DNA of 64,000 nucleotides, taken from assembly GCA_002179805.1 (NCBI GenBank), contig NAVB01000053.1:1-64000 (forward strand). Reading direction: 5' to 3'. The notes below the pieces were generated by a model, which was not told where the DNA came from, made no database searches, and worked only from the letters and a program-made list of their open reading frames with translations. This stretch comes from Acanthamoeba lenticulata (Eukaryota; Discosea; Longamoebia; Acanthamoebidae). Both the position numbers and the translations under genes were made by a program. Below, piece after piece: positions 1 to 64,000 of this stretch (its first letter is position 1; each line of letters opens with the position of its first letter).

Positions 1-1290
1 TTCAAATAATAATAAAAAAGCAAAACAAAAAGCCAAAGCGTACCAACGCCAGCGCCCTTCCAGCCGAGGCCGCCGAACCGGAACTCCTCATCATCGCGGA
101 TGTAGAGAGAAGTGTCGAGCTGCGACGGGTAGACGCTGAACACGCGGTTGGGGCCGCTCTCCCACTCGGCCTGACAACAGAAAATGCATTAACATTGATG
201 CACGGGAATCATCCGATAGATGGTAGCGATGGCAAGAAGACGTACATCGTGGCCGTTGTCGTCGGTGATGATGTACTTGTACTCGAAGGGGATAGCGTTC
301 TTCTTCACCTTGATGGTGGCGGTCCAAATCGGGGGCACGACGGACTCGAGCGAGACGGCCTTCTTGACCTGCCAGTCGCCCACGGCATCATAGCTGCCCA
401 GGATCGCGACGCGCTTGCCATCGGGAACGCGTGTGGCCTTGACACGGAACTGGACCAGCACTTCGTGGTCTGGGAACACGCACAAAGCTTTAAGCCACTG
501 AAAAAGAGATGCATATCTGTTGGTGCCGCTCGGCACATACCATCAGTGCCCTTGGCCTCCTTGGCGAGGGAGGCGCGCTCCTGCTGGATGACCTCTTCGG
601 CGCGCTCCTTGGACAAGAGCTGCTTGTTGTAGAGGATCCTAAAGGCCGCGGTCTTCTCGATCAAGGTCTCATGCCGGGCCTGCGACTGTGGGATACATCG
701 CGCCATCAGCATTTGGCGTCAATGAAGAAGGAAACAGCCGCGGCAGAGGCACATACCCTCCAGATTTCAGCGAGCTCGACGTCAACATCGGGAACAGTGA
801 ACCCGCGGTTGGGACCGTCCTCCCACCGGAGGCCGTCGCCGTTGTCGTTGATGAGCAGGAACTTGTACTCGAGGCGAGTGTTGGGGGCGAAGTTGGCCAC
901 GCCCTCCCACTCTCCCTCCCGCAGGTAGTGCAGCCTTGACGTGGCGCGAGAGGGTAAGAGGTCGGTCGAGACTGAATTCTGAGGAGCAACCAAAGGAGGG
1001 AAGGGCATGCTTACCTGAGGGCCCCCTTCGCAGTCCACGAGCCCAGCTCGGGCTGGTTGCCAGTGATGGCCACGACCTCGCCGTAGGCTGTGTGGTAGTT
1101 GATCTTGAAGCGCACCTGCGTGCCAGTCTTGGCAGACGTGCTGGCCTTGCCGCTAGACGCCGCTTTCTCTGTGTTTGAACATCGAGTCCGACATCAAGAA
1201 TCAGAGGAGATCATGTGATTGGTGAGCGAACATCCTCGGCATTTCGGATCAAATTGATAGGCCGAGGGACAGCGTACCTCCTTTGTTCAT
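1..1290 (-). CDS. Protein with two CBM20 starch-binding domains (3' end outside window)
   Basis: Carbohydrate-binding protein without a visible catalytic domain. The start at 1290 reads MNKG and splices after 13 nt (GTACGC at about 1277) onto an exon beginning near 1169; the frame joins cleanly. The first CBM20 runs from about 1120 to 770 and shows GNQPELGSW, LEYKFLLINDNGDGLRWEDG and GPNRGF. A linker rich in Glu, Lys and Ala (about 690-550) follows, then the second CBM20 (about 480-100) with GSYDAVGDW, FEYKYII, WESGPNR. These are the usual CBM20 landmarks: G.W, the aromatic strand and the WE.GPNR turn. A likely donor (GTACGC) near position 47 shows that the gene continues past base 1, so a catalytic or other domain may lie outside. 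The family binds starch or glycogen; a role in glycogen handling is inference. No signal peptide is seen. Confidence 0.8.
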
Positions 1291-1757
1291 GCTTGAGTTA
1301 TGTAGTGACGTGTTTTGCCGCTGATCTAAGTGAGGACAGTGATCGCGTGAGTAAACTTGCGTAGATCGGCTTTGCGAAAAAAGAAAAGCAACAGCGTCGA
1401 CGTGTTCTGCAAACGTTGTTAGATGCGTGGAGGTACCTTACAGTGCGCGGGGGCAACTTAGATTGAGAAGCGCGGCAGCCAACAGAACAAGCTCACCGGA
1501 GGTCACGCGCGAAGCTTCAAGTCTTCCAGCCGCCCGGTTCAATGGGCTTCAGGCTTCCCACCAAATTTCCAAGGCAGGGGCGCGACTCACAATTCGTATG
1601 CTGTCGGTGCCAACGGTGTTTATGAACGTCAACAATGCAGTCAACGCGAGCCAGGGCAGGGGCCACTCCTTGAGGCAAAACGAATCCCTCAGCTTCTCAC
1701 GTTGGATAGGGTACAGGAGGAAGGGGAGCCCAGCGGCAGAGCGGAGAGGATCCCTGT

Positions 1758-3628
1758 TCACGTTGCTTTGCCTCCTTGCACCTTTTTCTTGTGCTTTTGA
1801 AGCTCCTCCTCGTCCTTTGCGCCGATGTACTGCTGCACGGACGAATCGATGATGGAGACGAGGAAGTAGAGCAGCATGCTGATCAGCACCAGGTCCCACA
1901 CGAGCGACAGAAGGCCCTTCTCCTTGGTTGTCACCTCGCCCTCGCTGCGATGCAGCTTGGCCTTCTCGTTTTCGATCAGCGTCCTGCAGCAGCGTTTTAA
2001 AACACATGTTCATGAGCACTCGTAACCGCTCCACCTCTCACTCAAGGGTCATGACGCGTCAAACCTGAGATTGCCGTGCAGCCACGGGATGAGTGACTCG
2101 ACCAGGTTGACGACGTAGTCAAGCGTCTTCTTTGAAAACATGATGATGACCACCACGGTCTGCGCACAACAAGAAACCAGCGTGTTGATTCAATGAGTCA
2201 ACTGACCGAGAAGTCAAGTGGAGCGCCGTACCTGGAGATGAGCCTTGCAGAAGGCCTTACCGATGAGCGTGGCGCCGAAGAAGGTGATGAAGGGCACGAG
2301 GAAGTGACCGCACGTGATACCCGCCAAGTCGAACAACGGGTTGGGCACCTATTGTCCTTTACACGTCAGCCCTTCGCTTGGTTGTTTGTGCGCGTCAGAA
2401 CAAATGGAGGCGATACCGAAGCAAACAGAAGGATGCCAAAGAAGCCCATGTTGCCCAAGATGGAGTACATCAATGGCTTCACCCTGCAGCATACGCCAAT
2501 AAAATCATAAGTCAACCAACAAAAACAAAAAACAATAGCTCAGGCGGCCGACCTTTGAATAATCGGGTCTAGCAAGCCGCCACCCTCTTCGTCATCGTCC
2601 TCTTCATCGGCGTTGAGTTCTTTTAGCGTCTCGCCCGACAAGCGCGCTGCAAGGTGGAGGGGAGGGCACAAGACACGGTCAGACGTCGCTGGGCGTATGC
2701 AGGGGCGGTAACAGCTCGTATCGAACCGGCTCTGGCCACAAAGTAGGGCGGCAGCTCGCCGATGGCCGTGCCGATGCCCCACATGAGGGCCTCGAACTGG
2801 ACCTTGCGGAGCAGCTCCCAGAACGTAACCTGGTGGGCACGCGTCAGTCAGGCTTGAAGCCTCTTTCTTGATGTCGCGGCAAACCTCGTGCTCAAACGCT
2901 GTTGCAGGACAGATGAAGCGGTCTGGTCCGTAGAGATTAAAGGCCGTAGAGTTGCACTCGGTGGCTGCGATCGTGGCCTTAGCGATCAGCGGTCCCAGGT
3001 AGAGGACGAACGTGTGTAAACCCGTGCCTGAAGACAGGTGCGTCAGCGCGGTGGACGACACAGGAGCGTGCGCATGTGCACGATGATGTACGCACCTAGT
3101 CCGACAGAGGACAAGATGCCAAGGAAAACCCACCAAGCGCCGTTGAACATGACCTCTTTGGCGTCCTCCATGGTCTGGATGGCGTAGAACAAGTCAGAGC
3201 TGAGGCAGACCCCCCCCTCTAAAAAGAAGGCCTAGAGCCAGCACCTCGGTGTGCGCCCCAGGCAGCCGATCGAGCAGGAAGAGGGCTATGAAGACGCCAG
3301 CCAAGGCGAGAGACGACTTAACGTGCAGCCGTACGTAGTCGAGACCTTGCCGAACGTACTGAATCACAACAAGTGTGAAGATGGACAGAGAACGCACGGG
3401 CGCCTTCAAGAGCGTAATGTTGCGCCGCTTCTTTTTCTTCTCTTCGCGAAGCAGACGAAGCTTTTCTGCTTGGGCGCGTGCATGCGCTGATCAATGCGAG
3501 TAAAAACATCATCAAAAAGTAGTCTACTACCAACCTGCTTCGTCGTCGATGACATTGCCGGTGTCTCTCTTGTCAGCCGGGGGTCGGCGCAATACTGCCT
3601 CTTCTGCACCCCGCTCTTTCTTGCTCAT
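1758..3628 (-). CDS. VMP1: Vacuole membrane protein 1 (VMP1), ER scramblase-family autophagy protein
   Basis: Multi-pass ER membrane protein of the VTT/DedA superfamily. The family acts with TMEM41B in phospholipid scrambling, autophagosome formation and ER contact sites. The start at 3628 reads MSKKERG and gives a charged cytosolic N-terminus of the expected kind. The exons, in order, carry hydrophobic segments (about 3390-3230), the family signature [18 protein letters not shown] (about 3110-2990), then [20 protein letters not shown] (about 2800-2735), which is almost diagnostic for VMP1, further membrane segments (about 2480-2100), and a C-terminal membrane helix with a lysine-rich tail ending in GGKAT (stop at 1758-1760). 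At least seven exons are inferred from GT..AG borders. The 5' end lies 183 bp from the start of the divergent HPS6-like gene, so the two probably share a promoter region. Confidence 0.93.
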
Positions 3629-3811
3629 CTTGACCGTTCTGGCTACGGTTGGGCCACAGCGCTAATTACAAACCATTTCGAAATGGTTTACGAAATTGCC
3701 AGTAATCGGCGGTGTCCCTTTTCAACGCAATTTTCACCCAGCTAAAATAACAAAAAAACAAAAGCAAAGCCACCGGCAAATCACCCCAGGGGGGGCGACG
3801 CGATCGCTCCA

Positions 3812-6800
3812 ATGTTCAACTTTCAGGCGGTCAAGAGTGGTTGGGGACAGTCGCTGCGCGGGGCACGCAGCCTGGGGACGCTGCTAGCCAAGGATCGCAT
3901 TGGGCTCGTTTCCGATGTTGTGGTTTGCCCCGGGCACGTTGCCCTGCTCCTGCATTCATCTTCGCTTCTGTGCGTGTTCGATGCCGTACCGACCGGTCGT
4001 CAGCTCACCGAGCTCGAGGACCGCACTCTTACCAACGCGCTCTTGAAGCCCCCAGCTGCTGCCACAGCCTCGGGCACGGCCGTCGTGCCCTCCGAGTACA
4101 ACCTCCGCATCCAAAAGGTGGTGCTCGTCTCGCCCCACACCACTGCGCCCATTGTCAACCTCTGGTTCGAGTCCGAGCCGTCGAGCACCGGTGTTGGACA
4201 ACAAGCGGGCCCGGCCCTACGACTCGTAGTTGTGCAGGCCGACGGGTGGCTGCACGCGTGGCGCTGGAATTCAACCGCCTGGCGCTGGAGCCCCTACGCG
4301 CCGGTCCTCCTCCCGCCCTCGCGCGACCCGCGCTCCTTCGGCATCGGCCGCACTGCGCCGCGCCGCCGAGTCGTGGCGGTGACAGCTTCGGCTCCGTCGA
4401 GCGCGTCGTCTACAGCGTCAGCGGCGGCCTTCACACTGCCCTCGCCAGCTGCGGCAGGCGGGCGAGTCGTGTTCTGGTGCGAAACCTACGTTAGAGAGGC
4501 GCCTACGGCCAACGGCCGAGGAGAAAAGCAACAAAAGAGCGAAAGCGAAAACGATGCAGCAAAAACGGCAACACAGGCCAAAACAAAGAAGAAGAAAGAC
4601 TTCACGCGGCTCTGCTGGAGCGAGCTGTGGTTCGAAGAGGCCCCGCGCGCCGCTCCGGCCTCGGGACTGATGGCCAAACCTCCCACCTACCACGACGATA
4701 GTGAGGACGACATTGAAGACGACGACAATGGCTCCGCCGCCCATGTCGGCAAGGCCAACCTGATCGACACACTTGAGGGAGACATCCAACGCTTGTTCTC
4801 GGCCAAGGACGGCGCATGGCTCATGACTGGTAAGACCTCTTTCCCCTTCTGGATTCATCGCTAGACGCGGCCAACTCACAAGCCGCCCTGTGCAGGGACG
4901 ACACTCCACCACTGGTCCTACCACACGCGCACGCTCTACTCGTGTCCGCTGACGTTCACCAACCGGCTGCTGAACTCATCATCTGGTATCTCTAGATTTC
5001 TCTTTTTAATTGTTTATTTATGAATTAAAAAATTAATTGGATTATTTAATTTGCAGGGAAGGAGCCGGACGAGAGCCAGAACGGTGGCGAGAACGGGAGC
5101 GAATATGGAGCGTCCCCGAAGAGGGGCGCCAGCACCCTGGCGGCGGTGGCGGTCACGGTCCACTCGATCACCGGCGAGCTCGTCCTGCTGAGCACTGCCG
5201 GCGAGGTGCTGCTGTGCTCCGTCAAGGAAGACGTCGGCAACGGCGGTCCCCAGGCGGGTGACGTTGTCGCGCCGCCCAACCCCGCCGACCGTGCGTCGGC
5301 GTCCACCCCCACCTCGTCGGCCGCCGGGTCGCCGGCGCTTCAGCTGCGGCGGGTCAAGGGCCGGATCCGCGTCCAGCCCCTGTGCATTTGCCAGGGCCTC
5401 ATCAAAGAGGTACACACCTCCCCTTCTCGGGCTCGTCCATGTTGCGCTGACACGACCCCATCGCGCGCGCAGAACCAGTGGGCCGAGGGCGACGAGGTGG
5501 TCGACCTGCTCGCGCATCGGCATGTCGTTGGCGTGGTGGGCCCCACGGCGGTCCGCATCTTTGACCTGCGCCGTGGGCTCTTTGTCGAGGAGGTGCCCCT
5601 GCCCAAGCCAGTCGTGCTCGAGGGCGGCCTCAAGCGCCGCCTCTTCCCGGCCTCGGCGGCCGCGGCCGTCGGGGGGCTGTGGCGGCTGGGCGGGCTCGGC
5701 ATGCCCGCGGCGAGCGTGGGCGTGTGGGGCGTCGACGGCCTCTGGACCCTCAACTACCCCAAGGTCACCAAGCAGGCCGAGTTCCTCATCAAGGCGGCCT
5801 CGTCCACTTCATCATCATCGTCGTCAACAGCGTCATCAGTATCATCATCGACGACGGCCGGCTCCCCGCTGCGCGACGCTGCCTTACTGTGCAAGGACTG
5901 GGGGCTCGACCGTTGGTACACGAAGTACCTGTTTGACCAGGCCAGCCGCTCCCGCGAGAAGGTCCAGGCCGACGAGAGCCTGAAGCGCCAGCAGCAACAG
6001 CAGCAAGAGACCGGGGAAAACGATGAGGCGCTGCCAGCTAAGACCGGCGACAGCGCGCTGGCCGAGCTGCGTCTGCTGCGCGACTCCTGCGCAGACCTGG
6101 CGCCGTTTTTGGAGAACCCAGCGCTCATCGTCGGCATGCTGGCGTCGGCATCATCGTCCAACCGAAGCGCGATCAATCAGCACCTGGGCACTTTCCTCGA
6201 GATCGTCGGGCCCAAGAGTTCTACGTCGACGACGCCCTCAGCCCCGGTCGACCAACGCGCCTACGCCTTGGTGCGCGTCGCTTTTTTCGTTCTTTGTAGG
6301 GGAAAATTGGGGGGGGGGGGCGAGGAGCAACAGCATACCGGAGAGACGGCGGACTGACGCGGGGTTCCTGCGCTTCAGGAGTTCACCGAGCTGGAGCGCG
6401 AGCGCCAGCGGCAAGCGTTCCACTACACCACGCCCCTCAATCGCCGTTTGATGCCGATCCTGCAGCACTATTACCAGCTCTCACAGAAGCTCAACGAGCA
6501 GAGCCACATCGCCGTAGCCACGGCGCCGCCGGCCTCTTCGTCATCGTCCTCTTCGTCATCAGCGTCAAAGGTGACGTTGTCGCAGCTCGCGTCGGCCGAC
6601 CAGGCGGTGGCGCCGACGGCACGTTCGGCCTTCTCGACGTCGTCGCCCATGTCGCCGGCCGACATGCGGCGCGCCAAGCTGGCGCAGGTCGACAGCGTCG
6701 AGCACCTGCGGCTCATCACGCGGGGCGATCTCGAGCTGGCCGAGGAGGAGTGTCCCGACCTGCTCCTCGACGTCCTGCTCCGCCTCTTCCTGCCCCACCT

Positions 6801-8527
6801 CGCTGGCGAGGCCGAGCGGCAGCGGCGCGACAAGACTGGCGGCGGCCAGAAGGCAGACAAGCCGCGGCCGGCCCAGCACGGCGCCCGGCTCCCACGCCAG
6901 CAGCTGCGCCCACGCCTGGCCGACGCCCTGTCGGCGGCCCATCCGGCCCTCCTGCAGAGCGCCGCCTACGGGTTGTCGCATGCCAACTCGATGGGCTCCT
7001 CCTCGGTCTCCTCGCTTGCTCCGCCCGAGGCCGCTGCCGCCTCGTCGTCGTCGGCCAAGATGAAGCGCATCGAGAGCTTCACGCCCAGCCGGCTCAACAA
7101 GCAGACCGGCGTCGGCGAGGACGACGACGAAGGAGACGAGCTCAGGGAGGAGGACGAAGCCCGTGCGGCTAGCGGCAAGAAGGCCCGGCGCAACGGGCTC
7201 GAGCATCCGTTCTTTGCCATCCTGTGCCGCCTGCTCTACGCGCGCCGGCCATCCCTACTCATTCCCTTCTTCCACATTCTCTCTGTCTCGGCGCCCGCTC
7301 CAGCTTCCTCGTCATCTTCATCATCATCCTCGTCTTCATCATCGACCTTCACGACAATTTACCTCAAGCGGGCCTTCCAAGCGCTGCCGCCGTTCCCGTA
7401 CTACGCCCACGCCACTTACGCAGAGCAGCAGCACGCGCTGGCCCGCGACCAACCCGACGCCGAGGCCGAGGCCGCCGCGGCCCTGTTCGACGCGCAGCTT
7501 AAGGCGCGCGTGTGGCTCCTGTGCCGCGTGGGCCAGGCGCCCAACGGTTCGCCCTCTCCTCTCCCCCGCATGTTCTCCGACGCTGACACCACGCGGGCCT
7601 GCTTTTGTTTCAACTATAGCCCTGAGGCTGCTGCTGTTCCTGGGCCGCTGGGACGACGCGCTGCGGATCATCGACAAGCGGGTCTCGCGCGCCCAGCCCG
7701 ACGGGCCTTCCGCCTCGGAGCTGGAGGAGCACGAAGGGCTGAACGAGGAGGACCGCAAGCAGGAGCAGCTCGAGCACTACGAGCTCTTTCATGTCCTCTT
7801 CATGCACTGCATCGAGAAACGGTTCGTCAAAGACTTTCTTTCCTCTCCTCGTCCTACGGCGACGGCGCTGACGACGGGCGGCGCCGACAGGGACGCCGAG
7901 AAGCTGGCGCGGTGCTGGGACTACCTGCCGCGCGGCTACAGCGTGTTCGACCTCCTGCGCACGACCCGCAGCTCGATCCCACTTCTGCCGCTCAACCCTT
8001 CCTACTCGACCATCTTTGCCCCGACGACCGCCACTGCCTTCAACAGCAGGGGCACGGACGACGAGGACAAGGACGCCATTTTCTCCGAGACGTCGCTGTC
8101 GATGTCTTCATTGTCCTCGTCCTCGTCCTCGTCGGTGAACGTGGCCACGCGAAAGCCCTTCACCGTGCAGGACTTCCGGCCGCAGTTGATCAAGATGTAT
8201 TACCGTATGCGGGCGCAGCAGGAGCGCCAGGAGAAGCAGCACGCGAGCCAGGCCGAAGCCGAGTTGGCCCGCCAGCAAGAGGCCGAGGCGCAGGCCGAGC
8301 GCCTGCGGCAGGAGCTCGAGGAGCTGCGGCGCCAGGAGCGGCTCATCATCGAGCGAAAAGACGACGCCGACGCGCTACTCTTCCCGACAAAGAACGAAAA
8401 CGAAGACGACGAGCAAAATGTGCCAAAGAACGAAGCCCCGACCGCCAAACGAGGAGAGAGCAAACAACAGCAACCAACCAAGAAGAAGGAGGCCATCTCC
8501 ATCTTTGGCGGTGTTGTAGGTAAGTGA
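3812..8527 (+). CDS. Large beta-propeller/alpha-solenoid trafficking-type protein, HPS6 (BLOC-2)-like
   Basis: A large multi-exon protein. It starts at 3812 (MFNFQAVKSG) and ends at 8525-8527. The N-terminal third has repeated short beta-strand blocks (VVLVSPHTTAPIVNLWFE, VVVQADGWLHAWRW, GRVVFWCE, AVTVHSITGELVLLSTAG, AVRIFDLRRGLFVEE), resembling a WD-type propeller. The middle and C-terminal parts are helical, broken by Ser runs encoded by TCG/TCA tracts (about 5810-5855, 6535-6570, 7310-7345, 8110-8140). A segment with LLFLGRWDDALRIIDKR (about 7620-7680) is solenoid-like, and FTVQDFRPQLIKMYYRMR leads into a long Glu/Arg/Gln coiled coil (about 8210-8345). Order and spacing of strands around RVVAV..VFWCE and AV.......LLLL..G recall human HPS6, a BLOC-2 subunit for lysosome-related organelles. 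This is recalled alignment, not a search, so HPS6 is a tentative name; another coat or tether protein is possible. Confidence 0.5.
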
Positions 8528-8780
8528 GATTGAATGAATAGATGACCATTTTGACAGCGGAGTCGAGGTCAAGAGTGAACAGAAGAAAGGGGGTTTGGGT
8601 GGTTCTCGTTTCCAGACGAACGGTCAAGTAGAGGTTGCGCCAAAAGACGAGCCAGCTTCGGAGTTGACAAAATTTCCGGCCAAATTTCTTAAGGTTCTGT
8701 ACCGGAAGCGGGCGACTGAGGACTTGCCTGCTCGGGCCCGTCGTCCTCTTCGTCGGCCGAAGGCGGCCCCCATTCCTCTG

Positions 8781-8788
8781 ATAAAAGG
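8781..8788 (+). promoter_or_regulatory. TATA-like box upstream of the repeat-protein gene
   Basis: The octamer ATAAAAGG lies about 120 nt upstream of a probable 5'-UTR donor and 215 nt upstream of the ATG at 9003. Its context, in a stretch without good coding signal between two same-strand genes, suits a core promoter. Function is inferred from sequence only. Confidence 0.35.
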
Positions 8789-8902
8789 CATCTGGCCTCT
8801 GAGTGCTTCCTCATACAACCACTTATTAGCCACTGCCACACGCTACAGGGCTTCCCATCACTCGTCTGCCTCTTCTCTTGTCTCTCCGCCTTCCCTGCAC
8901 AG

Positions 8903-8978
8903 GTGCGTGATCGGCTGTAGTTGTTGTTCGGTTTGTTTGGGTTTTGTTCGTCTGAAACGTTTTGTCGGTGTCTCGCAG
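8903..8978 (+). other. Probable 5'-UTR intron of the repeat-protein gene
   Basis: A donor CAG|GTGCGTGA at 8903 and an acceptor TCTCGCAG ending at 8978 bound a T-rich 76-nt stretch just before the ATG at 9003. The open frame runs through this region, but the composition (TTG and TTT-rich) is unlike the GC-rich coding sequence downstream. I therefore read it as a spliced leader-exon boundary and not as coding sequence. Confidence 0.55.
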
Positions 8979-9002
8979 AACGAACGTCCTCGAGCGAGCG
9001 AC

Positions 9003-12000
9003 ATGTCGACCATCTACTTCCCCCGAGCGCCGCCGCCGCCGAGAGCCACCTACGTCTTCCTCCCCGAGGAGCTTCCGCCCCTCGACTTCCAGCACCAACT
9101 GCTTAACCAGGCCCAGCGCCTGAAGAAGACAGAGTTTGTCGAAAAGACCTTCAAGGAGCGCTATGACGTCGAACATGCGGCCAGCACGGACCAGCTCAAG
9201 GCCACCTCTGGCCGCCAAGCTGTTGACGTGCCACCACCGCCGCCAGTCATGCGGCTCGAGCGCGGCATCAACCTGCCCGCGTTGAGCCTGAAGGACCAGC
9301 TCAAGCAGACCCGTCAACACATCAAGGCCAGCCGCGTGCCGGTCGCGCCGCTTCCGCCACCGGCCATGCGCCTCACACGGGGGATCAACCTGTCTGGCAT
9401 CAGCCTCCGCGACCAGCTCAAGCCCTTCGTGCGCAAGCTCAAGGCCAAGCGCATGTCTCAGATTCCACCCGCCCCGCCGGCCATGAGGCTCGAGCGCGGC
9501 ATCAACCTCCCCGGCATGAGCCTTCGCGAGCAACTCAAGCCCTCCGTGCGCAAGATCAAGGCCAAGCGCATTCCTCCCCCACCGCCGGCCATGCGCCTCG
9601 AGCGCGGCATCAACCTCCCCGGCATGAGCCTTCGCGACCAGCTCAAGCCTTCCGTTCACAAGATCAAGGCCAAGCGCATTCCTCCCCCACCGCCGGCCAT
9701 GCGTCTGACGCGCGGCATCAATCTGCCCGGCACCAGCCTGCGGGAGGAGCTCAAGCCTTCCGTTCGCAAGCTCAAGGCCAAGCGCATTCCTCCTCCACCG
9801 CCGGCCATGCGCCTTACCCGTGGGATTAACCTGCCCGGCACCAGCTTGCGAGAGGAGCTCAAGCCTTCCGTGCGCCGGCTCAAGGCCAGGCGCATTCCTC
9901 CCCCACCGCCGGCCATGCGAGTCGAGCGCGGCATCAACTTGCCCGGCACGAGCCTCCGTGACCAGCTCAAGCCCTCCGTACGCAAGCTCAAAGCCAAGCG
10001 CATTCCTCCTCCGCCGCCGGCCATGCGGCTCGAGCGTGGCATCAACTTGCCCGGAACCCCCCTGCGGGAGGAGCTTAAACCTTCGGTCCGCCGGCTCAAG
10101 GCCAAGCGCATTCCTCCTCCACCACCGGTCATGCGGCTCGAGCGTGGCATCAACCTGCCCGGCACCAGCCTGAGGGAACAGCTCAAGCCCTCCGTGCGCA
10201 AGCTCAAGGCCAAGCGCATTCCTCCTCCACCGCCGGCCATGCGGCTCGAGCGCGGCATCAACCTGCCCGGCACCAGCCTGAGGGAACAGCTCAAGCCTTC
10301 CGTGCGCAAGCTCAAGGCCAAGCGCATGCCCGAAGCCCCGCCCCGCCCGCTGGCCATGCAGCTCGAGCGTGGCGTCAACATGCCCGGCTTGAGCCTTCGC
10401 GACCAGCTCAAGCCCTCCGTGCGCCGGCTCAAGGCCAAGCGCATGCCCGCGGCCCCGCCGGCTCCGCCTGCGGCCAGCCTGCGATTGGCCGCCGCCAAGC
10501 CGCTTAAGGAGCTGCTCGCGTCGGCCGTGTCCGAGCGCGCGGACCACGGCCGGACGCTGCCGGAGGAGGTCCAGCGCGAGTTCCTCGAGGCGGCCAAGGA
10601 CAAGCACCGCGCCATGACCGAGCGCGAGGTCCCGCTGGCGCCCGCCGCGCCGGCGCCCGTGCTCAACGCCGTCCCGCCGCTGCACCACACCATCTCCGAG
10701 GAGGCCGCTGAGGCCGCCCAGGAGATGTCGCGCGCCCACTACCCGCCGATGGCTCCGGCCGCCCCGGCGCCGGACCTCATCCCTCGCGACGCCGTGCTCG
10801 AGCAGCCCCTCAAAGAGCAGCTCATCCCGGTGGCCGTCAAGACCATCCAGCACGTCCCGGCCCTCGTTGTCGAGCCCAAGGCGGTGGAGAAGGAAACCTC
10901 CTTCCGCGGCGTCCCGGCCGCGCCGCCGGCGCCGGGCCCGTTCCAGATCTACCGCCCGTCGCGCCTGTTCACGCTCGATCGGCCGTTCAAGGACGAGCTG
11001 GCCGACGCCGTGCGCATGAAGATGAGCCGCCGCGACGACCAGATGCGCGAGGCCCAGCGCTCCTTCGCCGCGCCGCCGCCCTTGCCGCCGCGCCCGGCCG
11101 AGATGCGCGTGCCCAAGCAGCACAAGATGAAGAAGAAGGTGGCGCCGCCGCTGCCGCCGCGCCCGGCCGAGACGCTGGCGCTCATGGAGAGCATGCGCGG
11201 CAACGTCGTCGTGCACGCGGCCGAGGTTGTCATCAGCCATGCGCCCCTGATGGAGAAGGAGATCATCGAGGAGCGGCCGGTGGAGATCAAGGTCGAGCAC
11301 CACATCCAGCCCGTCGTGCACGAGGTCGAGCACCGCATCCAGCCGATCATCAAGACCGAGGCCACCACCGAGCGGACCATCATCGTGCAGGACAAGAACG
11401 TCATGCTGCCGCCCATCATCGAGCCGCCCGTGGTCGTCTCGACCGGCATCCCGACGACGGCGACGACGATGCCCACCAGGGCCGCGACCACCGTTGCTAG
11501 TCCGGTCATGACCACGCCGCTGACCATGGCCACGCCCGTGTCGCCGGCCATGGCGACCACCATCTCGAGCCCGGGTATGACAACACCGCTGACCATGGCC
11601 ACGCCGCTGACCACGGCCACGCCCGTGTCGCCGACAATGGCGGCCAGCGTCCTCCCGAGCGTTCCCATCATGACCACGCCCATGGCCGCTGGCCCAATCA
11701 ACGTGCGGTCTGCCGGCCCTGTCGGCGGCGGCATGCTCGACGCGGAGCAGCGGCTGGGCCTGGGCGCCGTCGCGCCCCTCATGTCCGGCGAGAGGGAGAT
11801 CATGCTCGAGCGCCCGGCCATGGCCACCCATCATGCGCCTCACTCGGGCGCGGCGCCGGTGGCTTCAACCTTGAGCCCGACGTCGAGCACCACCAACCGC
11901 GGGCGACGGGGCTCGATCGGGATGAAGATCAAGGGCGCCATGAAGGAGGTGCAGGGCACGCTCACGCGCAACCCGGCCAAGAAGGAGGAGGGCAAGATGC

Positions 12001-12056
12001 TCCTTCACGGCATCGACCCGGCCACCAGTTCGTCTCACTCCAGCAGCCGCGTTTAA
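9003..12056 (+). CDS. Proline-rich protein with eleven tandem 36-39-residue basic repeats
   Basis: Uninterrupted frame of 1017 codons. I chose ATG 9003 (MSTIYFPRAPPPP) because it follows a likely 5'-UTR intron and coding composition begins there; the frame is open further upstream. Residues about 75-480 hold eleven repeats, each a polyproline run, then MRLERGINLPG, a predicted helix SLREQLKPSV and a basic patch RKLKAKR. A degenerate twelfth follows. The rest keeps short proline motifs (PAAPPAP, PPPLPPRP, PPLPPRP: SH3- or profilin-type ligands), several Glu-rich helices, a low-complexity Thr/Met/Ala/Pro segment (about 11450-11700) and a basic C-terminus. No catalytic domain, signal peptide or membrane segment is seen. 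An actin- or adaptor-binding scaffold is likely by composition; the repeat is not one I can name. AATAAA lies at 12074. Confidence 0.85.
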   Translation: MSTIYFPRAPPPPRATYVFLPEELPPLDFQHQLLNQAQRLKKTEFVEKTFKERYDVEHAASTDQLKATSGRQAVDVPPPPPVMRLERGINLPALSLKDQLKQTRQHIKASRVPVAPLPPPAMRLTRGINLSGISLRDQLKPFVRKLKAKRMSQIPPAPPAMRLERGINLPGMSLREQLKPSVRKIKAKRIPPPPPAMRLERGINLPGMSLRDQLKPSVHKIKAKRIPPPPPAMRLTRGINLPGTSLREELKPSVRKLKAKRIPPPPPAMRLTRGINLPGTSLREELKPSVRRLKARRIPPPPPAMRVERGINLPGTSLRDQLKPSVRKLKAKRIPPPPPAMRLERGINLPGTPLREELKPSVRRLKAKRIPPPPPVMRLERGINLPGTSLREQLKPSVRKLKAKRIPPPPPAMRLERGINLPGTSLREQLKPSVRKLKAKRMPEAPPRPLAMQLERGVNMPGLSLRDQLKPSVRRLKAKRMPAAPPAPPAASLRLAAAKPLKELLASAVSERADHGRTLPEEVQREFLEAAKDKHRAMTEREVPLAPAAPAPVLNAVPPLHHTISEEAAEAAQEMSRAHYPPMAPAAPAPDLIPRDAVLEQPLKEQLIPVAVKTIQHVPALVVEPKAVEKETSFRGVPAAPPAPGPFQIYRPSRLFTLDRPFKDELADAVRMKMSRRDDQMREAQRSFAAPPPLPPRPAEMRVPKQHKMKKKVAPPLPPRPAETLALMESMRGNVVVHAAEVVISHAPLMEKEIIEERPVEIKVEHHIQPVVHEVEHRIQPIIKTEATTERTIIVQDKNVMLPPIIEPPVVVSTGIPTTATTMPTRAATTVASPVMTTPLTMATPVSPAMATTISSPGMTTPLTMATPLTTATPVSPTMAASVLPSVPIMTTPMAAGPINVRSAGPVGGGMLDAEQRLGLGAVAPLMSGEREIMLERPAMATHHAPHSGAAPVASTLSPTSSTTNRGRRGSIGMKIKGAMKEVQGTLTRNPAKKEEGKMLLHGIDPATSSSHSSSRV
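9228..10443 (+). repeat. Tandem coding repeat array (core of seven exact 108-bp units)
   Basis: Units 4-10 span 9570-10325, which is exactly 7 x 108 bp with no length variation. Units 1-3 and 11, on the flanks, are 117 bp because the proline segment carries three extra residues (for example MSQIPPAPP or MPEAPPRPL). Differences inside the core are mostly synonymous or conservative (E/T, Q/E, K/R), and neighbouring units 9 and 10 are nearly identical. This suggests recent expansion or homogenisation by unequal exchange from an older, longer unit. Confidence 0.93.
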
Positions 12057-12073
12057 GTGTTCCCTTTTTAAAC

Positions 12074-12079
12074 AATAAA
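12074..12079 (+). terminator. Polyadenylation signal AATAAA of the repeat-protein gene
   Basis: Canonical AATAAA 18 nt after the stop codon at 12054-12056, followed by a T-rich stretch. The tRNA gene starts 40 nt further on, so the mRNA 3' end must fall in a very short space. Confidence 0.6.
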
Positions 12080-12118
12080 TTTTTTACAACAACTTGCTTA
12101 ATTCAAAGATTTTATGGT

Positions 12119-12190
12119 GGGATGTTGGTGTAATGGGAAGCACGCTGGCCTCCAGAGCTAGAGGTACGGGTTCAACTCCTGTACATCCCC
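12119..12190 (+). tRNA. tRNA-Trp (anticodon CCA), no intron
   Basis: A full cloverleaf can be drawn. The acceptor GGGATGT pairs with ACATCCC (12119-12125 with 12183-12189). The D stem GTGT/GCAC encloses loop AATGGGAA. The anticodon stem CTGGC/GCTAG (one G-U pair) encloses loop CTCCAGA with T33 and anticodon CCA at 12152-12154. The variable loop is AGGT and the T stem ACGGG/CCTGT encloses TTCAACT. Internal promoter A box (TGGTGTAATGGG) and B box (GGTTCAACTCC) are present, and a TTTT stop for RNA polymerase III lies at 12194-12197. The anticodon loop is the same as in eukaryotic tRNA-Trp. The discriminator reads C, where eukaryotic tRNA-Trp normally has A. tRNA-Gly(TCC) was considered, but that register would put C at position 33. 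Confidence 0.88.
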
Positions 12191-12412
12191 CAGTTTTAAA
12201 CGCCATCCACTGTAGCCACAGCAAGTGCAAACACTCCTTGCGGCCGTCAGTTGATGGAGTGGCCGCTCGATGTGTGCCCCTTCGTGCGGCCGTGTTCATG
12301 GATCAACTTTTTAATTGGGGTAAAGTGAAGAAAAAGTACATAAAGGTGCTTCAAAACTGTTGTTAACAACCCATTCGCTCTCACAACACCCCAGTCCCCT
12401 TCAACAATCACG

Positions 12413-14038
12413 CTACTTGGCGACGGTCGAACGGGCGTAGGCGATGAAGTGCTTACGGAGCTCCATCTCGCCGCGCAGCAACTCGAACACGCCTTGCACA
12501 TGCGCGTTCGACACGGCACCACCTGAACGAACGAACAGCGCCATTCGAAAGTCAGCTCCTGAGGAGGGCGGAGGAGCTAGAGGCGCCGGTGCGCGGCCGA
12601 ACGCGTGCGTACCAGTGGTGATGAGGCTGACGTCGTTGGAGGGCGCCAGCATGGAGACGCGGCCCTGGTCGGCGTTCTGGCGGCAGAAGACGACCGACCC
12701 GCCGCGCTTGGCCGCCAGGATGACCGCCGGCTCGAGGCCCACCGCCCGCGTGCAGTGGAGCACGACGTCGGCGCCGCCCCGGCTCGACCGTCGCACAAAG
12801 GACAACAGCTCCGCTGCGTTTCGTGCGTTCCTGTTGGCCGCGGCTTTCACGGTGAGCGCGAATAAGCGATGCGCTGCTTGCGGCGTTGGACGTACGCCTT
12901 GTGGACGAGGTCGGCCTTCTTGAGGGCGCGGGCGGCGTCGAGGTGGACGTCGTCCTTGTCGATGGCGATGATGCGGGCTGCCGGGGCCAGCTTGCGCAGG
13001 AGGCAGAGGGCCGTCAGGCCCAGCTTGCCCAGACCGACCACTGCCAGCGTGATGGGGACCGCCCCTGACGATGACGACGACGATGAGGCCGCGACCGCCG
13101 CCATGACCGCGCGCTCGACCTGAGCCGCGAGGCAGGTGGCCACGTCGACCACCACGGCAGCCACGTCCATCTCGAACTCGGGCGGCGGGACCACAAACGA
13201 CGCGCGCGCAAAGGCCACCGCCGTTCCCTTGGCAAACACGAACCTCTCGCCTGCATTTCATCAAATAATTATATAATTATTTAGAATTAGCAAATCAATA
13301 AAATCAAATGTTAATAAAAAAAGAAAAAGAAAAAAAGAGAAACGCACCCAAGATGTTGTCGACAGAGGTGAGCTTGAGGGGGATGGACGAAAGCGAGTAG
13401 ACGGGGATGACCCGGTCGCCCTCCTTGACGTCGACTTTGCCCTGCAGCGCGCTGCCGACCTGCTGGACGGTGCCCACGAGCCAGCCCCTGTCGCGGACGT
13501 CCTCGCCCGGCGGGGCGTCGATCTTGCCCGACTCGGCGAGGGCGTGGAGGAGGCCCTGGCCCAGGTTGTCGGCGCCCTGCTTCTTGAGCGAGAGCACGAG
13601 GTTGCGCTCCGGCAGGTAGAGCAGCTGCACAGCGATCAACACCTCGTGCGGGTTGAGCAGCGTCGGGCTGTTGTCCAGCCGCTTGGCAAAGTGGGGCAGG
13701 GTCGTGTTGGCCTGGCCACCCACCACCATCGTCATCATCAGCAACTACATGACGTGGCGTGGTGGTGATGAAGAAGAAGAAGAAGAAGAAGAAGGAAGAG
13801 GGCGCACCTGCTCCTCCTCGTCGATGACGCGATGGAAGCCGTACTCGGCCAGGACGGCCTCCTCGGAGATGTCCTCAGAGATCAGACGCGACTTGGTCTC
13901 GTCGTCCTGCTCCTCCTTGAGCTCGCGCTCACGCGCCTCCTCGGGCTTCTTGCCCTGTTGCTGTTGTTGGGCCTTCTGCTGTTGCTGCACCAGTCGTAAC
14001 GAAGCCGACCTGCTTAGCCCCAACCATGTCAGCCTCAT
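12413..14038 (-). CDS. L-erythro-3,5-diaminohexanoate dehydrogenase-like enzyme (Kdd family)
   Basis: NAD(P)-dependent medium-chain-type oxidoreductase. The start at 14038 (MRLTWLGLSRSASLRL) gives an Arg/Ser/Leu amphipathic leader without acidic residues, like a mitochondrial presequence. A Gln- and Glu-rich stretch follows, then YGFHRVID and, after an intron (13806-13757), RLDNSPTLLNPHEVLIAV. Further on come WLVGTVQQVG, VKEGDRVIPVYSLSSIPL, the Rossmann motif VVGLGKLG (about 13045-13020) followed by IIAIDKD, and GADVVLHCT and GSVVFCRQNADQGR. The C-terminus is ELRKHFIAYARS, with stop CTA at 12413-12415. The YG.HRVI / LDN / EVLI.V / (I/V)GTV..(V/I)G pattern is what I recall of Kdd, known mainly from bacterial lysine fermentation. 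A role in lysine or beta-amino-acid breakdown is inference; another MDR is possible. Confidence 0.68.
13770..13793 (+). repeat. (GAA)n microsatellite in an intron of the Kdd-like gene
   Basis: Eight GAA/AAG trinucleotides in the intron between the first and second coding exons of the minus-strand gene. It is a simple repeat with no coding meaning on that strand. Confidence 0.85.
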
Positions 14039-14217
14039 ATTTTCATTTGCAAGCAAATAAATAAATACAAAATGATTGAATAAACAGTAGAAAATTGTAA
14101 ATAGTAAAAATAAAAATAAAAAAAGATTGAATCAATGGTTAGATGGTTAGGAGTTAGGCATGTAGAAGCAATAAACATTTGTCCAAGTTCCCTTTCCATG
14201 CGGGCGGCAAGGGAATG

Positions 14218-17200
14218 TCAAGCAGGCACAAGGCCGCCCGTGCAATACCTCTTCTCCTTGAGCTTGATGGGATGGTAGATGCTGAGGGAGCCAAAGGTCG
14301 ACGATCGATCGCTGCGCTCGGTCATGGGTCCCTTGTCCATGCGGCTGTCGTGCCGGTCGTGGCCGACGGACCTCTTGCTGCCGCCCAGCAGGTTCGACAC
14401 CGAGGCCGGAATGAGCCGCGGACTGAGCAGCAGCGCCGCCGTCGCGGACGACGACATCGACTCGAACATGAGACTTTGTGCGCCACCGCTCGTGCCCGCG
14501 CTGGCGAGCGGGCCGAGCGCCAGCGGTGGAAGCACGACCGCCGGCGCGGACGCGCGGAGCGGTCGAGCGGGAGATGAAGAGGAGCTGGAGAGGAGTGTCC
14601 TCTCGTCAGCACACAACCCCGTTCAGATAAATATCTATATATATCTGGCAATATATAGATATATATCTCTGTAGACACCTTATGCATGTGTGACTGCGGC
14701 TGCACGCACATACCTGGACACCCCCTGGATGGAATATACTAATAATGTAGACATAAAATGGATAATATAAAATAGAAAGAAAGAATAAAGAATATCCATA
14801 TAATAATAATACCTGCTCTTGGTGTCGGTGCTGGAGTTGAGGGAGGAGACAGGCGACGAAGTCGACGAGAGCGGCGACCCGGCGGTGTTGGACGTGCCGG
14901 ACGTCGAGCGCGTCAGGACCGGCGTCTGCAGCAGCTGGTACGTGTTGTAGTAGTAGTCTGCGGCGGACAGCGCCAGGTTCATGTCAGCAAACGACGAACA
15001 TGTGGGGAAACGAGGAAGGTGTGTGTGTGTGCGGTATTTACCCTCAAACGCGACGCACTCGCACTGCGACTGCAAAAAGTCAGAGGGCAGGAAGACGGTC
15101 TGCGCCCGATGCGTGCACTTGATGCTGGTGACGTCGCTTCCGCTGATGGGCTTCTGCCGGTTGGGCTCTAGGTAGATCACGTCTCCCACGTCGACCCGCA
15201 CGCTGCATTTTTACAAATTTAAAAATCATTAATAAATAGATTTAAAAAACAAAATGATAAAAAAAAAGACGAACCTGATGGGCGTCTCGGCGCTGAAGGG
15301 TGCGAGGGCACGGTAGGTCACGGGTGGCGCCGTCTTAAGACGATCGAGGATGGTGGAGAAGGCCGGTCGCTCCGATGGGATTCCCGACCAGCACGACGTT
15401 GTCAGGTCCCTGCGAGGTGGCCGCGAGCGTCAGTCAACACGCTGTGGCTAATAGAGGTGGCTGTTAAAAACGCACATGAAGAAGGGCGGGCAGTCGTCGG
15501 GCAGGTCGGGGCGCTTGCCGTCGACGACCTCGAGCTCGATCTGGAAGCGGGTCTTCTTGCCGAACGGGAACTTGCGCGTATAGATCTCGTACAGGATGAT
15601 GCCGTACGAGTACACGTCGGCCTTCTCGGTGTACTCTTCGTTGCGCATGACCTCGGGCGCGAGCCAGATCGGGTTGTCGACGGTGCGCCCGGCGATAGTG
15701 GGCGCCAACGACCGAGCCGTGCCAAAGTCGGCCACCTTGGCCATGATCTGGCCGTCGGGGCCCATGCACAGCTTTTTAAAGGCCGCGGTGGTGAGGGAAG
15801 GGTCAGTCGACTGGGTCAAGCTCCTCTCGAGACCAAAAAATAATAATAATAAAGGCGCATGTGCGTACCAAAATGTTGGGCGACTTGAGGTCGCGGTGGA
15901 TTCGGGGCGGGGTCTGCGAGTGCAAGAAGTTCATGCCCTTGGCCACGTCCTCGGCGATCTTCAAGCTCTGCTGCCACGTGATCTTGATCTTGACGTCCTC
16001 CAGGTACGAGTGCAGGTTGCCTTTGTTATGGTGGTGGTTGAACGGGTTCGTTAGTGAGGCCTGCCGTGAGGACAACGGGACAGCGGCAGCGGGCAGGGGG
16101 AGGCCGAGTACCGAGCTCCATGAATTCGGTTATGATACAGGGAGGGTTGAGGCAGATGCCCTTGAGCAGCACGATGTTCGGGTGATCCACGACGCTCATG
16201 AACTTGACCTCAGCACGGAACTCCTTGAAGCCCTTGGCGTTGCTCAGCTTCTTCACGGCCACGGTCGTTCCCTCGTAGTTGGCCTTATATACATCCGCAT
16301 AGGCGCCTAGAGAAAAAGGCCACTCAGTTAGCCACTGAGCAGCGGTTGGCTTGAACAGGAGGAAGGTCGCACCCTGGCCGATGACGGGGCCCATCTCGAT
16401 CTTGGAGAAGGCTACCTTCTTGTACTGGGCCATGGCGATGTCGGGCACGAGCTCAGTGAGCGGCACTTCGATTCGGCCGATCACGCCCTGAGGCCATAAA
16501 AACGCATGCAGGCAGTAGCATAAGGGAGAAGTGAGCCCTTCCACTTCAATCGCTACGATAGATCGAAACGTGAGGTGCAAAACGTACGCTCTGGCAGAGA
16601 AGCACTTTTCGATCCTCGGCTGATGCGAGCTCGCACTCATCGAGAGTGAATAAATACACGTCCTTCTGTACAAGAGGCCACGCGTGAGTTTTAAAGCAAT
16701 AAGCAATAAAATAAGAATTTAAAAAAAAAAAAAAAGAGGCGGCAACGGAACCTTCTTCTCCCGAATGCAGTGAGTACAGGGAACCTTGATCTCAGTAAAG
16801 GTCACGCCGAACCAGTCGCGCAGGATGTCGACCTCCTCCTCGATCGACGAAATCATGTCTGCTCAACCCCAACCGTGCAATGTTGACGTCGCGGTCAGCC
16901 TTGGCCCAAGACACCTCACACTCCACGCCCCGTCAAGAACAACACGTGCCTTGGAGGGCGGTCGGGCTGGCCGACCGGACGTAAACCGAGAGGGTGCCCT
17001 GGCCGTGGTCCACTTGGACAAGACTCCAGGCGTCGCCCCGAAGGTTCTCCACCACCATGCCGTGCTTCCAGTGCAGCCTTCAAACCACACGCTGGGTCAG
17101 CCCGTTGAATCCAACAACAACGCGAAAAAGCACACGGCAAAAAGAGTTTGTGTGAGACGCGCACCGGCTCTCGCCGCTGTGGAGCAGCCGGACGATGACC

Positions 17201-20200
17201 TGCGGGAAGAAGGGCAGGGGCAGGAAGCTGAACCGCCAGATGCGGCCGATCTGCAGAGGCGCCGTCTCGTCCACCACCGGCCACTCCTTTTCGAGCGTGC
17301 CTGTGTGGGGCGACACGTATGAGTGTCGTTGCCACCACGAGACGACGATGACGACAAAGACGGTGATGATAATCATTGAGAGCGCACCTGGAAGCGGGTC
17401 GGGGTTGAGAAGGCAGGGCACGAGGGACTCGTCCTCGAGGGTGAACTCGGGCGGCTGGCCGGTGTCCTCGACGTGATTGGCCTGGAAGTAGCCCGTCTGG
17501 CCGTTATGCATGCCCTTCCACCACCGGCCGACCTTGGGCTTCTCCAGCAGCATGATCTTGTCGCCGACCTTGAACGACAGCTGGTTCTGCGTGCGGCCGG
17601 TCACTGACTCCACGGCCCGCAGCACGATTCGCTTCCGTCGCAGGCGGAACGTGATCTGGAACTTCTCTATTGTGGTGATTGTTGTTGTTGTTGGACGAAA
17701 TGGTGAGTCATTATCAAGGCAAGCACATCGTGAGGACGGTGGTGATGGTACCGAGGAGAAGGAGGAGGTGGGGGTGGAGGTAGGCCGGATACTGGTCGCC
17801 CTTCCAGATGTGGTTGAAGAGGAACTTGTGCTGGAGGATGCCCTTCTCGAGCATGGTCTTGGAGGAGACGACGGTGGCCATGACCTCGGTGAGCCACCTC
17901 GGGTCGAGGATGACGATGTCAGAGAGGCCGGCCTTGCGGAAGTAGACCAGGGAGCCGAGCTCGTTGAGGAACTCCATGGCGCGGATGAGCTCCTCCTCGT
18001 CCTCAAGCTTGGGGATGTTCATGGCCATCACGCGGAACTCCTCAAAGTAGACCGTGGGCGGCTTCTTGAGGTAGGCCAGCTCGACCCGCTTGCGCTCGAC
18101 CATCCGCTCGAGCTCGAGGTAGATCTTGGGGATCTGCTCGCCCATGGTCCTCTGCTTAAGCGCGGCCTTCATGATGACCATCTTGAGCTCCTTGATGCCC
18201 TTGCCCGACATGCAGCTCACCGGCATGAACTCCTTCACGCCAAAGCTCGCAAACTGGTCCTGCATCTTGAGGAAGGTCTCGTTGATCTGCGACGGCGAGC
18301 ACAGGTCCTGCTTCGTGCCCACGCAGATGATGGGCGCGCCCTTGGCCTTGGCGTTGATGCTCTGCAGCCAGTACGACACCCGGCTGAAGTTGCCGGCGGC
18401 GATGTCCGGGTCCGTCAGGTCAAAGACGCAGAGGTAGAGCGAACGCCGCGAGAGGTAGAACTGATGGGTGCTGTAGTAGACCTCCTGGCCGGCAAAGTCC
18501 CACACGGCAAAGGTCACCGGCTTGTTGCCCCAGTTGTCCTTCATCAGTTTGTCCGCAATTTCTGCACGATTCGTGCACGCAAATGGAGCTCATGGTGAGA
18601 CAGGGAAGGCATATGGCCCAAGAAGCAGGAACGAACCGGCAAACTCGGTGGCAAATTCGGGGACGGGGATGTCCCAGTTGTTGATGTCAATGCCGTCGGT
18701 GGAGAGGGGCGCCTTTTCGATGCGTTTGTTGTTCATGAGGTAGTAGGAGAGCGACGACTTGCCGGCCGCCTCCTTGCCCACGAACATGAGCTTCATGCGG
18801 TAGCACCGCTCGGCACCCTTGTGCAAGTCCCTGTGAGCGTAGCACGACAGGTCAGCCACCCCCCAATGACGCGCACACACACAGAGGCGAGCAAGCGGCG
18901 TACCGCAGGTAGGCGAGGATGCCGCGAGTCATGTTGGCGAGGGCCTCGGGCGGTAGGAAGCCGTCGAGGAAGTTGCCCTTGAGTTTGAGGTCCTCGAGCT
19001 GGGTCATGCTGCCCATCTCGCCGGGGAGGGAAGTGAGCTGGTTGTTCTCGAGGTCGAACTTGCGGAGATTAGTGAGGCGGGTGATCTCCTTGGGCAGGTG
19101 GGTGAGGGCGTTGTTCTTGAGCTCGAGCGTGTGAAGATTGACCATGTCGAGGATGGCCATCGGGAAGAAGAAGAGCTTGTTGTCGCTCAGCACCAGCTTC
19201 TTGACCTCCTTCATGTACTTGCCCATGTTCTTGGGGATGTGGGTGTTGTCCAGGCCCCGCTTGCGGAAGGAGATCTCGGTCTTGCCCTCGCTCACGGCCG
19301 TCGACACCTCATTCTGCACCTTCTCCATCATCTTCTTGCGCTTGTTGAGGTCCTTAGCCTCCTTCGACGAAGGGAAGGCTACCGACGCCGCGGCCTCGGC
19401 AAACACCAACCGGATCTCCTCGTCGAGCGCCTTCTCGTCCTTGGTGATGGACTCGATCTCTGTCGACGCCGCCGGCGACGTCCCATCGTCGCCCTCCCCG
19501 CCGGCTTGCTGCGCAGCGGCGGTACCGCCAGTGGACTGGTTCAGGGCCGGCTGGCTTTGCTGCCCTTGCTGGCTTGGAGGACTCTGCGGGCTCGAGGCCG
19601 TCATTCGGCGCTTGGCGCCGCAGCTCAGCTCCCAGTAGCGGTGGGCCTTGAGCTTTTTGGCCAGCTCCTTGCCCTACGCAGCGCAACAGGTCATATAAGC
19701 ACCACTTCCCAAGTGCACAGCACTACATCAACAACACGGCAGGGGAGGACGGGACGCACCTGCACGAGGGTCATGTGGTTGGTGCGCGCCGTGCGCAGTA
19801 TGGTGCTCGTGCAGACGAGGCCGTAGGGCGTGCCGGGGCAGTGCTGGGACAGTTCAGGAATCCACTGCAGCGGCGGCACCGATAATCCAAGAGCAGGAAG
19901 GACGTCAATCGATTTGTTGTTAGGCCAGAGGGCGAAGAGTGTGACGTACGCGAGTAAGGAGGTGCCGCTGGGCTTCATGGTCGTCGACGGAGAAGAAGAT
20001 GAGGAAGAGGTCGGTCCTCGGGTAGGCAAACAGTCGGTTGTGCTCTTCGGGAGCGGCGTCGACGATCTCGACAGCCACGGCAACAGGCTTGGCGCTGCCC
20101 TCTGCTGCAGGCACATCTCCTTCGAAGACGACGTTCTTATGCGCGTCGGTGGTGTTGGTGATCGTCGTGGTAGTGCCTCCCTCGGCGGTGGGGCTGAATA

Positions 20201-20333
20201 GCTTCTGCTTAAGGGCAGGGTTGGCGCGCAAGTAGCGTCGCAAGATTTCCGATTTGTAAGATGTCCTTGCGTCGCCAATGCAGACGATCTTGAATCGTTG
20301 CGGCTGTCCTTTGGGCGTTCCAACTTCTGCCAT
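14218..20333 (-). CDS. Roco kinase: Rho-like domain, LRRs, Roc, COR with inserted SH3, TKL kinase, C-terminal SH3-like
   Basis: Large multi-exon signalling protein, start MAEVGTPKGQ at 20333. (1) 20300-19620: small-GTPase-like domain with FKIVCIGD, a P-loop reduced to GDARTSYKS, and terminal YWELSCG. (2) 19250-18900: about four leucine-rich repeats (LHTLELKNNALTHLPKEI, LRKFDLENNQLTSLPGEM). (3) 18820-18290: Roc GTPase with GKEAAGKSSL, WDFAGQE and GTKQDL. (4) 18240-16760: COR with ILDPRWL, EKFQITFRL, VPCLL, FSFLPLPFFPQVIVRLL and CTHC; a classic SH3 (LSFKVGDKI, RWWKG, GYFQANHVED; 17660-17465) sits inside it. (5) 16420-15370: intact TKL kinase with GQGAYADVY, VAVKK, HRDLKSPNIL, DFGTA, APE. (6) 15320-15060: second, weaker SH3-like fold (YRALAPFSAETPI, VDVGDVIYLE, FLPSDF), then a Ser-rich tail. 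The final residues before TCA at 14218 are less certain because GTATTG near 14250 could be a donor. Confidence 0.88.
14631..14662. other. 12-bp perfect inverted repeat in a Roco intron
   Basis: ATATCTATATAT (14631-14642) and ATATATAGATAT (14651-14662) are exact reverse complements around the 8-nt loop ATCTGGCA. It lies in the intron spanning about 14813-14600 of the Roco gene. AT-rich introns can give such hairpins by chance; no function is claimed. Confidence 0.75.
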
Positions 20334-21048
20334 CGTAAGGCGAAGCTAGTGGAATTAATTTATAAGTGATAAAAATCGAAAGTCGCTCTCGCGTGTCGAT
20401 TAATGGCAAATTAACCCACACTAGTGCCGCTGGTAGACGTGAGCCGACGGAAAGGAGAAGGGGAAGAGGACGAGGAGGAGCTGTTTTGTGATGCTTCTTT
20501 CTGGGTTGGCCCTTTTCCCAGATTTCCTTTCAGAATCAAGAGCGAAAACGACGACAAAGATGGGGGTCGCAGCCTTCGCTCTCTTCCTCTCGCGCTCTAT
20601 GAATCCAAGGGCACACGGTTCGCCTTCGTTTCGTTGCACAAACGACGGGCAGACGGTTGGCGAGCGCGACGGAGTGCTGGCCCTATCGAAATTTCAGCTC
20701 TGCCCAACCGCTGTGCTCCCCGACTGCTAGAAGTCCGAAATTACATGCTGCGGACCGGACGACATGAGCCTTGGTGATGACGCTTGTCTAGGGGTTCGTC
20801 ACGCCGATGTCAACACGGCCGCCACCACGGCCAGAGAACGTGCGATAAGGTATATAACGCTGAGTTTATTTCGTGATTGTTGCAGCACCTTGTCACGTGA
20901 GGCGAACCTCCTCGTGGTCATCGGCTCCTGATCAGAGGGAGTAGAGTACAAGGAAAACAAGAGATACAAGTTGAATGAGGGCACTAAAAGGAGGAAGCGG
21001 ATCCAGAGAAGAGGCGTGAAGCACGCAACAAGAAGCCTCCGTGGAGTT
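20334..21048. other. Intergenic stretch without a recognised gene
   Basis: 715 bp between the Roco start (minus strand) and the stop codon of the BAR-type gene, also on the minus strand. It should hold the Roco promoter and the 3' UTR of the BAR-type gene. Open frames exist on both strands (for example 20424-20777 plus) but none has family similarity, and they overlap each other. Confidence 0.6.
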
Positions 21049-23314
21049 CTACACTGATTTTGTTGATGGTTTTGCATCCAGGGACTTCCAGTACTGTCTC
21101 CTCTCCGCCACCACTGTCGGGGTCACTCCGGTCGTGCCTTTTGCTCTCCTGATGGTCCCAACAAAGTAAATTAAAAAAAAATATTCATAATTTTTAAATA
21201 ATAAAGCGGTGTCGCACCTTGACTGCAACGACCAATCGGGGCTGTCGGCCGCAAGAGCCTGGGTGAGCGTGGCTTTGGGCTTGTTGAGCGCAGAAGGGAC
21301 CGGTGGCGGTGAGCTAGCGATGGACGAATGCTCCTCAGAGGACTGAACCGACGATGTGCTGGACAGCGACGGGATCGCGACCGAGGAAATCAAGCTTGAC
21401 GAAAGCGAAGGCGACGATGGCGCGCCAAAGGGGCTTGGCGCATGTCCCCGCGGCGAGCCGCCAGGCAAGGGCAGCTGACGTCGGAACTTGGTTGGGTCTT
21501 TCTGGCGCTCGGCCTCCACGTCTTCCTTCGTCACTGTTTCCACGTCACATCGATGACGATTAAACAAAGTAAAAATAATGGTGATTTCTCCGCCAGCGGG
21601 AATTGAAGGGAAGGAGGGCAGCACCTTGAGTGGAGACGGGACGCGACGGAGGCGGAGCCACGCCCTGAGGGCGCGGGTAGGACGGAGCCGGGATCGTGAC
21701 CTTCTTCTCCGAGCCTGCGTTACAAGAGCTTGTGTGAGACTTTGCGTTCGGATTCGGCTGAGAGGGGTCTGAGGGAAATGGGGGAGGACGTCACTGGTGA
21801 GCGAGATGCCAGAGTCGACAAGCATGCTGCGGAGGTCCCCAATGTCCTTGGGGTCGTCCACAGAGTGCGATCGCCCATCGGCATCGCCGTCGTCATCAAG
21901 CTCGCTAAGCTTCTTGTTGACCAAGTTCTGCTGTGAGACCGAGCGGCGATAGACCTTGAGCGTCGCGGCCCGGCCGCCGATGTGGCTGTGACTATGGCCA
22001 CCCGTCGTCGTCGTTGCAGCGCGGTTCTTTGGTGGGACGGGCGGCGGGTCGCGTGCGCTTAGCGTCGCGGGCCGGATCCGGGGCGGCGGCACCGGCGAGG
22101 AGGGCGCGACGGTTGTGCTGTGGTTGCCCGAAAGCGACGACAACGTCGACGCTCCACCCGACGAATTCAAGCTCTTGTCTCGGCGCGAGCTCTTCTTGAG
22201 TGAGTTGCGGCCAACCGTCCTAAGAGGCGACGACGTGTATGAGCAGGACGCTTGGTTTGGCGGCGCAAACAAAAAGAGGGCCACACGCACCAATCGAGAT
22301 CTTCTTCACCTCGGCACTTCTTCTCCAAGAACTCGTTCATCCCGCTCAGGCTTTCGTTTACTCGCGTGAAGAGCTTCATCTGAGTTTGCACATACTGCGT
22401 GCGACGGAAAAGCACAGAGGTGTGAACCGAAAAGAAAGCGTCTGACGATTCACGACAGCGAAGAGCACCTTGTGAAGCTCGGGCGCGACGCGGCGGTAGC
22501 GAGAGTAGTGGTGGCGCACAAGGTCGCCTTTGAGCTGCGTGTCCAACTCGTTCAGTGCCGCGCGGGTCTTGGCGCATGTAAAGGCCGTGTCAGGGCCGCC
22601 GCTCTCAGAACATCCAGTGAAATGTAACACGAGTGGGACGGAGAGCAGTACCTTGACGCCGTCGGCATTGCTGGCCGACTTGTTCTGCTGAGCCAAGCGC
22701 TCGCGCTGCTCGATCTGCGTCTACGACGATGTAGAAGCGTCGTGTCGCAACAAGCAAGTGGGTGAGTTCACTTTCGAGAGAAAGAGCAGCGAGAGGAGGA
22801 CAACGAACTCGGAGAGTTTTGTGTTGCTCGTGGTAGGTGCTCATGTTGCTCACCAGTTCAGCCACATCTTTCTGCAGTAGCACATAGATCACCAAAAGGA
22901 CATCGCCCAACATGGCAAAGAGAGGAAGAGGGGGGGGGTGAAAAATGAAAGCGAAGACAAAACGAAAAAAGAACGAACAAGGTCGAGCTCTGTGCAGGAC
23001 CACCAGCGGCAAGAAGAAGAAGACGCACCATGTAATCGTTCATAGAGCCCTCAAGCTCGAACGAGGGGCCTGCGCCCAAGAAATCTTTCATCACTTCCGC
23101 CAAATCAATAACCGCCCACATGGACACTACGCGATCGCCTTATGTCAGACTCTGCCTCTCTCTCGCGTACAGTGTGTAGGGGGGTACCCTTGAAAGAGTC
23201 TGCGATTTTGGAAATGGACTTAATCAGCTTCTCGAGGATGGCGGTTGTCTTTTCGAAGTTGGCTCGGGCCAACTCGAACTCCTCTTGTTGGCTGCTATTG
23301 TCCCCTCCGTCCAT
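21049..23314 (-). CDS. BAR-domain-type protein with Ser/Pro-rich tail
   Basis: The start MDGGDNSSQQEEF at 23314 leads directly into long amphipathic helices encoded by several short exons: FEKTTAILEKLIKSISKIAD, LAEVMKDFLGAGPSFELEG, ELVSNMSTYHEQHKTLR, ALNELDTQLKGDLVRHHYSR and QTQMKLFTRVNESLSGMNEF. Length, helix pattern and the FEKT...L....S / Y....... signature match BAR/arfaptin-like membrane-curvature dimers; an I-BAR type cannot be excluded. From about 22210 the protein is low-complexity and Ser/Thr-rich, with PPRIRPATL, RDPPPVPPKNRA and SPVPPPRI. These proline motifs are typical SH3 ligands. I see no SH3, RhoGAP or PH domain. The last exon ends in KPSTKSV (stop 21049-21051). The family bends membranes and couples them to actin or endocytosis; that function here is inferred. 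Confidence 0.7.
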
Positions 23315-24093
23315 CCTGATCCTCTTTACTATAGATGGGCGCGCAACGGTGAGACAGTAGCCGGTGAGCAACCGACAGCTTCGTCGCTCTAATTTACCAA
23401 ATTTTTTCAAAATGATTTGCAAACTGGGATTTAAAATGTGAACTTTTATTTTGCTCCGAGACGTCGTCTTCTGGTCCAGCCAAACTTCTTGGGTCAAGTT
23501 GTTGGACCTATTTGTCCATGTTCGGTTTGGTTCGCCCTCTATCTATCAACGGCTCCACTGGCGAGAGCAGGACTTTTTATTTTTTATCTTTTGAACGTTG
23601 GGGTACCGTGGCAACACACGAAAACAAGTTGAGGTCTGTCTATCTCCTGGCAAAGGGCACGCGTTAATGAGTACTGCGGCCTTCAGGAGTGCTGCCGGCC
23701 ACGCTGGGTGGTCGAGCCGGCTACGTTCGCACCTCGCGAGGTGTGCAGTCGCACAGCTACTCCGCTTGTTTACAACCACCAATGGTGGAGCACTTCATCA
23801 CCGGCGCCGCCAGCTGGCCTGGGGTTGGCTGGCCAACTCCGCCGGAGCCCTCCCTGGACACGGCCGCTTGGCCCTTTGTCGCCGTCCTCCTGCTGCAGTC
23901 CGTCCAAGGCCCCTTGACCACGACCGCACGACACGCACCCGCGACTGCCAGCCTAGGCTCAAATCTACACGATTCGTGACTGTAAGTTGTCCAAATCGGA
24001 GAAACTTTCAGCGACGTCGTCATTGTACACTAGGACACATCTCCAGCTTAAGCCCTGAAACGTTAGCCACCGACCACCAATTCACCTGCTGGT
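23315..24093. other. Divergent intergenic region before myosin IV
   Basis: 779 bp between the divergent BAR-type and myosin IV genes, one of the longest gene-free stretches in the window. It must contain both promoters and the 5' UTRs. Open frames are present on both strands (for example 23598-24158 plus), but none matches a family I know and no tRNA cloverleaf was found. Confidence 0.55.
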
Positions 24094-27000
24094 ATGGCGT
24101 CGACGGACGGATGGAAGCAGTACCACACGGCAGAGGGCCATGCCTACTACTACAATGAAGCCACTGGCGCCACCTCGTGGGATCCTCCCGCCTCGCTGCA
24201 AACTCATGATTACAACGTACGCTCCTGTTCTCCACGCGTTGGCGCTTCACAAGAAGCCCGTGTTGTGTGCGTCTGTCCACCATGAAATGTTCTAAATTCC
24301 TGTTGGATCAATCAACTACAGTCTGAGTTCGTGTGGATTCCTCACCCTGTCCATGGATACATCACGGGCAAGTTTATCCAAGAGGACTATGGTGGTACCT
24401 CTTACTGCCAAACGGAAGATGGCGAGGTACGGCTGATTTTCGGTTCATTTGTCGGGTTACCCGTCTTCTGCACGCCAAGATCTAAACCGATTACGAACTT
24501 TTCTCCCGCGCCAACAGTACCTGAGCGTGGCCTGTGGCCCCTCTCAGCTGGCCAAGGTGTCTAAGTCAGTTTTGGACAAGAGCGTGGATGATCTCGTACA
24601 AATGGACGACATCAACGAGGCAATGATTGTTCACAACCTCAGGAAGAGGTTCAAAAACGATCAGATCTATGTACGTTCAAGCCAGGACCCTCCTGCCTGC
24701 ATCTTGCTCGCCGGCAACGCGTTTCATCTCGCTACAAAATCTTTTAATTTTTGGCTGCCGCACATATTTAAGTTATTAGACTTTTTTGCCTTATTTTTTA
24801 CAACACAAAAATGTAAGCAATGTTGCGACGCCTAACCCTTCCTCTTATGCTTGGCAGACCAACATTGGCACGATCTTGATCTCGGTGAACCCTTTCAAGA
24901 GATTGCCTCTTTACACGCCCACCGTGATGGACCAGTACATGCACAAGGGCAACAAGGAGATGCCCCCACACACCTACAACATTGCCGATGATGCTTATCG
25001 GGCCATGATCGACAATCGCATGAACCAGGTTCCTCCTCTTCCCTTCTACTCCATACATTCTTGGATGATCATTCATCATATTCTTGCCTGTCCTCTGCGC
25101 AGTCCATCCTGATCTCGGGCGAGTCAGGCGCCGGCAAGACCGAATGCACCAAGCAGTGTCTGACCTACTTTGCTGAGTTGGCAGGCTCGACCAACGGCGT
25201 GGAACAGAACATTCTGTTGGCCAATCCGATCCTCGAGTCGTTCGGTAACGCCAAGACGCTCCGTAACAACAACTCGTCACGCTTCGGCAAGTGGGTTGAG
25301 ATCCACTTCGACCAGAAGGGCTCCATCTGCGGCGCCTCGACCATCAACTACCTCCTCGAGAAGTCTCGAGTCGTCTACCAGATCAAGGGTTCGCTCCATG
25401 ACGAGCACGTCTCATAAAAGTGACCAGTCCTGACCTGTTCTCTTGTTGTGCAGGTGAGCGCAACTTCCACATCTTCTACCAGCTGGTAAAGGGTGCCAAC
25501 CCGGAGCAGCGGAAGAAGTGGTTCTTGGCGGCCGCGCCCGAGTCCTTCAAGTACCTCAGCCAATCGGGCTGCATCGATGTCGACGGCGTCGACGACGTTG
25601 CCGAGTTTGAGGAGGTGCTCTTCGCCATGAACAAGCTCGGGTATGTGCTATTTAGTGAGACGCTGGAGACGAGCTTGAGCTCACTTATGGACAAATTTAC
25701 GATCGTGATCAGGTTTTCGGAGGACGACATCAACAACTGCATGGAGCTGATCTCGGCCATCCTGCATCTGGGCAACTTCGAGTTCGTGCCGGGCCAGGGC
25801 AAGAATGTGGAGACCTCGGTGGTGGCCAACCGAGAGGAGGTCAAGATCACCGCGTCGCTGCTCAAGGTCGACCCGGCCACGCTCGAGCAGAACGTGACGA
25901 GCAAGCTCATGGAGATCAAGGGCTGCGAACCCACTCGCATCCCGCTCACGCCCGTGCAGGCCGCCGACGCCACCAACGCCCTTGCCAAGGTCCACTTCTC
26001 CCCTAACTTCGTGTGGCCTTCAGTGAAATGCTGACGTCAGCGCACGCTCTGTGTTTGCAGGCGATCTACTCGAAGCTGTTCGATTGGCTCGTGAAGAAGA
26101 TTAACGAGTCCATGGAGCCGCAAAAGGGTGTGAAGACGACGACCATCGGTGTGTTGGATATCTTCGGCTTTGAGATCTTCGACAAGAACAGCTTTGAGCA
26201 GCTGTGCATCAACTTCACCAATGAGAAGCTGCAGCAGCACTTTAACCAGTACACGTTCAAGCTCGAGGAGAAGCTCTACCAGTCGGAGGAAGTCAAATAC
26301 GAGCACATCACCTTCATCGACAACCAGCCCGTCCTCGACCTCATCGAGAAGAAGCAGCCCCAAGGTCTCATGCTCATCCTCGACGAGCAGATCTCTATCC
26401 CCAAGTCGAGCGACGCCACCTTCTTCATCAAGGCCAACCAGACCCACGGCGCCAAGAAGCACGCCAACTACGAGGAGGTCCGTACTTCGCGCACTGACTT
26501 CATCGTCAAGCACTACGCCGGCGACGTCATCTACGACACCACCGGTGCGTGTCATCCTTTTTATTTTATATATTTGATGCTCGTTCATTGGCCTGCTGCT
26601 GACCGAGGAAGTGCAGGCATGCTGGAGAAGAACAAGGACACGCTGCAGAAGGATTTGCTCGTGCTGTCCGAGAGCAGCAAGCAGAAGCTCATGAACGTGC
26701 TCTTCCCGCCCTCCGAAGGCGACCAGAAGACCTCCAAGGTCACTCTGGGCGGCCAGTTCCGGAAGCAGCTCGACTCCCTCATGAACGCCCTCAACGCCAC
26801 CGAGCCCCACTACATCCGGTACATTCTTTTCCAAAACAATAAGAAAATAATACCATTTTTGTTTTAAAAAATTGTTGATTATTTTGTTGCTGACGTCACG
26901 GGTTCTTTCAGGTGCATTAAGCCCAACGCGGAGAAGCAGGCCGACCTGTTCCACGGGTTCATGTCCCTCCAGCAGCTCCGCTACGCCGGTGTGTTCGAGG

Positions 27001-30000
27001 CCGTCCGCATCCGGCAGACGGGCTACCCGTTCCGCTACTCGCACGACAACTTCCTCAAGCGGTATGGCTTCCTGGTCAAGGACATCCAGAAGAAGTACGG
27101 GCCCAACCTGAAGCAGAACTGCGAGCTCCTCCTCAAGAGCATCAAGGGCGACTGGTCCAAGGTTCAGGGTACGTTCCTCTCTCTTTTGTTGTCAACAAGG
27201 ACCGGGCCAAGGTTGTTGTTGGGCGTATGGCTGACAATATACACACACACACACGCACGCACGCAGTGGGCAAGACGAGGGTGCTCTACCGGGCGCCTGA
27301 GCAGCGCGGCCTCGAGCTGCAGCGCAACATCGCCGTGGAGCGAGTGACGACGCAGATCCAGGCGGCCGTGCGGCGGATGTTCGCCATCAAGCTCTTCCGC
27401 CGGATGCAGGCAGTCAAGCCCGTCCTCGTGGCGGCCATCCAGGCTCGAGCTCTGGACGCGCTCGAGCGGGCCATCGAGGCGGCCAAGGACATCGAGTTTG
27501 ACATGAAGCTCATCCGCGACTGCAAGGACCTCAAGGCCCTGATCCTCAAGGAGATGGAGGTCACGCGCAAGCTGACCGAGTACATCGGACCGGCGCCCAA
27601 CCACAAGCCCTTCCTGCAGGTGGAGCCCGTCTACGCCAAGCTGTGCGAGGCGCTGACCGACGCCCAGAACATCGGCTACTCGACGCCGCTGGTCACCGCC
27701 GCCCAGGAGATCCAGTACATGATCTCGCAGCGCGTGGAGACCCGCGAGCAGCTCAAGAACGCCGTGGCCAACGCGGCCCGCGGCGACCTCGAGGCCGCCA
27801 TCGCGCGCGCTGAGCAGATCGGGCTCGAGGAGAGCGAGCCCACGCTCGCGGCCGGTCGCCAGGAGCTCGAGCGCATCTACCAGGAGGAGAACCTCATCGC
27901 CGCGCTCCTCAGCGCGCTGGCCACGGGCATGGCCGTGCGCACCAGCGATACGACGTGGGACCACAACGTCATCGACGCCCACACGCTCGCGTCGGCCATT
28001 CAAGCGGCCGATGCCTTTGGCTTCCGCACGGAGCAGGGCAAGCTCGTGCTCGACGAGGCCCGCGTCATCGTTGAGATCCGCCAGAACCTGGCCGTCGGCG
28101 ACTACGAGTCCCTCTCCATGACCCTCAAGAAGGCCACCTCGGCCCTCTCCAAGAACTCCATGTCCCCCGCCACCAAGACCGAGATCGGTGCGTGCCTGGC
28201 ATTCTTTCCCTCTTCGCCTATTTTCGTTAATTTTTATCATTTTTAATTTTAATTAAAAAATTTACTTATCACCCGCATCCACAACAGATGAGGCCTACCA
28301 GGAGCTGTCGCACAACACGGCCGTCAACGACCTCCTCGACAAGGTCCTGCAGGCCATCCAGGAGCACGACCAGGAGACGCTCGACTACGCCGTTCAGCAG
28401 GCCGACTCGCTGCGCATCACCGACCGACCGGAGATGATTCAGGGTTCGTCACCTCTCTTCCCATTTAGGCCATCATTGCGCAGCACATGAAGCTCACCGG
28501 CCTTTATTCTTCAAACAAAACATCAGCGGCCGAGCTGCTCCACCGGATCGTCAACGCGCGCGCCCTGCTGCAGGAGGGTATCGCCAACGTGGACCAGGTG
28601 CAGCTGGAGACGGCCCTCGCCGACGCGGCGTCGTTTGCCTACACGCGCGAGGAGGTGCCCACCGCCCAGCACCTGCTGGAGCGCATCTACGCCATCAGCA
28701 AGGACGCCGATGTCGGTCTCTACTACATGGAGCGCGAGCCCCTCGAGCGCGCCTGGGCCGTACGTCCAATTTTCTTATTGAATTTCATTCTCAAGGAATT
28801 CAAGAAATGCTGACGTGTGCATGACACCTCGACGTGTAGGGCGCGCAAGAGATCAACCTGAAGACGGCGCAGGTGGAGGAGTTGAGGACCGTGCTGTCGT
28901 ACGACGAGCAAAAGTTCATCCAGGAGCAGCTCAAGACGGCCAACAGGCTGGGCGACAAGGGGCGGGCCATCAGGCTCAACATCAAGCTCAAGGAGATCTT
29001 CTTCGGGCAGTTTGGCAAGATGTTCGTGTTCGAGCAGTTTGGCGGGCTGCGGAAGCCGGAGGACTTTGCCAAGGCCAAGCTGCTGGGCCGCGAGGCGCTG
29101 AAGGCGGGCATGCTCAAGTGGTCCAAGTCGCCCATCCCGACGTCGCTCACCAACCTGGACCCGCTGGCGGTCAAGAACGCGACGCGGCTGTTCAAGAACG
29201 TGCTGGGCTTCATGGGCGACCGGCCGCTGCCCTACCCGAACGCGCTCGCGCAGGACCTGCTCGAGCAGTGCCTCGCCGCGCCGGAGCTGCGCAACGAGGT
29301 CTACTGCCAGGTCATCAAGCAGCTCACCGAGAACCCGTCGCCCCAGTCAGTGACCAAGGGCTGGCAGCTCATGCGCTGCTGCCTCCAGACCTTCCCGCCC
29401 TCGGAGGAGTTTGCAAACTACCTCGAGATGTTCCTCGCCGCCAAGGGCAAGGACGACAAGTACATCGAGATGCTCCACGACACCCAGTACGGCGACAAGC
29501 GCACGTCGGCCCCCAACGTCGAGCAGATCCTGGCCGCCAAGCAGTACGTCACGCGCATCGACCTCAACGAGAGCACCCAGGTCGACGCCGCGGTCGTCCC
29601 GCAGGGCTTCGTCCCCGAGAAGCTCGTCGCCGACGACACCGGCAGCGTCATACGCAGCCCCGCTGGCAGCCAGCGCACGGCCCGCGCTCCCGGCCAGCAG
29701 GCCCAGCCTGCAGGCGCCGCCCGGCCCCAGCAGCAGCAGCAGCAACAGCAGCAGGCCCAGCCCGCCGCCGCCGCCGTCCAGCAGCAGCAGTACCAGCAGC
29801 AGGCTGCCTATGAGGACTACGGCCAGCAGCAGCAGTACCAGCAGCAGGACGCCTACGCCGGCTACGGCCAGCAGCAGGAGGAGGTCCAGCAGGTCCTACC
29901 GGAGCCACCGGCCGAGGAGTACAAGCAAGTGGAGGTCGTGTGGGACTACAGCGGCGACGGCGACCCACAGAAGCTGGTGCTGGTCAAGGGCGCCATCATC

Positions 30001-30093
30001 ACCGTCATCAAGGAGTACGAGGGCTGGGCCTACGGTTCGTCGCAGGACGGCCAGGTGGGCCTCTACCCCATCAACTACACCCGGCCCATCTGA
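24094..30093 (+). CDS. Class IV unconventional myosin heavy chain (WW, motor, MyTH4, SH3)
   Basis: Actin-based motor. The start at 24094 opens with a WW domain ([20 protein letters not shown], then TSWDPP). The motor follows in about a dozen exons: P-loop [11 protein letters not shown] (25113-25150), switch [11 protein letters not shown], switch II DIFGFE (26158-26175), [10 protein letters not shown], the actin-binding region with PHYIRCIKPN, and GKTRVLYR at the converter. A helical neck lacks a clear run of canonical IQ motifs (one [16 protein letters not shown]). A long helical tail (27400-28800) leads to a MyTH4 domain (about 28990-29470: [17 protein letters not shown] region, [30 protein letters not shown]), a Gln/Ala/Pro linker (29715-29890) and a C-terminal SH3 (VVWDYSGDG...GWAYGS...GLYPINY). 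No FERM. This is the architecture of Acanthamoeba high-molecular-weight myosin, the founder of class IV. The stop codon is at 30091-30093. Confidence 0.97.
29730..29883 (+). repeat. CAG-rich low-complexity tract in the myosin tail
   Basis: Runs of CAG codons (poly-Gln) mixed with Ala, Pro and Tyr, between MyTH4 and SH3. It encodes a flexible linker and is a likely site of length polymorphism between strains. Confidence 0.85.
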
Positions 30094-30392
30094 GCAGGCC
30101 TCTGGTCTCTCACGACGGAGACGAGGGCCTAGCCTCTCTCATTTTTGTTGCGACCCTTCTTGGAGCGCGCGTGAGGGCACCTTCCCGATGCCCTCTTATT
30201 CTTCTTCCTCATCGCCCTCGTTTCTTGTTTCTCTTTTGTAAGTTTTATCTCTTCAGCCTCCATTCAAAACAAAACCAACAGTTCTATTTTAATTGTTTGT
30301 TCTTTTCTTTTTTTCTTTTTTTTTTACTTGAAAAGGAAAGGGACTTGCCTTTCTCTTGAAACAACATCTCTTGCACCACTAAAGATTCATCC

Positions 30393-30800
30393 ATGACCCT
30401 GCGGCTCGTTCTTGCCAGCCTCTTCGTGCTGGCGGTTGCACTAGCGGCGGCTGCCGGCTTGCCTGGCGATACGACCCCCTCGCCACCCACTTCCATGTCC
30501 CCTGCCTCTCCGCCTTCGTCCTCGCCGTCTACAACACTGCAGTCCCCAACCTCTTTGCCATCACCCTTAACTTCAACGTCTCCACAGTCGCCAACCTCTG
30601 CGTCTCCCTCTTCGTCGCCGCCGGCTGAGCAGACCGACCCAAAGGAGAACATGTTGGAGCTCATCCTCGGCCTATCCATAGGACTGGGCGCCTTGTGCGT
30701 AGTCGTCGTGGGCCTTCTCCTCCTCTGCGTCTGTCGCCAGCGCAGTCAGCGCCACCGGATCTCCTACTCGACCTACCACCCCATCAACTCGGACACATGA
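30393..30800 (+). CDS. Small single-pass membrane protein with Ser/Thr/Pro ectodomain
   Basis: A 135-residue single-exon frame with every element of a type I membrane protein. It has a signal peptide (MTLRLVLASLFVLAVALAAA, likely cleaved near GLP) and about 60 residues of almost pure Ser, Thr and Pro in short quasi-repeats (SPTSLPSPLTSTSPQSPTS), suited to dense O-glycosylation or phosphoglycosylation. A membrane helix (LGLSIGLGALCVVVVGLLLL) and a short basic tail with Tyr residues (CRQRSQRHRISYSTYHPI) complete it. It starts 300 bp after the myosin stop. I do not recognise a family. A surface mucin-like or glycocalyx protein is the simplest reading. Alternative start: none in frame nearby. Confidence 0.75.
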   Translation: MTLRLVLASLFVLAVALAAAAGLPGDTTPSPPTSMSPASPPSSSPSTTLQSPTSLPSPLTSTSPQSPTSASPSSSPPAEQTDPKENMLELILGLSIGLGALCVVVVGLLLLCVCRQRSQRHRISYSTYHPINSDT

Positions 30801-31010
30801 AGAAGAGGACAAGACAAAGGAATCCCTTCTTCACACGACCAGCAGAAGGCAGATGTGTACACAGCAGAGAGGCTCGAGCTCGCTCTGTTTGGCGCTTCTT
30901 TGTGTTTTTGTTTAATGTCAACACGAGTGGACCGCGGTCATCTTTTGTGCGTGGCTGGACTGCTTGTCGGGGAGAGATAACACAGCGCGGTGGTGGGCGG
31001 GGGGCCTCGT

Positions 31011-32715
31011 CTACATATCATCAGAAGGTGGGCTCTGTCGGCGTGCAATGTGAGCTCTTTGTTTTCGCCCAAGCTGAAACTGCAGCACGAGAGGGGAAGA
31101 AGGAGAGGGGGAGGTACCGTTGTCGTCATCGTCATCATCGTCGTCATCTTCGGCTTCGCTGTCGTATCGCTCATTGTAGTCATTCTCGTCTTCCTCCTCC
31201 TCATCGTCAACCTGTCGGCTCTTGTTCTGCTGCGCCCCCTCTTCACCCTCCTCCTGCTCGGGACCCGCCAAACGACAGCGAGTCAGCTGACTAGATCAGA
31301 GCTCCCTCCTTCCCCGCCGCCAGGCTGGGCACGCACCGGTTCCTCTTCCTCGAGCATGGCCAGGCGCGACATGCGATCGAGTGGTCGTGGCACCTGAGCC
31401 CCGTTGGCCGCCACTGCTTCGCCCAGAGGCTGCTGAAGCTGTGGCTGTGGCTGCGTCTGTGGACGCGGCGCCGCGTTGTTTGCCTTTTCCTTGCCCTTGG
31501 CCGCGGCGGTGGCCGTGGAAGTCCTGCTCGGCGCCGGCGCGGGTTTGGGCTGCTGCTGGTGCCACGCGAGGATGGCATCAGCATAGGCCTTCTTGTTGCG
31601 ATAGCTCCCCACGATTCCTGCATTCCACACATCATGAGCAAAACAAACAATCAAAGTAATAAAAACGGAAAAAAAAAACAAAGAATACGTGCCATTTTCT
31701 CGGCAGAACTCACGGAGCTCGACCAGCTTGTGCTTGGTCAGGTTGGCAAAGTCCAGCTTTGTCTTCTGCCCGTTCTCCTCCCCACCATCGGCCTTCTTTT
31801 CACCGCCCTTCTTTGCCTTCTTTTTGGGCCGGTCGGCCTCCCTCGCCCCTCCTGCCGTGACGTGCGCCCGAGAGTTCGTTCGTGAGCGCGCATACAGCCA
31901 ACAACGAGGCGAGGCGAGGCGAGGCCAGGCCAGGCGAGACGAAATGAGGGGTCGTACCGTCATTGCCGGCCATTTTGCGCTTGGTGGTGGCAGCGCCGCT
32001 GGCGGGGACGGCGTCGTAGGGCTGCTGGTCGTAGGCAGTGAGGCCGGCCATCAGCTCGAGGGGTATGCCGGGGAGCGAGGTCGGCACCTCGCCCATCATC
32101 AGCGTGTCGTAGTCCATGAAGGGCTGATGGGTTTCTACAGTGAGCGGCTCGTCCTCGCCCCGGAGCAGCGGTTCGGCGCGGAGCGCGCGCGGGAGGCAGC
32201 GGCTGCGAGTGTGCAGATACTCGAGCACAGCCTCTTCATCTCGCTTCAATGCATCCGAGTAGCGTTCCACGTCTTCGCGACAACAGCAACAGAGCAGACA
32301 ATCAGCGAACGAGGCAGTAAATCGCAATCAAAATGAAAATGGGATGGAGCAGAGGTGGCGCGGACCTCTGTCCGGCGATGCGGGTTTGATGTAGTAGGGC
32401 GCAATTTTGAAGTTGGCTCGGAGATGGCGCTGGAAGACAATCAGCTCCCTCTGTTTAGCATCGATGGGTGGTGGTCGGAGGCGTGGGAAGTCGCCTGGCT
32501 CTGTACAATCTTTCGGGATCTGAAATCCAGCGCAATTGAAGGTGAGTGTGCACCACTTCAAGCCTACCCGGCCAGGACAAGTGTGCACTGCACCGGCAAG
32601 CTCCAAAAAACCAAAGCGGTGACCAAGTCAGAGGACGTACGGGGAAGAGAGGTGGGGGAATCTTGATTGCTTTGTCCTCCTGCTGTGCAGCGCCGAATCC
32701 CGCCAGCGCCGCCAT
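31011..32715 (-). CDS. RPC7/Rpc31-like RNA polymerase III subunit with SAP-like insert
   Basis: Probable subunit of the RNA polymerase III RPC3-6-7 initiation subcomplex. The start MAALAGFG at 32715; exon 1 ends in KIPPPLFP|GTACGT and joins IPKDCTEPGDFPRL. RQRELIVFQRHLRANFKI-type text, then PYYI and DVERYSDALKRDEE, follow the known RPC7 order PPPLFP ... Y....... PYYI ... ERYS. The far C-terminus is the RPC7-type acidic end (DDEEEEDENDYNERYDSE followed by nine Asp). Between them lies a lysine-rich stretch and LTKHKLVELREFCREN/GIVGSYRNKKAYADAIL (about 31745-31565), which has SAP-domain length and pattern, then an Ala/Pro/Gln linker. The last exon may end at a donor near 31117 (GGTACC) and not at the stop 31011-31013. 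Confidence is good for RPC7 and moderate for SAP. Confidence 0.72.
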
Positions 32716-32882
32716 GTGTCTCCCGCAGCCTCCTCACTTCCTCGTGTTGCGCGCCAACGCAATGTAAATGAACAAAAAAAAACATAATCCAATCTTCTTT
32801 ATTCGTTTCCCGCAAGCTGAGCCGAGAAATTACTGAGAAAGAAAATTTGAAAACTGTGAGTTATTCATCTTGATTTATAAAA
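32716..32882. promoter_or_regulatory. Short bidirectional promoter region of RPC7-like and TRM8/METTL1 genes
   Basis: 167 bp separate the two divergent start codons, so both transcription starts and control sites must fit in this AT-rich gap or in the 5' UTRs. No specific motif could be named. Confidence 0.5.
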
Positions 32883-33989
<1,107 letters not shown>

Positions 33990-34345
33990 ATAATAACGAC
34001 AATGAAGCGCATTTCCTGTCTATTTCAGCCTCCTTGTTCGGCGGTCTCAGGTCGCTCCTGTGCTCTTCATGTGTGCGCGTGGTCAGGGCATTTACTACAA
34101 GCACCCTTGCCGTTGGGGTAGCACCTCTGAAGAAAAAAAGCTGGTGGCGAGGAGGGTCGCTCGAACGCCCTCTCCTTCTCGGTCGATGAGTCGGGACTAC
34201 TAGCAGGACGGCTCGTCGACCCGGAGCAAGCATTCACCGCCCACGCTAAACAAGCAAGCTCCTTTTCATCACTCACCATGTCCTTTTTATGTTGCACACC
34301 CAATCGCGCAAGAGCGTTCGCCCTGCGCAAGTTGGTTTATCCGTT
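33990..34345. other. Convergent 3' intergenic region
   Basis: 356 bp between the stop codons of METTL1 (plus) and the calpain-III protein (minus). It presumably holds both 3' UTRs. I see no further gene. Confidence 0.6.
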
Positions 34346-34542
34346 TCAGTCAGCGAGCCACTCTTCGTCGAGCTCGTCTTCTTCGTCGTCGCTCTCGCCC
34401 TCCATGGCGGCCCGTCTGGCAACAATCTTCTCCATGTTGAATGGCAGGAAGCTGGCCGAGGGCGGCGGCGGAGGCAGCACGCGGTCCTTGGCCGCCTTGA
34501 GCTTGGCCATCCCGAGAGCCGACAGCAGCGAGTTGTACATTG
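34346..34542 (-). other. Candidate WH2-Central-Acidic (VCA-like) module
   Basis: C-terminal exon of the calpain-III protein. The acceptor ...GCGCAG|AG joins ATEE to PMYNSLLSALG. LLSALGMAKLKAA resembles the WH2 helix plus LKK motif with a shortened linker. IVARRAA resembles the C helix (WAVE: I..RR.A). SDDEEDELDEEWLAD is an acidic run with the near-terminal Trp typical of Arp2/3-binding A segments. The stop TGA is at 34348-34346, so the Trp is fourth from the end. Confidence 0.6.
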
Positions 34543-37500
34543 GCTCTGCGCCACACCATTATCATGACAATGGACCGTAAGATGTAACAGCAGTGTAACC
34601 ATGACGATGATGATGACGTGTACCTTCGGTCGCCACATTAGCGGGCGGAGGGGGAGCCGGCGAGGGCGGCGCGGGTTTGGGCGGCGCGGGCGCTAAACAC
34701 CACAAGACGTTGATGTGAGCACTCGCTCGTGGGGGAGGGAGCAAGAGACAGCGAGAGGGACTCGTACCCTTGACGCTGCTGCTGGGCGCCGGAGGAGGCG
34801 GCGCGGCGGCAGCCACGATGGGCTTGGCCGGGTGGGCGATGACCATCAGGGTGTAGGGGTCGAACACCATGCCGCAACCGGGGCACTTGACCTCCTCAGG
34901 GCACACCTTGACCGGCTTCTTCTCCTTCTTGGGCTTCTTCTCCTTCTTCACCTTCTTCGGCTTCTCGTCCGCGGCAGCCACGGGCGGCGGGGCCGCCTCC
35001 ACCGGCTTGGGCGCTTCGGCCGGTGTGGGCGCTGGCGCTACCGCGGGAGCTTCTTCGGTCTTCACGACCGCGGCCGGCTCCGGCACGGGCTCCGGCCGGG
35101 GCAGGGCCTGCGCCTGGGCTGAGACGGGCTCAGGCTCCGGCTCGCCGTTGAGGTGGCGGATGTAGGGCGCGTAGTCCACCTCCTGGAAGCGGACGTGCGA
35201 CCGGTCAGACGGCTTGACAAAGAGGCGCATGTAGAACGAGCCCCGGATGCCCGCCTCGTAGGTGCACGGCGTCACGATCCACGGGTGCGTGTCCGGCCCG
35301 ACGCGCAGAGGCAGCTCGACTGTGGATTACGCGTTACGATTGATTGGAGAGAGAACGGAGCAAGGGTGTGGCCACGTACTGTCTTGGCCATTCTCAAAGG
35401 CGGTCTTCTTGATGATATCCGACTCGGCCGCCACCACCGGGAAGCCCCACTCTGTCCCATCCGCCCCACGGAGCAGCATCGTCACGTTGAGCTCATCGTG
35501 CGGGCTCGAGACAGACCAAAAGGAAGGGGGAGGGGCTCGTACGGTTGCCCTTGGTGACGTAGCAGCCGATGGCCGGGAAGGGCAGGTCGTCGGGAGGTAA
35601 GTCCTGGACCAACAGCAGCGTCACTTCGCATTCCCTGCTCGTGGAGAACAATGAAGACGAAGACGAAAATGTCGTCGCGACTTGCAAGGTCAGCTTCGTC
35701 GTGGGGTGGTCATCGATGCAGGGGAGTGGGAGAGACGGACCGATCCGCCGTGAGCGAGAAGTGGGGGTTCTCCAGGAACGTGGGGTAGTTCATGCAGCCA
35801 CCCGACGTGCCCTCGCCCCAGACGCCCTGCACAACGGAGTCAGTGCGTGAGCTAATGATGAGGATGAGGATGAAGATGAAAAGGAGAACGAGGAGTCAAG
35901 TCGTACGGCGACGAGGTTCTCGCCAGAGTCGTGGAGCGGGGCGAGGACGATGTTGTCGGCCAGACGCGAGAACACGGTGAGGGTGAACTGGGCCTCCTGG
36001 TTGGGGCGGAAGGTCGTCGGGATGAACACATACTCCTTCCCGCCCTCCACCTCCACTTCGCCGTTGACTGCGTGAATTGTGATGAACTCAATGCGTTAGT
36101 TTCAAGTGAAACCCGAGCAGTGTTGAGAAAGTCCTGAGTTGTGCTGAAACGCACCTTCCTTCTGCTTGCGGAACTTGCCCTTGCACATGAGCTCGGCGCC
36201 CTTGGTGCTGATCAGGCGCTGGCCCGGCTGCGGCGACTCGTAGACGTAGAACCCAATGCTCTTGGGCGCGACCGACTTGTCTTCGCCCTGTGTCGCCCGC
36301 ATGTGTGAGTCCTTTGCGGGGGCATCAAGAAGAGGGCGAACACGTTGATGCGCAGAATACCAGATATTGGCCGAGGAAGACGGTAATCTTCTCGCTCTGC
36401 TTGGCGGTGATGCGGAACTGCGGGTTGTTGCGCCACATGCCGTAGTTCAGGCAGCCGCCCGCGGTGAGGCCCTTCCACTCGCCCTGTAGTGTTTGTATGC
36501 CGCGAACGGCGATCAACGTGAGAAGAAGATCTTCACCATTCAGTCGAGGAGAACCGAGCGTGGTTGGGGACGTACGTATTCGACGTGCTTCTGGAGGAGA
36601 TCGTCGGCCGGCTTGACTTCGATGCTCTCGGCGCCCTTGGACGGGTAGAACGACAGGTTGAACGGCGCCTCGACGTTGGGCGTGAAGGTGCAGGGCACGA
36701 TGACGTAGGGGTCCTTCCTGGCCTCCAGATCAAACGTCTTGGACACTGCAGTGAGAGTATGTTCACGTCTGTCAGTGACACCTTCACCCATTCATTCGGG
36801 AAAGGGGACGGCCGACCTTCGGGGGTCTCCCAGAAACCAGACTTGGCGACGAGCATCTCCTTCTTCGCCAGCAGTGGGCGGCGACCTGTTGTCATCATTT
36901 ATGAGATCGGGCGGGGTCGTCGCTTGAGCGCCATGATGGTGGTGGTGGCGAAAGAGTGACGGACCGTTGATGCTGGAGAGGATGTAGAAGCCGATCGAAT
37001 TGCTCGGGGTGAGGTCGTGCCTCATCTTGATGGTCAGCGAGGTCTTCTCCTTGACGGTCAAGAAGAACTGCGGGTTGTTGCGCCACGTCGTGTGATTCCT
37101 ATTGCGTGCCATAGCCGGAAGGTGAGTTGCGCCAACACACAAGACGATGATATCGCCAGCATAATCCACTGTTGGGGCTGGGAGAAAGGACGTACATGCA
37201 ACCGCCAGCGCTCTCGCCCTTCCAGACGCCCTGCACGAGGAAGTGGCGATAACACAAGAGGATGCTGTCACCAGCAGTCCAAGGCTAGATGGAGGGGAAG
37301 GAGGATGTAGGGCGTACGTCAACGCTGATGGAGGAAGTGGCGCCAAGCTCGCGGAAGGAGATGGCTTGGCTCGAGAAGACGCTGAGGGCAAACTCGGACT
37401 CCCATTTGGGATCGAATGTGCACGGGAACACCACGTAGTCACCAGCGGCCAACGTTGCCGCCAGCGAAGCTTTGAGAAGGAGAGGGAAACAATGAGCTTT

Positions 37501-38830
37501 GAAAATCAAGAAGGAAAAAGCACGGGTGTTGTACCATCATCCGGGCTGCTCAGGGGAGAGCGAGCGACGGTGCTTGCAACCGACACAACCTTCTTGTCGA
37601 CCGGACCTACAATGATGTGGATCAGATGGTGCGTGTTTAGAGAGAGGAAGAAGAGCAGGCCAAGCATACCGTCGGCCTCGCAGATGTAGAGACCAAGGAC
37701 GTCAAAATCGGGATTGCGCGCGATCTTCTCGAGGAGAAGCGAGACGGCGGTGTTGTCCTCCTTGACGCTCAGGAGGTACTGGGGGTTGTTGTAGAAGGTC
37801 CGGTGGTTCTTGCAGCCGCCCGAGGTTTCGCCCTTCCACTCGCCCTGAAGGGCGATTTCGGAGGTCCACCTCTTGGACGGGTTGCTGCACGACTGGAGCA
37901 CGAAGGGCTTGGAGAACGAGGTCACCGTGAGGGCGAACCGGGCTTCCATGTTGGGCTCGAAGGTGCATGGGATGATCACGAAGGTGCCCGCGTCATTCTC
38001 ACCTCCAGCCTCCAACTCCAGCGTCAACGCAACTGCAGAAGCCAACGAATCGTCAGCTCAGGCGCGAGTTTACAGCGAGGGCAAGAGCACTAGTCCGCGT
38101 ACTGTGGGGCTTGTTGATGAAGGTGGTCTTGGCCACGATGAACTTGGTAGGCGTCGAGATGACCTTGCGGTTGGTGCCTGAGGCGGAGAGTGAGCTCAAA
38201 CAAGACAAGAAAAAGCGTAGGAAGCCAGAAGAGAAAATGGCGCACCATCACTCTTGAGGAGGTAAAAGCCGATAGCCCGGCAGTCCTCTTCCTTGGTGAC
38301 GAGTTGCTCAAGCACAATCTCTACCCTGCCGTCCAGAATGGATGGATTTAGTGCTAATTGCAGGAGAAGTTGGAGGAAAGGAGAGTGTGGTACTTGGTGT
38401 GGCCCTTGATGTTGAGGAAGAACTGCGGGTTCTGGCGCCACTGGTTCGTGTTGAAGCAGCCGCCGGCACTGCGCTGCGCCACCGACCACTCGCCCCGCTT
38501 GGTGGCCTTGGTGACCTCCTGAGCCTCCTCTTCCACGAGCTTCTTTTCCTCTTCGGCCTTTTGCCTATCCTTTTCCTTCTCCTCCTCTTCTTTGTTGCGC
38601 TGAGATGGTGCTTGAGGTGCCGCTGTTGCCGGGGTGGGTTGCGCTGAAGAAGATGGAGCTGGTGAGGCAGTGGGGAGCAGGGCCTCAAGATCTGCCGCAG
38701 TCTTGCCCGCCTTCACCTGAGACAAGAACTGCTGCAGAAGCGACTGGAGTTCATTGACCTGTCGCTTGAGTTGTTCCTTTTCCTCCTTCTCCTGCACGAG
38801 CTGGGTCTGCAAGTCACCCAACGACGCCAT
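34346..38830 (-). CDS. Five tandem calpain domain-III (C2-like) modules with coiled coil and WH2-C-A-like tail
   Basis: The start MASLGDLQTQLVQEKEEKEQ at 38830 opens a coiled coil, then a Pro/Ala and Lys/Glu linker. Five calpain large-subunit domain-III modules follow, each with G.W....(S/T).GGC......(W/F)..NPQ, IGFY or similar, and (I/V)PCTF.P. They start at about 38490 (GEWSVAQRSAGGC), 37850 (GEWKGETSGGC), 37235 (GVWKGESAGGC), 36485 (GEWKGLTAGGC) and 35830 (GVWGEGTSGGC). There is no C2 protease core and no PEF domain. After them come a Pro/Ala/Lys linker, a CPGCGM segment (about 34880) that could be half of a zinc site, and proline runs. The C-terminus has MYNSLLSALGMAKLKAAKD, PPPPPSASFLPFN, MEKIVARRAAMEGE, then an Asp/Glu run ending in DEEWLAD. 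That end matches the C and A segments of WAVE/WASP Arp2/3 activators; the first part is WH2-like. Function as nucleation-promoting factor is inference. Confidence 0.83.
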
Positions 38831-39078
38831 GCCGTTTAATCAGTTTGATTCTTGTGCTCTTCCTTCTTCGATGTCTTCCACTCCTGGGCGCAAGCGAGCT
38901 GGTGTCAAGCGTCTGCCACTCCAAGACCCAGACCGCCTCATTTGGCCTCATGAGTTGGGTTAATACGGTCGCCCAAGGCCACACCAACCACATCACGGGC
39001 TCTGTCTTCCGCGGAGAAAACTGCCCACCGGGGCGTGTGCCGTGAGTAAGTGGTTCGTCCTGCTGTGGATGCTCGTCA

Positions 39079-40533
39079 TTATTGTGGTTGCGGGCCAGAG
39101 GACTCTAGCATTGTGGTCGTGGTGCCCTCAGACGGGGCCACATAAGACGTGCCAAGGTCCACTCCGATACCTCCTCCCCGACCTCGGCCTCTGCTGCACT
39201 GGCCACCTCGTCCGCGGCCTCGTCCTCTGTCGGTCGGGCTGGCGCCTCCTCGGCCCCGTCCGCCCCGTCCTCGTCGTCCGAAGCTGAACGACTCTGGCAC
39301 CTTGCACGCATAGATGCGTCCGCTTGCGCCCGTGAGCTGCGCCGTGAACGGGTTGACAGGCTCTGCCCTCTGGGCTAACTCTTCGCCTATGATGGGTAAC
39401 ATCAGTAGGATTGGCACAATGCGAACGCTGGTGGTAGTACCCTCTGCTGGGTTGGTCGAGCGTTGCTGATCCATCTCCATACCCGAGAGCAACTCAGCGG
39501 TGGAGTCGATCATCTCCACCGTCCTGTACCCTCCTGATGCGTGAGTTTTGTCAGACACAACCGGGCTACTAGAACGTACCTGCGCTGTTCCTCTGCATTG
39601 TGGTCCTTCTTCTTTTCCTTGTTCTTGTTCTTCTTCCGCCTGATGTAGCGCTTTCTTTTTCGAAAATGGAACGCGAACTCTGCAAAGGGGAGGTTCAGTG
39701 GGTGAAGACACTAGCATACAAACAATTTAGTGACCTCGTGGGTAGTGGTGGTAGTCAATCAGATGCTTCTCCCGGTCTTTGTCTGAGGCAAATTTGAGGC
39801 TGCATCCGCTCACCAGGCACTCATACTAGTTCCCAAAGCGATTAGACATGGCCAGCCCCGTTGTTAGCTGCAGAAAGTTGTTCGCTTTTTAGATACCATG
39901 GGCTGCTTCTTGGCCAAAAGAGCGAAGAGAGTGTCATGGGTCTCGAGCACATGTAACTCTAGCAATCGAGCCATCGGAAACATGCGGCCACAGGTGTTGC
40001 AGGACTTGATGGCACAGAACCACTTAATTTGTTGGGCAGCTCTCTCGCACGAGAGCAAGGGGAGGTGTCTGTACATATTTGTGAGCTGTGTTGTAGTGAG
40101 CTTCGTAGCCCAGTGTGGACTTGAACCACCTGTTACACCCAGTGATCTGACATTTGAACTGTAGACCCGTTTCCTCCACGAGGGCGCTGGTCGCATACGC
40201 ATGATGGTGGGTGAGTTGGCTGCACAAACACTCACAAGTAATGGAGAGGTACTTGACAAGGGACTCAATGTCATTTGGAAGCTGCTTGGCATTGATCTCA
40301 CGGTCAATATTACCCTATACAGTCAACCGGGTGGTTAAGGCGAAGCAAAACCAACGCCAAAAAAGGTGGCGTGCATTACCTCATCCCAAAAGGGACTGTC
40401 AACTTTGTAAATTCGTTTGATTCTATTGCCACATTCACCTGCAACTGAAATGAGATATGACGCGAACCAAATGGGTAGCTGCAATACCTTGCGTGCAGCA
40501 AGTAATGGTGCTCGTTGTGCTTGTTGTTTCCAT
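39079..40533 (-). CDS. ZNF511-like C2H2 zinc-finger protein with RGG tail
   Basis: Probable nuclear protein of the ZNF511 family, whose function is little known. The proposed start at 40533 (METTSTTSTITCCTQ) splices via CAAG|GTATTG to TTGCAGGTGAATG, keeping frame to RIKRIYKVDSPFWDEGNIDRE; an exon further upstream cannot be excluded. Three C2H2 fingers follow in the ZNF511 order: CQITGCNRWF...HYNTAH (about 40155-40085), CNTCGRMF...HVLETH (about 39995-39935) and CLVSGCSLKFASDKDREKH (about 39825-39770). Then VRVPFSKKKALHQ, acidic and Ser-rich parts, GRIYACKVPESFSFG and a run of RG/RGG repeats (about 39280-39150). The family core RIY...(I/V)P...FG is present; the RGG repeats extend what is a short basic end in animal proteins. 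Stop TAA at 39081-39079. It lies head to head with SMG1, 231 bp apart. Confidence 0.8.
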
Positions 40534-40764
40534 GAGTTGGAGATTGCGCGTTGGTTGTGTTCCCGCGTTTTTGGCTTTGCCTTTTTCTTTCACCATTTTC
40601 TTTTGCCAACAACGAACAGAGAACAACAGTGGATCCCCATCGTCAATTGCCAATTGAGCAAGATTCGAAGTGTGTAAAGCCCTGATTCTATGACTCTTTC
40701 GCTGCAAGCAACGAGAAGCTAGCCGACTCTTTCTGCGTGTGATTGAGGGCACTGTGAACAGAAA

Positions 40765-54653
<13,889 letters not shown>

Positions 54654-55026
54654 GGAAGGAAGCAAGCAAGGATGAGACGTCTAAAATCCTGACGACGACA
54701 ACGACGTCATTGGTGTTGTCGTAAACGTGCTGTCGTAGAGTACACGACACGCATGTCAGCACGTCCGCGCGGAACGTGCGCGCTGCTCAGCCGGCTAGCC
54801 AGCTCTCTCTGGCTGGGCAGGTGCTGCTCAGCCGGCCTGCCTGCTTGAGCTCACCAAGACGAAGGCCTTGACTCGCCGCAAACGGCTTTATGAGGTTTTT
54901 CAGTTCAAGAATAATTAATTACTTTCTTTTTTCTATCAATTCTTCGAAGTGTTTCGTGGTACAAAGATTCATTCAGGACAAGGTAACAAAGCAAACAAAA
55001 CCCAGTTCCACGACTCAATTAAAACA
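54654..55026 (+). other. Intergenic region SMG1-histone H3
   Basis: 373 bp holding the SMG1 3' UTR and the histone promoter. A 14-nt direct repeat GCTGCTCAGCCGGC occurs at about 54781 and 54825, flanking a short inverted repeat (GCCAG..CTGGC). From 54895 it is AT-rich. No gene is seen. Confidence 0.5.
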
Positions 55027-55497
55027 ATGGCGAGGACGAAGCAAACCGCCCGTAAATCGACTGGCGGCAAGGCGCCACGCAAAATGCTGGCCACCAAGGC
55101 CGCAAGAAGCATCCCCGCCCCTGCAGTCGGTGGCGTTAAGAAGCCCCATCGTTACCGCCCAGGCACGGTTGCGTTGCGCGAGATCAGAAAGTACCAAAAA
55201 TCTACGGACTTGCTCTTCCGAAAGGCAGCCTTCCGTCGTCTTATTTGTGAAATTGGACAGGTAAAGCTTGGTCCTCTCTTTTCACAATTTGCACCAACCT
55301 AATCCATTTTGCTGCAGGACTACAAATCAGACCTGCGCTGGCAAACGGCAGCCCTCGCGGCCATTCAGGAAACGGCGGAAGCGTACCTCGTAGCCCTGTT
55401 TGAGGACAGCAACTTGTGCGCCCTTCACGCCCGCCGCACGAGTGTGCAGCCGAAGGACATCCAGCTTGCTCGTCGTATTCGTGGCGAACGCTCGTGA
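55027..55497 (+). CDS. Divergent histone H3 variant (no K27; CENP-A-like Trp in the fold)
   Basis: Core histone H3 in two exons (55027-55260 and 55318-55497, intron 55261-55317, phase 0 between GQ and DY). The tail is canonical up to K23 ([18 protein letters not shown]), then changes: [15 protein letters not shown] replaces AARKSAPATGGVKK, so K27 is gone and the tail is one residue longer; K36/K37 remain. The fold keeps [28 protein letters not shown] and [15 protein letters not shown]. It differs at [16 protein letters not shown] and [13 protein letters not shown]. Trp in place of Phe84 and loss of Gln68 are features also seen in CENP-A, but loop 1 has normal H3 length and the tail is H3-like. 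An intron-bearing gene suggests replication-independent, polyadenylated expression. It is either a specialised H3 variant or a centromeric candidate. Confidence 0.93.
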
Positions 55498-55712
55498 GCC
55501 CCCAGCAAGCGCCACCAGGGCCCCTTTTCCTCCTTGTGGGGAGGGGCTGCCCTTTCAATATGTCAATACTTTCACGTCTGCAGCTGGCGCTCGTGCGTTT
55601 CCCTTTCTCTTTCACCACGCCTGCTCGATGTACAGCAAACTACAGCGCTCCCTTGTTGTAGAACTAAAGTACAGGCATCCTAAGAGGGACACCGTCGAGG
55701 GCAGGAAAACCC

Positions 55713-56714
55713 TCATGCATGACTCTCGGCCGGAGGGGGCTCGGTCGACCGCCTGAGTAGACCACGCAGTGTGTTGAATCCGCCCTTGCGCTTGGGCTCG
55801 CTGGACGCCTTGGCCAACGCTTCTGTCTCAGTTGGTGAGGGTTCAACGGTCTCCGCGTGGTGTGTGTGGCGGTGGCCTCGCATGGTTGACCGGGCCCTCT
55901 CCAGCAGCCTGCTCCCCAAGCTGGTCGTTGTTGCTTCCGTGGGTTGATGGTGAACCTTGGGCTTCTCGGCGATGTGCGCGAGCAGCTTCGCCAGCAGTTC
56001 GGCTGAGCCCGCGCCTGTCGTGGTGGACAGTTCACAGTAGGCAACCGCCTTTGGCTTCAGTTCCTCAGCCAGAGCACGAGCCTGCTCGGGGGTGGGCAAA
56101 GCCTCGCCGTCTGGTCGTTTTGGTTCGTTCGGTCCGTCGAGCAGTAGTTGGTCATAATCGGCTCCAATGATGAACACTGGTGCCGTTGGGCAGTACGAAA
56201 GCACCTGGTGCCCACAACACAAGTCAACATGTTGCCCGGCGCTGTTTGCATCTTTGGCGTACGAGCGAAGCGCCGTACCTCAGGCAGCCAATTCTCCTTG
56301 ATGTTGCGAAAGGAGGTCAGGTCGAGGAAGGAAAAGCAGAGAAAGAAGATGTCCGTCTTCGCGTAGGAGAGCGCGCGGATGCGCAAGAAGTTCTCTTGAC
56401 CTGCAGCAGGCACATGAGTTGAAGGCGAGACGGAAACACAACCAAATCCAAAGTTACCTGTTGTGTCAAAGAGCTGCAACGTAATGCTTGAACCTTCGAC
56501 TACGACATCAATATTTTCTGAAGGGGTGATCAGTTGCTGTGTAACAGAGGTAACACCACCAACATAAATTTATCAGCTTGACTCATCCTCCGACAAGGTT
56601 GCTGGGATGACGTACATTTGGAGACGCAGCTTTCGCCAAGCTCGTCAGGATTCCCGTCTTTGAGACTGTCGCGTCACCAACCAAAACGATCTTTGCAGCC
56701 GTGGGAGCGGCCAT
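55713..56714 (-). CDS. Atypical Rho-like small GTPase without CAAX box
   Basis: The start MAAPTAAKIVLVGD at 56714. The first exon has a modified P-loop GDATVSKTGIL (canonical GD..VGKT: Gly before Lys is Ser, Lys and Thr kept). The next has QLITPSENIDVVV and LQLFDTTG, spliced to QENF, so G3 reads DTTGQE. Then LSYAKTDIFFLCFSFLDLTS, NIKENWLPEV and VFIIGADYD, where Rho proteins have (G)(T/N)K.DL; the Lys is missing. The SAK-like element is YCELSTTTGAG. Length and the NIKENWLPE helix place it in the Rho/Rac branch. The C-terminal extension is Arg/Pro/Ser-rich and ends in PPPAESHA, without a prenylation motif. Guanine specificity and GTP hydrolysis are doubtful, so it may act as a pseudo-GTPase; that is inference. 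Stop TGA at 55715-55713, convergent with histone H3. Confidence 0.8.
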
Positions 56715-56913
56715 TTCCTGACAAGCTGAGAACAATGAAGAGGGAGTCTCTTTACTAGTATTATGAGCTAGGCTCTTGGGTTCACCTTACAGTTGTGAAG
56801 GCGCGTTTGAAACTAGGGAACAAGCTATCGATTGGCCTGAAAAGGGTGCCCCATTCTTGATAAGGTAACTTCCCTTTCATGGCCACGTTGCTGTGCAATC
56901 GGGTGCTGGTGGT

Positions 56914-58440
56914 CTATAGCGACGAATGGAGTGCGCGGACAGCTGCGTGGTTCAAGAACTTGGTCTCCTCGTCGGCCGAAAGCGCACGGAGCGGCAGGCG
57001 ACACGGGCCCATGTCCAGGCCGTGCCACTGTGGAGCCAAAAGAACAAGGACGGAACCCGTTAGCCTCCCCAGGTCAAGAGAGAGAGAGAGAGAGAAAGAG
57101 CAGCGGCTCGGGACTACGTCGCACCTCACGCATGAGCGCTTTGGCGCCCGGCACGAAGCCGTACTGCGCCAACGCCGCCATGAAGTCTGCGATCTGCGAT
57201 GTGTCACACACACACGAGGACGAGTTGGCCTCTTGTGGAAGGAGAAACGGTGGCAGCAAGACCAACACGCACCACGAGCTGCAGCTGGCGAGCCGTCTCC
57301 ACGTCGTTCTGGCGGTGCGCCGCGAACAGCTTGGCGTAGACCGGCGCGCAGAAGGAGAACGAAAGGCTGATGCCGCCCTTGGACCCGAGCGGCAGGCACG
57401 GCAGGTGCATGTACTCGAACCCCATCAGGATGTCGTAGCGCTCGTCCTGGAAGCGCAGCGTGCGGTAGTAGTCGCCCAGCTCGGTGCCCGTGAACTTGGC
57501 CCCTGCATGCGCGCACGCATGAGCCAACAACAAGGCGCACGACCAGCATGATGGAGCATCGCTGTACCGCGGAGGGTGGGGATTACGCCATGGGCCTTCT
57601 CGAAGAAGTCGTAGACGGGGATGTTGACGCCCGTGATGGCCGGATAGTGGTAGTAGAGGAACGGCGTCTTGGGCGCCGCGCTGGCCACCGACGCGCAAAA
57701 GTCCACCAACGTGGCGGCATCTGGCGGCTGCGCGCAAGTCCCAGAGGGTGAGCTACACCGCTGGAAGGCGTCCACGGACGTGAGGTTTTGTCCGCACCTT
57801 GAAGAAGAACGGGGCCATGGTGGCGATGCCGTCTGCGCCGACGCTCTCAGCGTGCGCAGCCAACTCGCGAGTCTGCTCCAGGCTGAGGTGGAAGGAGGTC
57901 GTCAGGGGACTGAAGACGATGATGGCCAAGAAGGACGAAGAAAAGAGGACGGACCTGGTCGTGCCGATTTGGGCAATCACGTTGAGGGAGCCCTTGTGCT
58001 TGACCCACTCCTCGAGGGCGGCCTTGCGCTCGGGCACGCTGAGTGACATGCTCTCGCCGCTGGTCCCGCACACGAACACGCCCGAGCAACCATCGCTGTT
58101 CTGTGGGCGGCGGTTCAGGGCAAGCAGCACAACAAGGGGGCGACAAGGACGACACTCATACGAGCTTCTTGGCGTAGTCCTTCACGCGACCGAGCAGCGG
58201 CTTGGCGTCGCGGTCCATGGGCGTGAGTGTGGCGGCGATGAACCCCTCGAACCGCTTCTACACGACAAGATTAGTGAAGAAGGAGATGTTCAAAAGTTGT
58301 GGTGGCGTGAGTACAGCTGTCTGGCCGGCGGTGCTGGCAAAGCCTATACGCTGTCCCGACACGAGCATGGAAGACCTGCTTGTCGCCTTACGGCTCACTG
58401 CAGTCACCCCTGCCTTGCGCATCTTCTTCGTGTTTGCTGC
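56914..58440 (-). CDS. NPL: N-acetylneuraminate lyase (NPL), DHDPS/NAL family
   Basis: TIM-barrel class I aldolase that splits sialic acid to pyruvate and N-acetylmannosamine. The exons carry KRFEGFIAATLTPMD (about 58260-58210), SGVFVCGTSGESMSLSVPER with the GT.GE pyruvate-carboxylate motif, ELAAHAESVGADGIATMAPFFF, PFLYYHYPAITGVNIPVYDF with the catalytic Tyr, AKFTGTELGDY with the Schiff-base Lys, FEYMHLPCLPLGSKGGISLS, and GLDMGPCRLPLRAL near the end. This order and the YYH.P.(I/L)TG signature match vertebrate NPL better than DapA. Stop TAG at 56916-56914. The start codon is not resolved: the first clear exon begins at about 58260, and a short upstream exon probably lies in 58260-58440 (ATG at 58424 is one option). 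The end coordinate is therefore approximate. Confidence 0.88.
57077..57096 (+). repeat. (GA)n microsatellite in an NPL intron
   Basis: About nine AG dinucleotides. On the minus strand it is a CT tract of a probable intron near the NPL 3' end. Confidence 0.8.
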
Positions 58441-58594
58441 TTGGGCAGAAACTCTTCGATATTCTTTTGCGGGTCAACGAACGACACAACTGGAGAAAGA
58501 TGAGAGCTGGTTCATGAATTCTGTTTTTATATTTATCTACACACCAACGAAGCGGCCTTGTTTATCAAGAAGAGGTACAAGAAGAAGTATAAGC

Positions 58595-60529
58595 TTAGCC
58601 CTTGATGACGGCGATGGGCCGCAGCTTGATACACTTCTTGGAGATGCCGGCCTGGTGGCAGGTGTCGACGACCTGGTTGACGTCCTTGTAGGACTCGGGC
58701 GCCTCCTCGGTGACGAGCTTGGGCGAGGCGACGCGGATGCTGATGCCCTTCTTGGCCAGGTTGGCCAGCACCTCCTCGTAGCCCAGCTCGCGGCGCGACG
58801 AGCTGCGCGAGAGAGCTCGGCCGGCACCGTGACAAGTGGAACCAAAGGTCTCCTGCATGCCCTGCTCGGTGCCGAGAAGGACGTAGGAGTAGGTGCCCAT
58901 GGTGCCGCCGATGAGGACCGGCTGACCGGTGAACTGGTAGTCGACGGGGATGAGCGGGTGGTGGGGCGGGAAGGCGCGGGTGGCGCCCTTGCGGTGGACG
59001 AGGAGGGTCTTTGGCCGGCCGTTGACCATGTGCTCTTCGACCTTGGCGATGTTGTGGGAGACGTCGTAGACGACGTGCATGTCGAGGTCGTCCGGGGTCG
59101 AGTCAAAGGCCTTGGCAAACGCCTGGCGCACGAGGAAGGTCATGCTCTGGCGGTTGACCCACGCGTAGTTGGCCGCGGCGGCCATGCCGGCCAGGTACTC
59201 CTGGCCCTCGGGCGAGTTGATGTGCGCGCAGGCCAGCTGGCGATCGTTGACCGCGATCTTGTCGCGCGCCATCGCCTTCTCCATCTTGACCAGCGAGTCG
59301 GTCGCCACCTGGTGGCCCAGCCCGCGGCTGCCGCTGTGAATGAAGATGCACACCTGGCCCTTGCGGTCGATGCCCATCCGCTTGGCCGCGTAGGTGTCGT
59401 AGATCTCCTCCACGACCTGCACCTCGGCGTAGTGGTTGCCGGCGCCGAGCGTGCCCAGCTGCGGCAGGCCGCGCTTCTTGGCTCGCATGCTCACCTTGGT
59501 GGGATCGGCGTTGAGCATCCGGCCGTACTCTTCGCAGTGCTCCTTGTCCTCGGCCCACGCGTAGCCTTCTCGGAGGGACCAGTCGATGCCCATCTCCAGC
59601 GCTTCCTCCAGGTCCTTCATCGCTGTCGGAATCACGCCCTTGGATCCTGTGGCAGGCACGGGTTAGATTTATGTTCATTTTTTTTTTTTGAATTGTTTGT
59701 TGTTATTATTGTTGATTTTGGTGCCTCAGAACCCCTGCGCTCCGATCATCTGCGGTCCTCGCAGAGAAGTTGGAGGACCGCTCCGGCGAAAGCCATTGGT
59801 GTGGCGATATCGTCATCGGCTCGTTCGAAAGTGTGTGTCGTGTGAAGCGGGAAGGGGACCGTACCGACGCCAACGGGGATGTGGTTGAACAGAGTCTGTG
59901 CGATCTGCTCCTTTTTATCTTCGACGTCCTTGTAGTCCAGGTTCGTTCGCACCAGTCGCACGCCGCAGTTGATATCTGCGAGAGAAAGCTTTGAGTAAGC
60001 ACGATTCTGTGGAGCCCTTAAGACAAATAGGACCGGGCGCGTACCAAAGCCGACGCCTCCAGGAGAGACCACGGCCTCGCTGGCAGACATATCAAAGGCA
60101 GCCACGTTGCCAATGGCGAAGCCGTAACTGCGCAAAGACAAACCATGGATCAGACATGCACGGGTGAAACTGAAGAGCAGAACACAACGAACCCGCTGTG
60201 AAGATCAGGCATGCCGAGCGAGGAGCCAACAATCCCCGGCAAGCTGGCAACATTGCCGATTTGTTTCAACTGCATTGCAAAATTCAACTTAGTACGAGTT
60301 GGATCAAGTGTGGTGAGATTGAGCGTACGGCTGGAATGAAGCCACCGCTTTGGCCTCCGCGCGTACTGTAGGTCTCCAGCTCTTCAAAGACGAGCTCCTT
60401 AAGGGCGTCATTGACATAGAATGTGCCAGGCACCTTCATGTTGGGCACAAAGCCCTGCTTGATTGTCCACTTGCATCGGCCCTCAGGGGCCAGAAACTTT
60501 TGCTCCTCGGCGAACGACCTCTTAGACAT
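58595..60529 (-). CDS. RTCB: RTCB, tRNA-splicing 3'-phosphate RNA ligase
   Basis: GTP- and Mn2+-dependent ligase that joins tRNA halves and, in animals, XBP1 mRNA. The start [13 protein letters not shown] at 60529 fits the family N-terminus ([28 protein letters not shown]). Later exons give [41 protein letters not shown] with the metal-binding Cys, [58 protein letters not shown], and [13 protein letters not shown] with the guanylylated His. The C-terminus ends in RPIAVIKG and the stop is TTA at 58595-58597. Full length, with all active-site motifs present. Five or six exons. Divergent from the TTM-type gene, 227 bp apart. Confidence 0.97.
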
Positions 60530-60756
60530 GCTTGCGCAGTGTGGATGTTGTTCGTTCTGAATGGTTTGGGCCTGGATCCAACCTTTTTATGACCAGCTGC
60601 GCCCTCTGGGCCTGCGCACTGAATCTTGTCGAGAAAGCCGAAAAAATGAAGAAAACGAGACAGCAATTAAAAATTAAATTTCTTTTTTTCCTTTGCTGGT
60701 CAATTTAGCAGGATTTCATTTTCCTGCTCGACATCAACATCTTTCGTCTGCTAACG

Positions 60757-63035
60757 ATGCGGTCCGCCAGCTCACCCTTGTCGGCAACCTTATCGGCAGA
60801 GCTTCGCGCAGAAGTGAGACCGCACCCCACGTTGCCCGGCGAGGTCGTGTTTGTGGCAAAGGAAACGCCTCTGGTAGCGTTCCCTTCGCCTGGTCCCGGA
60901 GTAAACGTTACCCACCACAAATGGGCGGGGGGTGGGGTGGGGACAGTCCTTCGATCGAGGCTTCTTTGTAGCTGTAAAGGGCATTCAACTCCTGCGGCAG
61001 CATAACCACCGGACAACTATTGTCTCCATAGCTGGTGCTCTCCCGCTCATCTTCCCTTCCCTTCATGAACCGCTTCTGAAGCAGGAGGAACACGAGCAGG
61101 GCCTTCCGGTGCAGGCAAGACCAGCATTGCGAAAAAGATTGCGGAGGTCATTCCCAAGAGCCTGTACGTAAATTTAGCAGATTTATTATTTTTAAAATTA
61201 TTTTAGATTATTTTTGTTATTTTGTTAAATATGTCTAATAATATGGAGGAATTATTTTTTTATTTTTGGGGTTGGCAGGGTGGTGTCTTTGGACAACTAC
61301 CTTGATGGGTCGCGCGTGGTGGAAGAGAACTACGACGACTACCGCCTTGTTGACTTTGAGCTGCTCGTCAAAAACCTCACCGTACGCTTTCTCTGTTTGG
61401 GCACTTGTCCCCGCCGCGTGCGAGAACGATAGCAACGTCGTGCTCATTCTTCTTCTTTTGATAATAGGACCTCAAGGAGGGACGTGAGACGGACCTTCCG
61501 CTTTATGACTTTAGGCGGAGCGGGCGGTATGCGTATGACCATGTCCTGCCGCCGGAGTCGCACGTGGTGATCGTTGAAGGCACCTATGCCTTGCACGAAC
61601 GCGTTCGTCATCTCGTCGATCTCGCCATCTCCGTGTCGGGCGGCGTGCACTTTGATCTCGTCAAGCGCATCTTTCGCGGTACTTGAATCTCGCGCTCCTC
61701 CCATCCTTCCTGCTTGTCTGCCGCTGCCTTCGTCCATGATCCAATCCACAAGCTTCAGCTCACGTGTGAAAAACGGGGGAGGGGCACATTAGACATCCAA
61801 CGCACGGGCCAGGAGCCACATCAAGTGATCCAACAGATTACGGAGACGGTCTACCCGATGTACAAGGCGTTCATCGAGCCCGATCTCGAGAAGGCGCACA
61901 TCCGAATCGTCAACAGCTTCAACCCGTTCAGCGGTCTCTTGAACCCGATCTACACGCTCAAGTCGTCTCAGGTCAGCATCACCTCAATTGACCGCATGGC
62001 CCGACCGAGCGGAGGCGCAGCCTTTGATCCTGCGCGCACGATCTCACGATTTTTGTGCGCGTGTTTTGTAGGCCGTTACGCACGAAAAGATCGAAGAAGT
62101 GGTGAACGCCACTCTTTCCTCCATGGGCAAGGTACCCAAGGATGTGCGCACCGACTACTACTACGGTACATAACTTCTTCTTCCTTCCCTTTGTACGTTG
62201 GAGGGTTCCTTACCCAACAAGTCCTCCACACGCAGACATCTACCTCCGGCCGCCGGAAACAAACCAAGAAAGCGGCGATTCACTCACGTACGCACAAACG
62301 TGGTCCACTTTCATCAATCACCTTGTTGGCTCGTCGGCACAGCCAGTCTGTGGATGCGATTCACCGATGTGTTGCTATGTCTGCCTGGCTCACATGTTGG
62401 CTTTGTTTTCTATGTTGTTGTAGGGCCGTGCAGCCGGGCGTGGATTGGATCCGCATGCGCAACAACGGAGGCACCTACACATTGCAGTTCTCTGAATCAC
62501 TCAAGGAGGACGAGTTCATCATTTCGCCCACCATGGACTTCCAGGTACTTTGCCCTTTCGCTATTTTTCCGGTGCCTTCTCTACTGTTGGTGGTTGTTGT
62601 TGACGCCACTTTGGTGTCGTGGTGGTGGGCGATCGCCAACTCCAGGTCAATGTCAAGATTCTGGGCGGGCTCATGGCGTTAGGCTACTCGATCGCTGTCA
62701 TCATCCACCGGCGTTCTGTTGTCTTTGGCGGACACGAGGAACTCACCGTCACACTCGACACTCTTGAGGGTACTCTCCTCCTCCGTTCCAAGGCCAACGT
62801 ACGTGTCGTAGCAGTGGCTCATGCACGCAACAATCAAACAGAACTCGGAGCCCAGACCTTTGTGCAGATCAAAGGCAACAGCCGCCAGTTGGTCGGCCAA
62901 GTGGGCGAGAAACTGGGCCTGAACAACTTCGTCTCCAAGTCCTACATCGAGATTTACCTCGAGCAGTTCTCGCCTCAAGCGACCAACGCCACACAGGCGC
63001 TTCCTCGCTCCTGGTTGGCATCAGCCAAGCTCTAG
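60757..63035 (+). CDS. Uridine kinase-like P-loop plus CYTH/TTM domain protein
   Basis: Two-domain protein of the type of plant TTM1/TTM2. The start at 60757 (MRSASSPLSATLSAELR) has an acceptable context. Exons join to TTIVSIA|GPSGAGKTSIAKKIAEVI; the Walker A is created across the splice site at 61037/61111. SLDNYLDGSRVVEENYDD, PLYDFRRSGR, HVVIVEGTYALHE and VHFDLVKRIFRDIQRTG follow, the usual uridine kinase order. From about 61840 the CYTH part shows QITETVYPMYKAFIEPDLE, YYYDIYLRPPET, VDWIRMRNNGGTYTLQFSE and KILGGLMALGYSIAVIIHRR. Known relatives hydrolyse pyrophosphate or related substrates; the kinase part need not be active on uridine. The activity here is inference. Stop TAG at 63033-63035. 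The middle exons (62160-62430) are not fully certain. Confidence 0.88.
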
Positions 63036-63129
63036 GCCAGCAGGGGAGCCAAGAGTGGCCTTACATGGACCCAGGCACCAGTTGCTGGAAACAGTCAAGT
63101 GGTGAGCATCTCTGCCAAGGTAGTAAACC

Positions 63130-63148
63130 ACACGGTGATACACCGTGT
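63130..63148. other. 8-bp perfect hairpin downstream of the TTM gene
   Basis: ACACGGTG, loop ATA, CACCGTGT. It lies about 95 nt after the stop codon, in the 3' region between convergent genes, 11 nt before a second hairpin. Confidence 0.7.
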
Positions 63149-63159
63149 AAATAGCCCCA

Positions 63160-63174
63160 CCCTTTCCGAAAGGG
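63160..63174. other. 6-bp hairpin downstream of the TTM gene
   Basis: CCCTTT, loop CCG, AAAGGG. Together with the hairpin at 63130 it forms a compact double stem-loop in the presumed 3' UTR. Confidence 0.65.
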
Positions 63175-63247
63175 CAAGTTTATGTGCAGGCGATGCGTTT
63201 ACTCAACTCGCGAGGAGAGGGAGAGAGGGCGCTTCACCGCGCGGTGA

Positions 63248-63532
63248 TTAGGGGCCACGAACGATGACCAATAGCCCCATCAAAAGAGAGAGAGAGAGAG
63301 AGAGGAAATGGGTTATGTCTGGAGGAATCTCGGTTCCATAAAGGTAGGTGCAGAGCTTGAGCCCGCCTAGGTGTAGGAAGACCAGTATGCACAGACCCCA
63401 GACGAGGTGTGCTGGGCCTGCCTCCGCTTCCACTAAGATCACATCAAGGATATTGTGCTCTCTAGCAACTTCTTCTTGGAGTTGACGCAGGAGTTCAGGG
63501 AGTTGCTCTACAGCGATCCTCTCTTTAGCCAT
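63248..63532 (-). CDS. Small hypothetical membrane protein
   Basis: A 94-codon frame, start MAKERIAVEQLPELLRQLQ at 63532 and stop TTA at 63248-63250. An N-terminal amphipathic helix is followed by one convincing hydrophobic segment (LVWGLCILVFLHLGGLKLC) and a second made of a Leu/Ser run that is encoded by the (CT)n tract at 63285-63304. Because of that tract the last part may be an intron or UTR. I do not recognise a family. Codon use is less GC-biased than in neighbours, so this could be spurious. Confidence 0.4.
   Translation of the reverse strand: MAKERIAVEQLPELLRQLQEEVAREHNILDVILVEAEAGPAHLVWGLCILVFLHLGGLKLCTYLYGTEIPPDITHFLSLSLSLLMGLLVIVRGP
63285..63304 (+). repeat. (AG)n microsatellite
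   Basis: Ten AG dinucleotides inside the 3' part of the small minus-strand frame. Confidence 0.85.
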
Positions 63533-63639
63533 GTTGTGTAGTGTCGGGAAAGGTTCGTAGCAAGTGAAATGGAGGAAGCAAGTTACATGTAGAACTGGTG
63601 GTTGAGTACATGATGTACCAACTCTATGACATCGTTTCC

Positions 63640-63873
63640 ATGTCTGGTACACTTAAGGCCTTCTCTTCCTCTTGGCAACTTGGTTTGCTCATCCTGCTTC
63701 CTGCACTGGCAGCGAGGAAGTATGGCCCGTGCACTTGGGAATGGGAGGCGCATCCCGACAACCCCTTCAAGAAGCCGCGCAGGGAGGACATCAGCCTCGT
63801 CAACGGCGTGTTGACCATTGTCCTCAAGAAGAAGGGCGCCATCATCACTGTTGGCGGAAACAAGAACAAGTGA
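63640..63873 (+). CDS. Small hypothetical protein with N-terminal hydrophobic segment
   Basis: A 77-codon frame from ATG 63640 (MSGTLKAFSSSWQLG) to TGA 63871-63873; in-frame ATGs at 63598 and 63610 are alternatives. It has one hydrophobic stretch (QLGLLILLPALAA), then a polar part with TWEWEAHPDNPFKKPRRED and a basic end VLKKKGAIITVGGNKNK. From about 63720 codon use is strongly GC3-biased (AAC CCC TTC AAG AAG), which supports real coding. The acceptor-like CTGGCAG at about 63713 could instead mark an exon border. Size and a single N-terminal membrane span resemble accessory subunits of mitochondrial complexes, but I cannot assign it. Confidence 0.5.
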   Translation: MSGTLKAFSSSWQLGLLILLPALAARKYGPCTWEWEAHPDNPFKKPRREDISLVNGVLTIVLKKKGAIITVGGNKNK

Positions 63874-64000
63874 GGAACCCTTGACCTCTCTTCGGTTAGG
63901 CATCCTTTTCACTCACTCATTCACAGAGTGGATGCTGGTTATCTCTCCTCCACTTCAGCCTTCTTTTCTTTTTCTCTGCTTGCCCTGCTGCGCCTTGTAA

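Follow-up and report, generated by a model that had tools for sequence, protein, structure and literature searches.

Activators of the Arp2/3 complex form few classes, each having its own way of placing branched actin. In WASP and WAVE proteins, the C-terminal region (VCA) contains a WH2 motif, which brings the actin monomer, followed by a C helix and an acidic end with a tryptophan, which engage the Arp2/3 complex. A proline-rich stretch precedes the VCA, and Arp2/3 binding is better with a pair of VCAs than with a single one. Arpin also has an acidic tail with a tryptophan but no WH2, and inhibitors of this type lack both a WH2-like segment and a C helix.

We describe here a gene of Acanthamoeba lenticulata located in a window of 64,000 nucleotides (contig NAVB01000053.1, positions 1 to 64,000). 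Its product carries five calpain domain III (DIII) modules in a row and ends with a WH2-C-acidic tail. From its sequence, this protein is likely to be a nucleation-promoting factor (NPF) for the Arp2/3 complex.

Gene structure and second copy

The gene is borne by the minus strand (38830..34346). As in the initial annotation, it starts with the ATG at 38830 and ends with the stop codon at 34346-34348. In the splice model, 19 exons are separated by 18 GT-AG introns of 60-106 bases, giving one open frame of 1024 codons for a protein of 1024 amino acids. The junction at intron 15, within module 5, fits the KGDKWGFP motif of the orthologues. Exon 18 (34624-34692), which is proline-rich, connects the last exon (34346-34545) in frame to the exon containing the end of the fifth DIII module. 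The motifs LLSALGMAKLKAA and IVARRAA and the terminal DEEWLAD, on which the tail had been recognized at the outset, are all found in this last exon, in frame with the DIII exons.

The genome used for the searches (48.5 Mb, 1825 contigs, with the target gene on contig C50) contains a second copy of the gene and its flanks on contig C1492, with 97-98% identity. This copy is most simply explained as the other haplotype. All 18 splice-site pairs (GT-AG) are intact in it and no frame is broken. The two copies differ at 29 of 3075 exon sites and at 49 of 1366 intron sites; third codon positions account for 25 of the 29 exon differences, the codon changes comprise 24 silent and 4 amino-acid replacements, and the tail protein is identical. 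Preserved splice sites, preserved frame and mostly silent changes indicate that the gene model is sound and that the protein is under constraint.

It may be asked whether the last exon could come from another gene, the fusion being then a misjoined annotation artefact. The link between the last exon and the DIII exons, which the initial annotation regarded as decisive, is supported indirectly, by proteins of relatives. Modules and tail occur in one chain in P0002 (Stereomyxa transcriptome, MMETSP) and P0006 (TRINITY in its name), both of which look to be transcript-derived. The same fusion is found in 19 of 49 homologues, including these two, and the C1492 copy keeps splice sites and frame. 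An artefact is thus extremely improbable.

In the vicinity, an exon of a Methyltransf_4 gene, presumably of the tRNA m7G methyltransferase type, adjoins the target gene (33556-33837, plus strand). Further away, an open frame with MyTH4 and SH3 domains (28840-30090, plus strand) is perhaps a myosin tail.

Table 1. Features of the A. lenticulata gene, with positions in the window
Feature	Residues	Position	Strand	Basis
Whole gene (coordinates include stop)		34346..38830	-	Splice model and second copy
N-terminal region, leucine/glutamine-rich, possible coiled coil	1-40	38711..38830	-	Sequence; inferred from Balamuthia orthologue model
Calpain DIII module 1 (spans 3 introns)	107-244	37893..38512	-	Pfam and local profile
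Calpain DIII module 2	255-384	37345..37862	-	Pfam and local profile
Calpain DIII module 3	388-516	36615..37335	-	Pfam and local profile
Calpain DIII module 4	524-657	35940..36593	-	Pfam and local profile
Calpain DIII module 5	664-794	35192..35921	-	Pfam and local profile
Proline/lysine-rich linker, exons 17-18	795-957	34628..35191	-	Splice model; sequence
WH2 motif NSLLSALGMAKLKAAKDR	963-980	34481..34534	-	Family V-only profile; profile without the target recovers the target
C (central/connector) helix FNMEKIVARRAAME	994-1007	34400..34441	-	Invariant RR; CA-only profile; orthologue model
Acidic segment ending DEEWLAD, invariant Trp1021	1008-1024	34349..34399	-	Alignment and profiles

The domain III array and the linker

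Pfam recognizes five Calpain_III stretches in the protein (E 1.4e-75), in agreement with the number of modules first proposed (Table 1). As also anticipated, it finds no protease domain (Peptidase_C2, papain-like core) in the whole protein; neither WH1, GBD nor the WAVE homology domain appears at E up to 1. Apart from Calpain_III, the Pfam list for the whole protein (E up to 1) contains only C2c1_Nuc-II and Cep192_D8, two matches below cut-off that were rejected. The modules are assigned to calpain DIII by sequence, and the fold was checked on the Balamuthia orthologue. Matches by fold to proteins other than calpains (collagen-binding domains, GOLD-type domains, capsids and others) look like common beta-sandwiches and were not retained.

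It had been proposed that the DIII modules are C2-like domains binding acidic phospholipids in a Ca2+-dependent manner, which would recruit the tail to membranes. Such a role is compatible with an NPF. However, when calpain-2 is compared with a profile of 15 family modules, two insertions are observed in calpain-2. The first, DEDDEDGERG, is at the place of the acidic loop; the second, HRRRQR, corresponds, as read here, to the basic loop. Because both stretches are missing from the DIII-array family, the comparison does not support a Ca2+- and phospholipid-responsive module, and membrane recruitment of this kind is doubtful. The ligand of the array would as likely be a protein as a membrane.

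On the N-terminal side, residues 5-61 of the Balamuthia orthologue are modelled as a single helix, and the corresponding region of the target may form a coiled coil. On the C-terminal side, the proline-rich character of the linker described initially is confirmed by exon 18 and by the 44 prolines counted in the 190 residues that precede the tail. In the Balamuthia orthologue, the model gives no structure to most of the linker. A motif of the target linker, VCPEEVKCPGCGMVFDPYTLMVIAH (34832-34906, minus strand), resembles CPSCSTHFDVMEARKKH of the Stereomyxa linker. From its sequence, it is a possible small zinc knuckle; no similar motif was seen in Balamuthia.

The WH2-C-acidic tail

The tail consists of a WH2 motif, recognized by the family profile, then of a C helix with basic residues and an acidic segment with a tryptophan. 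It was aligned with those of 15 of the 17 tail-bearing homologues of the first search, P0007 and P0012 being omitted as near copies (alignment A1); alignment A5 also comprises 15 of 17 rows, P0027 and P0030 being omitted. In the tails of the 15 relatives and of the target, the same residue occurs throughout in four columns, which hold the leucine of the WH2 LK, the two arginines and the tryptophan.

Compared with the PDB, the family tail profile (15 relatives and the target) matches N-WASP (6uhc, E 1.8e-8, profile positions 5-68 of 68) and WAVE1 (3p8c, E 5.7e-6, positions 4-67). Spire is also matched. WH2 or VCA proteins represent 13 of the 14 matches at E up to 10, the other one being a transposase (E 0.39). 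A control with reversed sequences, having the same composition and conservation, gave five matches with the PDB, none of them an NPF (best E 0.03). Each half of the tail was also considered separately, using profiles built without the target. With the V-only profile, the first 12 of 14 PDB matches are WH2 domains, among the matches being Spire, N-WASP, INF2, MIM, WAVE2, VPA1370 and WIP. With the CA-only profile, the top three of eight matches are WAVE1 (E 0.0045-0.0054) and the remaining five are unrelated (best E 0.21); this similarity to WAVE1 is modest.

The profile made from the 15 relatives gives 74.0 bits to the target tail, versus at most 9.4 for 5000 shuffles, and recovers the whole target protein with E 5.1e-19 among 3967 sequences. 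Thus, the match of the target tail is not due to chance. The WH2 of the target is divergent. The target scores 48.5 bits with the CA-only profile and 17.0 bits with the V-only profile, its C-acidic part being the more strongly conserved one. The Pfam WH2 family (PF02205) has no match in the target, whether the whole protein or its own tail is submitted. When eight of the 16 tails, all from relatives, were submitted by themselves, none of the eight reached the Pfam cut-off, and four were listed below it (E 0.0011 to 0.19). Similarly, the target gene is absent among the 28 matches listed in a Pfam WH2 search of the A. lenticulata genome. With the target tail as sole query, N-WASP is reached in the PDB with no better than E 0.89 and, among 249 candidates, a single homologue is obtained, that of Stereomyxa (E 0.48). 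Of the profile searches suggested by the initial annotation, that for Calpain_III succeeded with Pfam and those for WH2 and CA succeeded with family profiles, whereas Pfam WH2 failed on the target.

A tail of this composition might bind Arp2/3 without activating it, as a competitive inhibitor or a scaffold resembling Arpin. DIII would then position an inhibitor or a branch-recycling factor. The stronger conservation of the C-acidic part in the target and the failure of Pfam to detect its WH2 are in line with this possibility, but the family conserves a WH2-like segment together with the C helix, and WH2 domains head the matches of the V-only profile. An Arpin-like role is therefore unlikely.

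In the model of the Balamuthia orthologue, helices are found at the WH2 and C positions with low confidence (pLDDT of 10-residue blocks of 57 for the WH2 helix and 49-63 for the C helix). Some relatives (P0023, P0014, P0016) have tails with two or three terminal acidic-Trp repeats, for instance EEWDDDWD; such repeats could contact the two Arp2/3 sites in a different manner. Elsewhere in the A. lenticulata genome, one locus (L034, contig C71) scores 16.0 bits with the family tail profile (E 0.0028) and its protein carries repeated WH2 motifs. Other matches of the tail search, on C611, C1810, C657, C189 and C845 (E 0.011 to 0.85), were dropped because they correspond to low-complexity stretches and score at most 7.6 bits with that profile.

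Homologues and origin of the fusion

Two protein searches, with scoring confined to the 8000 candidates having most words in common, gave 39 homologues and then 10 others, hence 49 distinct proteins. No homologue was gained when a third search was made with just the tail region. According to a tail pattern search, 19 of the 49 possess a VCA tail. These 19 all have a longest proline run of 4-8 upstream of the tail, and the tail proteins contain four to seven DIII stretches as counted with the local profile, some lower counts perhaps coming from incomplete sequences. The closest named relatives, from Balamuthia and Stereomyxa, show 42% and 41% identity, respectively, over about 70% of the target protein. 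Tail bearers with organism names belong to Balamuthia mandrillaris (Discosea), Stereomyxa (Amoebozoa incertae sedis) and Arcella intermedia (Tubulinea), so that the architecture is present in other amoebozoans, where the initial annotation had suggested looking for it. No match named as a dictyostelid was seen among the 8000 candidates scored, and none of the matches bore an Acanthamoeba name.

Other homologues carry different outputs, designated here as kinase, RhoGEF, RasGAP or protease, which we take to be the names of their Pfam accessions. The amoeba DIII-kinase proteins include P0010, P0025 and a paralogue from A. lenticulata itself, and P0009 is a DIII-RhoGEF. The paralogue (L017, G000:C215:11000-20500, about 1640-6206, minus strand) combines DIII modules with a kinase, the pieces of which are 63-97% identical to the metagenome protein P0010. 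A sequence on contig C790 (L019), matching the DIII part of L017, may be the other haplotype. A metagenome protein of 2386 amino acids, P0047, has nine DIII-like stretches and PF13402, which would represent another output attached to DIII arrays.

A tree was calculated from DIII modules 2-4 only, numbered from the tail end, the tail being excluded and the root not fixed. It includes the target and 18 of the 19 tail homologues (P0030, incomplete, was omitted), 10 of 15 kinase proteins (P0031-P0035, with another layout or too few modules, were omitted) and two GEF-labelled rows, P0009 and P0015, the latter placed by likeness as it has no listed RhoGEF domain (P0026 was omitted). The 19 tail rows are located on one side of one branch (99/96), recovered in 98% of 200 bootstrap trees, and the 10 kinase and two GEF rows on the opposite side. 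The ten kinase proteins each have four DIII modules and no VCA tail. In a single-module tree (21 of 50 proteins, 104 domains), modules 2, 3 and 4 of the target fall together with modules 2-4 of the kinase proteins P0010, P0013, P0021 and P0022 (support 0.85, 0.84 and 0.92). Modules at the same positions in most tail proteins join these groups, module 3 of P0008, P0014, P0016 and P0027 being outside. The module-1 and module-5 groups are poorly supported (0.37 and 0.17), and module 1 of the kinase proteins does not group with that of the target.

In view of the DIII 2-4 tree and of the taxa of the tail bearers, the DIII-VCA fusion seems to have had a single origin and to persist in two amoebozoan phyla. 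The association of a DIII array with a WASP/WAVE-type tail, as first proposed, is upheld by the gene structure, the 19 of 49 homologues, the tail-free tree, the N-WASP and WAVE1 profile matches and the clean reversed control. Taken together, the splice-supported gene, the 19 tails, the DIII tree and these profile matches define what is very probably a single-origin amoebozoan family of predicted Arp2/3 nucleation-promoting factors.

Proposed mode of action

By analogy with WASP and WAVE, the WH2 motif would deliver monomeric actin; binding and activation of the Arp2/3 complex would fall to the C helix and the acidic tail. Proline runs in the linker may supply profilin-actin or attach SH3 proteins, and two tails may be paired by the N-terminal helix, which is modelled in Balamuthia. 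Since the DIII array occupies the place of the WH1-GBD region of WASP or of the WAVE complex, it is likely to be the addressing and control part and would replace these elements as a regulatory platform.

A broader proposal may be envisaged, which we put slightly short of an even chance. The proteins would constitute a family of Arp2/3 activators not described so far and found in two amoebozoan phyla at least. In this family, control by Rho GTPases or the WAVE complex would be replaced by a DIII array (five modules here, four to seven in relatives), and the same array would act as an addressing platform whose output can be exchanged among a VCA, a kinase and a RhoGEF. If so, because one array serves these several outputs, one ligand could summon actin growth and signalling together.

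Comparison with known systems

In the literature searched, most subscription journals and bioRxiv being outside its scope, no report of a calpain DIII joined to an NPF was found, consistent with the initial view that the arrangement is new among such factors. An inventory of WASP, WAVE, WASH, WHAMM, WAWH and WAML proteins names Acanthamoeba castellanii, and the word calpain is absent from its main text (Kollmar, 2012; PMC3298513). The word is also absent from the main text of PMC12050087 and PMC8847673. In the same inventory, WAWH proteins are amoebozoan VCA proteins devoid of WH1, like the target, but they possess a GBD, unlike it (PMC3298513).

Calpains (calpain-2 DIII, calpain-7 C2-like domain) share the module with the target, which has no protease core and five modules in a row; the acidic-loop and basic-loop stretches of calpain-2 DIII are those missing from the target family. 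The amoeba DIII-kinase and DIII-RhoGEF proteins have a kinase or RhoGEF output and, unlike the target, no VCA tail. With WAVE/SCAR and N-WASP, the target shares the order of the tail: WH2, C helix, then acidic segment with a tryptophan near the end. In its C region, the target has RRxAxE, as does WAVE1 (SRRIAVE). Between LL and LK, the WH2 of the target is one residue shorter than that of N-WASP. Upstream of the tail, a proline-rich stretch is also shared with WASP and WAVE, but the target has five calpain DIII modules, and neither WH1, GBD nor WAVE homology domain was found in it. The tail is of a known kind, whereas the DIII control region is unlike that of any described activator known to us.
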